Source of the DNA: Snodgrassella gandavensis
GTDB taxonomy: Bacteria; Pseudomonadota; Gammaproteobacteria; Burkholderiales; Neisseriaceae
Direction: 5' to 3'
NCBI RefSeq assembly: GCF_914768025.1
Contig: NZ_CAJZCE010000009.1
Span: 1 to 64,000, forward strand
Length of the DNA stretch: 64,000 nucleotides
Each line of letters starts with the position of its first letter. Position 1 is the stretch's first letter. The notes beneath the pieces are model-generated. The model searched no databases. It saw only the letters and a list, made by a program, of their open reading frames with translations, and was not told where the DNA came from. Shown one piece after another: positions 1 through 64,000 of the stretch. Made by a program: the position numbers and the translations under genes.

Positions 1-1278
1 GATTTTGCCATTGTGGTTGTGGATGCTGCCGCTGATGATGTCAAGGCGGCCACCGTTGATTTCGCCGCTGTTGCTCAGGCTGTTTTGGTTGCGGATATGC
101 ACTTCGTCGGCACTGGTCAGCAGGCCGCTGTTGCTCAGCTGCTGGCTCTGTAGTTGCAGTTTGCCCTGACTGGAAAGGGTGCCGCTGTTGTTGATGCTGT
201 TGGTTTTAACGGTGGTGGCGGCTTTGTCGGCTGCATTGGTGCTGTTGTCGGCTGCGATGATGCTGCCGCTATTATCCAGATGACCATCGGCGCTGATGGT
301 AACGCCGCCAGCACCGGCAAAGATTTGGCCGGCGTTGTTGATACCAACGCCTTTGTCGTTGCTGATCAGGACGATTTTACCGGCATACATGCCACCCAGT
401 TTGCCGGTATCAATGGCGATGCTGGGCTTGGTGTCGCTGTTGCTTTGGGTGGGGGTGATGTGCTGAGTTTCGGCATCAATGTGGTTGCTGCCGCTGATGA
501 TGTTGAGGTTATTAGCCCAGATGCCGGCGTTGATTTGCGCGGCTTTGCTGAGGATGTGGGTGTAATCGCTGTCTCTGCTGTCAAGGCCTTGGCCGTTGAT
601 GCTGATGTTGCCTTGGTTGATTTGGATGCCGTTGATTTGGCCATCGCTGATTTGGGGTTTGCCGGTAGTTAAGGTGACGCCGGCAGCATTGATAAAGCCG
701 CCACCGTTGATGTTGATACCGGCCGGATTGGCCATGATGACTTCGGCACGCCGTCCGGCTACTTCGATGTAGCCGTTAAGCTGGCTGGGATTGCTGCTGT
801 TAATCTGGTTGACGATGATGCGGGCTTCGCCAGACGCTAACCACGGGTTGCCCTGTATCCAGCCAGCCTGACGGGTTTGGGTGCTTTTGCGGCTGTTGTT
901 GAGGATGGCGCCTTTTTGGTCGATGTCCATCTGCCGGTATTGGTTGATGGAGACGCCGCGTTTGCTCGGGGTGCGGATGTTGATCTGCGGGGTGCCGTTG
1001 GCACTTGGCAGGATGGTTGGCTGCTGGTTTTTGGGGGCGGATGGGTCGGCATGAATTTCGGCTGCTATGACGTTGTTTTGTACCAATACGCATAAACCCA
1101 GTCCAAGCAGGATGGAACCGGTTAATAGGGGGAGTTTGGCCATTAGGCTATTGATGATGTTGCTGCCGCTGCTGGTGCGGTCGGCACTGGTTTTGCCGGC
1201 GCTGGTGGTGTTTTCGGCAACGGCCACCATTTGTCCGCGGTGTTTGTTGTAGATGACTTTGTAGCGGTTTTTGTTCAT
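1..1278 (-). CDS. Filamentous haemagglutinin / TpsA-family two-partner-secreted exoprotein, N-terminal part (cut by window edge)
   Basis: An open frame of 426 codons runs from an ATG at 1276-1278 to the first base of the window without a stop, so the C-terminal part lies outside. It begins MNKNRYKVIYNKHRGQ, the extended signal peptide region (ESPR) typical of large autotransporters and TpsA proteins. A basic stretch and a hydrophobic core (LLTGSILLGLGLCVLV) ending near IAAE follow. Residues of about 70-300 resemble a TPS secretion domain, with NPWL and NPAGI in the places of the NPNL and NPNGI motifs, then Asn/Gly/Ser-rich beta-helix repeats (NSG, ISG, NNSG). TpsA proteins cross the outer membrane through a TpsB pore and act as adhesins, haemagglutinins or CdiA-type contact toxins. 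The missing C-terminus decides which, and no tpsB is visible here. The Gly/Ala/Asn-rich coding creates a long antisense open frame at 154-672 that should not be annotated. Confidence 0.88.
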   Translation of the reverse strand, partial: MNKNRYKVIYNKHRGQMVAVAENTTSAGKTSADRTSSGSNIINSLMAKLPLLTGSILLGLGLCVLVQNNVIAAEIHADPSAPKNQQPTILPSANGTPQINIRTPSKRGVSINQYRQMDIDQKGAILNNSRKSTQTRQAGWIQGNPWLASGEARIIVNQINSSNPSQLNGYIEVAGRRAEVIMANPAGININGGGFINAAGVTLTTGKPQISDGQINGIQINQGNISINGQGLDSRDSDYTHILSKAAQINAGIWANNLNIISGSNHIDAETQHITPTQSNSDTKPSIAIDTGKLGGMYAGKIVLISNDKGVGINNAGQIFAGAGGVTISADGHLDNSGSIIAADNSTNAADKAATTVKTNSINNSGTLSSQGKLQLQSQQLSNSGLLTSADEVHIRNQNSLSNSGEINGGRLDIISGSIHNHNGKI

Positions 1279-1870
1279 TTTTATACCTATTTTGATAATT
1301 TAAAATGCTGACTGATGAGTGTGGTTTTTTGTTAACACTGCCTATAGTTCACGTGGGATTATTACACTTTGGTTTAACCGGCAAAATTCTGTGCTAGTGG
1401 TGCTACAAGTTGGTAGTGGCTGGGTGTAATAAGTGGTATTTACGGTAAGTTAACTATATTTATAGGCAGGTTGTTTAAGCTAAATCAATGCTAATAAATA
1501 TCTATATTGATTCATGTTGGTAAGATAGGATTGTAAAGATTCTATAATTATAATTAGTCTTTTAATGCTTTACTATTATTATTTCTTAACAATTTGCTAA
1601 TATAGATAGATAAAATATATTGGATATTATGCTATATAAATATGATATTGGGTATGGCTAGGAGGGGCTGAGTCAGGTAATGCTGGGTAATGAGTTTGGG
1701 CATTAATCAGGTTTGAGTTGGTGGTTAATGCTATGAATAACAATGTGATTTTTGTTTGTGAGGCCAGCCAGCTACTGATGGTGCTAACCGGTTTTTCAAC
1801 TATTAGTTAATAAACCGGTTATTGGGGTAATCAGTTATGGTATTACTCATGAACAATTCAGATAAAGATA
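1279..1870. other. Intergenic region between tpsA-like gene and ilvA
   Basis: About 590 bp with no convincing gene. The part from about 1430 to 1720 is strongly AT-rich compared with both neighbours and should hold the promoter of the leftward tpsA-like gene, but I cannot place its boxes reliably. An inverted repeat at 1785-1821 is listed separately. Confidence 0.6.
1785..1821. repeat. 10-bp inverted repeat downstream of ilvA
   Basis: TAACCGGTTT at 1785-1794 is exactly mirrored by AAACCGGTTA at 1812-1821 across a 17-nt loop. It lies 50 bp past the ilvA stop. It could be a weak terminator for ilvA, but no clear U-tract follows on the minus strand, so a protein-binding site is equally possible. 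Confidence 0.4.
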
Positions 1871-3406
1871 TTAATTTTTATCTGCTGGCGCGCCCAGAAA
1901 TAGGTGATAAGCAGCATTGTGGGTTTGTTCCTGATAGGTGTAGCCTACATTATCCAGAAAAATCTGGAATTTTTCTGTATCTGCTGGGGGAATGTCCAAA
2001 CCCACGAGTACGCGGCCGAAATCGGCGCCATGGTTGCGATAGTGAAACAGGGTGATGTTCCAGTCTGATTGCATATGAAGCAAAAAGCGTCTTAATGCGC
2101 CTGGCCGTTCGGGGAATTCAAAGCTTATCAGATGCTCGTTGGCTACTTTGCTGGTGCGTCCGCCTACCATATAGCGGATGTGCAGTTTGGCCATTTCATT
2201 ATGGGTTAAATCGAGCGTGGGCAGACCATTGCTGTTTAGTTCTTGTGCAATGTGCTGTAAGTCAGCGATGTCATTACTTTGAATGCCGACAAAGATATGG
2301 GCTTTGTGGTCGTCGCCATAGCGATAGTTAAATTCGGTAATGCTTCTGTTGCCAATTAAGTCGATAAAGTGGCGGAAACTGCCCGGCTTTTCTGGAATGG
2401 TAACGGCAAAGATGCCTTCATGGCCTTCTGATAGTTCACAGCGCTCAGATACGTGGCGTAGCTGGTGAAAATTTATGTTTGCGCCACTGGTTACTGCTAT
2501 CAGGTTTTGATGTTGGCACTGATTACGGCCAATATAGGCTTTCAGGCCGGCCAGTGCCAGTGCGCCGGAAGTTTCGGTTATGCTGCGGGTATTATCGAAT
2601 ATATCTTTTATGGCGGCACAGATGCTATCGGTGTCTACTATGATGATGTCGTCAAGCAGGTCTCGGCATAGGGCGAACGTTTCTTCACCCACTAGTTTAA
2701 CGGCGGTGCCATCGGCAAATAGGCCGACTTCTTTCAATTCTATGCGTTTGCCTGCGGCAATGGATTGTTTCATGGCGCAGGCGTCTTCGGTTTCTACGCC
2801 GATAACTTTGATTTCAGGGCGTACGTTTTTTATGTAGGCTGCTATGCCGGCGGCGAGGCCGCCACCGCCGATAGCGACAAAAACGGCGTCTATTGGTTTG
2901 GGATGCTGCCGCAGTATTTCCATGCCGATGGTACCTTGGCCAGCAATTACGTCTGGGTCATCAAAAGGCGGAATGTAGGTTAGGCCGCTTTGAGCAACTA
3001 GCTGCATGGCATGGTTGTAGGCATCGTTGTAGGATTCTCCCGCCAGTACTACTTTGCCACCGCGTTTTTTGACGGCATCTATTTTTATTTGTGGGGTGGT
3101 TTGGGGCATGACGATGGTAGCTTCGCAACCTAGTTTCTGTGCTGAAAGTGCTACTCCTTGGGCGTGATTGCCAGCAGATGCGGTAATCACGCCTTTTTTC
3201 AGGGCACTGCTTTGCAGTTTGGCCATTTTGTTATAGGCACCACGGATTTTAAAGGAGAATACGGGTTGTAGGTCTTCTCTTTTCAGCCAGATGTGGTTGT
3301 TCAGGCGGTCGGACAGGTTGGCAGCATAATCGAGAGGAGTTTCGATGGCCACATCGTAAACAGTGGCGGTAAGAATACGAGTAAGGTAGTTTGCGTGATT
3401 GTTCAT
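1871..3406 (-). CDS. ilvA: Threonine dehydratase, biosynthetic (threonine ammonia-lyase)
   Basis: It deaminates L-threonine to 2-oxobutanoate, the first committed step of isoleucine synthesis, in the cytoplasm. At 511 aa it has the usual length of the long, feedback-regulated form. The N-terminal PLP fold carries the lysine motif SFKIRGAYN (K53) and the glycine-rich cofactor loop IGGGGLAAG near residue 180. The C-terminal third (about 330-500) contains two ACT-like regulatory halves, shown by EKPGSFRHFIDLIG and ERPGALRRFLLHM, which in this family bind isoleucine and valine. It starts at an ATG with no strong ribosome site. The divergent PBP5-like gene begins about 200 bp away. No other ilv genes are nearby. 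Confidence 0.95.
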   Translation of the reverse strand: MNNHANYLTRILTATVYDVAIETPLDYAANLSDRLNNHIWLKREDLQPVFSFKIRGAYNKMAKLQSSALKKGVITASAGNHAQGVALSAQKLGCEATIVMPQTTPQIKIDAVKKRGGKVVLAGESYNDAYNHAMQLVAQSGLTYIPPFDDPDVIAGQGTIGMEILRQHPKPIDAVFVAIGGGGLAAGIAAYIKNVRPEIKVIGVETEDACAMKQSIAAGKRIELKEVGLFADGTAVKLVGEETFALCRDLLDDIIIVDTDSICAAIKDIFDNTRSITETSGALALAGLKAYIGRNQCQHQNLIAVTSGANINFHQLRHVSERCELSEGHEGIFAVTIPEKPGSFRHFIDLIGNRSITEFNYRYGDDHKAHIFVGIQSNDIADLQHIAQELNSNGLPTLDLTHNEMAKLHIRYMVGGRTSKVANEHLISFEFPERPGALRRFLLHMQSDWNITLFHYRNHGADFGRVLVGLDIPPADTEKFQIFLDNVGYTYQEQTHNAAYHLFLGAPADKN

Positions 3407-3545
3407 GGTATGTAGTGAGAGAAAGCCTGATTTTATTATGCAGATTATCTGCTTAACTGAATTAATCTAAAATTAACGATAACGCGGCTGTTTTTTTTAT
3501 GCAAGTAAATTTGCCAATATGACTTATTATGGGTAGGCAACTGTT

Positions 3546-3551
3546 TATAAT
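3546..3551 (+). promoter_or_regulatory. Probable -10 element for the PBP5-like gene
   Basis: A perfect TATAAT lies 57 bp before the ATG at 3609 in the ilvA divergent region. No good -35 hexamer is seen at 16-18 bp spacing (TGACTT lies 20 bp upstream), so this is tentative. Confidence 0.4.
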
Positions 3552-3608
3552 GATGGGTACAGTATGTGGTTAATATGGGTTAATCCGGATTTAAATTAGA
3601 TAGTAGAT

Positions 3609-4751
3609 ATGATGAGAAATTTTTTTCGTTGGTTCTATACGGCTTTGCTGATGGGTGTTCTGCCATTAGCGCAGGCGGTGAGTTTGCCTGAAATCAATGC
3701 TGCTGCGTATGTGGTGGCTGATGAGCAAAGTGGCATGATTTTGGCCAGCCGGGATAAGGATGCGCGGATTGAGCCGGCAGCTTTGACAAAGCTGATGACT
3801 GCTTATTTGGTTTTTGATGCTTTGCATAGTGGTAAGTTGAAAGCGCAGCAACCGCTGAAGATTTCAACTGCTGGCTGGCACACGGATGGTAGCCGCATGT
3901 TTTTACAGCAGGGTGTAGCGGTAAATGTTGAAACGGTGGTGCAAGGTATGCTGGTTGTTTCTGCCAATGATGCAGCGATTACGTTGGCTGAAGCGGTTAG
4001 CGGGGGAGAGAAGGCGTTTGTACGGCGTATGAATGCGGAAGCACAGAAAATGGGGCTGGAAAATACCCATTTTGTTAATTGCACAGGCTTGCCGGCAGAA
4101 GGGCAATATAGCAGTGTGGGTGATTTGTTGCTGCTGGCACAGGCATTGGTGCGCGATTTTCCTCAATATCAGGGTTGGTTTGCTAAAAAGTCATTTTCTT
4201 ATAATGGGATTACTCAGTTAAACCGTAATTTGCTGTTGTTCCGGGATGATCAGGTGGATGGGTTGGCGGTGGGTTATACTATTAATGGCGGTTACAATCT
4301 GGCGGTGAGTAGTAAGCGCAATGAGCGTAGGGTTATTGCGGTACTGGTAGGTGCGGATAGCAGTGAGGCTAGAGCGGCTGAAGGCAGTAAGTTATTGAGC
4401 TGGGCGTTGACTTCTTTTAATACAGCCAGAGTGTATCCTGCCAGCCACAAGGTGGCAGATATCGCTGTTTATAAGGGGGCGTATGGTAAGGTAGCTGTGG
4501 GTTTTTTGCGTGATGCTTATGTTACTTTGCCATCTAATGGGACACAGCAGTTGTCAATTGAATTGGAAGCGGTGCAGCCGGTGGTAGCGCCGGTGCGTAA
4601 AGGGCAGGGTATGGGTACGTTGAAATTGCTGCTTGGTAAGCAGGTAGTTGCGCAGCAGGATGTGGTAGCACTGGATGATGTAGGTGAGGCCGGCTGGTTT
4701 AGCCGCTGGCTGGATGCTGTGTCTTTGTGGTGGCGCAGTCTTTTTAGCTGA
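3609..4751 (+). CDS. PBP5/DacA-family protein (peptidase S11) with substituted active site; probable pseudoenzyme
   Basis: This is a 380-aa protein with an export signal (hydrophobic residues 9-22, ending in AQA), an S11 D-alanyl-D-alanine carboxypeptidase domain (about 28-265), a PBP5 C-terminal beta domain (about 280-365) and an amphipathic tail rich in Trp (WFSRWLDAVSLWWRS) that would anchor it on the periplasmic face. Active family members remove the terminal D-Ala from peptidoglycan stem peptides. Here the SxxK motif reads A58-L-T-K61 (codon gct at 3780-3782), so the nucleophilic serine is absent. The KTG motif reads A220-V-G (4266-4274). Only SxN (S118-A-N120) is intact. The rest of the fold is conserved and the frame is unbroken, so this is more likely a retained non-catalytic protein than a decaying pseudogene. 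It may bind peptidoglycan or regulate other PBPs (inference). Confidence 0.88.
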   Translation: MMRNFFRWFYTALLMGVLPLAQAVSLPEINAAAYVVADEQSGMILASRDKDARIEPAALTKLMTAYLVFDALHSGKLKAQQPLKISTAGWHTDGSRMFLQQGVAVNVETVVQGMLVVSANDAAITLAEAVSGGEKAFVRRMNAEAQKMGLENTHFVNCTGLPAEGQYSSVGDLLLLAQALVRDFPQYQGWFAKKSFSYNGITQLNRNLLLFRDDQVDGLAVGYTINGGYNLAVSSKRNERRVIAVLVGADSSEARAAEGSKLLSWALTSFNTARVYPASHKVADIAVYKGAYGKVAVGFLRDAYVTLPSNGTQQLSIELEAVQPVVAPVRKGQGMGTLKLLLGKQVVAQQDVVALDDVGEAGWFSRWLDAVSLWWRSLFS

Positions 4752-4912
4752 TGTTACTCTGTGATGCAGACAAGTAAGTAGGTTGATATTTCCGGCCGGC
4801 CTGAGGTGCTTGCTGATTTGGGTTACTGTGACTGATTCAGCTTGTCAGTGATATGGATTGGGTTGGTAAACGGTTAAATGGTATATATTACGGTTTTGGA
4901 TGAATTTTATTT

Positions 4913-4946
4913 AAAAAGAAACCCATCTGTAGATGGGTTTCTTTTT
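4913..4946. terminator. Bidirectional intrinsic terminator between the PBP5-like gene and purA
   Basis: A perfect 16-bp stem (AAAAAGAAACCCATCT and its complement) has a 2-nt centre and runs of T on both strands. It lies between converging genes, 11 bp past the purA stop, and can end transcription from either side. Confidence 0.9.
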
Positions 4947-4956
4947 TTTGCATTAA

Positions 4957-6255
<1,299 letters not shown>

Positions 6256-6285
6256 TTACCTGCTCATACTAAGGGTTAATTATTG

Positions 6286-7437
6286 CTACAAAGGAATTAG
6301 CTGCCATTGCTGGTTTTGCCATACTAGCTGGCGGTCACATCCTTTGACATTGTTGCATTCAGGCGTGTAGTCGATGATGACGCACTCACCGGCTGAACGC
6401 AGTTGCTCTATTTCGTTTTTTGCAGCGGTGGCATCGTGCACGCTGACTTTTATACCGCGCAGTTTTTCTACTGGAGGCAGATGCCCGATTAAATCACGTA
6501 AGTCGAAGCTGAAACCGGAAGCGGGGCGGCTGCGGCCGAAGTATTTACCCAGACCATCATAGCGGCCACCACGTGCCAGTGCATCTGGCCAGTCTTCACT
6601 GTAGGCGGCAAACAGCAATCCGGTATGGTAGTTGTCTACTCGCAGTTCGCTTAAATCGATAAATATATTGTAGTTGGCAAAAGCGGTGCAGATTTGCTGT
6701 AGTTGCTGTAATGCCTGCTGTATTTCTGGTAAGTCGGGCAATGTGGCTATGGCAGTTTGCAATACTTTTTGGGTGCCATATAGTGTGGGTAATGCGACGA
6801 ATGCATTAATCCATTGTTCTGGAAGCTGCCATTGCTGTACACATTGCTGTACAGCGGCGGCGTCTTTAGCTTGCATGAGCTGCAATAGGGTGGTTGCCTG
6901 TTGTGCTTCCAGACTGGCTGCTTTGGCCAGTGCATGAAATATTCCTATGTGACCCAATGACAGGGTTGGCTCTGGTACGTTGACGATTGCCAGGCTTTTC
7001 AGCATTAAATCAATCAGTTCAATGTCTGCTTCAATGCCGGCATGGCCGTATAGTTCTGCACCAATCTGTAAAGGTTCACGTGTGCTTAAGAAGCCATCGG
7101 GGCGTGCATGCAGTACCGAACCGGCATAGCACAAGCGGTTCACGCCGCTATTGGCTGAAAGCAGATGGGCATCAATGCGGGCAACTTGTGGGGTGATATC
7201 TGCACGTAGCCCAAGCTGACGGCCACTGAGCTGGTCGACAACGCGGATGGTTTTCAGGGACAGACCTTCATCGATACGGGTAAGTAAGGACTGGCTGTAT
7301 TCAAGTAGAGGAGGGCTGACAAATTCGTAGCCGTGAACGCGATAAAGTGCTAACAGTTGTTCTTTGGCGCTTTCTAGCTGGCGCGCCGCAGAAGGAAGAA
7401 TGTCGGCAATGTATGCGGGCAATTGCCAAGACTGCAT
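6286..7437 (-). CDS. hisZ: ATP phosphoribosyltransferase regulatory subunit
   Basis: This histidyl-tRNA-synthetase-like protein has no synthetase function. It pairs with the short form of HisG and confers catalysis and histidine feedback on the first step of histidine biosynthesis. Its 383 aa contain class II synthetase-like core segments: PPLLEYSQSL, LGLRADITPQVARIDAH, the LYGHAGIEADIELI region and a late GGRYDGLGKYFGRSRPASGFSFDL motif. It lacks the anticodon-binding domain expected of HisS. The start is supported by GAGGAA upstream of the ATG. It lies directly ahead of purA. hisC lies far away at 51169, so the his genes are dispersed. Confidence 0.93.
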   Translation of the reverse strand: MQSWQLPAYIADILPSAARQLESAKEQLLALYRVHGYEFVSPPLLEYSQSLLTRIDEGLSLKTIRVVDQLSGRQLGLRADITPQVARIDAHLLSANSGVNRLCYAGSVLHARPDGFLSTREPLQIGAELYGHAGIEADIELIDLMLKSLAIVNVPEPTLSLGHIGIFHALAKAASLEAQQATTLLQLMQAKDAAAVQQCVQQWQLPEQWINAFVALPTLYGTQKVLQTAIATLPDLPEIQQALQQLQQICTAFANYNIFIDLSELRVDNYHTGLLFAAYSEDWPDALARGGRYDGLGKYFGRSRPASGFSFDLRDLIGHLPPVEKLRGIKVSVHDATAAKNEIEQLRSAGECVIIDYTPECNNVKGCDRQLVWQNQQWQLIPL

Positions 7438-7588
7438 TGGGATTCCTCACAAAATACAAGCCACACTGAACTTATTGGAACAGTGTGACGTGGACATGAA
7501 AAGGCAGGTGAATGCTATGCCTGAAATTTGTTACAACATCACTTTATCACAATTTAACGTTTTTATACCAGTGACAATTATGGCTGGA

Positions 7589-8407
7589 TTACCATTTTAC
7601 CCAGCCTGTAGCCCAGGTAAGCAAAATGATGCCGCCAAATATAATCCGGTACCAGGCGAAGGGAATATAGTTTTTGTGAGCCACAAAACGCAGCAATGCT
7701 TTAACGGCTATGAGTGCGGATAGAAATGCTGCTACAAAACCAATTGCAATCAGGAGTAAATCATCCCGGGTAAATTCATTCAGATGCTTGAGCATGTCGT
7801 AACCGGTGGCGGCAATCATTACTGGTACGGCCAGAAAAAAGGAAAATTCTGTGGCTGCTTTGCGCTCAATACCCCACAGCATGCCGCCCATAATGGTGCT
7901 GCCGGAGCGAGAGGTGCCGGGAATCAGGGCTAGAATTTGTGCCAGCCCCACTACCAGTGCATCGCGCGGACGCATTTCTTCTACGCTTGTGACTTTGGGT
8001 GCGATGCTTCTCTGGCGTTTTTCGATCCAGAGAATGAGCAGACCGCCGATGACGAGGGCGGTAGCTACGGTGATGGGGTTAAACAGGTAGTGTTTGATTT
8101 GTTCGCTGAACAGTAATCCCATGATGGCTGCGGGAATAAAGGCGATGGCCAGATTGAGAACAAAGCGGTTGGTGGCAGGCTCTTTGCCGATATGGGTGAT
8201 GATATGGGCAAAGCGATGTTTGTATTCAAAAACAATAGCAAGGATTGCCCCTAGCTGAATGGTGATGTCGAATACTTCGCCTGTGGTCTGGAATTTGAGC
8301 AGGTTGCCGACAACAATCAGATGGCCAGTACTGGAAACAGGCAAAAATTCGGTTAGGCCTTCGACGATGCCCAGTATCAGGGCTTTTAGAAATAAGATAA
8401 TATCCAT
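7589..8407 (-). CDS. uppP: Undecaprenyl-diphosphatase
   Basis: This integral membrane enzyme of the UppP/BacA family dephosphorylates undecaprenyl pyrophosphate so that the lipid carrier can be reused for peptidoglycan and surface glycans. Loss or gain changes bacitracin sensitivity. The protein has 272 aa, close to the family norm. It carries the signature near the N-terminus ([18 protein letters not shown]) with the catalytic Glu-rich and PVSSTGH segments, and the second motif [10 protein letters not shown] near residue 170. About eight membrane segments are visible. It stands alone, 150 bp upstream of hisZ on the same strand. Confidence 0.96.
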
Positions 8408-8460
8408 TTTTATTTACTGTGCTTTGTGTATTGATGCCATGATTGTTACGCAAAACAGCA

Positions 8461-8500
8461 AAACAATAGTGTGTTTAGGGGTAAACACACTATTGTTTTA
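8461..8500 (-). terminator. Intrinsic terminator of the dsbA operon
   Basis: An 18-bp perfect stem with a GGGG loop has AAAA/TTTT ends. It sits 16 bp past the dsbA stop, before uppP, and marks the end of the SPOR-dsbA transcript. Confidence 0.85.
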
Positions 8501-8515
8501 GTTGTAGATTGAAAT

Positions 8516-9211
8516 CTATCGATTTGCAGAAGCAGCCAGTGAGGCACCTATGCTTTTGGGTAGTTTACGTGTAGTTGCAGCACCTGTGCTATTCTCATTG
8601 CGTACTTTTTCAATTAATTCATTTAATGTTTTCATTCCCGCTTCAAATCCTCGCGGAAATTTAAGTTGGTATTTGCCGCCAACGATAACAATTGGTGTGG
8701 ACTGGATGTCGTATTTTTCACTCAATTTGCGCATGCTGGTAGCCGCAGCAGCGTTTTCCAGACTGTTGTAGGCTTTGACAAGTTTTTGACCATCAAATGT
8801 AGTTTGCTGTACTGCCCATTTGTTGAATACCTCAGGCCGCCATAATTCGATGTGTTTGTTAAAGATGGCATCAAAAATTGGCGGGTCTGCCTGTAATTTC
8901 ATTCCGGTACTGTTTACTGCTGCGGCGACGCGAGCCAGGTTGTAGTAGACACTATCATCCCACACTACGTGCACTGGGCGTAGATAGGTATCGGGGGCGA
9001 AGGATTTCATTTCCTTGAGCATGTATGGTTCGAGATGTGAGCAGTGGATACAGCTATAGGAGAAAAATTCCAGCACTTCAATTTTGTTGTTGTGCAGTTG
9101 TGGAATGGGTTTGTCGAGTACGATGTAGTCTACGTTAACTAATGCTGCCTGTACCAAACCACTGGCGAATGCCAGTGTGGTGGCCATGAGGGTAATGATT
9201 TTTTTAAGCAT
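8516..9211 (-). CDS. dsbA: Thiol:disulfide interchange protein DsbA
   Basis: A periplasmic oxidase that introduces disulfide bonds into exported proteins and is re-oxidised by DsbB. The 231-aa protein has a cleavable signal (hydrophobic residues 5-20, cut near VQA), the thioredoxin-fold strand VLEFFSYSCIHC with the redox pair C54-I-H-C57, and the cis-proline segment STPIVIVGG. The dipeptide between the cysteines is Ile-His rather than the enterobacterial Pro-His; Val-His is known in Neisseria, so this fits the family and will affect redox potential. It lies 33 bp after the SPOR gene on the same strand and was probably co-transcribed with it. Confidence 0.94.
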   Translation of the reverse strand: MLKKIITLMATTLAFASGLVQAALVNVDYIVLDKPIPQLHNNKIEVLEFFSYSCIHCSHLEPYMLKEMKSFAPDTYLRPVHVVWDDSVYYNLARVAAAVNSTGMKLQADPPIFDAIFNKHIELWRPEVFNKWAVQQTTFDGQKLVKAYNSLENAAAATSMRKLSEKYDIQSTPIVIVGGKYQLKFPRGFEAGMKTLNELIEKVRNENSTGAATTRKLPKSIGASLAASANR

Positions 9212-9244
9212 GTTGATTCCCTGTTCTCATGAAAGCTGGCTGAC

Positions 9245-9952
9245 TCAGGATGCTGCTCTGGTCAGGCTGTCGATATTGTGTTGTTGCAAGGTTTTTTTAA
9301 TTTCGCGAGCCTGATTCTGAGTCAGGCGATCGGTCTGAACACGGTATTTGGTTGTACCGTTGACTTTGGCACTGTGTACGCTGCTGTTGATGCCAAGCAT
9401 TACCAGTTTGGCGCGTTGTGCATCGGCATCGGTGTGATTGTTAAAGGAACCGATTTGCAGATAGACGGTACCGTCAGTATGTTGTTTTTCTGCAGCTTGC
9501 TGGGCTTTTTCCAGACTGCCGTTATTGAGTATCTGTTCTGGGGTGACATGTGCATGTTTGGGTGCAGCCGGCGCTTTTTGGGGTGTTTTGTCTGGGTTTT
9601 TATGCGGTTCGGTTGGCTGGTGTGTGTGTGAGTGGTTTGTAATGACTTCGTCAATGACCTCGTCTTCGATGCCACCCATGTTAACCGGCTGTGAGGCAAC
9701 TGGTGCACTGGCTGTGACTGTAGGTGCAGAGGTATCAGGTATAAATGGTTGGGTTGGTGAAGCACCATTTGGTGTGAGTATTTCTGGCGGTGGCGGCGCA
9801 GAAGCTGCAGAGTTGGTAGGCGTTTTGAAGTCGGACTTGCTTTTGTTCAGGTAGAACAGGATGCCAGCAATAACGATGGTTGCAATCAGCAAACCGACGA
9901 TAAAGCTGACGAGCCCTTTACCTGCCTGACGAAGAGGTGTGTTTATATGCAT
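9245..9952 (-). CDS. Membrane-anchored SPOR-domain protein
   Basis: This 235-aa bitopic protein has a short cytoplasmic head, one transmembrane helix (about residues 14-35, GLVSFIVGLLIATIVIAGIL), a long Pro/Ala/Thr/Lys-rich periplasmic linker, and a C-terminal SPOR domain (about 160-232, starting TVYLQIGSFNNHTDADAQRAKL). SPOR domains bind peptidoglycan stripped of stem peptides at division septa, and the architecture resembles FtsN. It precedes dsbA in a likely operon. Whether it is the functional FtsN cannot be told from the sequence. Low-complexity linker coding produces long false open frames on the opposite strand. Confidence 0.88.
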   Translation of the reverse strand: MHINTPLRQAGKGLVSFIVGLLIATIVIAGILFYLNKSKSDFKTPTNSAASAPPPPEILTPNGASPTQPFIPDTSAPTVTASAPVASQPVNMGGIEDEVIDEVITNHSHTHQPTEPHKNPDKTPQKAPAAPKHAHVTPEQILNNGSLEKAQQAAEKQHTDGTVYLQIGSFNNHTDADAQRAKLVMLGINSSVHSAKVNGTTKYRVQTDRLTQNQAREIKKTLQQHNIDSLTRAAS

Positions 9953-10050
9953 GTTGAAAGCCTTTATGTTGGCATTGTATACGGCAAAATCTGTTCAGGA
10001 CCGGATTGTTATCCATATGGGTATGACGCCCATTTTTTGCCCTGTTGATA

Positions 10051-11547
10051 TTATAAAGCACGGCGGAAACTTATGGCGCGCAAAATGTGGCTGGTTTCAA
10101 CGTCATGAGTATCCGCCATATCCGCCAGTGTACGGGCAATACGCAAAATGCGATGAAAGCTGCGTGCTGACAGGGACAGTTTTTCCATGGCACTGGCCAG
10201 AGTCTGCTTGGCCTCGGTGCTGATTCGGGCGATATTGTCTAGTTCACGGTTGCTTAATTGTGCGTTGATTTTACCCTGACGCTGATATTGGCGCGCGCGG
10301 GCTGCGTTGACACGCTCACGAATACTGCTGCTGTTTTCGCCATTAGCTTGTTGTATTAAATCACTGGCCGGTAAGCTGGGTACGTCGATAATGAGGTCTA
10401 TGCGGTCGAGCAGGGGGCCGGAAATTTTATCTCGGTAACGGGATATGGCTTCCGGTGTGCAGCGGCATGGCTTGACCGGATGCCCAAGATAACCACATGG
10501 GCAGGGATTCATTGCGGCTACAAGCTGAAATTTGGCTGGATAGGTAGCCTGACGTGCGGCACGGGAAATGTGAATTTCGCCACTTTCCAGTGGCTCCCGC
10601 AGTACTTCGAGTACTTTGCGGTCAAATTCAGGCAGCTCATCCAGAAACAAAATGCCGTGATGCGCTAAAGAAATTTCACCAGGTCGGGGATCGGAACCGC
10701 CGCCTACCAGCGCAACGGCTGAGGTGCTGTGATGAGGGGAGCGAAATGGCCGTATTTGCTGGTATTGTTGTTGCCCGTGCGGTAAAAGTGACTGTAAAGA
10801 CCAGACGCTTACCAGTTCTGTTGTGGTTAACGGAGGTAATATACCGGGCAGGCGCTGCGCCAGCATGGATTTGCCTGTTCCCGGTGGTCCTGACATCAAT
10901 AAGCTGTGACCACCGGCTGCGGCTATTTCTAGTGCCAGTCTGGCTGTTTGCTGTCCGCGCACATCTGCCATATCGGGATAGGCTGTTTCGGCCGGTTGCT
11001 GTTGCAGGTGTTGTGCCTCTACGGCACTAAGTAATTGCTGCTGGTTGAGATGGGCAGCTACAGCAGCCAATGTGCAGGCTCCATATACGCATGTTTGCGG
11101 TAGTAAGGCGGTTTGAAAAGCGTTGTCTTGTGGCAGAATAAAGGCACGCTGATGTTGCCGAGCAGCTTCTGCCATGGCGATGGCACCACGGATTGGCCTG
11201 ATTTGGCCGGATAGGCCGAGTTCTCCGGCCAGCTCATACTGATGCAGAGTGGTGCAGTCTATCTGGCCGGAGGCTGCCAGTATGCCGATGGCTATTGGTA
11301 GGTCAAACCGACCTGATTCTTTGGGCAGATCAGCCGGTGCCAGATTAACGGTAATTTTTTTGGCCGGAAAATCGAAACCAGACTGAATAATGGCAGCCCT
11401 TACCCGATCCCGGCTTTCCTTGACTTCGGTATCCGGTAAGCCAACGATACTGAATGCAGGCAGGCCATTGGCCAGATGAGCTTCTACTTCTACCAGTGGT
11501 GCTGCCATGCCAGTCAGGGCACGACTATAAACAACTGCCCATGACAT
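10051..11547 (-). CDS. comM: Magnesium-chelatase-like AAA+ ATPase, ComM/YifB family
   Basis: A hexameric helicase that promotes branch migration during integration of incoming DNA in natural transformation. The 498-aa protein has the N-terminal ChlI-like domain (VEVEAHLANGLPAFSIVGLP), Walker A GPPGTGKS near residue 220, Walker B LFLDELPEF, the zinc-like cluster CPCGYLGHPVKPCRC and the C-terminal Mg-chelatase domain (SARSFHRILRIARTLADM). It has the usual length for the family. ubiK starts just upstream (11 bp), so they are probably one transcript. Its retention implies homologous import of DNA was or is used by this lineage. Confidence 0.93.
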   Translation of the reverse strand: MSWAVVYSRALTGMAAPLVEVEAHLANGLPAFSIVGLPDTEVKESRDRVRAAIIQSGFDFPAKKITVNLAPADLPKESGRFDLPIAIGILAASGQIDCTTLHQYELAGELGLSGQIRPIRGAIAMAEAARQHQRAFILPQDNAFQTALLPQTCVYGACTLAAVAAHLNQQQLLSAVEAQHLQQQPAETAYPDMADVRGQQTARLALEIAAAGGHSLLMSGPPGTGKSMLAQRLPGILPPLTTTELVSVWSLQSLLPHGQQQYQQIRPFRSPHHSTSAVALVGGGSDPRPGEISLAHHGILFLDELPEFDRKVLEVLREPLESGEIHISRAARQATYPAKFQLVAAMNPCPCGYLGHPVKPCRCTPEAISRYRDKISGPLLDRIDLIIDVPSLPASDLIQQANGENSSSIRERVNAARARQYQRQGKINAQLSNRELDNIARISTEAKQTLASAMEKLSLSARSFHRILRIARTLADMADTHDVETSHILRAISFRRAL

Positions 11548-11558
11548 GGGTTGATTCC

Positions 11559-11849
11559 TCAGGCAGGCGAATCGGTATTGTTCTCTGGTGCAGAAGCAGG
11601 GTTGTTGCTGTTTTGTGCCAGCAATGCTTCCAGCGCAATTACCCGTGTTTCCAGCTCGGCCAGTTTCTCTCTGGTTTTCAGTAACACCTGCTGCTGAATA
11701 TCAAATTCTTCGCGTGTAATCAGATCCATCCGGTTGAAAGCACTGCCAAGCATGGATTTGACATTTTTCTCCATGTCTTTGATGGGGCTGTTGCTGATGG
11801 TATCACTGAGTTTATCGCTGATGTCGTCAAAAATTTTTTTGCTGAGCAT
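11559..11849 (-). CDS. ubiK: Ubiquinone biosynthesis accessory factor, UbiK (YqiC/BMFP) family
   Basis: A small (96 aa) protein with an amphipathic N-terminal half (residues 1-45, ISDKLSDTISNSPIKDMEKN) and a C-terminal coiled coil (LLKTREKLAELETRVIALEALL). This is the layout of YqiC/UbiK, a membrane-associated trimeric factor that helps the Ubi complex with aerobic ubiquinone synthesis by binding UbiJ. The tail is a disordered Asn/Pro/Ala segment. It is followed closely by comM. Confidence 0.85.
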   Translation of the reverse strand: MLSKKIFDDISDKLSDTISNSPIKDMEKNVKSMLGSAFNRMDLITREEFDIQQQVLLKTREKLAELETRVIALEALLAQNSNNPASAPENNTDSPA

Positions 11850-11933
11850 GACCTGAATCCTTTTGATAGCAAGGTAATCAATGTCTGTGATTGTACGGGT
11901 GAAACAGTTGGTAATGCAATGCTTATGTGTTGT

Positions 11934-12374
11934 TCAGGGAGCAGAAAACACAATATTGTAGTGCTTGCCGTCAAGGGTTAAATCGCCGAGAAAATCGTTG
12001 CGTTCGTCAACACATACTGGCAGTACGGCATGATGTGCCATCCAGATGCCTTGTCCCTGAGGTTTGAAATCGGTACGGTTAAAGCCTAGATCCATATTGC
12101 GCATGGTGAAATGGATGCTGATTCGCTGTATCGATGCCGGTACCTGCCGCATGCTGATGTCAAAGGGTTTGGTAATATCTGCCGGTGGGGTAAATTGGAT
12201 TACTGCGCCACCGGGCAGTACACAACCAGTGCGCACGTCACACTTGCTAAGTGTACTTTGTGCATTTGTACGGCTGTTTTGCCAAAGAACAATGCCAATG
12301 ATGCTGGGGACAGCTATGATAAAGATAAGTAGGCCGATGATGACGGCGGTTGAATTTTTGGCAGGCTGAGTCAT
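11934..12374 (-). CDS. Conserved membrane-anchored protein of unknown function
   Basis: I do not recognise a named family. The 146-aa protein has one N-terminal transmembrane helix (about 12-31, IIGLLIFIIAVPSIIGIVLW), which places the rest in the periplasm. The exported part is beta-rich with cysteines in CDVRTGC and PVCVDE, which could form disulfides through DsbA encoded nearby. The segment IQRISIHFTMRNMDLGFNR resembles a small beta-sandwich. The start is an ATG at 12372-12374. It lies 84 bp upstream of ubiK. A role in handling a ligand or metal is possible but unsupported. Confidence 0.75.
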   Translation of the reverse strand: MTQPAKNSTAVIIGLLIFIIAVPSIIGIVLWQNSRTNAQSTLSKCDVRTGCVLPGGAVIQFTPPADITKPFDISMRQVPASIQRISIHFTMRNMDLGFNRTDFKPQGQGIWMAHHAVLPVCVDERNDFLGDLTLDGKHYNIVFSAP

Positions 12375-12467
12375 GGTGTTGGCAGGCGGTAGTGTAAGTT
12401 AAGGAGTCAGTGTTTGGTAGTTGTCGGGCAGAATATGATGGATAAAGGCACAGGCTGACGTTGACTA

Positions 12468-13256
12468 TTATTGCTCCTGAATGATGCCATGCACGCCTAG
12501 TGAAAACCAGTCGGGCTGGGCCACAGGCTGGCTGGATTTTTGTAGTAAAGCCATAATTGGTACGCCAGAGGGATGTTGCTGTAACAGGGTAAGGAGTAGC
12601 TGGATGTCTTCACTGCTGGCTACAGGCCAGATAATAGCTGCCGCTGTTTGTGCCTGTAGCCACTGTTCACGGTTATGACAGACAGCCCAGATGTTGGCTG
12701 TGGGATGCTGGTTTGTCAGTTGCAGCAGTTGGCCGGCTGGTACATAAACAACTGTTGTTGTAGCTATACCGGGCTGATAGGGCAGTATCTGTAATGCTGG
12801 TTGTTGTGGTGTTGCGGTATGAAAGCCTGTATTTGAATGGCCTCTCATGTTGGTGGGAATGGCTAATGCAGCCAGAATAGGCGCGTTTGCCGGCAACATA
12901 GGTGCAACTGTGAGATTGCCCGGTTTTTGCCAGCGCCAGCTTTGCTGTTCACGTGCGGTTAATTGTCCATGCCACTGGCTGGCAGCAATGCGATAAAAAT
13001 GCAGGTGAACATGGGCATGTTCGTAATGGTGAATTTTGGTTAGCCATGGGGTGGCTGTGGTGATTTCTATGCCCAGCTCTTCGGCAAATTCGCGCTGTAA
13101 TGCGGCCAGACGGCTTTCATTTGCTTCAACTTTACCGCCGGCAAATTCCCAGTAGCCAGCATAGGCTTTGCCTGCCGGGCGCGAGCTGAGCAGAAATTCA
13201 CCTTGCTGGTTATAAAGAACGCCGGCAACAACTTCAATCAGGCTGTTATCACTCAT
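12468..13256 (-). CDS. mutT: Nudix hydrolase MutT (8-oxo-dGTP diphosphatase) with C-terminal extension
   Basis: Residues 1-130 form a MutT domain with a complete Nudix box (GKVEANESRLAALQREFAEE followed by LGI), which hydrolyses 8-oxo-dGTP and prevents A:T to C:G changes. Residues of about 150-262 form a second domain. Neisseriaceae and many proteobacteria fuse MutT to a thiamine-phosphate-synthase-like domain, and this C-terminal part is probably that, but it is short and divergent and the phosphate-binding motif is not evident. Its ATG overlaps the acpS stop by 4 bp (ATGA), showing translational coupling with the gene upstream. Confidence 0.88.
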   Translation of the reverse strand: MSDNSLIEVVAGVLYNQQGEFLLSSRPAGKAYAGYWEFAGGKVEANESRLAALQREFAEELGIEITTATPWLTKIHHYEHAHVHLHFYRIAASQWHGQLTAREQQSWRWQKPGNLTVAPMLPANAPILAALAIPTNMRGHSNTGFHTATPQQPALQILPYQPGIATTTVVYVPAGQLLQLTNQHPTANIWAVCHNREQWLQAQTAAAIIWPVASSEDIQLLLTLLQQHPSGVPIMALLQKSSQPVAQPDWFSLGVHGIIQEQ

Positions 13257-13639
13257 TGAGCATACTCGGCTACAGCAAAGGCCACGATATGATTGTCTTC
13301 ATCAGTTAGACTCAGGTGGATACGCCCGATATTTTTTTGCTTGAGCCATTGTGCCAAAGGCTTTTCAACAATAAATTCAGGACGACCCAATTCATTGTGA
13401 CCAATACCGATGTTACGTAGAGTAACTGGGCTGCGCAAACCGGTATGTACGGCTTTGGCAAAAGCTTCTTTGGCTGCAAAACGTTTGGCCAGAAACTCGA
13501 CAGGCTGATTGGCTGAAGGCCATTCCAGTGCTTCGATCCGTGACAGCATTTTTTCAGCCACGGCATTGGCTCCGTAGGTTTTACACATTTTGGCGATGCG
13601 GTCAATTTTTACTAAGTCTGTACCTATGCCGTAAATCAT
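13253..13639 (-). CDS. acpS: Holo-[acyl-carrier-protein] synthase
   Basis: It transfers 4'-phosphopantetheine from CoA to a serine of acyl carrier protein. The 128-aa protein has the typical length and motifs: IYGIGTDLVKIDRI with the metal-binding Asp, then FLAKRFAAKEAFAKA with the Glu/Lys pair, and LSLTDEDNHIVAFAV near the end. It sits between pdxJ (upstream, 24 bp) and mutT (overlapping by 4 bp), an arrangement common in proteobacteria. Confidence 0.95.
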   Translation of the reverse strand: MIYGIGTDLVKIDRIAKMCKTYGANAVAEKMLSRIEALEWPSANQPVEFLAKRFAAKEAFAKAVHTGLRSPVTLRNIGIGHNELGRPEFIVEKPLAQWLKQKNIGRIHLSLTDEDNHIVAFAVAEYAQ

Positions 13640-13662
13640 TTTTTTCCTTTTGCTGGTAAAGA

Positions 13663-14394
13663 TTAATAAGGAATGCTGCGCGCACGAAAAATGGCGGTTT
13701 TCATTTGTTCAATGGCTTGGGGCAATCCGATGAAAATGGCTTGGGCAATCAATGCATGGCCGATATTGAGTTCATGAATGGCCAGAATTTTGGCAATGGG
13801 GGCGACATTATGAATATTCAGTCCATGTCCGGCATTGACGATTATGCCCATTTCGCTGGCCTGATGAGCGGCATCTTCGATGCGAGCCAGTTGCTGCTGA
13901 CGCTGCTGTGTGTCTGCGGCCTCGGCGTAGGCACCGGTATGCAGTTCGATGACTGATGCGCCGACTTCATGACAGGCCTGTATTTGCCGGCTGTCAGCGT
14001 CGATAAACAGTGATACGCGAATGCCGGCAGCAGTTAGTTTCTGGGTATATTCTGCTACTTTGTCCTGCTGTGACAGCACATCCAGCCCACCTTCGGTGGT
14101 GATTTCCTGTCGTTTTTCTGGAACGATGCATACATCGGCTGGCTGAACGGACAGCGCGTTATCCAACATCTCTGGGGTAAGCGCCATTTCGAGATTGAGG
14201 CGGGTGCTAATGGCGTTTTTGACAGCGAATACATCAGCATCACGAATATGACGCCGATCTTCGCGCAGATGCATGGTAATCAGATCAGCACCATGCGTTT
14301 CGGCTAAGAGTGCGGCCTCCAGTGGGCTGGGATAAATACTGCCGCGGGCATTACGCACAGTTGCAACGTGGTCTATGTTTACGCCAAGTAGCAT
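13663..14394 (-). CDS. pdxJ: Pyridoxine 5'-phosphate synthase
   Basis: It condenses 1-deoxyxylulose 5-phosphate with 3-amino-2-oxopropyl phosphate to pyridoxine 5'-phosphate, the ring-closing step of DXP-dependent vitamin B6 synthesis. It has 243 aa with the TIM-barrel motifs [55 protein letters not shown] and [12 protein letters not shown]. It heads a probable pdxJ-acpS-mutT operon on the minus strand. Confidence 0.97.
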
Positions 14395-14468
14395 AAGCTT
14401 TTACCTAATGCTGGTTAAATGATATGTCACGATACTTTACCCTTGCCCGGCTGTAAAGATAAACTGAT

Positions 14469-14786
14469 TTAACTTTGTTTTGCTGCAAATAAATCGTTAT
14501 CAAAAAGATCAGGATTATGCTCTGGGGCGTCGCTTCTGAGATGGCAGTCCAGATGCACATCGCTGTCTGTCTGACAGCAGCAGGGCAGTATTTCACCCGG
14601 CGCGATAAAGGCTAGTGGCTGCTCTGGATAACTCACTTGTCCGGAAAGCAGTTTGAGGCGGCAGGAGCCGCAATAACCACTGCGACACTGGTATTCAACT
14701 TCGTGTCCGGTGCGTTCCAGCCCTTCTAACAGGGTTTCATCCTGTTGCAGGGTAAACGTTTTGTCGCAGGTGGTGATTAGGCTCAT
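14469..14786 (-). CDS. yfaE: [2Fe-2S] ferredoxin, YfaE type, partner of class Ia ribonucleotide reductase
   Basis: A small plant-type ferredoxin of 105 aa with cluster ligands C-R-S-G-Y-C-G-S-C-R and a later CCCQ. In E. coli YfaE supplies electrons and iron to build or repair the diferric-tyrosyl cofactor of NrdB. The proposed ATG at 14784-14786 aligns with the short YfaE N-terminus. A TTG at 14856-14858, overlapping the nrdB stop, would add 24 unrelated residues and is less likely. It follows nrdB by 61 bp, so nrdA-nrdB-yfaE form one functional unit. The C-terminal tail (about 18 residues, acidic) is longer than in E. coli. Confidence 0.88.
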   Translation of the reverse strand: MSLITTCDKTFTLQQDETLLEGLERTGHEVEYQCRSGYCGSCRLKLLSGQVSYPEQPLAFIAPGEILPCCCQTDSDVHLDCHLRSDAPEHNPDLFDNDLFAAKQS

Positions 14787-14847
14787 TTTCAGCGTTGCTG
14801 CATTCCGGTTAGTGTTTGTGGTTTTCGCCAGACTGGATGGTACGGAT

Positions 14848-16002
14848 TTAAAGTTCAAAATCGCTTAAGTCGTCTTCATTCAGCTCGGCATCAATCTGGC
14901 CAACCAGATATGAGCTGACTTCGACTTCCTGTGGTGCGACCTGTACATTGTCTGAAGACAGCCAGGCATTAATCCAAGGAATCGGGTTTTGCTTGGCATG
15001 CTCAAAAGCAGGAGGTAAACCTACAGCCTGCATGCGCAGGTTGGTGATGTATTCGACATACTGGCCAAGAATGTCTTTATTCAGGCCAATCATGGATCCG
15101 TCTTTAAATAGGTATTCAGCCCAGTCTTTTTCCTGCATGGCAGCGCGGTGGAAGAGCTGGAAGCATTCTTCTTCGGTTTCTGCCGCAATCTGAGCCATTT
15201 CGGGATCATCTGCACCTGTACGCATCAGGTTGAGTATTTGCTGCGTGCCGGTGAGGTGCAAAGCCTCATCGCGGGCAATCAGTTTGATGATTTTGGCATT
15301 GCCTTCCATTAGCTCGCGTTCGGCAAAAGCAAAAGAGCAGGCAAATGACACATAAAAACGGATTGCTTCGAGCACGTTGACACACATTAGGCACAGGTAG
15401 AGTTTTTTCTTCAGCTCATGCAGGCTGATTTCTACGATTTTGCCGTTAATCTGGTGTTTGCCTACGCCCTGTAAGTTGTAGTATTGGGTATATTCGATTA
15501 AATCATCGTAGTAACAGGCAATTTCTTCGGCACGGGCAATGATGTGTTTGTTTTGTACGATGTCATCAAATACGATGGACGGGTCGTTGACGATATTGCG
15601 AATGATATGGGTATAGCTGCGTGAATGAATAGTCTCGGAAAACGACCAGGTTTCAATCCAGGTTTCCAGCTCGGGAATGGATACCAGAGGCAGTAAGGCA
15701 ACATTAGGACTACGGCCCTGTATGGAATCAAGCAGGGTCTGGTATTTCAGATTGCTGATAAAGATGTGTTTTTCATGTTCGGGTAAGTTGGCATAGTCGA
15801 TGCGGTCGCGCGATACGTCCACTTCTTCTGGGCGCCAGAAGAAGGATAATTGCTTTTCAATCAGTTTTTCAAAAATATCAAATTTTTGCTGATCATAACG
15901 GGCTACATTGACGGGCTGACCGAAGAACATAGGTTCTGTCAGGGCATTATTCGGTTTTTGACAGAATGTGCTGTAGTTCATTGACAGATGCTCACAGGCC
16001 AT
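14848..16002 (-). CDS. nrdB: Ribonucleoside-diphosphate reductase class Ia, beta subunit
   Basis: It carries the diferric-tyrosyl radical needed by NrdA to reduce ribonucleotides aerobically. The 384-aa protein is almost colinear with E. coli Nrd[55 protein letters not shown], the radical and iron region ([16 protein letters not shown]) and [10 protein letters not shown]. The C-terminal acidic tail (DLSDFEL) is the piece that docks to NrdA. The first ATG (16000-16002) has GAG upstream, while a second ATG at 15979-15981 matches the E. coli start better, so the first seven residues are uncertain. The gene lies 74 bp after nrdA. Confidence 0.96.
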
Positions 16003-16050
16003 GGCGATACTCTTTATTCAAATTGACGTAGATGGGGAATAGGGGAATAA

Positions 16051-16070
16051 AAGGGTGCTTGAGCACCCTT
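16051..16070. terminator. Intercistronic hairpin between nrdA and nrdB
   Basis: AAGGGTGCT and AGCACCCTT form a perfect 9-bp stem with a 2-nt centre. On the minus strand it is followed by TTTTATT. It may partially terminate or protect the nrdA message and so set the NrdA:NrdB ratio. Confidence 0.55.
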
Positions 16071-16076
16071 GGGGAA

Positions 16077-18356
16077 TCAGATTTTGCAGGCACCGCTGGC
16101 ACAGCCGTCATCCTGAATGCTGGTTTGCATGTCGTCGGCACCATCACGGGTATTCTGGTAATACAAGGTTTTCAGGCCGAATTTATAGGCTGTCAACAAG
16201 TCCTTGATTAGTTGTTTCATCGGGACTTTTTGTCCTTCAAAGCGTTGTGGGTCGTAGTTGGTATTGGCTGATATCGATTGGTCGATGAATTTCTGCATAA
16301 TACCCACTAGATGTAGGTAGCCTTCATTGTTTGGCATGTCCCACAGCAGCTCATACTGGTGCTGTAGGCGTTCAAATTCTGGCACAACCTGTTTGAGAAT
16401 GCCGTCTTTGGATGCTTTTACGGATACCAGTCCGCGCGGGGGCTCAATACCATTGGTAGCATTGGCAATCTGGCTGGATGTTTCTGAAGGCATCAGTGCT
16501 GTTAGGGTGGAGTTGCGCAGGCCATGTTTGACGATATCGGCACGCAAGGCTTCCCAGTCCAGATGTAGTGGTTCCTGACAGATTTTGTCCAAATCTTTTT
16601 TGTAGGTATCAATTGGTAGTAAGCCTTGTGCATAGGTGGTGTCGCTGAATTTAGGACAGGCACCCAGCTCTTTTGCCAATTTGACCGATGCTTTGAGTAG
16701 GTAATACTGGATGGCCTCAAATGTACGGTGGGTAAGGCCGATGGCTGAACCATCACTGTATTTCACGCCGTTTTTGGCCAGATAGTAAGCAAAGTTGATA
16801 ACCCCGATACCTAGTGTACGCCGGTTCATGGTGGCCAGTTCGGCAGCCTTGATGGGATAGTTCTGATAATCCAGTAAGGCATCCAGAGCACGAGTAGCGA
16901 GCTCGGCCAGCTCTTCTAGCTCTTCCAGATTTTCCAGTGCGCCCAGATTGAATGCCGACAGGGTACACAGGGCAATTTCTCCATCCGGGTCATTGATGTC
17001 GTTCAGTGGACGGGTGGGCAGGGCAATTTCCAGACACAGGTTGGACTGGCGCACCGGTGCCAGTTTGGGATCAAACGGACTGTGGGTATTGCAGTGGTCG
17101 ACATTCTGGATATATATACGTCCGGTACCGGCGCGTTCCTGCATTAACAGTGAGAACAGGTCAACAGCAGGAATGCTGCGACGGGTAATGCTGCTGTCTT
17201 TTTCGTATAAGACATAAAGGCGTTCAAATTCGTCCTGATCAGCAAAAAATGCGTCATACAGCCCCGGTACTTCTGAGGGTGAAAACAGGCTGATGTTTTC
17301 ACCTTTAATCAGGCGGGTATACAGCAGGCGGTTAATCTGTACGCCGTAATCCAGATGACGGACACGGTTTTCTTCCACGCCACGGTTGTTTTTCAGTACC
17401 AGCAGATTTTCTACTTCCAGATGCCATAAGGGATAGAACAGGGTGGCTGCTCCGCCGCGTACACCTCCTTGTGAGCATGATTTAACCGCCGCCTGAAACA
17501 TTTTATAAAACGGGATGCAGCCGGTGTGTTGGGCTTCACCACCGCGTATTTCGCTGCCTAGGGCGCGAATACGGCCAGCGTTAATACCAATGCCGGCTCG
17601 CTGGGATACATATTTGACAATCGAGCTGGTGGTGGCATTGATGCTGTCAAGGCTGTCATCGCATTCAATCAGCACGCAGGAAGAAAACTGGCGTGTTGGT
17701 GTGCGCACACCAGACATAATTGGTGTGGGCAGGGAAATTTTGAAGGTGCTGATGGCGTGATAGAATTTTTTTACATATTCCAGTCGGCTTGTCTGCGGAT
17801 AGCGGGCAAACAGACACATCGCTACTAGCATATATAAAAACTGTGGGCTTTCAAAGATTTGTCTGGTAACTCGGTTTTGTACCAGATATTTGCCTTCAAG
17901 TTGTTTGACTGCTGCGTAGGAAAATGTTAGGTCGCGATTATGGTCAATGCAGGCATTCAGTTGATCAAACTCAGCCCGTGAATAATCCTGTAATATGTGT
18001 TCATCGTATTTACCTGATTCAGTCAGGCTGGTTACGTGGTCATACAGATGTGGCGGTTCAAACCGGCCAAAAGCAATTTTGCGTAAGTGGAAGATAGCCA
18101 GACGGGCAGCCAGATACTGATAGTCTGGTGTTTCGGTAGATATCAGGTCGGCTGCGGCCTTGATAATGGTTTCGTGAATGTCATCTGTGCGAATACCATT
18201 GTAAAACTGGATGTGTGAGCGCATTTCTACCTGAGATACGGATACATTATCCAGCCCCTCTGCCGCCCAGGTAACAACTTTATGAATTTTATCCAGATTG
18301 ATGTCTTCCAAACTTCCGTTACGTTTGGTTACTTTGAGATTGGCTACCGCATTCAT
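16077..18356 (-). CDS. nrdA: Ribonucleoside-diphosphate reductase class Ia, alpha subunit
   Basis: The catalytic subunit that reduces NDPs to dNDPs. It has 759 aa, close to E. coli NrdA. An ATP-cone allosteric domain fills residues 1-95 (KVTKRNGSLEDINLDKIHKV), followed by the ten-stranded barrel with SNLCLEIALPTRP and LCTLSAFNLG holding active-site cysteine regions. The conserved late tyrosine pair is seen in KTLYYQNTRDG. The C-terminus CASGACKI supplies the shuttle cysteines C752 and C757 reduced by thioredoxin or glutaredoxin. Two NrdR boxes lie 46-92 bp upstream, so dNTP-dependent repression is expected. Confidence 0.97.
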   Translation of the reverse strand: MNAVANLKVTKRNGSLEDINLDKIHKVVTWAAEGLDNVSVSQVEMRSHIQFYNGIRTDDIHETIIKAAADLISTETPDYQYLAARLAIFHLRKIAFGRFEPPHLYDHVTSLTESGKYDEHILQDYSRAEFDQLNACIDHNRDLTFSYAAVKQLEGKYLVQNRVTRQIFESPQFLYMLVAMCLFARYPQTSRLEYVKKFYHAISTFKISLPTPIMSGVRTPTRQFSSCVLIECDDSLDSINATTSSIVKYVSQRAGIGINAGRIRALGSEIRGGEAQHTGCIPFYKMFQAAVKSCSQGGVRGGAATLFYPLWHLEVENLLVLKNNRGVEENRVRHLDYGVQINRLLYTRLIKGENISLFSPSEVPGLYDAFFADQDEFERLYVLYEKDSSITRRSIPAVDLFSLLMQERAGTGRIYIQNVDHCNTHSPFDPKLAPVRQSNLCLEIALPTRPLNDINDPDGEIALCTLSAFNLGALENLEELEELAELATRALDALLDYQNYPIKAAELATMNRRTLGIGVINFAYYLAKNGVKYSDGSAIGLTHRTFEAIQYYLLKASVKLAKELGACPKFSDTTYAQGLLPIDTYKKDLDKICQEPLHLDWEALRADIVKHGLRNSTLTALMPSETSSQIANATNGIEPPRGLVSVKASKDGILKQVVPEFERLQHQYELLWDMPNNEGYLHLVGIMQKFIDQSISANTNYDPQRFEGQKVPMKQLIKDLLTAYKFGLKTLYYQNTRDGADDMQTSIQDDGCASGACKI

Positions 18357-18743
18357 GAGTGATTCTTTCTAGCACAAGTAAAGCAGAAAAAAACAGTGAC
18401 GACACAAAATGTAGTGGTCAACTGTTATTCTGAACACAATATACTGGTTTTTTGCTCTAAAAAAAAGACTTGTCAAAACTGACTATATCCGCTTCTTCAT
18501 AATGGGTGGGTTAAGCGGTGTAATGATTTTTGTTGATTCACAAACAGTTTGGTTTGATTTGTCTCATTTTGAATGAAACAGTAAAAAAAATTATTAATTT
18601 TTCAGTTTTATTAGTTTTTTTATATCGGGGGATAAATCTGCGCTGTATCTGGCTACATTTACTGGGAAAAAGATATACTGCCTAAAATATAAGCTTGGCA
18701 GGGCTGTCACTTAATTTTAGACAGTAATTACAGATACTGGGCT
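18357..18743. other. nrdA-luxS intergenic region
   Basis: A 387-bp gene-free stretch. It holds the NrdR boxes near nrdA. The remainder, particularly about 18540-18720, is AT-rich leader or 3'-flank sequence with no open frame or hairpin I can support. Confidence 0.6.
18402..18448 (-). promoter_or_regulatory. Tandem NrdR boxes upstream of nrdA
   Basis: Two near-consensus NrdR boxes start at 18402 (ACACAAAATGTAGTG) and at 18434 (ACACAATATACTGGT). They are 32 bp apart from start to start, about three helical turns, the spacing known for NrdR dimers of boxes. The rest of the 387-bp region to luxS is AT-rich, with a TTGACA on the minus strand at 18471-18476 but no well-spaced -10. Confidence 0.8.
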
Positions 18744-19250
18744 CTAGTGTTGCAATAGTGACTCATCTAGTTTTAAGTCATTGTTGTAATTAATGCTAAT
18801 CTGGCTGTCCAGTACCTTTTGAGCAATAGCTTGGGCTTCTTCAAGCGAATGCATGGTGTAGCTGCCACACTGATAACGGTTCAGTTCGGGTATGTGATTC
18901 TGGTCGGCTACGGCAAGCACATCCTGCATGGCCGCTGCCCAGGCCTTGGCCACTGTGGCTTCATCAGGTGTTCCTATCAGGCTCATGTAAAAGCCGGTGC
19001 GACAGCCCATGGGGGAAATGTCGATTATTTCCACTTTGTCGCTGTTAAGGTGGTTGCGCATAAAACCAGCAAATAAATGTTCGAGTGTATGCATGCCTTT
19101 TTCTGGCAGAATGGTCTGATTGGGTTTGCAGAAACGCAAATCAAACACGGTGATGTCGTCCCCTTTGGGCGTTGTCATGTTTTTGGCTACACGCACTGCT
19201 GGTGCATGCATGCGGGTATGGTCTACAGTAAAACTATCCAGTAATGGCAT
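18744..19250 (-). CDS. luxS: S-ribosylhomocysteine lyase (autoinducer-2 synthase)
   Basis: It splits S-ribosylhomocysteine into homocysteine and DPD, the AI-2 precursor, completing the activated methyl cycle begun by MtnN (encoded at 60586). The 168-aa protein shows the metal-binding H54-T-L-E-H58 and C128 (NRYQCGSY), and the catalytic C83 in GCRTGFY. It is full length. AAGGAAT precedes the ATG. purL lies 20 bp upstream on the same strand and could share its transcript. Confidence 0.97.
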
Positions 19251-19269
19251 GATGATTCCTTGGTAGTTG

Positions 19270-22200
19270 TTAGCCTAAAACTTTCCGGGCACTGGCAAAC
19301 AGCCGGTACCAGCCAGACATTTCCGGCCAGTCTCGTGGAGCCCAGCTCATTTGTGCTGTCTGAAATACTCGTTCCGGATGCGGCATCATGATGGTGACAC
19401 GACCATCCTGACTGCTGACACCAGCAATACCGGCGGGAGAACCATTCGGGTTGAGCGGATACATATCCGTTACCTGATTATGGCCGTCCACATATTGTAG
19501 CGCAATGGCCAGCTCTGACGGCACGCTGTTTTCGGATAAATGGGTAAAGTCTGCCCGTCCTTCACCATGGCTTACTACAACTGGCAAGCTGCTGCCAACC
19601 ATATCCGCCAGAATTAATGATGGTGAGGCGGGGACGGTAACCATACTCAGGCGTGCTTCAAACTGTTCGGAATTATTGCGGTGGAAACGTGGCCATGTAT
19701 CTGTACCCGGGATAATCTCAGCCAGATTGCTGAGCATCTGGCAACCATTGCACACTCCCAGAGTTAGCGTATCCTGACGGGCAAAGAATTCAGCAAACTG
19801 TTGCCGAAGCTGCTGGTTAAATAAAATGCTTTTGGCCCAGCCTTCACCAGCACCGAGTACATCGCCATAACTGAAACCACCGCAGGCCGCCAGCAGATGA
19901 AAATCTTTCAGTGTTACCCGTCCGGCCAGCAAATCGCTCATGTGCACATCATGGGCAGCAAAGCCGGCACGTGTGAATGCGGCTGCCATTTCCTGCTGTC
20001 CGTTTACGCCCTGTTCACGCAGGATAGCTACTTTAGGTTGCTCACCACGATGAATATAGGGCAAAGCAATATCTTCGGCAGGGTTAAAACTTAATTCGGC
20101 AAATAATCCGGCTAAGCGTTCCTGTTCCAGTAAGGCAAATTCACTGTCGGCACAGCATGGGTTATCGCGTAAGCGTTGCATGTGATAACTGGTTTCACTC
20201 CAGCTCTTTTGCAAGTCTACCCGATTCTCATTGAGTAGAACTGTGTTACCGTGATGAACCATTAATCGGTCGGTGGTGTTGATGTGCCCAAGAATATGCA
20301 GTGTATCAGCCATGCCGGCCGCAGCAAAGGCCGCTTGAATACTGGCAACATCTGCATTGTGTACCTGAATCACGGCACCCAGCTCTTCAGTAAAGAGGCT
20401 ACGCACAGCCGCGTCCTGTAGCTTCTGGTTGTGGCTGTGCAGGTTGGTTTGCTGGATAAGTGAGGCGATGTTAATGGTTACGCCTATATGGGCGGCAAAC
20501 ATCATTTCTGCCAGTGTCACCACCAGACCACCATCGCTGCGGTCATGATACGCCAGAATTTTCTGTGCGCGGATTAACGATTGTATGAGCTGGAAAAAAT
20601 CAGCCAGTAGTGCGGGTGTATTTACATCAGGTGCACGGCCACTGAGGTTTTTCCATACCTGTTGCAGGGCACTGCCACCCATGCGGCTACAGCCCTGCCC
20701 AAGGTCGATGGCCAGCAGGGTAGTGTCCGCAATATTCTGTAGTTCGGGCGTGACGGTATGGCAAACATTGTTTACCGGTGCAAAAGCAGTGATAACCGCA
20801 GACAGCGGTGATACCACTCTTTTTTCTTCGCCGGTATCATGCCAGATTGTTTGCATTGACAAGGAATCTTTGCCAACGGGAATACTTAGTTGCAATTTCT
20901 GGCATAGCTCAGATACAGCTTCTACTGTTTCATACAGACGTGCATCTTCACCAGCAAAACCACAGGCAGCCATCCAGTTGGCAGAAAGTTTAATCTTGCC
21001 CAGTGTGCCGATGTCGGCAGCGGCGATGTTGGTTAATGCCTCGCCAACGGCCATGCGTCCAGATGCTGCACCGGAAAATAAAGCCAGAGGTGATTTCTCA
21101 CCCATACTCATGGCTTCACCAAGCAGGCTATTAAAGCCCATTTTGGTAACCGCGACGTCTGCCACCGGTGTCTGGAAACGTCCAACCATCTGGTCTCGGT
21201 GGGTAAGGCCGCCAACACTGCGGTCACCAATGGTAATCAGAAACTGCTTGCTGGCTACTGTTGGCAGACGTAATACCCGGTAAAGACTTTCACGAATGTC
21301 CAGTTTGCTGCCATCAAAGGGGGCGATTTCTTCGTTAATGGTATAGTCGCTACGGGTAACTTTGGGGGGCTTGCCCAGTAATACGTCCAGTGGGATATCC
21401 ACCGGATTGTTGTTAAACAAGTCATCACGCAGCTGTAATTGTCCGTCATCTGTAGCGGTGCCAACAACGGCGAACGGACAGCGTTCACGTTGGCAGATAG
21501 CCTGAAAAATTTCCAGATTTTCTGGCAGTATGGCTAATACATAGCGTTCCTGCGCTTCATTACACCAGATTTGCAGTGGATTGAGGCCATGTTCTTCCAG
21601 TGGTATCTGACGTAACTGAAACACAGCCCCACGGCCGGCATCGTTTACCAGTTCCGGAAAGGCATTGGATAAACCACCAGCACCGACATCATGAATGGAA
21701 ATAATCGGATTGTCTGTACCCAGTTGCCAGCAGCGATCGATAACTTCCTGGGCGCGACGCTCAATCTCTGGATTGCCGCGTTGTACTGAGTCAAAATCCA
21801 GATCGGCATGATTGGCTCCGGTACTCATACTGGATGCAGCTCCTCCACCCAGACCGATTAGCAAGCCGGGGCCACCGAGCTGAATGAGTAATGCTCCGGT
21901 AGGAATATTGTCTTTGAAAACTTGCTGTGCCTGAATATTACCCAGTCCGCCGGCTATCATGATGGGTTTATGAAAGCCACGCATGGTACCGCTGAATAAT
22001 TCTTCGAAGGTGCGGAAATAACCGAGAAGATTGGGACGGCCAAATTCATTATTAAAGGCCGCACTGCCAATCGGGCCGTCCAGCATGATATCCAGTGCAC
22101 TGCTGATGTGTGCCGGTTTGCCATACTGATTACGGGTAGCAGTATATTGTTCCCATGGCTGGATAAATTCGGGTATGGAAAGATTGGAAACGCTGAAACC

Positions 22201-23205
22201 ACTTAAACCCGCTTTGGGGCGTGCTCCTTTGCCTGTTGCGCCTTCATCACGGATTTCGCCTCCGGAACCAGTAGCCGCACCGGCAAAAGGTGCAATCGCA
22301 GTAGGGTGATTATGGGTTTCCACTTTCATCAGAATATGGGTTTCTTCTGCCTTAAACCGATATTGCTGTTGTTGATTCGCCTGAGGATAGAAGCGTTCAA
22401 TATTGGCACCGGCAATAATGGAAGAATTGTCTTTATAAGCTACTAGTGTGCCTTCGGGATGAGCCTGATGAGTGGCACGAATCATGCCAAACAGGGAATT
22501 GGGTTTGGCTTCATCATCAATGATAAATTTGGCATTAAAAATCTTGTGGCGGCAATGTTCGGAGTTTGCCTGAGCAAACATCATCAGTTCTACATCTGTA
22601 GGATTGCGTTGAAGCTGCTGATAATTTTCCACCAGATAGTCTATCTCATCTGCGGATAATGCCAGCCCCATTTGCTGGTTTGCCGTTTCCAGCGCGCATT
22701 TACCTTCTGCCAGTACATCGATACAGGCAAAACTCTGCGCTGCTGTAGCGTGAAACAGTTGTGCTGCATCTGCAACAGCAGCAAGTACGCTTTCAGTCAT
22801 GCGGTCATGCAATATTGCCTGCCAGCTATCTTGTTCTTGCTGACTAAGCTGGCGCGAAAAGGTATACAGAATGCCGCGTTCGATGCGTTCAATCATGGTA
22901 AGGCCACAATTGTGAGCAATATTGGTGGCTTTGGATGCCCAAGGTGAAATGGTTCCTAAACGTGGGATAACCAGTAGCTGGGTATCGGGCACAGTATTGC
23001 TGTTCAGGTGCGTGGCACGCAACAGTTCAAGTAATTTTTGCTGATTGTCTGAATTGAGTGCGGTTGCTGAAGCCACGAAATAGCGAAATTCGCTGTTTAT
23101 CTGAATATTGCAGTCTAGTTGCAGTTTTGCAGCCTGCTGTAATAGTTTTTCAATGCGAAAGGGGGAAAGTGCGGCCTCGCCGCATAGTGACAGTACAACT
23201 GACAT
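19270..23205 (-). CDS. purL: Phosphoribosylformylglycinamidine synthase (large, single-chain)
   Basis: It converts FGAR, glutamine and ATP to FGAM in purine synthesis. The 1311-aa protein is the fused proteobacterial form. It has an N-terminal PurS-like region, two AIRS-like halves (motifs [48 protein letters not shown]) and a C-terminal class I glutaminase domain with the nucleophile in GVCNGCQML and the closing PHPERVFQ. It is complete. Long open frames on the other strand inside it (for example 20585-21283) are coding shadows. Confidence 0.97.
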
Positions 23206-23338
23206 GATGGGGGTAGCTCACTTCGATAGTGGGTTTGGGCAGAGGCGCAATTTTACGCGAAAAACAGGTGTTATGCTTGATTTTATGTTGTCGGGTAGGA
23301 GTGGTTTGAGTTTCAGATAAGGATATGGTAGTTTTTAA

Positions 23339-23710
<372 letters not shown>

Positions 23711-23732
23711 ACGCAAGCCAGATTAACACTAT

Positions 23733-23793
23733 ACCGTCTGAATGCAACTAGAATAGAATACTTTAATGTATCAATCAATTGTATTCAGACGGT
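23733..23793. terminator. Terminator built from inverted DUS-like cores after glnB
   Basis: ACCGTCTGAAT at 23733-23743 and its exact complement at 23783-23793 can pair across a 39-nt loop and are followed by TTTTT. CCGTCTGAA is the core of the Neisseria DNA uptake sequence, which often doubles as a terminator stem in that family. Confidence 0.65.
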
Positions 23794-23813
23794 TTTTCTG
23801 TGCCTATGAAATA

Positions 23814-24404
23814 TTAATGCCGTTTGGGCGCTGAGCGATGCCACAGTCCCAGCATCATCACAGTGGCAATAAAAAATTTGAGTAAATCAAAGCCGGCAAA
23901 TGGCAGATAGCCCAGTTGCAGGGCTTGATAGATATCAGTGTGCAGATAGAGGGCCAGATAGGCAACCCCAAAGACAAATATAATCTGGTGAGCAAGGGCA
24001 AAGGCACACAGTCCGCTAAGAAAATGCCGGTCGTAACCTCTTTCCGCCGCCATGCCTGCTATATAGGCACTGACAACAAATCCATACAGATAGCCGGCAG
24101 AAGCCGATGTCAGGACATTTATCCCGCCATGGCCTCCGGCAAAAAAAGGCAGGCCGCAAGCACCCAATATTAAATACTCAAGCATGGCCAATACGGCAAG
24201 TCTGCGCCCCAGACCGGCGCCAATCAGTAAAACAGCCAGAGATTGCAGAGATAAAGGCACAGGTTGCAGGGGAATGCTGATATTGGCTGATAAGGCCATT
24301 ATCAGTGGTGCGGCTGTGGTTGCCAGTAATTTGCGTTGCCATTGGACTAAAGAACAGTATTGCAGCAGATAAGGCTGATAGGGACGCAATAATGTGGAAT
24401 TCAT
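23814..24404 (-). CDS. bioY: Biotin transporter BioY (S component)
   Basis: A substrate-capture membrane subunit for biotin uptake, working with the energy-coupling module of an ECF transporter or alone. The ATG at 24402-24404 has AAGG upstream and gives 196 aa. An upstream start would add 13 residues. Family motifs are visible: ISIPLQPVPLSLQSLAVLLIG, LILGACGLPFFAGG.GG (the GLPVFA-type motif), and SAGYLYGFVVSAYIAGMAAER. About six membrane helices are present. No bioM/bioN genes are close by. Confidence 0.92.
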   Translation of the reverse strand: MNSTLLRPYQPYLLQYCSLVQWQRKLLATTAAPLIMALSANISIPLQPVPLSLQSLAVLLIGAGLGRRLAVLAMLEYLILGACGLPFFAGGHGGINVLTSASAGYLYGFVVSAYIAGMAAERGYDRHFLSGLCAFALAHQIIFVFGVAYLALYLHTDIYQALQLGYLPFAGFDLLKFFIATVMMLGLWHRSAPKRH

Positions 24405-24460
24405 GGAAAGCCTTAAACAGAATAAAATTAGGTGAAAAGACACACGGCAGACAAATAAAA

Positions 24461-24478
24461 AAGCGGCCGAAGCCGCTT
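24461..24478 (-). terminator. Intrinsic terminator of hslVU
   Basis: AAGCGGC, a CGAA tetraloop, and GCCGCTT form a GC-rich stem followed on the minus strand by TTTTTTATTT. It lies 11 bp past the hslU stop. Confidence 0.88.
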
Positions 24479-24488
24479 GAATATTAGG

Positions 24489-25826
24489 TTACAGTACGTA
24501 GCGAGCCAAGTCTTCACGTTCAGCAATATCCTGCAATCGTGCATCTACATAAGCCGCATTTATGGCTATGTCACCGGCAGGAGCTTCGAAGGAAACTTCT
24601 TCGAGCAGTTTTTCCATAACAGTATGCAAGCGACGTGCGCCAATATTTTCTGTTTTTTCATTGACCTGAAATGCAATTTCGGCAATACGGGCGATACCGT
24701 CATCAGTAAATTGCAGATTGACGTCATCAGTAGCCAGTAGGGCAGTATATTGCTCAGTTAGATTGGCATGTGTGGTGGTGAGGATGGCCTTGAAGTCATC
24801 CACACTCAGGTTATCCAGCTCAACTCTGATCGGGAAGCGTCCCTGTAATTCTGGGATCAGGTCACTCGGGCGATTGAGATGGAATGCGCCAGAAGCAATA
24901 AACAGGATATGGTCAGTTTTAATCATGCCATACTTGGTTTGTACTGTTGTGCCTTCAACCAGCGGTAACAGATCACGTTGCACACCCTGACGCGACACAT
25001 CTCCGCCATGACGGTTGTTATCTGTAGCGATTTTGTCGATTTCATCCAGAAATACAATACCGTTTTGCTCAACTGCTTTAATGGCCTGCTCGCGTAATTC
25101 TTCTTCACTTACCAGTTTGGCTGCTTCTTCATCCAGCAACAGTTTCATGGCAGCACTTACTTTCATTTTCTGCGCCTTGGTTTTACCCTGTCCCATACTG
25201 CTGAACATGTCCTGCAACTGATTGGTAAAGTCTTCCATTCCCGGGGGGCCCATTACTGACATGGTTGGAGAAGGAGACGCGGCGACTTCGATTTCAATTT
25301 CTTTATCATCCAGTTCGCCTTTACGTAACATCTGGCGGAATTTTTGCCGGGTGTGATTTTCTGGTTGTGCTTCCTGTGGTTCGCCAGCAAAACCTACGCT
25401 GCGTGGTGGTGGCAGTAGGGCATCCAGAATGCGGTTTTCGGCAGCATCTTGTGCACGGTCGCGATTTTTAGCGATTGTCTGGCTACGAATGTTTTTCAGC
25501 GCAATTTCAATCAGGTCGCGAATAATGCTGTCCACATCGCGGCCAACGTAGCCTACTTCAGTAAATTTAGTAGCTTCTATCTTGATAAACGGTGCATTGG
25601 CCAGACGAGCAAGACGGCGCGCAATCTCAGTTTTACCCACGCCGGTAGGGCCAATCATCAGAATGTTTTTCGGGACAATTTCACTTTGTAATGGTTCGGT
25701 AACACGACTGCGCCGGTAACGGTTTCTGAGTGCTACTGCTACCGCACGTTTGGCCTGAGTCTGGCCGATAATATGTTTATCCAGTTCATGAACGATTTCG
25801 CTCGGGGTCATTACTGCTGTACTCAT
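24489..25826 (-). CDS. hslU: ATP-dependent protease ATPase subunit HslU
   Basis: An AAA+ unfoldase that feeds proteins into the HslV peptidase. The 445-aa protein has the N-terminal lid motif [14 protein letters not shown], Walker [10 protein letters not shown] near residue 57, the intermediate I-domain (about 110-230), Walker [10 protein letters not shown], and sensor/arginine motifs in [11 protein letters not shown] and [17 protein letters not shown]. The C-terminal residues LARYVL match the tail that inserts into HslV. hslV lies 59 bp upstream, giving the usual hslV-hslU operon. Confidence 0.96.
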
Positions 25827-25885
25827 CTTGTTCCAATCTTGAGGTTTGACCGTTATTGATAATTTAAATTAACCAACCAAGGTAA

Positions 25886-26419
25886 TTACAAGGTTTCGAT
25901 AGTGTGGCTCTGATTGGTATAAATGCAGATATCACCGGCGATTTCCAGTGATTTTTTAACTACTACGGCTGGTTCCAGTTCGGTGTTTTCCATCAGTGCG
26001 CGGGCGGCAGACTGGGCAAAAGCACCACCGGAACCAATGGCAGCAATACTTTGCTCTGGTTCAAGTACATCGCCGTTACCGGTGATCACCAGTGTATTTT
26101 TTTTGTCGGCTACAATTAACATTGCCTCCAGACGACGCAAAGCTCGGTCAGTACGCCATTCCTTAGCCAGCTCAATCGCTGCCAGCATTAGTTTCCCCTG
26201 ATGTTTTTGCAATTTGCTTTCAAATAGTTCAATCAGGGTGAATGCATCGGCTGTACCACCGGCAAAGCCGGCCAGCACCTGATTGTTATACAGTTTACGC
26301 ACTTTGCGTGCGGTGCCTTTAATAATGGTATTCCCCAATGTCACTTGACCATCGCCACCGATGGCGACGTTTTCGCCGCGCCGAACGGAAATAATGGTGG
26401 TGCCGTCGAATTGTTGCAT
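25886..26419 (-). CDS. hslV: ATP-dependent protease peptidase subunit HslV
   Basis: A proteasome-like threonine peptidase that forms a double hexamer with HslU. With the ATG at 26417-26419 (AAGGATC upstream) it is 177 aa and begins [18 protein letters not shown]. The catalytic Thr follows a short propeptide MQQFDG that must be cleaved, unlike E. coli, where only Met is removed. Conserved segments [23 protein letters not shown] and [12 protein letters not shown] are present. Another frame start at 26452 would add 11 residues without likeness. Confidence 0.94.
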
Positions 26420-26610
26420 GTCTCGTGATCCTTTGTTGACCAACAGCCACAATAACTGTCGGAAAAAAATAACTGCTTTTAAATAAGGGCAGTCTGGCTC
26501 GCTTTCAAGTTTATATGCCGCTTGCTCAGCAGGGATGTTGTATATTGTTAAATATAAATAACTAATTTGTATAATATTTTTCGAATGGCTGCTTTTTTAA
26601 TTCATATAGA

Positions 26611-26641
26611 AAAAACGGCAACCGGAAAGGTTGCCGTTTTT
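26611..26641. terminator. Intrinsic terminator after the lipoprotein gene
   Basis: AAAAACGGCAACC pairs with GGTTGCCGTTTTT around a 5-nt loop, with A and T runs on both sides. It lies 14 bp past the stop of the leftward lipoprotein gene and separates it from hslV. Confidence 0.88.
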
Positions 26642-26654
26642 CAAACAGGGTTAC

Positions 26655-27227
26655 TTATTTTTTTGTTTTTTTGTGTTTGTATACTTTTTTAGTGGTAACG
26701 GTTTTGGTGGTTTTGACGGTTTTGGTTTTTACAGGAGCACTTGCTACTGTACCAATTGTGCCATTATCCACTACGCAATTTTGGGTAACGATTTGCGGAA
26801 CAATTCTTTCCTGACCATTAACAACCTGTTTGCTAGGCTGCAACAGACCCAGAGCATCGACTGTATCTACAGTGTCGCTGGTAGCAAGAGCTGTTTTCCA
26901 AGCGATGCCTTCAGGAGAAACAAAAGTATTATAGTTTACGTCGCGGGCATCACGCATCATTACTGGAGACAGTTTGCCCATATAATTTACCTGAGCTGCC
27001 ACTACGTTTTGGCCTTGCAAGCCATACATTACACGTAAGCTGTTTCTAGCGTTGCCGGTACCACACAGGTAAGATACTTCTTTACGTCCGTCAATCTGTA
27101 CATCAGCAGTAGTAGCTGTTGTCGTAGTTGTGGTTGACTGGGTAACAGGTGCCTTGTGATGATGTTTAGATGCACAGCCAGTCAGAGCAAGCATTAACAT
27201 TACAGCAGGGACAAGAACTTTTTTCAT
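26655..27227 (-). CDS. Outer-membrane lipoprotein with ACP/MliC-like domain and basic tail
   Basis: With the ATG at 27225-27227 (AAGGAG upstream) the product has 190 aa. It begins with a lipoprotein signal and lipobox LTGC (C18), then a His/Thr-rich linker with a run of six threonines. A domain follows with VSYLCGTGN, a VMYG motif, AAQVNYMGKLSPV and a late Cys pair candidate (C in QNCVVDNG). This resembles the Neisseria adhesin complex protein and MliC lysozyme inhibitors, whose beta-barrels start Y.C..G...V.Y. The last 30 residues are a Lys/Thr repeat (KTKTVKTTKTVTTKKVY), which could bind surface polyanions or peptidoglycan. Assignment to a lysozyme-inhibitor or adhesin role is inference. 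Confidence 0.75.
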   Translation of the reverse strand: MKKVLVPAVMLMLALTGCASKHHHKAPVTQSTTTTTTATTADVQIDGRKEVSYLCGTGNARNSLRVMYGLQGQNVVAAQVNYMGKLSPVMMRDARDVNYNTFVSPEGIAWKTALATSDTVDTVDALGLLQPSKQVVNGQERIVPQIVTQNCVVDNGTIGTVASAPVKTKTVKTTKTVTTKKVYKHKKTKK

Positions 27228-27466
27228 GACAACTCCTTCAAGCATTTATGAATGAATCTTTAGATAACATAAACCATCATACTTGGCTTAGGTAAAGATG
27301 CAATGGATGTATCTTATTCTTTTTTATCTAATGTTGGTTAGTATTAAAAATACCAAATAAACGTTATTGTTATTGTTTTAAGAGTGCAGGAATGGAAATT
27401 TCCGCACAATGTGATGTTTAAATAGAATATTTGCTTTATCGATTAAACATTTGCACGTAATGGTCA

Positions 27467-28300
27467 TTATTTTTTGTGCATTAAATTTTCAAAATTTAAC
27501 TTTGTTTGACTTGGTGTCTGTACCACGCTTTTGTCGTCCAGATTAAATGCAGTCAGGCTGCCGCCCCATAATGCTCCAGTGTCCACGCAGACAACATTAT
27601 TTGCCTCATACAGACCCAATGCCGACCAGTGACCAAATAAAATAGTTTTATCTGTATTTTGTCGGTTCGGAGCTTTAAACCATGGTAAATAATGTACCGG
27701 CATATCACTAAGTGTGCCTTTATAGTCAAAATCCATGGCACCTTTATCGGTGAGCGCACGCATCCGTGTGAAGCTGTTGGTGATGAAACGCAGTCTTTCA
27801 TCGCCACTGAGGCCGTTGTTCCATTGATCAGGTTTATTGCCGTACATGAGGGCAAAGAACTGTTCTGGGGTATTCTGTAAAACCGTTTCCACTTCCTGTG
27901 CCAGCAGTTGTGCTTGTGTACACGTCCACTCTGGCCAGATACCTGCATGCACCAGTACATAGTTTGCCTGTTGGCGGTATAAAGGTTGCTGGCATAACCA
28001 ATCAATTAATTCTTTTCTGTCGGGCGCGTTGAGAATGTCACTGATTGTGTCCGCACGTTTGAGTTTGCCATAGCCGTAATGCAGTGCTAGTAAATGCAAA
28101 TCATGATTGCCCAGAATAGTTTGCATACAGCCATCATGCTGTTTAACCAGACGCAAAGTAGCCAGTGATTGTGGGCCACGATTGACCAGATCACCCGTAA
28201 GCCATAAAGTATCGGTACCGGGATTAAAGTCCACTTTGGCCAGCAGGTGCTGAAATTCTGCCAGACATCCCTGTATATCACCAATCACGTATTGCGCCAT
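27467..28300 (-). CDS. apaH: Bis(5'-nucleosyl)-tetraphosphatase, symmetrical
   Basis: It splits Ap4A to two ADP and controls alarmone and cap levels on RNA. The ATG at 28298-28300 has GGGAGG upstream and gives 277 aa. The metallophosphatase motifs are clear: GDIQGC (D-x-x-G-C), LTGDLVNRGP, LGNHDLHLLAL, VHAGIWPEW and LFGHWSALG. rppH, another enzyme acting on RNA 5' ends and Nudix substrates, lies at 43245. apaH stands alone between the lipoprotein gene and ridA. Confidence 0.95.
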   Translation of the reverse strand: MAQYVIGDIQGCLAEFQHLLAKVDFNPGTDTLWLTGDLVNRGPQSLATLRLVKQHDGCMQTILGNHDLHLLALHYGYGKLKRADTISDILNAPDRKELIDWLCQQPLYRQQANYVLVHAGIWPEWTCTQAQLLAQEVETVLQNTPEQFFALMYGNKPDQWNNGLSGDERLRFITNSFTRMRALTDKGAMDFDYKGTLSDMPVHYLPWFKAPNRQNTDKTILFGHWSALGLYEANNVVCVDTGALWGGSLTAFNLDDKSVVQTPSQTKLNFENLMHKK

Positions 28301-28364
28301 ATTCAACCTCCCAGCAATTCAGGAACAAACAGTCATTTTGACTGCCAGCCCTGAATTTGTCTGC

Positions 28365-28751
28365 TTAATTGTCCAGAACCAGAACACCTTCTGCTTCAAC
28401 CAGTACACCTTTGGGTAAGGCAGAAACTTCAACAGCAGCACGTGCAGGATATGGAGCAGTAAAGTATTGCGCCATAATTTCATTAAAGGTAGCAAAGTTG
28501 CTTAAATCGGTTAGATAGGCGTTTACTTTCACCAGATCATTCAGGCTGCCGCCGGCAGCTTCTGCAACTGCCTGAAGGTTTTTAAATACCTGGTGTGCCT
28601 GTTCAGCAAAGCCGCCCTCTACTACCTGCATGGTTTCGGCTACCAGTGGAATTTGGCCGGATAGGTATACGGTGTTTCCAGCGCGTACTGCCTGAGAATA
28701 AGCGCCGATGGCGGCTGGTGCTTTATCAGTATGAATAATATTTTTACTCAT
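28365..28751 (-). CDS. ridA: 2-iminobutanoate/2-iminopropanoate deaminase
   Basis: It hydrolyses reactive enamine/imine intermediates released by PLP enzymes such as IlvA (encoded at 1871). With the ATG at 28749-28751 and AAAGGAG upstream it has 128 aa, the standard length. Motifs: [45 protein letters not shown] and the closing [24 protein letters not shown], which contains the ligand-binding Arg. hemW lies 44 bp upstream. Confidence 0.96.
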
Positions 28752-28794
28752 GTTGCTACTCCTTTGCATTAAAGAAAAAAAGGTTATCAGATAA

Positions 28795-29994
28795 TCAGGT
28801 TTTTAAAAATAAAGCCAGTAAATCATTCAGAAAACTGCGTCCCAGTGGCGTGGGGCGTAAATACAGCGGATTTGCATCCAGTAAACCGCGTTCAACTGCC
28901 TGAGTGATGGCATGCTGTATCAAAGCCAGTGGCAGGCCGGTACGTTCACTAAACCATGTACTGGGCACGCCGGCAGTCAGTCGCAGGACATTGAGCATAA
29001 ATTCAAACGGTAAATCCTGTGCCGATACCTGTTGACGGGTAATTGCGCGCTGCGGTTGCTGTTGCATAGCCTGCAAATAGTCTTTTGGATGCCGGCTGCG
29101 GGTTGTGCGCTCAATTGCCTGAGCAGTGGATATTTTACCATGGGCACCGGCACCAATGCCGATATAGTCACCAAATTGCCAGTAGTTCAGATTATGTTGA
29201 CATGCCTGCTGAGGCTGGGCAAAAGCTGAAGTTTCGTAGTGAGTGAATCCGGCCTGATGTAATGCTGTATGCACGGTTTCTTCGATATCAGCGATGTGGT
29301 CATCGTCTGGCAATTGTGGCGGAGGAGTATGGGCAAACGGTGTATTTGGTTCCAGTGTCAGCTGATAGGCACTGATATGCTGTACGCCAGTTGCAATGGC
29401 TGTATGAATATCCTCCTTTGCCTGTGTGACTGTTTGTCCGGGCAGGGCATACATTAAATCTACATTCACTTTGGGAAATAAAGTTAAACCGGATTCAATT
29501 GCACTCAGCGCTTCATCACGGTTGTGAATACGCCCCAGAGTTGCTAGTTTATCGTCGGCAAAACTTTGCACGCCGATTGAAAGGCGGTTGATGCCCGCTG
29601 CCGCAAAAGCTGCAAAACGATTGCGTTCGAATGTGCCCGGATTGGCTTCCAGTGTGATTTCCGCTGCTGGCAACAGATTAACCCGCGCACGAATACCACT
29701 TAGCAGCTGCTCAAAAGCAGTTGCCGAAAGCAGGCTGGGGGTACCGCCACCGATAAAAATCGTATGCACCGGCCTGCCCCAGAAATAGGGCAGTTCCGTT
29801 TCCAGATCGGTTAATAAGGCAGCAATATAGGCTTGTTCATCCAACTCCTGTTTCAACTGATGCGAATTGAAATCGCAATACGGGCATTTACGTACACACC
29901 ATGGAATATGAATATACAGCGATAATGGCGGTAAGCTGGACAGATGTGGAGAATGACTCTGTGGTGTTTGTAATGAAACAGGATACTCAGGCAT
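28795..29994 (-). CDS. hemW: Radical SAM heme chaperone HemW
   Basis: A HemN-like protein of 399 aa once called coproporphyrinogen oxidase but known as a heme-transfer chaperone. The cluster motif C33-V-R-K-C37-P-Y-C40 has the shorter spacing of HemW, without the extra HemN cysteine. SAM-binding segments [19 protein letters not shown] and [12 protein letters not shown] follow, and a C-terminal winged HemW domain ends [10 protein letters not shown]. The start overlaps the rdgB stop by 8 bp, so they are translationally coupled, an order conserved in proteobacteria. Confidence 0.94.
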
Positions 29995-30598
29995 TAGAAT
30001 TCAGGCCGTATTGTTGCTGGAGTTTTGCCATGAGAATATGCAGTGCCTGCGCTCGGTGGCTGATGCGGTTTTTTTCTTCTTGGCTCATTTGTGCTGCGGT
30101 TAATTGCTGCTCAGGTAAGTAGAAATGTGGATCATAGCCAAAACCATTATTTCCGGCTGCAGATGACTGCCACAACCCCGGCCAGTTTGCTTCGGCAATC
30201 AGTGGCTGCGGGTCGTCTGGATGGCGCACCAGTACCAGTACACATACGTAAAATACGCTTTTGTCACTATTTTGGCGCAGTTGGGCATCCAGTTTGGCAT
30301 TGTTGGCGGCATCAGATTTTGGTTCTGTACCCGCATAGCGGGCAGAATGTACGCCGGGAGCGCCATGCAGGGCATTGGCACAAATACCGGAATCATCGGC
30401 CAGTGCTGGTAACCCGCTATGGCGGCTGGCATGTCGAGCTTTAGCCAGTGCATTTTCTACAAAAGTCACATAGGGTTCTGGGCATTCAGTGATGTTGAAA
30501 ACCGACTGCGGCACAATTTCTATGTTCAATGATCTAAACAGACGGCTGAATTCAGCCAGTTTGCCTTGATTGTTACTGGCAAGAACAATTTTATTCAT
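29987..30598 (-). CDS. rdgB: dITP/XTP pyrophosphatase (RdgB/HAM1 family)
   Basis: It removes non-canonical purine nucleotides (dITP, dXTP) from the pool. The ATG at 30596-30598 begins MNKIVLASNNQGKLAEF, the family N-terminus, and yields 203 aa. An upstream start would add 35 residues with no likeness. Further motifs: ALADDSGICANALHGAPGVHSARYAG with the metal-binding Asp pair, and the C-terminal NRISHRAQAL. Its start overlaps the stop of a small membrane-protein gene and its stop overlaps the hemW start, giving a tightly packed three-gene unit. Confidence 0.95.
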   Translation of the reverse strand: MNKIVLASNNQGKLAEFSRLFRSLNIEIVPQSVFNITECPEPYVTFVENALAKARHASRHSGLPALADDSGICANALHGAPGVHSARYAGTEPKSDAANNAKLDAQLRQNSDKSVFYVCVLVLVRHPDDPQPLIAEANWPGLWQSSAAGNNGFGYDPHFYLPEQQLTAAQMSQEEKNRISHRAQALHILMAKLQQQYGLNSNA

Positions 30599-30830
30599 GA
30601 TTAATATCGTTGGAGGATAAGGCCTGATACATTTGCTGGGAGGCGCGTTCGCGTAGTGTAAACGCCAGCGCTGCAAATTGTCCCAGTGCACTGACAAAAG
30701 CAAGTAAACAGCAAATTATCGCAATAGTGTGCTGTTGATGCACCCAATAATAACAGCCTAATACCACCCAGCCAATAAACATAAAGGTACATGAAGCCAG
30801 AATGAGTAATAACAGTTTGAGTTTAGTCAT
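30591..30830 (-). CDS. Small two-helix membrane protein, first of a cluster of three
   Basis: A 79-aa protein with two predicted transmembrane helices (about 4-28 and 35-57) and a short polar tail. It resembles in layout the two small membrane proteins that follow at 31029 and 31406. Its stop overlaps the rdgB start by 8 bp, which argues that it is a real translated gene. I do not recognise a family. It has three cysteines inside the membrane segments. Ribosome-binding sequence is weak. Confidence 0.7.
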   Translation of the reverse strand: MTKLKLLLLILASCTFMFIGWVVLGCYYWVHQQHTIAIICCLLAFVSALGQFAALAFTLRERASQQMYQALSSNDINHE

Positions 30831-31028
30831 ATTGGCATGCTCAAAAATAAATGGTATGGCTTGAAGCCGGCTACAGTAATTAGGTAAATCACTATAGTTT
30901 ATAGCAGATTATGGTTTTCAGAATGCAACAGAATATAAAATGAATTAATCATTAGTTATCATCCGGATTTAAATGAGATTCAGTTTCTTCAATTCAATAT
31001 ACTTATTCGTATTTTCAGATGTAAAAAT

Positions 31029-31271
31029 TTATTTTTTTCCAAGCGAGGTAAAATCTGTAGTGCTATCTGGTGTCTGTTCTTTATTCTGTTTCATTTTGGT
31101 TATTTTGATGATTAATGGTATTTCAGCAATTGCAATAATCAAACCAATAATAAAACATGTTGTACTATAAGCAGAAAGCTGGTGTTCATTTCGATATAGT
31201 AAAAAACCGGTATTGATGGATACTATAAATAGTAAAAATGTAACAATGTAGATAATAATCAGTTTTTTCAT
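31029..31271 (-). CDS. Small two-helix membrane protein (paralogue)
   Basis: 80 aa: a helix at about 3-24 (LIIIYIVTFLLFIVSINTGF), a short loop, a second helix at about 36-57 (TCFIIGLIIAIAEIPLIIK) and a polar Lys/Thr tail. It aligns with the next gene over both helices, sharing MKKLII at the start and CFII...IPxxIKxxK at the second helix. AAAGGGAA lies upstream of the ATG. Function unknown. Paralogous pairs like this occur among toxin-immunity and stress membrane peptides, but nothing here proves such a role. Confidence 0.6.
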   Translation of the reverse strand: MKKLIIIYIVTFLLFIVSINTGFLLYRNEHQLSAYSTTCFIIGLIIAIAEIPLIIKITKMKQNKEQTPDSTTDFTSLGKK

Positions 31272-31405
31272 TAGTGTTGTTCCCTTTAAGGAAGAAAGCT
31301 ATTAATGAAGATCAGTTTTGTAAGATTTTCACTATTTTACAATAAAATTTTAATCAATATCTATTTTTGAGCTATAAATGAATTTCTGTTTGCAGTCGCT
31401 GGTGA

Positions 31406-31603
31406 TTAATTTGAATTCCGGCTGATTTTAATTAGCTTAATCGTAAAAGGTATTATTATTATCAATCCAATGGCAGCAATGATAAAACAGCAAATACTGT
31501 ACCACAAAGGATAACGTATATCGGCAAAGAAGATGGTAGCCATAACGAGAGTGGTAATCACAGTCATTGCTAGAAAACAATAATTTATAATCAGTTTTTT
31601 CAT
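31406..31603 (-). CDS. Small two-helix membrane protein (paralogue)
   Basis: With the ATG at 31601-31603 the protein has 65 aa and starts MKKLIINYCF, matching its neighbour at 31029. An ATG nine bases upstream is also possible. It has two helices (about 3-25 and 32-56) and a short basic end. Neither start has a strong ribosome site. AT content is high, as in the rest of this segment. Confidence 0.55.
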   Translation of the reverse strand: MKKLIINYCFLAMTVITTLVMATIFFADIRYPLWYSICCFIIAAIGLIIIIPFTIKLIKISRNSN

Positions 31604-32145
31604 ATTTGGCATTTTAATATCAGTATTTAAAGTTTGTATCAACCGTTTATTTGCATCCCGAACATATATATCAAGTATTGGGTTATAAATGCTAAAAATA
31701 ATATTTTAACCCGAAAAATACCCATAATGGCCAGAAAACATTTAATTGTGATGCCGCAAATAATCAAAGCCGATTGATCCTACAACCATGCTTTATAGTA
31801 TTAAATATTAGCTGAATTTCAATTTACCAGAGCAAATCCGGATAAATAAGATTTCACTGAACTTGTACAACTATATCTGTTATTTTTATTTCAGTGTATT
31901 GAATCACCATTTTAGGTAGCGGAGATAATAACCAGATTCTGGTTATTAATATGTTGCCGGTAGAGTGTGTAATGTTCTGAATGACTGAGACTGTTTTCAA
32001 CATTAATTGTATAGCTGCATGAAGTAAACATGATTTTTGCTGTTTTCTATAAACAATTAATATCATGATAATTTTATATCATATTGGATGGGTACATAGT
32101 AGTTAAATCCGGAAAAATAAAAGCCTGCATGAGCAGGCTTTTATT
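31604..32145. other. AT-rich intergenic region
   Basis: About 540 bp with no convincing gene. A 70-codon frame at 31854-32066 lacks a ribosome site and family resemblance. An ATCCGGAT palindrome at 31836-31843 is one of several in this area. The bamC terminator closes the region. Confidence 0.5.
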
Positions 32146-32147
32146 TT
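32114..32147 (-). terminator. Intrinsic terminator of bamC
   Basis: AAAATAAAAGCCTGC pairs perfectly with GCAGGCTTTTATTTT around an ATGA loop. The right arm overlaps the bamC stop codon. T-rich on the minus strand. Confidence 0.85.
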
Positions 32148-33291
32148 AACGCAATTGCTGATCCAATTGCTGAATCCATTTTCTGGCATCTTTGCCAGTG
32201 TAGGGCGTACCATCTTCATTGGCCAGACTGACACGGGTACCACCCTCTGTCAGTGGCTGTGCCAATACAATTAAACGCGGTTGCTGTTTGAGCTGTTGTT
32301 GCTCAGCTTTCTTACTGCGTCCAAACATGCGGCTAAACAGTCCCGGTTTTTTATTCGAAACAGAAGAGGCTTCAGCAGCTGCTACTTCAACCAGATAAAC
32401 GTACTGGTTTCGGTCTTCACCGATGACATTCAGGCCAACACGATCCAATGCCAGTGCAACACGGCGCCAGTTGCGCTCTTGCGAACCAAGCAGATAAACA
32501 CTGTCCCCATCCAGCTTTGCCAGTGCATTTTCATTCGGATTTTGCTTCTGGTCGGCTATCTGTTGCTGTACTTGTTTGGCATCTGCCCCCAGATATTGCA
32601 TGAAGCGTGCCAAGAATGCTGCTTCCAGCTCAGGTTCGTTTGGACGAGGTTGCCATGCAGTGCTGTCCCCATCCTTGCTGGTATAAACTTCTTTCATGCC
32701 TTTCTGGCTGAAAAATACATCGGTACCACCCTTGCTGTTGCGTTCCAAACGGATTGTAAACATATCACGTTCACCGCTGGAATAAATGCCACCCAGACCC
32801 ACTTTTTCAAAAATGCCGCGAATGGCATCTGAAGGCACTTTGGCACGGTTTTCTGCCCAGTTGGTTTGCATTAAGCCAATTGACGGTTCTTCACGCTCAA
32901 TAGTAAAACCCTGTTCCTGCCAGAAAGCCTTCAGCAGTGGCCATAATTCAGCAGCCTGTTTATTGTCAATGGTCAGCCAGCGGATGCTGCCATCACGTTG
33001 AAAGTGAATATCCGGTACTTGAGTCAGTACCTGAGTATTGGTACTGGTTTGGTATTTGCTGGCAGGCTTGTTCAAATCGCTGGCACGTACTGCACCATTA
33101 ATCAGTGAACTACCCGGAGCACTGAAACGATTACCCTGATTCGGGTCAGTCAGGTCTGGTGGTACATCCAGTTGGACGATTTTTTTATTGTTTGACTGAT
33201 AATCCAGTTTGGGCAGGTTGTCTTTTTTGCTGGCACAAGCGGTAAGGCTGGCTGCCAGCAAGGTCAGAACTACGGTTTTACTTATATTCAT
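32146..33291 (-). CDS. bamC: Outer membrane assembly lipoprotein BamC
   Basis: An accessory lipoprotein of the BAM complex that inserts beta-barrel proteins. The ATG at 33289-33291 gives 381 aa with the lipobox LTAC (C19). A GTG nine bases upstream is an alternative start. The N-terminal unstructured segment that wraps BamD includes LPKLDYQSNNKKIVQLDVPPDL, and two helix-grip domains follow (about 100-210 and 260-375). The spacing from dapA (46 bp upstream on the same strand) suggests a dapA-bamC operon, as in many proteobacteria. Confidence 0.92.
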   Translation of the reverse strand: MNISKTVVLTLLAASLTACASKKDNLPKLDYQSNNKKIVQLDVPPDLTDPNQGNRFSAPGSSLINGAVRASDLNKPASKYQTSTNTQVLTQVPDIHFQRDGSIRWLTIDNKQAAELWPLLKAFWQEQGFTIEREEPSIGLMQTNWAENRAKVPSDAIRGIFEKVGLGGIYSSGERDMFTIRLERNSKGGTDVFFSQKGMKEVYTSKDGDSTAWQPRPNEPELEAAFLARFMQYLGADAKQVQQQIADQKQNPNENALAKLDGDSVYLLGSQERNWRRVALALDRVGLNVIGEDRNQYVYLVEVAAAEASSVSNKKPGLFSRMFGRSKKAEQQQLKQQPRLIVLAQPLTEGGTRVSLANEDGTPYTGKDARKWIQQLDQQLR

Positions 33292-33337
33292 ATCGGCCAC
33301 TTTCTGTGTGCATTATTATGGCAATGTTGGCTTGTGT

Positions 33338-34213
33338 TTAGATTAATCCAGCTTCCTGCATGGCAGCCAGTATAGTAGCTTGTCCGGTAGGAGACAGTTC
33401 GATAATTGGCAGGCGGCAAACCGGGTTGATTTTACCTAGTTTGGACAAAGCCCATTTGGTTGGTGCCGGGCTCGGTTCACAGAAAAGATCACCGTGCAGG
33501 CGCTGCAATTTATCATTTAATGTACGTGCGCTGGCAATGTCCCCACGTAAGGCTGCATGACACATATCAGCAAACATTTTGGGTGCAACATTGGCAGTAA
33601 CGCTGATAACACCATGGCCACCGCATAACAGGAATGCCATAGCTGTAGGATCATCACCGGAATATACCGCAAAATTTTCAGGTACATGTTTAAACAGATA
33701 GCATGCGCGGCTAATATTACCAGTGGCTTCTTTAATGCCCACAATATTATCGATTTCTGCTAGCCGTAAAGCGGTATCTGGTTGCATATCGGCAACAGTA
33801 CGGCCAGGGACATTGTACAAAATCATGGGAATACTGGTGGCTTCAGCAATGGTTTTGAAATGGCGGTATATACCTTCCTGATTGGGCTTATTATAGTAAG
33901 GTACTACTGATAATGTCATATCAGCACCGGCCTGCTGTGCTTCCTGAGCCAAATAGATCGCTTCATGCGTATTGTTGGCACCAGTGCCTGCAATCACTTT
34001 AACGCGTCCGGCTACATGTTCTACAGCAGTTTTAATTACCGTCAGGTGTTCATCAACACTAAGTGTAGCTGATTCACCAGTGGTTCCCACAGCGACAATA
34101 GCGTCGGTGCCGGATTCGATGTGCCAGTCAATAAGCTGTTTGTATTGTTCATAATCAATACTGCCATCTGTATGCATAGGTGTTACGATGGCAACAAGGC
34201 TGCCTGTCAACAT
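33338..34213 (-). CDS. dapA: 4-hydroxy-tetrahydrodipicolinate synthase
   Basis: It condenses pyruvate with aspartate semialdehyde, the first step toward lysine and meso-diaminopimelate for peptidoglycan. The 291-aa TIM-barrel shows GTTGESATL, the proton-relay Tyr in ILYNVPGRT, and the Schiff-base Lys in VGIKEATG (about K161). AAAGGG precedes the ATG. It is followed by bamC. Confidence 0.97.
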
Positions 34214-34437
34214 AATTCTACCCTTTGCAGGTGAGCTGAAAATGTGATGATTGTAGCGTATTTTTTCCTTTCGTGGAAAATAGCCTGTTATTGAATTATT
34301 TTTGATAAGAGTAGTTTGGTTGTGTTAAAGATTTTATTGCTCAATAGCTTGCTCTGGATTAAATATCCCTGCTTCGCTTAAAATACGCCGCTTTATATTC
34401 ATTTAACACATGCATAAAGCAAATAAGGAAGGATGAC

Positions 34438-35832
34438 ATGGCCGATAACTCCTCTGTTCGTACACATAGTGAACACTCTGATCTGGTCTATGGTCTGGAG
34501 GAAAAACCTCCTGTTTTTAATGGTTTGCTCAGTGCATTAACCCATTTACTTGCTCTTTTTGTGCCCATGGTGGCACCTGCTCTGGTGGTTGGCGGAGCTC
34601 TGAAACTGCCTGCCGACATGACAGCCTATCTGGTGTCTATGTCCATGGTTGCCTCAGGTGTAGGTACGTATATTCAGGTACACCGTTTCGGCGTCATTGG
34701 TTCGGGGCTGCTATCGATTCAATCGGTTAATTTTTCTTTTGTTACCGTGATGATTGCGCTTGGATTGGGCATGAAAGAGAACGGGATGAATGAAAATACC
34801 ATGATTTCTACTTTGCTGGGCGTCTCTTTTGTAGGCGCCTTTTTAGTAATTGGTGCATCATGGTTATTGCCTTTTCTGAAAAAAATCATTACCCCCACAG
34901 TAAGCGGAGTGGTGGTTTTGATGATAGGCCTGAGCCTGATTCATGTTGGCATTACCGATTTTGGCGGTGGCCTCACAGCCAAGGCTAATCATACTTTCGG
35001 GTCATGGTCGAATCTGGCATTATCAACATTTGTGCTGTTCACTGTGCTGTTATTTAACTGCTTCAAGAATGCATGGTGGCGCATGGCTGGTATTGCAGTG
35101 GGGTTGATATCCGGTTATGTAATTGCCATTTTTATGGGTATTGTTGATTTTTCCAATCTGCATGACTTGCCACTGATTACTATTCCGATTCCATTCAAAT
35201 ATGGTTTTGCTTTTGACTGGCATGCATTTATGGTAGCCAGCACTATTTATTTATTAAGTGTGTTTGAAGCAGTTGGAGATTTAACTGCCACAGCCATGAT
35301 TTCCAATCAGCCGGTAGACGGGCCATCGTACACAAGCCGTCTGCGTGGTGGGGTTATGGCTGATGGTCTGGTTTCAGTGATTGCTACTGCTTTGGGTTCT
35401 TTGCCATTAACTACATTTGCTCAGAATAATGGTGTGATTCAAATGACAGGTGTTGCTTCACGACATGTGGGAAAATATATTGCAGTAATTTTGATTATAC
35501 TTGGGTTATTTCCTTGGGTTGGTGCCGTTTTCACTACTATTCCCAGTCCGGTTCTCGGTGGAGCGATGGTTGTGATGTTTGGTCTGATTGTGACTGCTGG
35601 GATACGGATTATTATTACTGCCGGCATTCGCCGCCGTGAAGCGGTTATCTGTGCTACTTCACTGGGTCTCGGGCTGGGTGTAGCATTTGAACCGGAAGTT
35701 TTTGCCCAGTTACCTATTCTGTTTCAAAATCCGATTTGTATGGGCGGGATTGTGGCAATTATCTTGAATCTGTTGTTACCACATGATAGAAGTGAACCTG
35801 CGGTATATTTAAGTGATGATATTCCGCATTAA
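34438..35832 (+). CDS. xanP: NCS2-family purine (xanthine/urate-like) permease
   Basis: A 464-aa inner-membrane proton symporter of the nucleobase-cation-symporter-2 family with about 12-14 helices. It follows E. coli XanP closely: ALVVGGALKLP, SGLLSIQSVNFSFV, SGVVVLMIGLSLIHVGITDFGGG, the substrate helix FEAVGDLTATAMISNQPV, and the NCS2 signature QNNGVIQMTGVASR. Such residues favour xanthine, and urate cannot be excluded. GGAAGGAT lies before the ATG. No enzymes of purine breakdown are adjacent. Confidence 0.88.
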   Translation: MADNSSVRTHSEHSDLVYGLEEKPPVFNGLLSALTHLLALFVPMVAPALVVGGALKLPADMTAYLVSMSMVASGVGTYIQVHRFGVIGSGLLSIQSVNFSFVTVMIALGLGMKENGMNENTMISTLLGVSFVGAFLVIGASWLLPFLKKIITPTVSGVVVLMIGLSLIHVGITDFGGGLTAKANHTFGSWSNLALSTFVLFTVLLFNCFKNAWWRMAGIAVGLISGYVIAIFMGIVDFSNLHDLPLITIPIPFKYGFAFDWHAFMVASTIYLLSVFEAVGDLTATAMISNQPVDGPSYTSRLRGGVMADGLVSVIATALGSLPLTTFAQNNGVIQMTGVASRHVGKYIAVILIILGLFPWVGAVFTTIPSPVLGGAMVVMFGLIVTAGIRIIITAGIRRREAVICATSLGLGLGVAFEPEVFAQLPILFQNPICMGGIVAIILNLLLPHDRSEPAVYLSDDIPH

Positions 35833-35849
35833 TTAATATACGGTAAAAA

Positions 35850-35877
35850 AAGGCTGCCTGAATATTCCGGCAGCCTT
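35850..35877. terminator. Terminator of the purine permease gene containing a DUS-like 12-mer
   Basis: AAGGCTGCC and GGCAGCCTT form a 9-bp stem with a 10-nt loop that is itself part palindrome (GAATATTC). The upper arm plus loop reads AGGCTGCCTGAA at 35851-35862, a sequence I recall as the uptake-sequence dialect of Simonsiella. Confidence 0.75.
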
Positions 35878-36097
35878 ATATATTAGCTCTGTATTAAATG
35901 CGTTTGATCAATTTGTTACGCGATTATGTACAGGGCTATTTCTATATCTGGAAGAAATCTTATTAAGCCGTTTGAGGCTGTATTTGAAAATAAACCAAGG
36001 TATGAATACTCCTGTGTTGTTCTCAGAACAGGTAGTCAAAACGATTTCTTCGCTGTTATCTTTTTTGCCGAATAATAAAAAATTTATACAAGGATGT

Positions 36098-37495
36098 TTA
36101 TTTTTTCTTTGTGAGCAAGTTTTCACCATCAATAGGGTGTAAACGTGCGAATATCCAGCTTGAGAGCAGGGTAAAAAGACCCAGAATAATAAATGTGAGG
36201 CGAAAAGCTGTGGTGATATTGTCATTTATAAAGCTGGCGCGACTGAAATTTTGTAACAGTAAGGCACCAATTGCTATGCCGAAGCTCAGTGCTAGCTGTT
36301 GGTTAACAGCCATTAGGCTGGTACCACTGCTGACTTGATTGGGGCGCAAATCCGCCAGTGTAATGGTATTCATACCGGTAAACTGTAATGAGTTACATGC
36401 GCCCAGAATGCACAAGTGCAATAGAATCAGCCATTGCGGTGTACTGGCGCTAAAAAGAGCCAGTGACATTATCAATATACCAATAATACGAGTGTTCCAG
36501 GCCAGCGTATTACGATAACCAAAGTGATTCATTAATGGTTTCAGAAATGGTTTGGCAAATATGGCTGCCAAAGCCAATGGCATTAATAGCCAGCCTGAGT
36601 TGACTGCGTTATAGTGAAAAGCAACTTGAAATAATAACGGCAATAATAATGGTAAAGCACTCATACCCAGACGGCTAACCAGATTACCAGCCAGCCCCAG
36701 ACGAAAAGTGCGTACCAGAATTAGATGTGGTGGATACAATGCACGATTGTTTTGGCGTGCATGAGCCCAATAGGCGATTAGCGCTCCAATGCCTGCAATA
36801 GCCATCATGCAACCAAAAAGCATATTATTAGCATGTGACATGGTTTCAAAGGTCAGGGTCATGCAAAAAGCCGATGCTGAAAATAGAAAGAAACCTAAAC
36901 CATCAAAATAATTGGCCGGGCGATTAAAACTGGGCATGATGTACCAAGTAACCAGCAATCCCAGCAGACCGACGGGTACGTTCAGCAAAAAAATCCAGTG
37001 CCAGCTTGTATACTCTACGAGATAACCACCAATAATTGGTCCGAGTACTGGTCCGATAAGTGCTGGCATAATGGCATAGTTCATGACTGTTATCAGTTTG
37101 GAACGGTCGTAAGCCTGCATCATGGTTAAACGGGCTACTGGTGTAAGCATGGCTCCACCCAATCCTTGAATAATTCTGGCCAGCACTAGTAAAGCCAGAT
37201 TGTTACTGGCTGCACATAAGACGGATCCAATAACAAATATAACCATGGAACCCATAAAGAGTTTACGCGTACCTAATTTGTCGGACAGGAAACCAGACAA
37301 AGGCATCATGATGGCCAGTGTCAGTGCATAAGCAATAATAGCCGATTGCATATTCAGTGGCGATTGCCCCAGATCAGCAGCCATTGAGGGCAGGGCTGTG
37401 TTGAGGATAGTTGCATCCAGTTGCTGCATAAAGATGGCTATTGCCAGTAATAAGGGCAAAAAGCGTGATGGTTTACTGTTATTAATGGTAGCCAT
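36098..37495 (-). CDS. MFS multidrug exporter, DHA2 (EmrB/QacA) family
   Basis: A 465-aa polytopic drug:proton antiporter. It shows the family motifs QQLDATILNTALPSMA in helix 1, motif A-type GFLSDKLGTRKLF, ARIIQGLGGAMLTPVAR and the antiporter motif C-like segment ALIGPVLGPIIGG. About 13-14 helices are seen. The closest known relatives are MdtD-like exporters. No emrA-type adaptor or regulator is next to it, so it probably works without an outer-membrane partner. The substrate is unknown. Confidence 0.88.
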   Translation of the reverse strand: MATINNSKPSRFLPLLLAIAIFMQQLDATILNTALPSMAADLGQSPLNMQSAIIAYALTLAIMMPLSGFLSDKLGTRKLFMGSMVIFVIGSVLCAASNNLALLVLARIIQGLGGAMLTPVARLTMMQAYDRSKLITVMNYAIMPALIGPVLGPIIGGYLVEYTSWHWIFLLNVPVGLLGLLVTWYIMPSFNRPANYFDGLGFFLFSASAFCMTLTFETMSHANNMLFGCMMAIAGIGALIAYWAHARQNNRALYPPHLILVRTFRLGLAGNLVSRLGMSALPLLLPLLFQVAFHYNAVNSGWLLMPLALAAIFAKPFLKPLMNHFGYRNTLAWNTRIIGILIMSLALFSASTPQWLILLHLCILGACNSLQFTGMNTITLADLRPNQVSSGTSLMAVNQQLALSFGIAIGALLLQNFSRASFINDNITTAFRLTFIILGLFTLLSSWIFARLHPIDGENLLTKKK

Positions 37496-37593
37496 AATTG
37501 TTATTTATTAATGATGGTTTGATTTATTATAACAGAATCATGTTTAGCTTTTATTTATCAATATAAATGCATGAATTACAACGTAATGTTTTA

Positions 37594-38304
37594 TTAATTT
37601 GCAAATAAATAATAAATTAATAAAATAATTTCTGGATTGAAAGTGCTTTTTACTCTTGGGAGAATCAGCTTAGATGAAATTAAGCGCATTAATGGTGCTT
37701 TTTCCTCTGAGATAAACAAATCTGAAATATATTGAGTATTACTTAATGTTTTTTCTAATTGTTCGAATATTTTTGAATCTCTATAATCTATCTTGGATGC
37801 AATAAGCTGTCTGCTGGTTCTTGAGAGCTTGGAGGATCACAACTTTTTTAATAAAGGTAATCATATTTTGCTAACTGTGTCATCAATTTCCTGTAATTGG
37901 TAGATTGATTTGCATAGCCTCGTAGATATTTAAAAGTGTAGCAAATTTGTTTATCTCAGAGGAAAAAGCACCATCTTCATGCAAAATAATAGGATTATCT
38001 TTTTGATTGCTGATGATTTAAGGAATCTCTTATATATGTTATATATATCATTTTTGAATCCATATCTGTGAACATCACAAGTGCTGGTTTGGCAATTTAT
38101 ATTTAGGTTTTTTCCTTTCTGTACAATTTTTTCACTATCGGATTTCCTTATTGCTATATAAAAAATATCATGGCAAACAAGCGCTCTTTCTTCATAATTA
38201 TTTTGCAATTTTATTAAAGAGCTTTTGTTTGAAATAGTTTTGTAGCAAGTAAAACGCGTTTTAATTTAAATGATATTATAAAAATTAAAACTCTCTGATT
38301 TGGT
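37594..38304 (-). pseudogene. Decayed gene of unknown family
   Basis: On the minus strand one reading frame runs from about 38304 to 37594, interrupted by stops near 37951, 37933, 37858 and 37837. Both end pieces read like real protein: an upper part with ICHDIFYIAIRKSDSE-like composition (open for about 117 codons, 37951-38304, no good ATG) and a lower part (37594-37836) with SKIDYRDSKIFEQLEKTL and SEEKAPLMRLISSKLILP. No family is recognised. The shared frame and helical, charged composition suggest a single ancestral gene degraded by stops and rearranged by the 30-bp inverted repeat. A remnant of mobile or toxin/immunity DNA is possible. Confidence 0.45.
37692..37974. repeat. 30-bp perfect inverted repeat flanking 223 bp
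   Basis: Bases 37692-37721 are the exact reverse complement of 37945-37974 (the left arm begins ATGGTGCTTTTTCC). The arms stop abruptly on both sides. No target-site duplication is visible. The segment could be a MITE-like element, an invertible segment or the product of a local inverted duplication. It lies within the decayed gene. Confidence 0.85.
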
Positions 38305-38393
38305 TTATCTCGTTTCCAGATAAAGGTTTATATATAAAACAACCCGTGCTGCCCTTAATTAGAGGCACACGGGTAGGTATAAATTTAGAGAAA

Positions 38394-39140
38394 TTACATG
38401 CGCATTGTATCTACAACGTCAATCATAAATTCCATATCTTCTTTTGATAATTCAGCGAAGCCTTCTGGAAAGCCTAAGGCTTTAACGATGTTTGCGCCAT
38501 CAGGATCATCTGCCATTTTGCACAATATTTCTTGTAGAGGCTCAGCTTTTGCAGCAACATCTGGATGATATAACATCACGTGAGACACTTCATTAATCCG
38601 GCTCTTCAGCAGCACTTTCAACTGATTTTTGGTAACTGAGTTAAAGCTTTCATATACATCTGCCTGAACTATACCAACTTGAGCCTGATGGCGAATAACG
38701 CTGGAAGCTACCATAAGGAAGTTGTCTTTGCGTTTAACTGTCAATTCATCATCAGAAAGATTGGCTGGTTCTAACAGGCGTAAACCAATAAAGTTTGCAT
38801 CTTCATTGTTTGAAAGTGCTAGTTCTACACTGCCTTTCAGATCTTCAATGGCATTGATATCTGAGTCGGCAGCAGTAACAATCACGATTTCATCTGATTT
38901 GTTTTTTGGTTTTACCAGTGGTAAATATCCTTGTTCACGGACGTAAGTACCGGCTGAAAACGGGTTAACGAAAAGCATGGATACTTTTTCTTTTTCCTGC
39001 TGGGATGTTACTTCGTCAAATGAAGGAGGCATAAGCAGGGAAATGTTCTGGTCACTTTTCTTTTGCAGATAGTTATTGAGTAAATACCAAGTACTGAACT
39101 GATCAGGTAGATAATCGGGTACAACCATTAAACTCAGCAT
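38394..39140 (-). CDS. PhnD-like (type 2 periplasmic-binding fold) protein without signal peptide
   Basis: A 248-aa protein that resembles phosphate/phosphonate-binding PhnD proteins: LPDQFSTWYLLNNYLQKK at the start, MLFVNPFSAGTYVREQGYLPLVKP (the position-and-Tyr segment), DLKGSVELALSN, and QVGIVQADVYES. The expected signal peptide or lipobox is missing, so it should stay in the cytoplasm. A strong AGGAAGGA site lies in the end of the PAS gene, and the ATG follows the PAS stop by 1 bp, so the two are translationally coupled. No ABC permease or ATPase is near. It is more likely a ligand sensor than a transporter component (inference). Confidence 0.75.
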   Translation of the reverse strand: MLSLMVVPDYLPDQFSTWYLLNNYLQKKSDQNISLLMPPSFDEVTSQQEKEKVSMLFVNPFSAGTYVREQGYLPLVKPKNKSDEIVIVTAADSDINAIEDLKGSVELALSNNEDANFIGLRLLEPANLSDDELTVKRKDNFLMVASSVIRHQAQVGIVQADVYESFNSVTKNQLKVLLKSRINEVSHVMLYHPDVAAKAEPLQEILCKMADDPDGANIVKALGFPEGFAELSKEDMEFMIDVVDTMRM

Positions 39141-39141
39141 A

Positions 39142-39645
39142 TTATTTTCCTTCCTGTTCGTTTTTCAGCATTTCTGCATACTTGGCGGTCATTTCGTTAA
39201 CCCGTTCGCGGCTTGGTTTGCGGCGGATTGAGCTGTAGCCAATGACTTTGCCTTGACGTAAATTAGGAATTACAGTGGCGTATACCCAATAGTGGCCACC
39301 GTCTTTACGTAGATTTTTTACATAACCATACCAGCGTTCGCCTCTTTGCAGAGTAGCCCACATGTCGGCAAATGGAGCTTTTGGCATTTCGGGATGGCGT
39401 AGCAAGCAATGAGGTGCACCAATGATTTCATCACGGGTCCAACCGCTGATATCAACAAATACGTCATTTGCATGAGTAATGATGCCATTAAGATCAGTAC
39501 GGGATACAATCAGAGCACCATCCGGATAGGGGAATTCTTGATTGGTTACATAAACAGTTGATTCTCCATCTTGATGATAGTGTTTGATTTTGTGTTCAGA
39601 AGATTCGCTTTCTGGCTTTGGCTGAATCCAACGACTCATATCCAT
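39142..39645 (-). CDS. Aer-type PAS-domain protein
   Basis: 167 aa with one PAS fold (about 40-145) and a short C-terminal helix. The sequences THANDVFVDISGWTRDEIIG, PHCLLRHPEMPKAPFADMW and GYVKNLRKDGGHYWVYA are those of the FAD-binding PAS of aerotaxis receptor Aer. There is no membrane anchor, HAMP, methyl-accepting or kinase domain, so the output must be through partner proteins. The ATG at 39643-39645 has AAGGA upstream. It precedes the PhnD-like gene by 1 bp and is followed upstream, after a 442-bp spacer, by a roadblock protein. Confidence 0.85.
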   Translation of the reverse strand: MDMSRWIQPKPESESSEHKIKHYHQDGESTVYVTNQEFPYPDGALIVSRTDLNGIITHANDVFVDISGWTRDEIIGAPHCLLRHPEMPKAPFADMWATLQRGERWYGYVKNLRKDGGHYWVYATVIPNLRQGKVIGYSSIRRKPSRERVNEMTAKYAEMLKNEQEGK

Positions 39646-40087
39646 ATTAATTTGTCCTTCAATTTTGGTTTAATCTGAATCATATAAAGGATGAGTGTGC
39701 TTAATGAGATGCATTTCAGAGATTTTTGTAAAATTACAGCAGCCTAAATTATTTGTGGTTTTATACATTAATCGCTACTGTAAACTTCTGAATTTCCATG
39801 CAATTGGAATAAAATGATATTTACCCAATCTATAGGTGCGCGATGTTTCAATTAAAAACATTTATAAACACTTAAACGCCCTTTCATGCAACTGAGTCAG
39901 CTTTCGTTTGTTTCAGGTTTGGCTGACTTAAATTCTACCAGATTTTTACATGAAATCTGGAGTAACGGCAATACTGGACTATCTGGTCTGATTGATACAG
40001 TATTGTATATTTAAAACAAGTAATTACAATTGTGCATAAGTGGGAATTTAAATGGCAGAGTTTATTTTTGATTAAGCAAACTAATTG
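39646..40087. other. Structured spacer between roadblock and PAS genes
   Basis: 442 bp without a credible gene. It holds two stem-loops: AGTCAGC at 39895-39901 with GCTGACT at 39922-39928, and CCAGATTT at 39938-39945 with AAATCTGG at 39953-39960. It should contain the promoter of the PAS-PhnD unit. A small RNA is possible but unproved. Confidence 0.5.
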
Positions 40088-40450
40088 TTAATCAAAATGA
40101 TCAGCCAGTTCTTTCAATGCTCGTTTAGCTTCGAACAGAATCAAACCTAATTTGGCTTCATGAGTAGTGGTAATGGTTAACAGAATAGCTTCAGATGCTT
40201 GAAACAGCAACATGTAGCCTTTGTCGGTATGAATAATGGTGTTATCCAGAGTACCTTTCAAAACTTCTTTTGCGGAACGGTTACCCAAAGACAGTAATGC
40301 GGCTGCCATAGCACCAATGCGGTCTTCATCCATGCCGCTTTGTAAAGCTGAAGCAATTGGCAGACCATCTGTTGAAATAACGGCTGAAGAAGTAATGTCG
40401 GGAGTACTGTTTAGTGTTTTCAACACACCTTCGATAAAATCATATTTCAT
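40088..40450 (-). CDS. Roadblock/LC7-domain protein
   Basis: With the ATG at 40448-40450 and AGAGGAA upstream it has 120 aa, the size of a single roadblock/LC7 domain. It shows SSAVISTDGLPIAS near the N-terminus and ALLSLGNRSAKEVLKGTLDNTIIHTDKGYMLLF, the strand/helix pattern of MglB-like and related regulators that control small GTPases in twitching motility. No small Ras-like GTPase gene is visible in the window. It lies in line with the PAS and PhnD-like genes on the minus strand. Confidence 0.85.
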   Translation of the reverse strand: MKYDFIEGVLKTLNSTPDITSSAVISTDGLPIASALQSGMDEDRIGAMAAALLSLGNRSAKEVLKGTLDNTIIHTDKGYMLLFQASEAILLTITTTHEAKLGLILFEAKRALKELADHFD

Positions 40451-41130
40451 GAAAATTCCTCTAAAAATTGGCTGTAACTCCATCAATTATAGAGAATAGT
40501 GAGTTTTTTTGCAAAAAAATGTTATTAAATTTTATTAATTATCTTTATTTATATTTTCTATATTTATTTATGTTATTTCATTTTCATCGATCTGAAACTT
40601 TTGTTGTTCAAAAATTAAGTTATGTATTATTTTTGTTGGTCATATATTTTAGGGAAACGATGAATTATAGCATTATGAAGAACGAATTATTGGGGGAAAT
40701 TGCTCTATTTGAGATTTTTAATTTGAATCAAGTTATAAAATTCAGACTAGGGTAGATAAATGTAGGTGTTGAGGTTAATTAATCTTAACTGCTATCGGTG
40801 TGGCTTATATACTAGGTGTCTTATATCCAGATATTTTGACGATTATGAATTGACGATAAATGTTGAATTGTATTGGCCTGGGTTTAATTATTCTGCTGAG
40901 TTAAGCTGACTATTCATGATGTGATTGGAAAAAGTGTTGAGGGTGGAAAATAGGCTTATCTGACCAAATAAGGCTGGGGACTAAAGAAAGAGGGGTCGAT
41001 GCAGCATAATTAAACAGGTTGTTATCAGATAACAACCTGTGGTGAATAGTGGTGAATAAAAGTTAATTAATACGGTGTTTAAAAAATTTTGAGCTGTTTA
41101 AAGGTTACATTTGTGAGTTGTGTGTTTGAA
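40451..41130. other. Long AT-rich spacer between roadblock gene and parE
   Basis: 680 bp with no supported gene. A plus-strand frame at 40468-40755 overlaps the roadblock 5' leader, lacks a ribosome site and has composition typical of AT-rich noncoding DNA. A 27-bp palindrome at 41014-41040 is listed separately. Confidence 0.5.
41014..41040. terminator. 27-bp palindrome, likely parE terminator or operator
   Basis: ACAGGTTGTTATC and its complement flank a single base. As RNA it forms an 11-bp stem with a 5-nt loop, followed on the minus strand by TTTAATTAT. It lies 91 bp past the parE stop. The distance and perfect symmetry leave an operator reading open. Confidence 0.55.
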
Positions 41131-43116
41131 TCAAATGTCTGTTTCTACTTTGTCTCCTTCTGCTTCCATCCAGACGCGTCGGGAAGCTGCTTCACCTTTA
41201 CCCATTAATTTGATAAATATATTCTGGGTTTCGCTGTTGTCTTCATCTGGAATATGCACTTGCAGCAGGCAGCGGGTATCCGGACTCATGGTAGTATCTT
41301 TAAGCTGATCCGGGTTCATTTCACCCAGACCTTTAAACCGGCTGATGCTGTAGGCACTTTCTTTAACTTTTTCCAATTGCAGCCGTTCCAGAATGCTATT
41401 AAGCTCTGTCTGATCCTGAGCATAAAGTTTTCTTGCCGGTTTGTTTTTTCCTTGAGCATTCACATCTACCCGAAAAAGCGGAGGTTGGGCTACGTAGATG
41501 TGACCGGCTTCAATCAGGCGCGGAAAATGGGTGTAAAAAAGGGTGAGTAACAGTACCTGTATATGGGCGCCATCTACATCTGCATCAGATAATATGGCAA
41601 TCTTGCCGTAACGCAGGCCGGATAGATCAGGATTGTCGTTTTTTCCATGTGGATCTACACCAATGGCTACCGAGATGTCGTGAATTTCAGCGTTGCCAAA
41701 CAACTGATCGCGATGGATTTCAAAGCTGTTTAAAACTTTACCGCGTAAAGGGAGGATTGCCTGAGTATTTTTGTCGCGTGCGAGTTTGGCTGAACCACCG
41801 GCAGAATCACCCTCGACTAGGAAGAGTTCATTTTCGCGAATATCTTCACTTTCGCAATCGGTGAGTTTGCCTGGTAAGACGGCTACGCCTGAACCTTTTT
41901 TCTTTTCTATTTTTTTGGTTGAGCGCATACGAGCCTGAGCCTGACGAATGGCCAGTTCGGCTATTTTTTTACCAGTATCGATATTTTGGTTTAACCATAA
42001 TTCCAATGGATCACTGCACATGGTGGCAACCAGTTTGAGCGCATCACGGCTGGTTAGTTTGTCTTTTGTCTGTCCCTGAAACTGTGGGTCTAGCAGTCGG
42101 GCTGAAAGGACAAAGGCAACTCGCGAGAAAACATCATCTGACTGCAATTTTACGCCGCGCGGAAGCAGGTTGTGATGGTTAATAAAATTATTTACGGCAT
42201 GAAAAACAGCCTGTTTCAGGCCTGCTTCGTGAGTGCCGCCAGCGGCTGTGGGAATCAGGTTAACGTAACTTTCACTTGGCGCATGGCCTTCTTCTACCCA
42301 TGTTAGTGCGTAGGCTGCACCTTCGCCCTGATTAAAATCGGTTTCGTGATTGGCACTTAAATAGTTTTCGCTAGCAAAAATAGGGGTTGCAGTTTGGGTA
42401 TCGGCTAGTAAGTCAAGTAAGTAGCTTTTCAGGCCATTTGGGTAGTGCCAGTTTTGTATGTGTGCTTCATCAGTGTTGCTGAGATGGCGGGTAAGGGTGA
42501 CGCTGACTCCGGGCAATAAAACTGCTTTGGCACGTAAGGAACGTTCAAGTTCGGCCAGATTGTATTGTGGGTTATCAAAGTACTGTCCGTCTGGCCAGAT
42601 ACGAACTTCTGTGCCACTGTCTTTACTGGAACATTTGCCAATTACGGATAGTGGCTGGATAACATCGCCTCCTGCAAAGGTGATATGGTAAATTTTTCCG
42701 CTTCTTTTAACGGTGACTTCCAGACGTGAAGACAAAGCATTGGTAACAGAAACACCGACACCATGCAAACCACCTGAAAAGGCATAGGCACCATCACCAC
42801 TTTTTTTGTTGAATTTACCGCCGGCATGTAGTTGGGTAAATACTAGTTCGATTACGGGTACATGTTCGATTGGATGTAATCCGGTAGGAATGCCACGGCC
42901 ATTGTCTTTGACGGTAACAGAACCATCCTGATTCAGGGTAACGTCAATGTTTTGTGCGTAGCCACCTAATGCTTCATCGGCTGCATTGTCAATCACTTCC
43001 TGAATAATATGGATAGGACTTTCTGTTCTGGTATACATTCCGGGACGTTCTTTAACTGGTGCTAGACCTTTGAGAACGGTGACGCTGGATTCATCGTATG
43101 TTATGGATTTGCTCAT
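41131..43116 (-). CDS. parE: DNA topoisomerase IV subunit B
   Basis: The ATPase subunit of topoisomerase IV, which decatenates daughter chromosomes with ParC. At 661 aa it is ParE-sized (GyrB is about 800 in this group). The GHKL motifs are VIDNAADEALGGY, KDNGRGIPTG and AYAFSGGLHGVGVSVTNALS. The TOPRIM domain has NELFLVEGDSAGGSAKLARD, then ILPLRGKVLNSF and ILSDADVDGAHI. The C-terminal FKGLGEMNPDQLKDTTM is typical. parC is not in the window. Confidence 0.95.
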   Translation of the reverse strand: MSKSITYDESSVTVLKGLAPVKERPGMYTRTESPIHIIQEVIDNAADEALGGYAQNIDVTLNQDGSVTVKDNGRGIPTGLHPIEHVPVIELVFTQLHAGGKFNKKSGDGAYAFSGGLHGVGVSVTNALSSRLEVTVKRSGKIYHITFAGGDVIQPLSVIGKCSSKDSGTEVRIWPDGQYFDNPQYNLAELERSLRAKAVLLPGVSVTLTRHLSNTDEAHIQNWHYPNGLKSYLLDLLADTQTATPIFASENYLSANHETDFNQGEGAAYALTWVEEGHAPSESYVNLIPTAAGGTHEAGLKQAVFHAVNNFINHHNLLPRGVKLQSDDVFSRVAFVLSARLLDPQFQGQTKDKLTSRDALKLVATMCSDPLELWLNQNIDTGKKIAELAIRQAQARMRSTKKIEKKKGSGVAVLPGKLTDCESEDIRENELFLVEGDSAGGSAKLARDKNTQAILPLRGKVLNSFEIHRDQLFGNAEIHDISVAIGVDPHGKNDNPDLSGLRYGKIAILSDADVDGAHIQVLLLTLFYTHFPRLIEAGHIYVAQPPLFRVDVNAQGKNKPARKLYAQDQTELNSILERLQLEKVKESAYSISRFKGLGEMNPDQLKDTTMSPDTRCLLQVHIPDEDNSETQNIFIKLMGKGEAASRRVWMEAEGDKVETDI

Positions 43117-43151
43117 AGTTTTATTTTTAGAGATGTATCGATGGCAATATA

Positions 43152-43194
43152 AAACAAATTACCGTAAAAAGATTATTTTTTCGGTAATTTGTTT
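43152..43194 (-). terminator. Terminator-like hairpin after rppH
   Basis: AAACAAATTACCG at 43152-43164 pairs with its exact complement at 43182-43194, and the inner bases extend the stem with one mismatch. It lies between the rppH stop and the parE start, so it probably ends rppH transcripts. Confidence 0.65.
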
Positions 43195-43244
43195 CTGATT
43201 TATACTGTAGAAAGGAAATACGGTAAAGAGTTGATTACTGATAT

Positions 43245-43784
43245 TTATTCAGCCAATGAATATTTATCATCATGATTCTGGCGGGTTTGAACAAAATCGG
43301 CCCAGCTTGGCAGCTCCTGCAAAAAGCGCGACAATTCAAGCAATGCATTCAGATAGACGCTACGTTTGAATTCAATAACTTCGTCTACTGGTGCCCAGTA
43401 CTGATGCCAGCGCCACGCATCGAATTCTGGATGATGGGTGGCGCGCAGATGAACGTCGCTTTCCCGTCCAGTCAGACGCAGCAGATACCATATCTGTTTC
43501 TGTCCTTTATAGGAACCTCGCCATTCGCGTTTAATCCAATGCGTAGGTACATCATAACGTAGCCAGTCACGTGTACGCCCGATTATTCTGACGTGATGTG
43601 GTAACAAACCTACTTCTTCCATCAGCTCGCGATACATGGCCGCTTCCGGGCTTTCGCCTGGCTTGATGCCTCCCTGCGGAAACTGCCAGGAATGTTCGTG
43701 TACCCGTTTGCCCCAAAAAACCTCGTTACGGTCGTTGGTGATGATTATCCCGACATTGGGGCGATAACCTTCTCTGTCTAACAT
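43245..43784 (-). CDS. rppH: RNA pyrophosphohydrolase
   Basis: It removes pyrophosphate from mRNA 5' ends and starts RNase E-dependent decay. The ATG at 43782-43784 begins [15 protein letters not shown], matching E. coli RppH, and gives 179 aa. An upstream start would add 12 residues. The Nudix box ([20 protein letters not shown] plus VGL) is complete, and SWQFPQGG and RDWLRYDVP agree with the family. Confidence 0.95.
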
Positions 43785-44091
43785 GGTAGTTCGCCCGATA
43801 AATAAATCGAATTTTCGCACAAATCGAGGTGTGAGACCAGTAAGGATTAAATTGGAGGGATATCAGCTAAGTTATACTTTATATAATTATGAAATATTTA
43901 TACAGTTATTTTTTTGAGGTAGATTAAAAGGGAATCGATCTATCAGTTAATATTAAGATTGATATATGTACTAGATAGTCAGGATGGTTAAGTTTGTTTT
44001 AATTGTTGATTTGCTGGCTATACTGGATTTATCTAAAAAATAAAGCCGTATCTGTTTAGATATGGCTTTATTTTGTTTAATCTAATCAGTT
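43785..44091. other. Intergenic region upstream of rppH
   Basis: About 300 bp, AT-rich, with no open frame worth naming. It must contain the rppH promoter. The far end holds the terminator of the small gene at 44092. Confidence 0.5.
44038..44073 (-). terminator. Intrinsic terminator after the 46-aa gene
   Basis: AAATAAAGCCGTATCT pairs with AGATATGGCTTTATTT (one G-U pair) around GTTT. A run of T follows on the minus strand (complement of 44035-44040). It lies 18 bp past the stop of the small gene at 44092. Confidence 0.8.
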
Positions 44092-44232
44092 TTATGAATG
44101 AATAGGTTCGAAAGTATGAATAGTTTTTTCGTTTTCAGGAATTTGCTCTTTGCCATTTTCTGGTTGGGCATGCTGATAAAAGGCAGCGCGTTTAGCAGCC
44201 TGAAAAATTTGTAGTCTACGACGATGTTGCAT
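44092..44232 (-). CDS. Possible small basic protein of 46 aa
   Basis: The ATG at 44230-44232 has AAAGGATC upstream and opens a 46-residue frame starting MQHRRRLQIFQAAKRAAF, with a basic N-terminal helix and a polar, acidic second half rich in Glu and Asn. An upstream start would give 62 residues. A strong terminator begins 18 bp after its stop, so this is a transcript end whether the product is a peptide or a small RNA. No family is recognised. Either is possible, and a gene free-standing between rppH and the helicase is unusual enough to note. Confidence 0.45.
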   Translation of the reverse strand: MQHRRRLQIFQAAKRAAFYQHAQPENGKEQIPENEKTIHTFEPIHS

Positions 44233-44477
44233 AATTAGATCCTTTCTCGCTTGTCGGTGTTGTGCACCAACTGTTGTCATTTATAGCTTGTTTGTACAGC
44301 CTGTACTGATGGTTAATAGTAAATCAGTTATCTGTACAGTTATTGTTTTAACATGATTATTTATTTGTTCACTAACAATATATAAGATATAGCAGACTTT
44401 TGCAAGGCAGTATTTTTTGGCTGCCTTTAGGGGTGAAATGTAATTGATTGCCGAGAATACGGCTGATTTGTGGAAAG

Positions 44478-44501
44478 ATCAGGCAGCAGTAGCTGCCTGA
44501 T
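44478..44501 (-). terminator. Terminator-like hairpin after the RhlE-type helicase gene
   Basis: ATCAGGCAGC and GCTGCCTGAT form a perfect 10-bp stem with an AGTA loop, 26 bp past the helicase stop. The T-tract on the minus strand is short (CTTTCC), so it may be weak. The arms include GCTGCCTGA, part of a DUS-like word. Confidence 0.6.
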
Positions 44502-44526
44502 GACTGTACTGATTAAGAGTAGAAAA

Positions 44527-45846
44527 TTAGGATTTGGGCTGGCTGTTGTTGCCAGTACGTCTTTTCTGCTGGTTACTGTTGCGTTGACGGGGGCGGTTTG
44601 GTTGCTGCTCACCATTCTGACGCCGGTTTGTGCCCGCGTTGCCATTTTTGCTATAGTTGCCAAAAGGGCGGCGGCCTTTGCCTGCTGCTTTACTAGAACG
44701 TTTGCGGGTAGGTTCCATACCAGTGATGGTCTGTTCTGGTAGTTTACGATTCAGATATCGTTCAATTTTATGTACTTTGATGTACTCGTTCACTTCGGCA
44801 AAGGAAATGGCCAGACCGGTACGTCCAGCGCGACCAGTACGGCCGATACGGTGTACATAGTCTTCAGCCTGTTTGGGCAAGTCATAGTTAATTACGTGGG
44901 TAATGGTTGGTACGTCAATGCCACGGGCAGCAACATCAGTTGCCACCAGAATTTTAATTCGGCCTTTACGTAAATCCATCAGTGTACGATTACGCCAGCC
45001 CTGAGGCATGTCGCCATGTAGGCAGTTGGCTGAAAAACCTTTTTCATACAGTTCATCAGCCAGTTGTTCAGACATGGCTTTGGTGGCGGTGAAGATCACA
45101 ACTTGATCAATGCTGGTGTCGCGTAAAATATGATCAAGCAGTCGGTTTTTATGCCGTGTGTCATCACAATAAAGCAGCTGTTCATCAATTTTGCCCTGTT
45201 TTTCTTCGCGGGCAATATCAATTTTCTGTGGCTGATGGGTAAGTTTCTGTGCCAGTTTGCCAACCATACCATCCCATGTGGCTGAGAATAACAGGGTTTG
45301 ACGTTCAGCAGGGGTGGCGGCAACAATGGTTTCTATGTCATCTATGAAGCCCATATCAAGCATGCGGTCTGCTTCATCCAGAATCAATACTTCCAGACGG
45401 CTAAAGTCAATTCGTCCCTGACGCATGTGATCCATCAGTCGTCCCGGTGTGGCAACAATTAGGTCAATCGGGCGCGACAATGCTCGGATTTGCTGGCCAA
45501 AAGCTGTTCCTCCCACCAGTGTGACTGTGCGCAGCCATGGCATGTTTTTACCATAAATCTGGGCGTTTTTTTCTACCTGCTGTGCCAGTTCACGTGTAGG
45601 TGTTAAAACCAGTGCCCGAGGGCCTTTGCCTGATTTTTCACTGCGTTTGAGCAGCTTTTGTAAGGTGGGTAATAAAAAAGCGGCGGTTTTACCAGAACCA
45701 GTCTGGGCAGAAACCATTAAATCTTGATTATCCAGAACGGCGGGGATGGATTCCAGTTGTACCGGAGTAGGATTTTCATAACCGGCAGCGATAAGTGCGG
45801 TAGTGAGTTGTTTGTCTAAGTTTAAATCTGAAAAAGACAATGTCAT
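44527..45846 (-). CDS. rhlE: ATP-dependent DEAD-box RNA helicase, RhlE family
   Basis: 439 aa with every helicase motif in order: Q-motif TPVQLESIPAVL, motif I AQTGSGKTAAF, Ia PTRELAQQ, II VLILDEADRMLDMGF, III FSATW, then domain 2 (RGIDVPTITHVINYDLP and HRIGRTGRAGRTG). The C-terminal 70 residues are a basic tail of Arg/Asn/Gln/Gly that would bind RNA, typical of RhlE in this group. AAAGGAAAATC precedes the ATG. RhlE-type helicases act in ribosome assembly and RNA decay. Confidence 0.93.
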   Translation of the reverse strand: MTLSFSDLNLDKQLTTALIAAGYENPTPVQLESIPAVLDNQDLMVSAQTGSGKTAAFLLPTLQKLLKRSEKSGKGPRALVLTPTRELAQQVEKNAQIYGKNMPWLRTVTLVGGTAFGQQIRALSRPIDLIVATPGRLMDHMRQGRIDFSRLEVLILDEADRMLDMGFIDDIETIVAATPAERQTLLFSATWDGMVGKLAQKLTHQPQKIDIAREEKQGKIDEQLLYCDDTRHKNRLLDHILRDTSIDQVVIFTATKAMSEQLADELYEKGFSANCLHGDMPQGWRNRTLMDLRKGRIKILVATDVAARGIDVPTITHVINYDLPKQAEDYVHRIGRTGRAGRTGLAISFAEVNEYIKVHKIERYLNRKLPEQTITGMEPTRKRSSKAAGKGRRPFGNYSKNGNAGTNRRQNGEQQPNRPRQRNSNQQKRRTGNNSQPKS

Positions 45847-46260
45847 GATTTTCCTTTGGTTAAACGAACAACCAAATGTGATAATCTAGTTTGTAAAAAT
45901 AAATTAGATTATGAAGAACAGTTGCTAGCTTAAGCCAAGTAGGAAAATAATCAAAGATAGCAATTGGTTGTCGTAAGCGTGTGTGTTTGGGTATTTTATA
46001 CATCGGCGACAACCAAGCAACGGACGCATTTCTGCGGATGTTGGTATACGGCGTTACGTAATATGGTGATATTGAGTACGCCGTGTTTAATTAGGTTGCT
46101 AACGATGGCTTCAAATTATTCGTTTGATTATAAGATATATCGTTTTTTTAAGCAACTAGATACGCAGGATAGCTGTAACGAATACTCTGGGGTATTAGAT
46201 GGTTTTTCCGTTACAATGTGGCTGTTAGCGTGATTATGGCAGATATGTAAAGTTTTATTT
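45847..46260. other. Divergent region between helicase and rlmK-like gene
   Basis: A 414-bp region that must hold two divergent promoters. A TTG-started frame at 45964-46233 has no ribosome site or likeness and is not called. TACAAT at 46212-46217 is a possible -10 for the rightward gene, without a good -35. Confidence 0.5.
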
Positions 46261-47208
46261 ATGAGTGATGATTTAGGTGCATTTGCCAACCGTCTTGGCA
46301 AAAATATTAAACATTTGCGTAAATGGGCACAGCGTCAGGGGCTAGAAGCGTGGCGTATGTACGACCGAGATGTGCCGCAATATCCCTTTGCGGTGGACAT
46401 TTATGCGGATCAGGTTCATTTACAGGAGTACGATACTGGTTGGCTGATGCATAAATCGGAATATGAAGACTGGTTGACGGGGGTTATGGATGCAATTGTA
46501 TTTGTAACTGGTTTGCCCAGAGAACATATTCATTTGAAAAGGCGGCAGCGTCAGAAAGGTAAGGAGCAGTATGAAAAAACCGGTGCTGACGGTACGGATT
46601 TTGTGATTCATGAATATGGACGGGCTTTTTGGGTAAATCTGGATAAGTATCTGGATACAGGTTTGTTCCTTGACCATCGCAACACGCGCCAAAAAATAGG
46701 TTGTATGGCTGCGGGCAAACGGTTTCTGAATCTTTTTGCATATACTGGCAGTTTTTCGGTATATGCAGGCACTGGTGGTGCTTTGTCTAGTGAAACAGTT
46801 GATTTGTCTAATACTTATCTGCAATGGGCTCGGCGTAATTTTGAACTGAACGGGCTAGATATGGAAGCTCATCAGATTGTGCGGGCTGATGTATTTCAAT
46901 ATTTGCAGATGGCTGCTGATGAAAGAAAGCAGTTTGATTTGATTGTAATGGATCCGCCAAGTTTTTCTAATAGTAAGAAGATGCTGGATATTCTTGATAT
47001 TCAGCGTGATCAGGAAAAGCTGATAGATGGTGCTATGCGCTTGTTATCACCGCAGGGCATTTTGTTTTTTTCGAATAATCTGCGCACTTTTACGCTGAAT
47101 CCTGCTCTGGAGCAGCGTTATCAGGTAAGTAATATTTCCAAAAAAACGGTACCGGAAGACTTTCGTAATGCGCGTATTCACCAATGCTGGGAGATACGGA
47201 AAAGTTAG
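46261..47208 (+). CDS. rlmK: SAM-dependent rRNA methyltransferase, RlmK-type
   Basis: 315 aa. It aligns with the C-terminal half of E. coli RlmKL, the enzyme that makes m7G2069 in 23S rRNA: FANRLGKNIKHLRKWAQRQG, QYEKTGADG, WVNLDKYLDTGLFLDHRNTRQKIG, NLFAYTGSFSVYAGTGGA (motif I) and FDLIVMDPPSFSNSKKM (motif IV). The RlmL half (m2G2445) is absent, as expected in lineages where the two are separate genes. The ATG has no strong ribosome site. A secreted-protein gene starts 29 bp after the stop and could be co-transcribed. Confidence 0.9.
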   Translation: MSDDLGAFANRLGKNIKHLRKWAQRQGLEAWRMYDRDVPQYPFAVDIYADQVHLQEYDTGWLMHKSEYEDWLTGVMDAIVFVTGLPREHIHLKRRQRQKGKEQYEKTGADGTDFVIHEYGRAFWVNLDKYLDTGLFLDHRNTRQKIGCMAAGKRFLNLFAYTGSFSVYAGTGGALSSETVDLSNTYLQWARRNFELNGLDMEAHQIVRADVFQYLQMAADERKQFDLIVMDPPSFSNSKKMLDILDIQRDQEKLIDGAMRLLSPQGILFFSNNLRTFTLNPALEQRYQVSNISKKTVPEDFRNARIHQCWEIRKS

Positions 47209-47237
47209 TTAATTAGGTTTATTTGCAGGAGACGTTG

Positions 47238-47846
47238 ATGGTTGGAAAGGCTCAAGTAGAACGTGTTGCACGTGTATTTGGTATGCTGTGCTTACTCGCG
47301 CCAGTTGCTGATGCAGCTGTAATTTATCATTCAGGGCATGGTGAACGCGATATTATTGTTGATTTACCTGTTTCATCAACCACTACCATTAATAAAACTG
47401 TGCGCATTGATGCACCGGCAGGAGCAACGGTTATTTACACGGATACGCCGGTTTATCCGGCTGTGCCGTCTTATCCGACTGTTTTACCATATCCTCCAGT
47501 TTATCCTGTGTCTCCCAGTATTAGTTTACGGCCGGTGGGGCGTGTTTGTTTGCACAATGATGGTATTTCATCTGTCTGGCAGTCAGTTGTGCTTGATTCC
47601 TGTTCAGGTGGTGAAATCAGTGAGGCTATGTATTTCCATCAGGGACAGGTATGGCTGAATAATCGCTGTCTGGCAGTAAGAAATAATGCAGTGGGAACGG
47701 TTACTTGTGCACCCAATAGGGAAAATAACTGGTTATTGACAGGGCGGCAGTTACGTGATCGCAACAGTAATCTATGTGTGGATGGCGCACAAGGACGTTT
47801 GCAGCTACAGCCTTGCCGGAATGTGATCAGCCAACAATTTCATTAA
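47238..47846 (+). CDS. Secreted protein with ricin-like beta-trefoil tail, unknown function
   Basis: The ATG at 47238 has AGGAG upstream and gives 202 aa. There is an N-terminal signal (about 14-26, FGMLCLLAPVADAA), a middle Pro/Tyr-rich segment (YPAVPSYPTVLPYPPVY) and a C-terminal half with paired cysteines (VCLHNDG, LDSC, RCLAVRNN, VTCAP, NLCVDG, LQPC) and QxF-like repeats, as in ricin-type carbohydrate-binding beta-trefoils. It would act outside the cytoplasm, possibly binding glycans. The Pro-rich part resembles a cell-wall spanning linker. No known gene name. Confidence 0.75.
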   Translation: MVGKAQVERVARVFGMLCLLAPVADAAVIYHSGHGERDIIVDLPVSSTTTINKTVRIDAPAGATVIYTDTPVYPAVPSYPTVLPYPPVYPVSPSISLRPVGRVCLHNDGISSVWQSVVLDSCSGGEISEAMYFHQGQVWLNNRCLAVRNNAVGTVTCAPNRENNWLLTGRQLRDRNSNLCVDGAQGRLQLQPCRNVISQQFH

Positions 47847-48328
47847 TGCTGTTAACAGTTCTTGATGAATATTTTTTATAAGTTGCATAGTTATATTTTA
47901 TTTATTTTTTCTGATTTTAATAGTCATTTGTTTTATTGGGATAATTAAAATTATTTCGACTAAATACAACTTTAAACGTATTGGCTATTTTTGTAATAAT
48001 CTATTTATTTATGTTAATATTATATTTGCTAATATCATTTGTGAATTTGCGCGATTTTAATGTTGAGATTCATAAATGCAACAGTTAAATTTATTGATGG
48101 CTAGACAAGTTTGTACTGGCTGCTGTGCAGACTGCTGATCAGGCCTGTTCAAGTTGAGTAAGTAGTGACTTTGAGGGAGTGTTGCTTGATTATTGGTCTG
48201 ATTTATAAGGTAAAAAATTGTTGGTATGTTTTTTTGCGTTTGATTTACGCCAAGTAACTATATCAGCAGGGATGTTTGATTTAAGCTAATATTGTCTATA
48301 ATTCTAGGTAAGGTAACTGTATATCGTT
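47847..48328. other. AT-rich intergenic region upstream of purK
   Basis: 482 bp with no open frame, hairpin or recognisable RNA. The purK promoter should lie in the last 100 bases; AAGGTAAC near 48309 is the only ribosome-site-like word and is somewhat far from the ATG. Confidence 0.5.
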
Positions 48329-49516
48329 ATGTCTTTTTCTTCTTCCTGTATTCTGCCGCCAGCAATGTTGGGTATTCTGGGGGGGGGGCAACTGGGTGCG
48401 ATGTTCACTGTTGCTGCCAAAACAATGGGTTATCAGGTAACAGTTTTGGATCCTGACCCGAATGCCCCAGCAGCTCAGTATGCTGATGTGCATTTATGTG
48501 CGGCTTTTGATGATGCTGTTGCCTTGCAGAATATGGCCAGATGTGCGGCAGTGACGACTGAATTTGAAAATGTAAGTGCTGATTCAATGCGCTGGCTGGC
48601 ACAATATACTGAGGTGTCACCATCTGGTGATTGTGTGGCTATTGCACAGGACAGGCAGCAGGAGAAAGACTGGATTGCTAAAGCTGGGCTGGCTACTGTG
48701 CCGTTTTCGGTTATTTGTGCCGAGTCTGATATTGATAGCCATCTGGAAGAGTTACTGCCCGGAATTCTGAAAACGGCCACTCTGGGCTATGATGGAAAAG
48801 GGCAGATAGAAGTAGGCACTCTTGAAGAGTTGCGCGCGGCTTTTACACGATTGCAGAATGTGCGTTGTGTGTTGGAAAAAAAGGTGGATTTGCGTGCGGA
48901 AATATCTGTTGTTGTTGCGCGTTTGAATGAACAGCAAACCGTTTGTTTTCCACCGGCAGAAAATCAGCACGAAAATGGTATTCTGGCCTATTCATTAGTA
49001 CCAGCCAGATTGCCCCAGCCTGTATTGCAGCAGGCTGAACACATGGCAGTAAAATTGGCTCATGCCATGGATTATAAAGGGGTTCTGGCAGTTGAGATGT
49101 TTATTGTGGGCAATGAAATGCAATTACTTGTCAATGAAATTGCACCCCGACCGCACAACTCAGGCCATTACACTTTAGATGCCTGTATTTCTGACCAGTT
49201 TCAACAGCAGGTACGGCTGATGTGTGGTCTGCCACCGGCAGCTACTGATTTATTACAGCCTTGCTGTATGGCCAATATTCTCGGAGATGTCTGGCCAGCA
49301 CACGGGGAACCGGACTGGTGCACTGTGCTGAATCACAATACTGCCTGTTTACATCTGTATGGCAAAAAACAGGTACGGCTGGGTCGCAAGATGGGGCATT
49401 TTACTGTTCTGGCTGAAGATTCTGAACAGGCATGGCAAACGGCACGGTCTCTTCATCTTCACCTATACAATGATGCTCAAAATTTTTGCTCAACTGCACT
49501 AAATGTATCTTGTTGA
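48329..49516 (+). CDS. purK: 5-(carboxyamino)imidazole ribonucleotide synthase
   Basis: It uses ATP and bicarbonate to carboxylate AIR in purine synthesis. The 395-aa ATP-grasp protein shows LGILGGGQLGAM at the start, LKTATLGYDGKGQ, ATP-grasp AEISVVVAR, VEMFIVGNEMQLLVNEIAPRPHNSGHYT, and a closing domain. Codons for the three-Gly motif are all GGG, making a G10 tract at 48379-48388. purE is not nearby. The gene ends 31 bp before a SulP-like transporter. Confidence 0.95.
   Translation: MSFSSSCILPPAMLGILGGGQLGAMFTVAAKTMGYQVTVLDPDPNAPAAQYADVHLCAAFDDAVALQNMARCAAVTTEFENVSADSMRWLAQYTEVSPSGDCVAIAQDRQQEKDWIAKAGLATVPFSVICAESDIDSHLEELLPGILKTATLGYDGKGQIEVGTLEELRAAFTRLQNVRCVLEKKVDLRAEISVVVARLNEQQTVCFPPAENQHENGILAYSLVPARLPQPVLQQAEHMAVKLAHAMDYKGVLAVEMFIVGNEMQLLVNEIAPRPHNSGHYTLDACISDQFQQQVRLMCGLPPAATDLLQPCCMANILGDVWPAHGEPDWCTVLNHNTACLHLYGKKQVRLGRKMGHFTVLAEDSEQAWQTARSLHLHLYNDAQNFCSTALNVSC
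48379..48388 (+). repeat. Poly-G tract (G10) inside purK
   Basis: Ten consecutive G residues in codons 17-20 (CTG GGG GGG GGG). In Neisseriaceae, poly-G tracts of this length are slippage-prone and often switch genes. In this sequence purK is in frame. Confidence 0.85.
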
Positions 49517-49546
49517 TATGGGCAAAAAAATATTACTTTAAAATTG

Positions 49547-51082
49547 ATGGGCACAAAATTGTCTCCGCTACTAAGGTTTTCAAATGGCTGGATATTGCTA
49601 GGGTATGTATTACCGATGGCTCTGGCATGTGCCGGTATTGCCGGGCTACCTATATCAATGGTGCTGACCGGTGTTATATGTGCATTGTTGTGCAGTGTGC
49701 TTTTCTGTGGCCGAGAGAAGATATTGCTGACTCCATCGCCGTTTTCAGCATTAATGCTTATGGCATCAATAGCCTATTATGCTGGAGCAGTAACGGAACG
49801 GGTTGCTGTGGCCAGTATGCTGACTTTATTTACTGGTGTCTGGTTATTATTGCTGGCTATGGTATTACCCCGGCATTGTCTGAGCTGGATTGCCCGTCCG
49901 GTGTGGCATGGTGTTGGTGCGGGTACTGCTCTGACTTTGGTGGTGATGCTGGTGCCAATTATTCTTGGTGTTTCTGCCAATAGTAGTTCATGGCTGGAAC
50001 AGTGGGAACTTTTGGTTAACTGGCAAAGCTGGAACTGGCCAAGTGTGGTTCTGGCTGGATTAACCTTTGCTTTGTTGATACTGTGGAGAGCCAAATCTCA
50101 GCCCAAGGTTTTATGGGTGTTACTGCTGGTATGGATTCTCAGTCATATATGGCCGTTTTCATTTATCGGGATTGCTACGCCTGTTCAGCAAAGCTGGCAA
50201 CTCTGGCCTTTATTTCATCTGATGCACGCTGACTGGCCATTGCTGGTTTTTTTAAGTGCCACGGTAGCGCTGTTAATTTATGTGGAGATTTGCCAGTATT
50301 TACCCGATCAGTTTCGGCGTGGTGTTGGTATTATGGGATTGACCAATATACTAGCAGCAGTGGCTGGCGGTATGGTGGTCAGTGTGGGATATGTGGCTGA
50401 TCAGTCAGTGAAAATCAGGATTAATACTCTGATGGCAACGCTATTGCTGCTGGCACTGATTTATTGCTGGTCGTGGTGGACTTGTGTGCCTTTACCTGTG
50501 CTCGCGGTTATTGCGCTGTATATAATCTGTGTACAGATAAATTGGGGTGAATTGCGTTTATATTATCGGCAATGGGTTGATTTGCTGTGGCTGTGTACTT
50601 CAGCCATTCTGATTATTCTGTTTGGTATATATGCTGGTTTATGGCTGGTTATTTCGCTGGGACTGATAGTAATGTGCTGGCATTCGCTGCGTATGCATGC
50701 CTGGCCTGTATTATTGCCCGAAGTTCAGATTATGGCGCAGGAAGCTATCATTATTTTACCTCAGGTTTTGCTGTTTGCTAATGCCTGTACGCTATTACGG
50801 CGTAGCCACGATCTGGTTAATACATTAAATGTACAAAAAGTGTATCTGGATGTGAGTGCAGGTTGTCGTGCTGATGTTACTGTGTTTGTTTATTTACAGG
50901 CTCTGGCTCGTGAATTGCATCAGCAGAATAAAATGTTGTTTGTTTGTGGTCTGAGTGAGCAGGCATGTTTGGCGTTGATAGCCAAGAAACTAGATTATTT
51001 GTTGCCTGAGCAGTTTAGTACACTTGATGCTGAGTCTTTATTGATATATCAAAAGTATATGAGTGAGTCTTTGGTGCTATAA
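49547..51082 (+). CDS. Divergent SulP/SLC26-like membrane transporter with STAS-like tail
   Basis: 511 aa from the ATG at 49547. Twelve to fourteen hydrophobic helices fill residues 10-420. The N-terminal pattern GLPISMVLTGVICALLCSVLFCG and TPSPFSALMLMAS sits where SulP proteins have their substrate motif (usually SGPTA); the substitution makes the substrate uncertain. The last 90 residues (VQKVYLDVSAGCRADVTVFVYLQ) resemble a STAS domain. Similar proteins move sulfate, bicarbonate or dicarboxylates. There is no strong ribosome site. It lies between purK and hisC. Confidence 0.7.
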   Translation: MGTKLSPLLRFSNGWILLGYVLPMALACAGIAGLPISMVLTGVICALLCSVLFCGREKILLTPSPFSALMLMASIAYYAGAVTERVAVASMLTLFTGVWLLLLAMVLPRHCLSWIARPVWHGVGAGTALTLVVMLVPIILGVSANSSSWLEQWELLVNWQSWNWPSVVLAGLTFALLILWRAKSQPKVLWVLLLVWILSHIWPFSFIGIATPVQQSWQLWPLFHLMHADWPLLVFLSATVALLIYVEICQYLPDQFRRGVGIMGLTNILAAVAGGMVVSVGYVADQSVKIRINTLMATLLLLALIYCWSWWTCVPLPVLAVIALYIICVQINWGELRLYYRQWVDLLWLCTSAILIILFGIYAGLWLVISLGLIVMCWHSLRMHAWPVLLPEVQIMAQEAIIILPQVLLFANACTLLRRSHDLVNTLNVQKVYLDVSAGCRADVTVFVYLQALARELHQQNKMLFVCGLSEQACLALIAKKLDYLLPEQFSTLDAESLLIYQKYMSESLVL

Positions 51083-51168
51083 GATATTCTGTTTATTGTT
51101 GCTGATGCCGGTAGTCAGGTATGATTAATTTATATTGAATATTTATTGTAGTCGGCAGGGAGGGAGAA

Positions 51169-52230
51169 ATGAGTAAATTCTGGAGTGACAAAACGAGTTG
51201 TTTACAGCCTTACGTACCTGGAGAGCAGCCTAAATTAACCAATCTGGTTAAGCTGAATACCAATGAAAATCCATTTCCGCCATCGCCTATGGTTCTGACT
51301 GCGATGCGGAAAGCAATTAATGATGATTTGCGTTTATACCCGGATCCGAGTGCGGATAACTTAAAGCAGACCATTGCTGACTATTATGGTTTGCACAAAC
51401 AGCAGGTTTTTGTGGGTAATGGTTCAGATGAGGTGCTGGCACAGGCATTTGCTGCTTTTTTTCAGGGCAAACAGCAGTTATTGTTGCCAGATATTAGCTA
51501 TAGTTTTTATCCGGTATATTGCCAATTGTATGATGTTGAAGCTTGTTATGTGCCTCTGAATGAGCATTTTTCCCTGAATCCTGCCGATTATTATGGTGCT
51601 CGGGCGGGGGTGATTTTCCCCAATCCGAATGCGCCGACTGGCTGTATTTTGCCGTTGGCACAAATTGAGCTGATATTGCAGGCCAATCCTGATTGTGTGG
51701 TACTGGTAGATGAGGCTTATATTGATTTCGGTGGTGAGTCTGCAGTCAGGCTGATTGATGATTATCCTAATCTGCTGGTAGTGCAGACGCTGTCTAAATC
51801 CCGTTCGCTGGCAGGAATGCGGATTGGTCTGGCAATGGGACATGCTGATTTGATTGAGGGGCTGGAGCGGGTTAAGAACAGTTTTAATTCCTATCCGCTT
51901 GACCGGGTAGCACAGGCTGCTGCTATTGCAGCATTCACTGATGATGACTATTTCCATTTTACTTGTGCCAAGGTGATTAAAAATCGTATCTGGCTAACTG
52001 AACAGTTGCAGCGAATGGAGTTTGAGGTTTTGCCTTCTGAAGCCAATTTTGTATTTGCACGCCATGGTAGCAAAGAAGCAGCACAGATTGCCGCCTTCTT
52101 GCGGCAGCATGGTGTCGTTGTACGTCATTTTCAGCAGGAACGAATCAGTAATTTTCTGCGCATCAGTGTTGGAACGCAGGAACAACAACAACGGCTAATT
52201 GCGGTGCTGGAGGAAATGCTGGCGCAATAA
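51169..52230 (+). CDS. hisC: Histidinol-phosphate aminotransferase
   Basis: A PLP enzyme of 353 aa that transaminates imidazole-acetol phosphate with glutamate in histidine synthesis. Motifs: [43 protein letters not shown] (Tyr and Asp near the cofactor) and the Schiff-base Lys in [14 protein letters not shown] (about K213). GGGAGGGAGAA precedes the ATG. It may share a transcript with the transporter upstream. Confidence 0.96.
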
Positions 52231-52292
52231 GCTGATTTTTAGCAGTCTTACTGTCTGGATAACGATAGTTGATATGGGTGGGCAAAAGCTGT

Positions 52293-53279
52293 TTATTGTG
52301 TCTGTGCTGGTATGAATGATTGGCAGAGTTCATAATCATCTGCCAGTAATTCAAACTGGAAATGCTGATTAGATTTGATAAATATTTTTTTATCTTTTGT
52401 GACGAATATGGCGCCCATATCTTTGTGTTTTTCCAGTTCATTCAGCCCTAGTCTGACGCCAAAGCCATACAGAATGGTTGAATAGATATCCCCTGTTAAT
52501 GAATTATCTGAAATGATGGTTACACTTTGCAGTTCATTATCCAGTGGATAGCCGGTAAACGGGTCGATAATGTGGTGATAAAGCTGGTTATTGAAAATAA
52601 AATAACGCTCATAAATCCCAGAAGTAACCACAGATTTGTTCTGCACATGCAGTATGCCGAGTAAGCTGTCTGCAGTGGCAAAGGGACGTTTCAAACCGAT
52701 ATGCCAGTGCTGATTGGAGGTAAGCGGTGAGCAGCCAATGGTTAATACATTGCCGCCACAATTGATGATAGCCTGATGAATGCCATATTGAGCCAGTACT
52801 AGTCTGGTAATATCGGCAATATAGCCTTTGGCGATGGCGCCCAAATCAATTTCCATACCAGCTTTGGCCAGATACACTGTATGATTTGCCTGATCCAGCT
52901 CGATTAGATGTGGATTGGTCAGGGTTAATCGGTGTGCTATTTCTTTTGCCGGAGGAATACTGTGTCCATTAAAGCCGATTTTCCATAGCTTGACTATTGG
53001 GCCAATGGCAAAGTTAAAGCGGCTGTGCGGCAGCAGGCTGGCTGCTTTTGCTTGTCGGATTAAATCAAATACCAGTTGACTTACTGCTACCGGCTGTTTG
53101 CCGGCAGCATGGTTAATGCTCATCACTTCTGAATGGTCACGGTTAACGGTTAAACGTGTTTCCAGAACCTGAATGGTGTTGAAAACTGCTGCTACTGCTA
53201 GCTGGTTTTCAACGAACAGTTGCAGGGAAACAGTTGTTCCCATGAGCTGTTGGCTATAGGTGTAACATGAACCAGACAT
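52293..53279 (-). CDS. apbE: FAD:protein FMN transferase (ApbE family), probably cytoplasmic
   Basis: It attaches FMN to a Thr or Ser of target proteins through a phosphoester bond, using FAD and Mg2+. The 328-aa protein has MGTTVSLQL, RFNFAIGPIVKLW, EIDLGAIAKGYIADI and the metal-binding DPFTGYPLDNELQSVTII. It has no signal peptide or lipobox, unlike the periplasmic ApbE of Rnf/Nqr systems. It lies 24 bp after the flavoprotein gene on the same strand, so its target is most likely that protein, which carries the modification motif (see 53303). Confidence 0.93.
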   Translation of the reverse strand: MSGSCYTYSQQLMGTTVSLQLFVENQLAVAAVFNTIQVLETRLTVNRDHSEVMSINHAAGKQPVAVSQLVFDLIRQAKAASLLPHSRFNFAIGPIVKLWKIGFNGHSIPPAKEIAHRLTLTNPHLIELDQANHTVYLAKAGMEIDLGAIAKGYIADITRLVLAQYGIHQAIINCGGNVLTIGCSPLTSNQHWHIGLKRPFATADSLLGILHVQNKSVVTSGIYERYFIFNNQLYHHIIDPFTGYPLDNELQSVTIISDNSLTGDIYSTILYGFGVRLGLNELEKHKDMGAIFVTKDKKIFIKSNQHFQFELLADDYELCQSFIPAQTQ

Positions 53280-53302
53280 GGTGATGAGTTATGTGTTAAT
53301 AA

Positions 53303-56080
53303 TTAATGGTTTTTAGCATAAGCGGCAGCCTGATCACCAGCCTGAATACCAAAGATGATGATATCGGCAATGGCATTGCCACCTATGCGGTTGCCACCAT
53401 GCACGCCTCCAGCTACTTCACCTGCAGCATAGGCGCCTTCAATAACCTGTGCACGGGTATCCAGTACTTCGGTGTTGGTATTGATGGTTACACCGCCCAT
53501 GGTATGGTGGATGCCCGGAGCAATCTGAATAGCGTAAAAGGATGGCCGGTTTAATGGGTGGCGCATGCCGGTAGTACGCCCGAAATCTTCATCATGTTGC
53601 TGTTCTACAAAATGGTTATAGCATTCTACAGTGTTGGCAAGATTCTCGGCATTGATGTTCAGTTTATCGGCCAGTTCTGCTAGTGAGGTAGCTTGTACTG
53701 CCAGTCCTTTGCTGATATAAGTTTCTGCTGCCTTGTTTTCAGTTCGAATTTGTTCATCAAACAGTATGTAAGCATAATGTTCAGGCAGGGCAATAATGCT
53801 GTTGGAAACTTTGTCACGCGTATCCAGTTCATTGACAAAGCGTTTACCGTACTGCGATACCAGAATGGCACCACCACCGCGAATGGATTCTGAAATCAGA
53901 TAGGCTGTATTTTGTTCTACTGTGGGGTGAATCTGTATTTCATTCATGTCGACAGTACCGGCACCGATTTTCTGTAACAGTGCAATGCCTGAACCAGTGG
54001 CACCTTTATGGTTGGTGGTAACAAAATTAGCTAAATCAGGCCGGTAATGTGTAACCATCTGTGCATTGGCACCAAAGCCGCCGGTTGCGACAATGACTGC
54101 TTTGGTGCTGATGCGTTGTTCATTGCCTTCTTCGTCGCACACCATTACTGCGTTAATACGGCCATCTTTCATTTCAATATCAGTAACAGAGGTATCGAGC
54201 ATTACTTCAATGCCGCGATCATTGATGTTTTTCAGCAGGCCACTAATCAGATAACCACCAACGGCTGCGCCACTGTCTGGGCGATGGGTACGGTCTACAC
54301 TCATACCGCCGGTAGTGGTTAAATTATTTAATTGAATTCCTTTTTCATCCAGCCAATCTATCGCTGCCGGAGCATGTTCGACAAAATAGTGCAATAATTG
54401 CGGATTGTTTTTGTTTTTACCGCCTTTAAGCGTTTCATTATAGAACCATTCTTTATGGTCGATAATCCCCGCCTGTTGCTGGAAACGGGTTTCCGCTGCA
54501 TTCATGCCGGCTGAGGCTTTGTTGGTATTACCACCAGTGACCGGCATTTTTTCAATGATGATAACTGAAGTACCTTTATCATGTGCTTCAATGGCTGCGG
54601 CCAGACCGGCTCCACCACTACCCACTACAACTACATCACAGGATTTGTCATCAGCATCGCCACCTTCGACGATGGTGGCCACTTTGTAAGAAGTAGATAT
54701 GGCTTTGGTAACTGCTTTTTTAAATGCATCACATTGTGAAGTAGCACCACTGATTGCATCTACATATGGGCTGTTAGCGGCCAGAATACGCTCTTTGATT
54801 TCATTAAAATTACGAATGGAAACGTGATCCAGTTGTTCGGTATTGACCAGTGACAGGTCTTTAATAAAGTCCTGTCCCAGCTCAACATTGATAACGAATT
54901 TATTGTCAAAATCGTCACTAACGGTTTGCTGATAAGTGCCGGCATGGAATTTTTTCGTATTGATTTCACGTACCATGCTGTGAATAAGGGGAAAACGCCA
55001 TAATGGTTCTGGTATGCACAGGTTAGCCCGCTGGTCGCTATTCATGGATAGCTGTAAATCATTTTGGCTCTGAATACGCTCAGCCCAGTCAGGATAAGCT
55101 ACACAGGCTCTTCCGGCCGCAACCAGATCATAGCCATGTGCCATTGCGGTTTCTGCATCGGTCTTATTCACGACATTACCCACGCCGATAACCGGTATTT
55201 TGGCCAGTGTGGCAGAACGTAGCTGCATGTATTTATCAATTAATGGGGTTTCATCGCTGCTGTCAATAATGGATGGGCGTAATGTGGCCGCCATGGAAAA
55301 ATGGACATAGTCTAAACCGGCTTGAGCCAGTTTATCTAGCAGGAATAGGGAATCTTCAAAGGTAATACCCGGCACTTCCAGTTCTTCCGGTGAGAACCGG
55401 TAACCGATAATAAATTCGCTAGTGGCATGTTTCTGTGCCATCTGCCGGCTGATTTCCAGCACTGCCAGCGGGAAGCGGGTACGGTTTTCGCGGCTGCCGC
55501 CCCATTTGTCCTGCCGCTGATTGGCATGAGGTGAGAAAAACTGCTGAATCAGATAGGTGTTGGCACCGTGAATTTCAATACCATCAAAACCTGCGGCAAT
55601 TGCGCGCCGTGCCGCTTCGCCAAATTTACCAATCATGTCTTCAACTTCACCGGCTGTCATGGCTACCGGTGCAGTTGCATTCGGTCGTGGAATAGCGATG
55701 GCACTGGGACCTATAGGTGTCTTGCCGCCGATTAGCTGGGGCTCTACCATACGCCCGCCATGATAGATTTGTATAACCGCTTTGGATCCGCGTTCTTTTA
55801 TGGCGGCGGCCAACTGACTCAGGCCTTCAATGCAGTCATCGTTGTGAATACCTATTGCACCGGGAAAGGCTGGCCCTAGTGCATCTACATAGCCGCATTC
55901 AACAATTACTGTGCCTATACTGCCAGAACGCTCCCGATAATAATCAATCAAGTTATCAGTAACAGTACCATCATAAAAGCCACAGCAGGTAGTCATGGGC
56001 GCCATCACCAGACGGTTTTTTAGTACAACACCGTTGGGTAAGGTAAGCGGATTAAAAAGGGGAGAAGATGGATTATTCAT
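53303..56080 (-). CDS. Old-yellow-enzyme / FMN-binding / flavoprotein reductase fusion (fumarate-reductase-like)
   Basis: 925 aa from the ATG at 56078-56080, with no export signal. Residues 1-360 form an OYE-type TIM barrel (HGANTYLIQQFFSPHANQR, DKWGGSRENRTRFP) able to take electrons from NADH. Residues of about 375-465 are an FMN_bind domain with the flavinylation motif DAISGATSQ. Residues of about 480-925 are a FAD_binding_2 flavoprotein (GSGGAGLAAAIEAHDKG, SIRGGGAILVSQYGKRFVNE, IHHTMGGV, GGVHGGNRIGGNAI), holding the His/Arg catalytic set of fumarate reductases. This matches the cytoplasmic NADH:fumarate oxidoreductase of Klebsiella with its ApbE partner. Fumarate, urocanate, acrylate or another enoate is possible as substrate. 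It would recycle NADH when respiration is limited. Confidence 0.88.
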   Translation of the reverse strand: MNNPSSPLFNPLTLPNGVVLKNRLVMAPMTTCCGFYDGTVTDNLIDYYRERSGSIGTVIVECGYVDALGPAFPGAIGIHNDDCIEGLSQLAAAIKERGSKAVIQIYHGGRMVEPQLIGGKTPIGPSAIAIPRPNATAPVAMTAGEVEDMIGKFGEAARRAIAAGFDGIEIHGANTYLIQQFFSPHANQRQDKWGGSRENRTRFPLAVLEISRQMAQKHATSEFIIGYRFSPEELEVPGITFEDSLFLLDKLAQAGLDYVHFSMAATLRPSIIDSSDETPLIDKYMQLRSATLAKIPVIGVGNVVNKTDAETAMAHGYDLVAAGRACVAYPDWAERIQSQNDLQLSMNSDQRANLCIPEPLWRFPLIHSMVREINTKKFHAGTYQQTVSDDFDNKFVINVELGQDFIKDLSLVNTEQLDHVSIRNFNEIKERILAANSPYVDAISGATSQCDAFKKAVTKAISTSYKVATIVEGGDADDKSCDVVVVGSGGAGLAAAIEAHDKGTSVIIIEKMPVTGGNTNKASAGMNAAETRFQQQAGIIDHKEWFYNETLKGGKNKNNPQLLHYFVEHAPAAIDWLDEKGIQLNNLTTTGGMSVDRTHRPDSGAAVGGYLISGLLKNINDRGIEVMLDTSVTDIEMKDGRINAVMVCDEEGNEQRISTKAVIVATGGFGANAQMVTHYRPDLANFVTTNHKGATGSGIALLQKIGAGTVDMNEIQIHPTVEQNTAYLISESIRGGGAILVSQYGKRFVNELDTRDKVSNSIIALPEHYAYILFDEQIRTENKAAETYISKGLAVQATSLAELADKLNINAENLANTVECYNHFVEQQHDEDFGRTTGMRHPLNRPSFYAIQIAPGIHHTMGGVTINTNTEVLDTRAQVIEGAYAAGEVAGGVHGGNRIGGNAIADIIIFGIQAGDQAAAYAKNH

Positions 56081-56678
56081 ATTCAATGCTAATTAATCAA
56101 AACTTGGTATAAAAAAGAAATATGCGCATGGTAGCGTAAAACCTGAGAGCTTATCTATTGAATAAAATGTATAAATATAACAAAGGCATGTATTTAATTT
56201 ATTGTATTGATACGTGTCAAATTTAGCTGGTTAAATCTGGTAAAGTAGATAGTTTATAAATGAATATATTTTTGGGTATTGTCATATATGTCTTTCTGCT
56301 GATTGATTGCTAGGATTAGATTTCTGGTTAGGACAGCAGACGTATCCTGCGTAATATTGCATTGGAAATATGCATTTTCTGATATCTGGCTATGTATAGG
56401 CGCTTTCTGACAGAATAAAATAATTAAGAATATTGCTGCTACATCTAAGGGTAGCAGTATTGGTTTTAAGTTTGCTAATATTGATATAAATATTCAAAAT
56501 ATATAAATTTCATATGGTTATATTATTTATTTGGCTGTAATGAGATGATTTTTAACATGTGCAGAGAGAGTGAGTTTATTTTTCTAACAAATATTAACAA
56601 TTGCACAATGAGACACAAACATGACGTTGCTTGCCGTGCTCAGGTACAATCTGTTTTTTCTATTGAAATATAGCACTC
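56081..56678. other. Divergent region between flavoprotein fusion and lolC
   Basis: About 600 bp, AT-rich, with no gene. A small hairpin (CTGCTAC at 56436-56442, GTAGCAG at 56451-56457) sits in the middle. The last 60 bases hold the probable lolC promoter. The leftward promoter near 56100-56300 could not be placed. Confidence 0.55.
56621..56650 (+). promoter_or_regulatory. Possible sigma-70 promoter of lolC
   Basis: TACAAT at 56645-56650 has ATGACG at 56621-56626 with an 18-bp gap, 29 bp ahead of the lolC ATG. Weak -35, near-perfect -10. Confidence 0.4.
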
Positions 56679-57929
56679 ATGGCATCTCTTGAAACATGGA
56701 TTGGCTTACGTTATTTACGCGCCAAGAAACGTAATGGGTTTATGTCATTCATCACTGTGGTATCGATTGCTGGTATCGCGCTTGGCGTAGCAACATTAAT
56801 TGTTGTATTGGCGGTGATGAGTGGTTTTCAAAAAGAAATCCGTAATCAATTACTCAGTGTGGCTCCTCATGCTGAAATGGGATTTTATGAAAACAGTCTG
56901 GATCAGCACTGGCAGGATTTACAGAAGCTGGTAAAAGATAATCCTCAGGTGGTGGGATCGGCACCTTATGTGGCTGATCAGGCATTACTGGCTAATGCAG
57001 GTGAAGTACGTGGCGTGCAAATTCGCGGGATTGATCCGGCACAGGAAAGTAATGTTGCTGATTATGGTCAGGGAATGCCTAAAAATGGTTTTGCCAGTCT
57101 TAAACCGGGTGAGTTTGGTATTCTTTTGGGTAAAGACCTCGCTGACGGGCTTGGTGCCAATATTGGCGACAAGGTTACTGTAATCACGCCAGATGGCAAT
57201 GTAACACCAGCCGGCATGGTGCCGCGTTTAAAACAGTTTACTTTGGTAGGTGTGATTAAAACGAAGATTTATGAGGTGGATAATACGCTTGCCTTAACCC
57301 ATATCACCGATGCGCAAAAACTGTATCGGCTAGGGAATAATGTGAGCGGTGTACGCCTGAAGCTGGCTGATCCGCAGAATGCACCCTTTATGGTTCAAAA
57401 ATTTGTACCGGTAAAACTACGGAATGAGATCTGGATTCGCGACTGGACTTTCCAGAATCGCAGCTATTTTGATGCGGTGCAGATGGAAAAACGCATACTG
57501 TTCATTATTCTGTTGTTAATTATTGCTGTAGCATCCTTTAATCTGGTATCGTCTTTAGTGATGGCTGTGACTGAAAAACAGGCTGATATTGCTATATTGC
57601 GCACACTGGGACTTTCTCCGGGAGGCGTAATGCGCATTTTTATGATTCAGGGGGCAGTAGCCGGATTTTTCGGTACCTTTTTTGGGGTGCTTTTCGGGGT
57701 GTCGCTCGGATTGAGTATCGGTCGCATCGTTGCTTTTTTTGAGCAAATGACTGGCAAACACTTAATTACATCCCAGATTTATTTTGTGAATTATTTGCCT
57801 ACGGATGTCAAATTTTCTGATGTATGTATGATTGCCGTGATTTCTTTATTGCTGGCTTTTGTCGCCACACTGTATCCAAGCTGGCGTGCCGCCAAAACGC
57901 AACCGGCAGAGGCTTTGCGCTATGAATAA
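56679..57929 (+). CDS. lolC: Lipoprotein-releasing ABC transporter permease LolC/LolE type
   Basis: 416 aa with four membrane segments: one near 20-45 ([21 protein letters not shown]) and three near 270-400, separated by a large periplasmic domain (50-265). It follows E. coli LolC/LolE closely, including [17 protein letters not shown] and [16 protein letters not shown]. With LolD it extracts outer-membrane lipoproteins from the inner membrane and hands them to LolA. Only one permease is present here, so it may act as a homodimer (LolF type) or pair with a remote gene. lolD overlaps its end by 8 bp. Confidence 0.93.
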
Positions 57930-58617
57930 ACCTGAGTATGTTATTGAATGTGAGCATGTCAGTAAAACCTATGATGACGGGTATTTACAGGTATCGGTGC
58001 TGGATGATTTGCATTTTAATGTGAGGCGCGGCCAGAGTATCAGTATTGTTGGTGCTTCCGGTAGCGGAAAATCCACTTTGCTGCATCTGCTTGGGGGGCT
58101 GGATACCCCCAGTGGTGGCGCAATACGTCTGATGGGGCAGGATATAACCCAGTTGAGTCAGAAGGCCATAGGTCAGTTGCGTAATCAGTATCTGGGTTTT
58201 GTTTATCAGTTTCATCATTTGTTGCCAGAGTTTTCAGCATTAGAAAATGTGATGATGCCTTTGCTGATAGGGCGCATGTCTAAAGCTCAGGCTGAAGAAC
58301 AGGCGAAAACAATACTGGATAAAGTGGGGTTGAAACAGCGTATGGCTCACCGTCCGGGTGAGCTGTCTGGCGGGGAGCGGCAACGGGCTGCAATTGCACG
58401 GGCTATGGTTACTCATCCCGCCTGTATATTGGCCGACGAGCCAACTGGCAATCTGGATCGAAAAAACGCCAGTAATGTACTGGATATAATGCTGGATTTA
58501 CAGCATGAGCTGGATACCAGTCTGGTTGTAGTGACTCATGATGATGAGTTGGCCGGCCGTTTTGATGAGGTTTTAACGGTAAAAGACGGCAGATTAGCGC
58601 CATTTATTGCTAACTGA
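57922..58617 (+). CDS. lolD: Lipoprotein-releasing ABC transporter ATPase LolD
   Basis: 231 aa from the ATG at 57922, which overlaps the lolC stop by 8 bp. An upstream frame start at 57859 lies inside lolC. It has Walker [11 protein letters not shown]-loop [19 protein letters not shown], signature [15 protein letters not shown], Walker [12 protein letters not shown] and switch His VVTHD. The LolD-type length and neighbour make the assignment firm. It drives lipoprotein release with LolC. Confidence 0.95.
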
Positions 58618-58654
58618 TACTGAAATCGTATTTTTTCATCATGGTTGATTGAGC

Positions 58655-60439
58655 ATGGCTGATAATGTCAATTTGGTTGAGGTTTCCACACAGGCTACTC
58701 ATCCGGCACTACATGCAATGACTCAAGTGCTTGGTGTGGCTGCACACACTGAGTGGGCTGTTATGCAGCCATGGGCAGATGCCCTATTATGGGCTTTCAA
58801 TCGGGGAGACAGCCATATTGTTGTACCCCGCGAACATCTGGCGGCAATCCGAAAGTGTCGTGTTTTGGTGGGTGCTGCCGGAGCGTATACTCCTTTTATT
58901 CTGCAAAACAATCATTTATTTTTAGGGCGGATGTGGCAGCTGGAGCAGGATATTGCTGAGAGCCTGTGGCAGTTGGCTAATATTGCGCCTGCAAGGATAA
59001 ATGAGGCGGCTGTGGCTGCCGATCTGGCCGGCTGGTTTCCTGAAGCAGATAGTGCCCAGCAGCGTTTTGCGGCTGCACTGGCCTTAATCCAGCATTTTGT
59101 GGTGATCAATGGCGGACCGGGCACGGGGAAAACAACTACGGTTGCCAAAATTCTGGGATTATTACTCAAACACGCTTGGCCGTTGTCGCGTCCACCACAG
59201 ATTGCGTTGGTGGCGCCTACCGGTAAAGCGGCTGCTCATATGGCTAATGCTTTGCAACGTGCCCTGAGTAAACTGCCTCTGCCGGACAGTAGCATGCAAT
59301 TACTAGAACGTTTAACAGGTCAGACAGTGCACCGGTTGCTACAGCTACAGCCGCCACTGTTAACGGGTCCATATGATGCGGAACATCCTTTGCCGGTGGA
59401 TATTCTGGTGGTTGATGAATCTTCCATGTTGGATTTATCCCTGTTTCGGGCACTGTTGCGCGCGTTAAAACCTGATGTGCGCTTGATATTGCTCGGAGAT
59501 GCCAACCAGTTGCCGGCGGTAGGTGCCGGTAATGTGCTGGCAGAATTATCTCAGCCGACAGTATTGTCACCTGTGCTGAAACAGCAACTCGCAGCGCTTT
59601 TGCCGGAGCAGCCTTTACCCCCGTCCAGCAATGAAGTCAGTATGGCTGCACATATTGCTACCTTGAGTCACAGTTATCGCTTTGATGCTACGCAGGGTAT
59701 TGGTGCGTTGGCAACGGCCTGTATCAATGGTGACGATAGTGCGGCACTTAATGCTGTAACCAATTTCCCGGCACAGTTGCAATTGCAGCAGGCTGATATG
59801 CAGCGATTGAGCCGCGATTTATATTCACAGCAGCAGATGTGGTGGCAGGCAGTGGCTGAAAATAATATCGCAGCGGTTTTCAGCCATCTGACAGATATTA
59901 TGGTATTGACAGCATGGCGCGCTGATGCAGAAGCATTTAACCAGCAGTACCGGCGTTATTTACGCCAGCAGTTACATCTGAATACTGATAGCTGGTTTGC
60001 AGGGCTGCCGATTCTGATTACCCAGAATGATTATGGAGTTGGTTTGTTTAATGGTGATATCGGTGTCATTCTCCCAGATCGGGATAATTCAGGACACCTG
60101 CTTGCCTATTTTGCCGACGGTGAGAATTATCGTGCCATTTCCCTTAGCCGTTTGCCTCAGCATGAGGCTGCATTTGCGATTACAGTGCACAAAAGTCAGG
60201 GTTCGGAATACGATAGTGTGTGGTTACTAGCTCCACAGGCGCAGGCTGCGGCAGACGATCCTCTGTTTAATCGCTCACTTTTGTATACCGCACTTACCCG
60301 CGCCAGACAGCAGTTTACTTTTTGTGGTACGGCCAAACAGTTGGCACAAGGCATAAAAAATAACCAGCAGCGGCGTAGCGGATTAAGTGCAGCCTTGGCT
60401 CAACTGGCTAAAAAACAATCACAGTTGTCTTTATTTTAA
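58655..60439 (+). CDS. recD: Exodeoxyribonuclease V alpha subunit (RecD)
   Basis: The 5'-3' helicase subunit of RecBCD. The ATG at 58655 gives 594 aa. Motifs: FVVINGGPGTGKTTTVAKIL (Walker A), ALVAPTGKAAAHMANAL, VDESSMLDLSLFRAL, LLGDANQLPAVGAG, and near the end FAITVHKSQGSEYDSVWLL, VLLYTALTRAR-like LLYTALTRARQQ. recB and recC are not in the window. It stands 37 bp after lolD. The weak ribosome site (TTGAG) and close spacing allow read-through from lolCD. Confidence 0.94.
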   Translation: MADNVNLVEVSTQATHPALHAMTQVLGVAAHTEWAVMQPWADALLWAFNRGDSHIVVPREHLAAIRKCRVLVGAAGAYTPFILQNNHLFLGRMWQLEQDIAESLWQLANIAPARINEAAVAADLAGWFPEADSAQQRFAAALALIQHFVVINGGPGTGKTTTVAKILGLLLKHAWPLSRPPQIALVAPTGKAAAHMANALQRALSKLPLPDSSMQLLERLTGQTVHRLLQLQPPLLTGPYDAEHPLPVDILVVDESSMLDLSLFRALLRALKPDVRLILLGDANQLPAVGAGNVLAELSQPTVLSPVLKQQLAALLPEQPLPPSSNEVSMAAHIATLSHSYRFDATQGIGALATACINGDDSAALNAVTNFPAQLQLQQADMQRLSRDLYSQQQMWWQAVAENNIAAVFSHLTDIMVLTAWRADAEAFNQQYRRYLRQQLHLNTDSWFAGLPILITQNDYGVGLFNGDIGVILPDRDNSGHLLAYFADGENYRAISLSRLPQHEAAFAITVHKSQGSEYDSVWLLAPQAQAAADDPLFNRSLLYTALTRARQQFTFCGTAKQLAQGIKNNQQRRSGLSAALAQLAKKQSQLSLF

Positions 60440-60514
60440 TTCTGCCTATTTACTGGCTTTAATTTTGCCTGCTTACTTTGGCAATCCATGCTGTGAAACT
60501 TAATTTTATGTATA

Positions 60515-60520
60515 TATAAT
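60515..60520 (+). promoter_or_regulatory. Possible -10 element of mtnN
   Basis: A perfect TATAAT lies 66 bp before the mtnN ATG in the recD-mtnN gap. No clear -35 is found at the usual distance. Confidence 0.35.
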
Positions 60521-60585
60521 ATTCTGGTTGGTGGAATAATTTTATGCTATTCTGCTTTATCAGAAAATATCACAAAGACTGAATC

Positions 60586-61293
60586 ATGCATAAACCTTTA
60601 ATTGCAATTATTGCTGCAATGCAGCCCGAACTGGATTATTTACTTGAACAGTTGGATAACCGGCAGGATAGTGTAGCAGGCGCAGTACATTTTCATCAGG
60701 GTGAAATTAAAGGTGTACGGGTGATACTTGCCTTGAGCGGCATAGGTAAAGTTAACGCAGCGCTTACTACCTCAGTGATCATTGAACGGTTTGCACCTGA
60801 TTATGTTATTAATACGGGCAGTGCTGGTGGTCTGAAAGCTGGTATTCAGATTGGGGATGTGGTGGTTGGTAATGAGGTGGCTCATCACGATGTTGATGCC
60901 ACTGTTTTTGGCTATGTGCCCGGTCAGGTACCACAATTGCCACCAAGATTCTTTGCTAACCAGCATCTTATTGATGCGGCCAAACAAGCTGCACAAGTGT
61001 TTACTGGTGCTGAAATCCATACTGGTTTAATCGTGAGTGGTGATCAGTTTATCGGCACCGCTGAACAAAACCGTTTGATCAAAGAAAATTTTGCTGATGT
61101 GGTAGCCGTGGAAATGGAAGCTGCTGCAATTGCCCAAACCTGCCATCAGCTTAATGTTCCTTTTGTGATTATTCGTGCTATTTCTGACAATGGCGACGCC
61201 AATGCTTCAATTAGCTTTGATCAGTTTTTGCAACGGGCTGCTATTCATTCAGCAAAGATGGTACTCAATCTGATATCTATATACAAGCCGTAG
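60586..61293 (+). CDS. mtnN: 5'-methylthioadenosine/S-adenosylhomocysteine nucleosidase
   Basis: It removes adenine from MTA, SAH and 5'-deoxyadenosine, clearing inhibitors of methyltransferases and radical SAM enzymes, and feeds LuxS (encoded at 18744) in AI-2 formation. The 235-aa protein has IIAAMQPELDYLL, GIGKVNAALTTS, NTGSAGGLKAGIQIGDVVVG, VAVEMEAAAIAQ (catalytic Glu) and RAISDNGDANA (catalytic Asp). Confidence 0.96.
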   Translation: MHKPLIAIIAAMQPELDYLLEQLDNRQDSVAGAVHFHQGEIKGVRVILALSGIGKVNAALTTSVIIERFAPDYVINTGSAGGLKAGIQIGDVVVGNEVAHHDVDATVFGYVPGQVPQLPPRFFANQHLIDAAKQAAQVFTGAEIHTGLIVSGDQFIGTAEQNRLIKENFADVVAVEMEAAAIAQTCHQLNVPFVIIRAISDNGDANASISFDQFLQRAAIHSAKMVLNLISIYKP

Positions 61294-61548
61294 AGTTTTA
61301 GCATGATTATCGGGTGAAATTCGATTTATAAGGATTTAATTATTGTCTGGTATGAAAATCAATTAGGTTTTTTTATATAGAGCGTGTACAAAACCCAAAA
61401 GTTTTTATAAATTTGAGTGATGGCTACTGCTTAATATAGATTTAAACATAATTTAGGCTATTATGGTAGCCGGTAGTCAATTACTAAATTTATATGCTAT
61501 TTATATAAAAATTTACTTCTTTATTTTTGTATTGTAGGGGATGTAGCA

Positions 61549-63141
61549 TTGAAGTTAGTTATTAATAAGTATGCAATTTTATTATTGCTTGTTTTTTGTG
61601 GCTTACCTATTCTCGGCGCATCGAATTACTCTGTAATTTATCAAATTGGTCTATATTTTGCGACAATAGGTTATTTTTGTCTGTTAATTCTGTTATGGAA
61701 AAGCAGGCTTACGCGTATTTTTTCAATTTTGTTGTTATTTGTCTGGTGTTTTAATACTAGTATATCGCTGATAATATTGCAGATATATCATTGTCAGTTT
61801 AATGCGGAGCTAGCTATTACTATGTTGGCTTCTAATGCCAGTGAAGCGATAGAGTTTTTGCACGCTTACTGGCATATAATCTTTTGCTTAATGGTCATAT
61901 TTGCTATTTTAATTGTACTGATTAAAACTACAGCACAAGTTTTGTCTTTGCGGGTTCTTAAAGTTATTGTAATGCTATTTATGGTGGCTATACCGCTTAA
62001 GGCATTAGAGCAGATTGCTAAAGGTCGACTCAGTCAGGAAAATTTTGATTTAGGTGAAAAAGTATGGCCTTATACTGGATTGAATAATTTTGCCATACTT
62101 TCGCGTGCTTATAAGGATATGAATATTCTTAAAACCGTAGCTAGGCAGCAAACTGTATATAAATTACAGCGTAAAGAAACTGATATAGATACTTATGTAG
62201 TCGTGATAGGTGAATCAGCCAGACGCGCTAATTTAAGTCTTTATGGCTATTCCAGATTAACGACACCTAATGTCGACAGAGAGCGGGCAAATCTATTCAT
62301 TTTTAATCAGGCAGTAGCTCCGGCTCCGGTTACATTGATGGTAGTACCAAATGTTTTAAGTAGACGAACGATAAATGACAGAGGTATTGATAAACTGGGC
62401 GATAACATAGTAAATATGGCTGGTCAGGCTGGCTTTAAAACTTACTGGTTAAGTAAGCAGGGTAAAATTAATAAATATGATACATTAATTACAACCATTG
62501 CAAATGCAGCAGAAACTAAGGAGTGGTTGAGCGGTGGTTATGACAATACTTTATTGCCCAGATTTATAAAAATATTGAATGATAATAGTGCTGAAAAAAA
62601 ACTGATTATTCTGCACATTAATGGTAGCCATAAAAATGCATGTAATAAATACCCAGAAAGTGAACAGGTATTTAAGAATGGGCGTTCTCCAGTAGAGGAC
62701 TGTTATGATAATTCCATTCATTTTACAGATAAAATATTAGGAGAAATTTTTAGTCATTTGCGCAGCAAAAAAGCTTCATTATTGTATTTTTCAGATCATG
62801 GGCAAACTATTAAGATTAAACGGGGGCAGATAGACTACACACATGCTGTTGTGCATCCGACTAAAGAGGGGATAGATGTACCGCAATTTATCTGGTATAG
62901 CCCAAATGTGCCAGCCAATAGTAGACGGATCGGTGAATATAGGGAGATATATCCTACTGAGGATAATTATTATTTAATTTATGACTGGATGGGTATTGAG
63001 AAAATTGATGAGTTAAATACACATTCTGTTTTATCAACAGATTTCATCCCACGTAAAAAAATTCAGGTGATGGATACAGATTTGAATATTTTTGACTATC
63101 GGGATTTGCCCCTTGACGAAATCAGACCTTACCAAAACTAG
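61549..63141 (+). CDS. Phosphoethanolamine transferase (CptA/EptA type, sulfatase family)
   Basis: It moves phosphoethanolamine from phosphatidylethanolamine to lipid A or LOS core and so lowers surface charge. It starts at TTG with AGGGG upstream. 530 aa: four or five N-terminal helices, then a short linker and a periplasmic catalytic domain. The nucleophile segment is VVVIGESARRANLSLYGY, with Ser223 where EptA proteins have Thr and CptA proteins have Ser. LYFSDHGQ and YTHAVVHPT give metal and substrate residues. The linker is shorter than in typical EptA (nucleophile at about 280), so it is placed nearer CptA. It lies 160 bp upstream of sbmA. Confidence 0.85.
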   Translation: MKLVINKYAILLLLVFCGLPILGASNYSVIYQIGLYFATIGYFCLLILLWKSRLTRIFSILLLFVWCFNTSISLIILQIYHCQFNAELAITMLASNASEAIEFLHAYWHIIFCLMVIFAILIVLIKTTAQVLSLRVLKVIVMLFMVAIPLKALEQIAKGRLSQENFDLGEKVWPYTGLNNFAILSRAYKDMNILKTVARQQTVYKLQRKETDIDTYVVVIGESARRANLSLYGYSRLTTPNVDRERANLFIFNQAVAPAPVTLMVVPNVLSRRTINDRGIDKLGDNIVNMAGQAGFKTYWLSKQGKINKYDTLITTIANAAETKEWLSGGYDNTLLPRFIKILNDNSAEKKLIILHINGSHKNACNKYPESEQVFKNGRSPVEDCYDNSIHFTDKILGEIFSHLRSKKASLLYFSDHGQTIKIKRGQIDYTHAVVHPTKEGIDVPQFIWYSPNVPANSRRIGEYREIYPTEDNYYLIYDWMGIEKIDELNTHSVLSTDFIPRKKIQVMDTDLNIFDYRDLPLDEIRPYQN

Positions 63142-63301
63142 ATTATATTAATTGACTTTGTATAAAAGTCACTATTTAATAGCTGCTTTACAATCAGTTT
63201 GGTTGTGTAAGCATTGTGGCAGAAGAAAGCGCTAGCTAACATAGTTTAAAACCATAAATATTTTGTCTCTCAACCGGCAGTTATTTTATCAGGATGAAAT
63301 T

Positions 63302-64000
63302 GTGTTTCAGTCATTTTTCCCGAAGCCCCGTTGGTTTTTCCTGTCTGCTATCTTGTGGATTGGTCTGAATATTGCTCTTTGGTATGCGGGTGGTAAAGCA
63401 GCAGGTGAATGGTTTGGCTGGCCGCAGGGCTATGCGGATAAACCTCTGGCTATTGGTCTGTCGCGTTTCTGGTCGCCTGGATTTTTGTGGTTTTATATCT
63501 GGTTTGTACTGGCTACAACCATTTTTGCTGTTTTCTGGTCAGTGGTGGCACGGCATCCGTGGCAGCGTTGGTCAATATGGGGTTCGGCCTTAATCCTGTT
63601 CAATATCTGGTTTAATGTGCAGGTAAATGTAACCATCAATGCCTGGTATGGCCCGTTCTGGGACATGATCCAAAAGATGCTCGGTAGTGGTGGCGGGCCA
63701 ATCAATCATATTTATCAGAATATGCTCACTTTTCTGCTGATTGCGATGGTAGCGGTAACCGTAATTATGCTGAATGCTTTTTTTGTCAGCCATTATGTAT
63801 TTCGCTGGCGTACAGCCATGAATCAGTATTACATTGATCACTGGCCAAAACTACGTACTGTTGAGGGTGCCTCTCAACGCGTTCAGGAAGATACCATGCG
63901 CTTTGCCACGATTGTGGAAGAGCTGAGTGTGAGTCTGGTACGGGCTGTTATGGTACTGATTGCGTTTTTACCGATTCTGTTTCAGCTATCCAGCCATGTA
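63302..64000 (+). CDS. sbmA: Peptide antibiotic transporter SbmA/BacA family, N-terminal part
   Basis: A GTG start at 63302-63304 (AGGA 7 bp upstream) opens 233 codons that run to the window edge without a stop. The sequence FQSFFPKPRWFFLSA, FWSPGFLWFYIW and FFVSHYVFRWRTAMNQYYIDHW is close to E. coli SbmA, and GASQRVQEDTMRFA is the family's central motif. SbmA/BacA is a proton-driven homodimeric importer of proline-rich peptides, bleomycin and microcins. The remaining C-terminal half is outside the window. No other gene is joined to it here. Confidence 0.93.
   Translation, partial: MFQSFFPKPRWFFLSAILWIGLNIALWYAGGKAAGEWFGWPQGYADKPLAIGLSRFWSPGFLWFYIWFVLATTIFAVFWSVVARHPWQRWSIWGSALILFNIWFNVQVNVTINAWYGPFWDMIQKMLGSGGGPINHIYQNMLTFLLIAMVAVTVIMLNAFFVSHYVFRWRTAMNQYYIDHWPKLRTVEGASQRVQEDTMRFATIVEELSVSLVRAVMVLIAFLPILFQLSSHV

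Follow-up and report, generated by a model that had tools for sequence, protein, structure and literature searches.

The gene studied here is the Snodgrassella gandavensis orthologue of neisserial dacC. It encodes a PBP5-family protein in which the nucleophile Ser of the SxxK motif is replaced by Ala and the KTG motif by A-V-G. Both replacements are shared by all Snodgrassella orthologues found, and the gene is under purifying selection in the core of the genus. Since the catalytic residues are replaced and selection nevertheless preserves the protein, it most likely binds rather than cuts. It is probably a membrane-anchored peptidoglycan-binding or scaffold pseudoenzyme; by analogy with Neisseria, the type IV pilus is the leading candidate for its setting.

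The window, that is, the whole stretch of DNA analyzed, comprises bases 1-64000 of contig C9 of genome G000 (2.5 Mb, rated 100% complete). Its nearest named relatives are Snodgrassella, bee-gut Neisseriaceae: four genomes share 90-95% identity with it, and a fifth shares 79%.

The dacC Locus and Its Product

The features of the locus, with the evidence for each, are the following.

1871..3406, - strand: ilvA-like neighbor, divergent from dacC (adjoins dacC in 62 of 73 family loci)
3609..4751, + strand: dacC orthologue, PBP5-family pseudoenzyme (translation, Pfam and NCBIfam profiles, predicted structure)
3609..3677, + strand: probable Sec signal peptide, residues 1-23, with A-Q-A (21-23) before the cleavage site (hydrophobic stretch, by eye)
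3672..4358, + strand: Peptidase_S11 domain spanning residues 22-250, domain I of PBP5 by prediction (Pfam, predicted structure)
3780..3791, + strand: former SxxK motif, now A58-L-T-K61 (alignment, 14 genomes)
3960..3968, + strand: SxN motif S118-A-N120, formally intact (alignment, 14 genomes)
4266..4274, + strand: former KTG motif, now A220-V-G (alignment, 14 genomes)
4371..4373, + strand: R255, retained (alignment)
4416..4685, + strand: PBP5_C domain II, residues 270-359 (Pfam, predicted structure)
4689..4748, + strand: C-terminal amphipathic anchor region, residues 361-380, with a low-confidence predicted helix at 369-379 (translation, predicted structure)
4913..4946, + strand: intrinsic-terminator-like hairpin of 15 pairs with a T tail, between dacC and purA (3 such sites found against 1.5 expected by shuffling)
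4957..6249, - strand: purA-like neighbor, convergent with dacC (beside dacC solely in Snodgrassella among the loci read)

The open reading frame 3609-4751 is translated into a PBP5-type S11 protein of 380 aa plus stop, whose motif regions read P-A-A58-L-T-K61, S118-A-N120, and D-G-L-A220-V-G. Translation thus bears out the first-pass annotation, which had placed Ala at the nucleophile position (GCT, 3780-3782) and A-V-G in place of KTG (4266-4274), and had considered SxN intact. The retained R255 is presumably the equivalent of E. coli PBP5 Arg248. Both domains are recognized by Pfam, S11 with 223 bits (cut-off 27.6) and PBP5_C with 55.5 bits (cut-off 21.2), and the best NCBIfam model is DacA with 260.8 bits, under its cut-off of 694. 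The predicted structure (mean pLDDT 80.8, pTM 0.80) has PBP5 and PBP6 among its nearest solved structures (H. influenzae 3a3j, TMt 0.94, 1.8 A rmsd; E. coli 6ntz, TMq 0.84), so that the PBP5 fold, annotated as intact over 380 aa, is also predicted to be so by this model. Thus the domains, the fold, and SxN of a PBP5-type protein are present, and the Ser of SxxK and KTG are absent.

The same fold and two-domain layout are found in E. coli PBP5 and PBP6 (DacA and DacC) and in P. aeruginosa PBP5 (4k91), all of them active DD-carboxypeptidases that carry SxxK, SGN, and KTG; in our alignment 4k91 reads SLTK, SGN, and KTG. With Ala in place of the nucleophile Ser and Ala-Val in place of the Lys-Thr of KTG, the Snodgrassella protein should be unable to cut terminal D-Ala or to be acylated by penicillin. 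The same Ser-to-Ala change has been made in the laboratory in A. baumannii PBP5/6a. This S121A mutant, engineered from an active enzyme by that single change, is described as having no activity when purified (PMC13059705).

The dacC gene stands alone between its divergent and convergent neighbors, which we take from their sequences to be ilvA (threonine dehydratase) and purA. A PBP5-type gene next to ilvA is the arrangement of neisserial dacC, and the window gene is its Snodgrassella orthologue. In the 11 of 73 loci where ilvA was not found, about 1.5 kb of each flank was searched in G010, G071, and G082, and the rest have short flanks or lie at a contig edge. At the start of the window, from 1 to about 1340 on the minus strand, the translation resembles, by eye, the N-terminal part of a filamentous-haemagglutinin/CdiA-like two-partner-secretion protein, cut by the contig edge.

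Conservation and Selection in Snodgrassella

Orthologues of dacC were identified in 13 of 14 Snodgrassella genomes, the exception being G007, which is 60% complete. All 13 have both Ala58 and Ala220, as does G081, the single genome of the sister genus g11; Ser58 or Lys220 occurs in none of the 13, and sister strains with Ser and KTG were not found. Across these 14 genomes (13 Snodgrassella and G081) Ala58 is encoded by four synonymous codons, GCT, GCA, GCG, and GCC. Lys61 is kept in 13 of them, Ser118 in 13, Asn120 in all 14, and the Val of A-V-G in 13; SxN is lost solely in G011, where it reads AAN.

Eleven of the 13 Snodgrassella orthologues have an intact open reading frame. In G011 (L022), a premature stop removes the C-terminal anchor, and the motifs read AALTQ, AAN, and ATG, with Gln61 and Ala118. 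In G009 (G009:C9:64933-66032; L023, L025), a frameshift splits the gene and P-G-A-L-V-K replaces SxxK; this could be real decay or, possibly, an assembly error.

The ratio omega, estimated by maximum likelihood under the GY codon model, comes to 0.099 in eight DacC of core Snodgrassella; 11 motif-intact DacC of Neisseria give 0.064, six gonococcal-type DacC 0.206, and eight Snodgrassella PbpG 0.026. The Nei-Gojobori medians agree (0.103 for core Snodgrassella, 0.092 for intact Neisseria, 0.187 for gonococcal-type, and 0.029 for PbpG), being computed from pairs with dS of 0.02-1.5, which kept 26/28, 20/28, 15/15, 6/10, and 30/55 pairs. A dN/dS near 1 was thus not observed. The suggestion that the gene encodes an exported pseudoenzyme kept under selection is therefore supported by the comparison, with the qualification that the divergent copies in G009 and G011 are damaged.

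Selection also appears to extend to the former active site. None of the nine former motif positions varies among the 11 intact Snodgrassella copies. When nine domain-I positions were drawn at random from those without variation in active DacC, all nine were likewise invariant in 622 of 20,000 draws; hence simple erosion does not describe the remodeled groove, although part, perhaps all, of this conservation could come from structural constraint. The least conserved region of Snodgrassella DacC is the anchor, with 20% of positions invariant in 11 copies versus 75% in 11 active Neisseria proteins.

These data bear on three other accounts of the gene. An error of sequencing or assembly in either of the two Ala codons, 58 and 220, has a vanishingly small probability, as the identical residues occur in 13 separate Snodgrassella assemblies and nothing was found in its favor; concordance of the 13 assemblies together with an omega of 0.10 rules out both such an error and a plain pseudogene. 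DacC might instead be a relaxed remnant, a protein that lost its enzymatic purpose once trimming was unneeded and that is now weakly kept or disappearing. The frameshifted and truncated copies, the variable anchor, and an omega somewhat above that of active DacC would all fit such a remnant. We nevertheless regard it as unlikely, given an omega far under 1 over eight core species, the 11 intact reading frames, and the fixation of Ala58 and Ala220 in spite of synonymous codon turnover. Residual or altered catalysis, on a D-Ala-D-Ala-type or other substrate and using Lys61, Ser118, and Asn120, could account for the retention of these residues and of the groove; it is considerably less probable still, because the Ser-to-Ala change is by itself sufficient to kill the activity of the A. 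baumannii homologue (PMC13059705), and here the Lys and Thr of KTG are gone as well.

Degenerate DacC in Neisseriaceae

PBP5-type genes were read in 73 of the 83 Neisseriaceae genomes surveyed, with the DacC locus of G058 left out. Nine other genomes, G007, G069, and G072-G078, have a PbpG-type gene as their best S11 match. Of these, G069 and G072-G078 belong to genus g9; G072-G076 and G078 carry a second S11 match, and none was found in G069 and G077. The search of G007 with the window protein gave no PBP5-type gene.

Ser58 is lost in 30 of the 73 Neisseriaceae DacC, which requires at least seven changes on the gene tree when three outgroup rows are counted as intact. At least one motif is degenerate in 37 of the 72 DacC rows with both ends readable. 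Outside the family, 40 PBP5-like loci of the order were compared, a non-random sample hand-picked among the higher-scoring matches from 200 genomes; Ser is kept in all 40 and all three motifs in 38. Motif loss is thus frequent in Neisseriaceae and rarer (2/40) in the loci picked from the rest of the order.

The gene tree was built with the motif columns removed and the C-terminal reading frames of G009 and G064 left out. Snodgrassella and g11 form one clade (100/99) apart from the degenerate Neisseria groups. In AU tests, joining this clade to the G027/G062/G047/G050 group was rejected (p 4e-5), and joining it to the G057 group was marginal (p 0.059). Its union with the gonococcal-type group was not rejected (p 0.087; p 0.306 after removal of 11 long, partial, or outgroup rows). 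The inactivation of Snodgrassella DacC is likely independent of the gonococcal loss; as the tree alone gives no proof, independence rests on genus membership, local synteny, and the residue patterns, ALTK with AVG versus ALTQ with KAG.

Further comparison with neisserial DacC (N. gonorrhoeae NGO_0443 and N. meningitidis) shows both likeness and difference. These proteins also belong to the PBP5/6 family and have lost SxxK and KTG. The gonococcal-type genes read here lie beside ilvA, as in Snodgrassella, and SxN is their best kept motif. Snodgrassella DacC (12/13) keeps Lys61 and loses the KTG Lys, whereas the gonococcal-type proteins have Gln61 and K-A-G. Unlike the neisserial case, zapD and mreC are retained in Snodgrassella, and most of its genomes are without the partner DacB.

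DacB and Other DD-Peptidases

The S13 enzyme DacB had no match in G000 at E 0.001, nor in 10 of the 14 Snodgrassella genomes, G000 and the single-contig G001 and G006 included. As DacB was found at E < 1e-98 in G007, G009, G010, and G013, and also in G081, the search would have detected it in G000. G012 is among the genomes without dacB, although the gene is present in G010 and G013, the two genomes closest to it by DacC; this points to repeated loss of dacB. Over the family, DacC is degenerate in 23 of 45 DacB-positive and 14 of 27 DacB-negative rows, showing no link with DacB presence.

Two S11 genes are present in G000, dacC and pbpG. PbpG, a 324-residue open frame and therefore shorter than DacC, to which it is about 26% identical, retains the motifs SISK, SEN, and KTG. 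Replacement of DacC by an active paralogous twin was considered and rejected, as there is no second PBP5. No VanY and no PF00144 match was found in G000 at E 0.001; PF00144 matches, some of them fragments, occur in 10 of 14 Snodgrassella genomes. Three reading frames of 144-167 aa in G000 match Peptidase_M15_4 (G000:C9:109882, G000:C1:136328, and G000:C5:37976), and from their look we take them to be phage-type endolysins. PbpG is thus the only intact class C DD-peptidase found in G000 among the families searched.

In the absence of S13, DacC of G000 cannot work by directing DacB. With S13, VanY, and PF00144 all missing, the cell wall should be pentapeptide-rich, unless it is trimmed by PbpG or a class A PBP. 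The genome contains three high-mass transpeptidases, and class A PBPs can show some carboxypeptidase activity (PMC13059705), so the case for an absence of trimming in G000 falls short of proof.

Cell-Shape Genes

Most Neisseriaceae are rods, except for two coccoid lineages (PMC9395523). The loss of motifs in neisserial DacC has been connected, by the authors who described it, with a shift from rod to coccus (PMC6365954). In favor of inactivation following such a transition, degenerate copies are more common in zapD-negative (19/27) than in zapD-positive (14/39) Neisseriaceae genomes (66 of 72 rows, with the incomplete assemblies G010, G020, G052, G053, G054, and G055 omitted). However, the 14 zapD-positive genomes with a degenerate DacC comprise 12 Snodgrassella as well as G081 and G071, and four of the six omitted assemblies (G010, G052, G054, and G055) are likewise degenerate with zapD. 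The other two are intact with no zapD match, and eight genomes with intact DacC are zapD-negative. Moreover, 13 of the 14 Snodgrassella genomes have ZapD, all 14 have MreC, and G081 has both; this retention speaks against linking dead DacC to coccus shape. Only two (zapD) and four (mreC) independent pairs are available for association with the DacC state, too few for a statistical test. Gene content thus argues against the cell-shape explanation, which fits the Snodgrassella lineage poorly and which we consider improbable.

Possible Function of DacC

Neisserial DacC has been studied by experiment. The protein lacks active-site residues, N. meningitidis keeping SxN alone and N. gonorrhoeae no motif (PMC6365954); in G036 SxN reads CAN, consistent with the gonococcus. 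In the rod-shaped N. elongata, by contrast, DacC is described as apparently functional (PMC6365954). No Bocillin label was detected on gonococcal DacC (PMC10269775). A mutation of gonococcal dacC alone has little effect on sacculus composition, and in the dacB dacC double mutant piliation is drastically reduced; the authors suggested two possible roles for DacC, directing PBP3 (DacB) or serving as a scaffold in the assembly of pili (PMC6365954). A role of neisserial DacC in type IV pilus stability has thus been published. In mice, dacC insertion mutants of N. musculi were under-represented (PMC9140248). Colonization by Snodgrassella is reported to be aided by its type IV pilus genes, in a paper that cites a Tn-seq study (PMC11112851), and G000 has one secretin gene. 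In the part of the open-licence PMC literature searched, no report or experiment on Snodgrassella DacC was found.

For the Snodgrassella protein we infer catalytic inactivity, binding, and a pilus link together. DacC would be exported and held at the inner membrane as an anchored PBP5 body, with selection retaining its fold and remodeled groove. It would dock to stem peptides of the peptidoglycan or to protein partners, and position envelope machinery. The type IV pilus is the leading candidate for this machinery, because in Neisseria loss of dacC matters for pili, and these reportedly aid colonization by Snodgrassella. However, DacC and DacB act as a pair in the gonococcal model. No DacB was found in G000, where DacC would have to act without this proposed partner; thus the analogy with the pilus may not apply. 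The truncated copy in G011 and the frameshifted one in G009 indicate that the role would be dispensable or lost in some lineages.

Motif-dead DacC was already known in Neisseria, and Snodgrassella adds the retention of ZapD and MreC and the missing DacB. The two published explanations, loss of rod shape and direction of DacB, are therefore separable in Snodgrassella: the second is excluded for G000, and gene content argues against the first as a general explanation. Tentatively, dead DacC may be a recurrent, selected binding adaptor of the PBP5 fold in Neisseriaceae, which arose several times by loss of catalysis, independently of both cell shape and DacB. In the Snodgrassella cell, without a dedicated DD-carboxypeptidase of the families searched and with a wall predicted to be pentapeptide-rich, it might read or organize untrimmed stem peptides.

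The rise of pentapeptide levels in Neisseriaceae has been discussed without DacC, dacC being absent from the main text of that paper (PMC4498754), and the muropeptide prediction made here bears on why these levels rose. What was an oddity of pathogenic Neisseria is now seen in a bee symbiont, and a one-step method of engineering such symbionts has been published (PMC11389375). If dead DacC matters in S. alvi, its non-catalytic job could be studied there without the partner enzyme.
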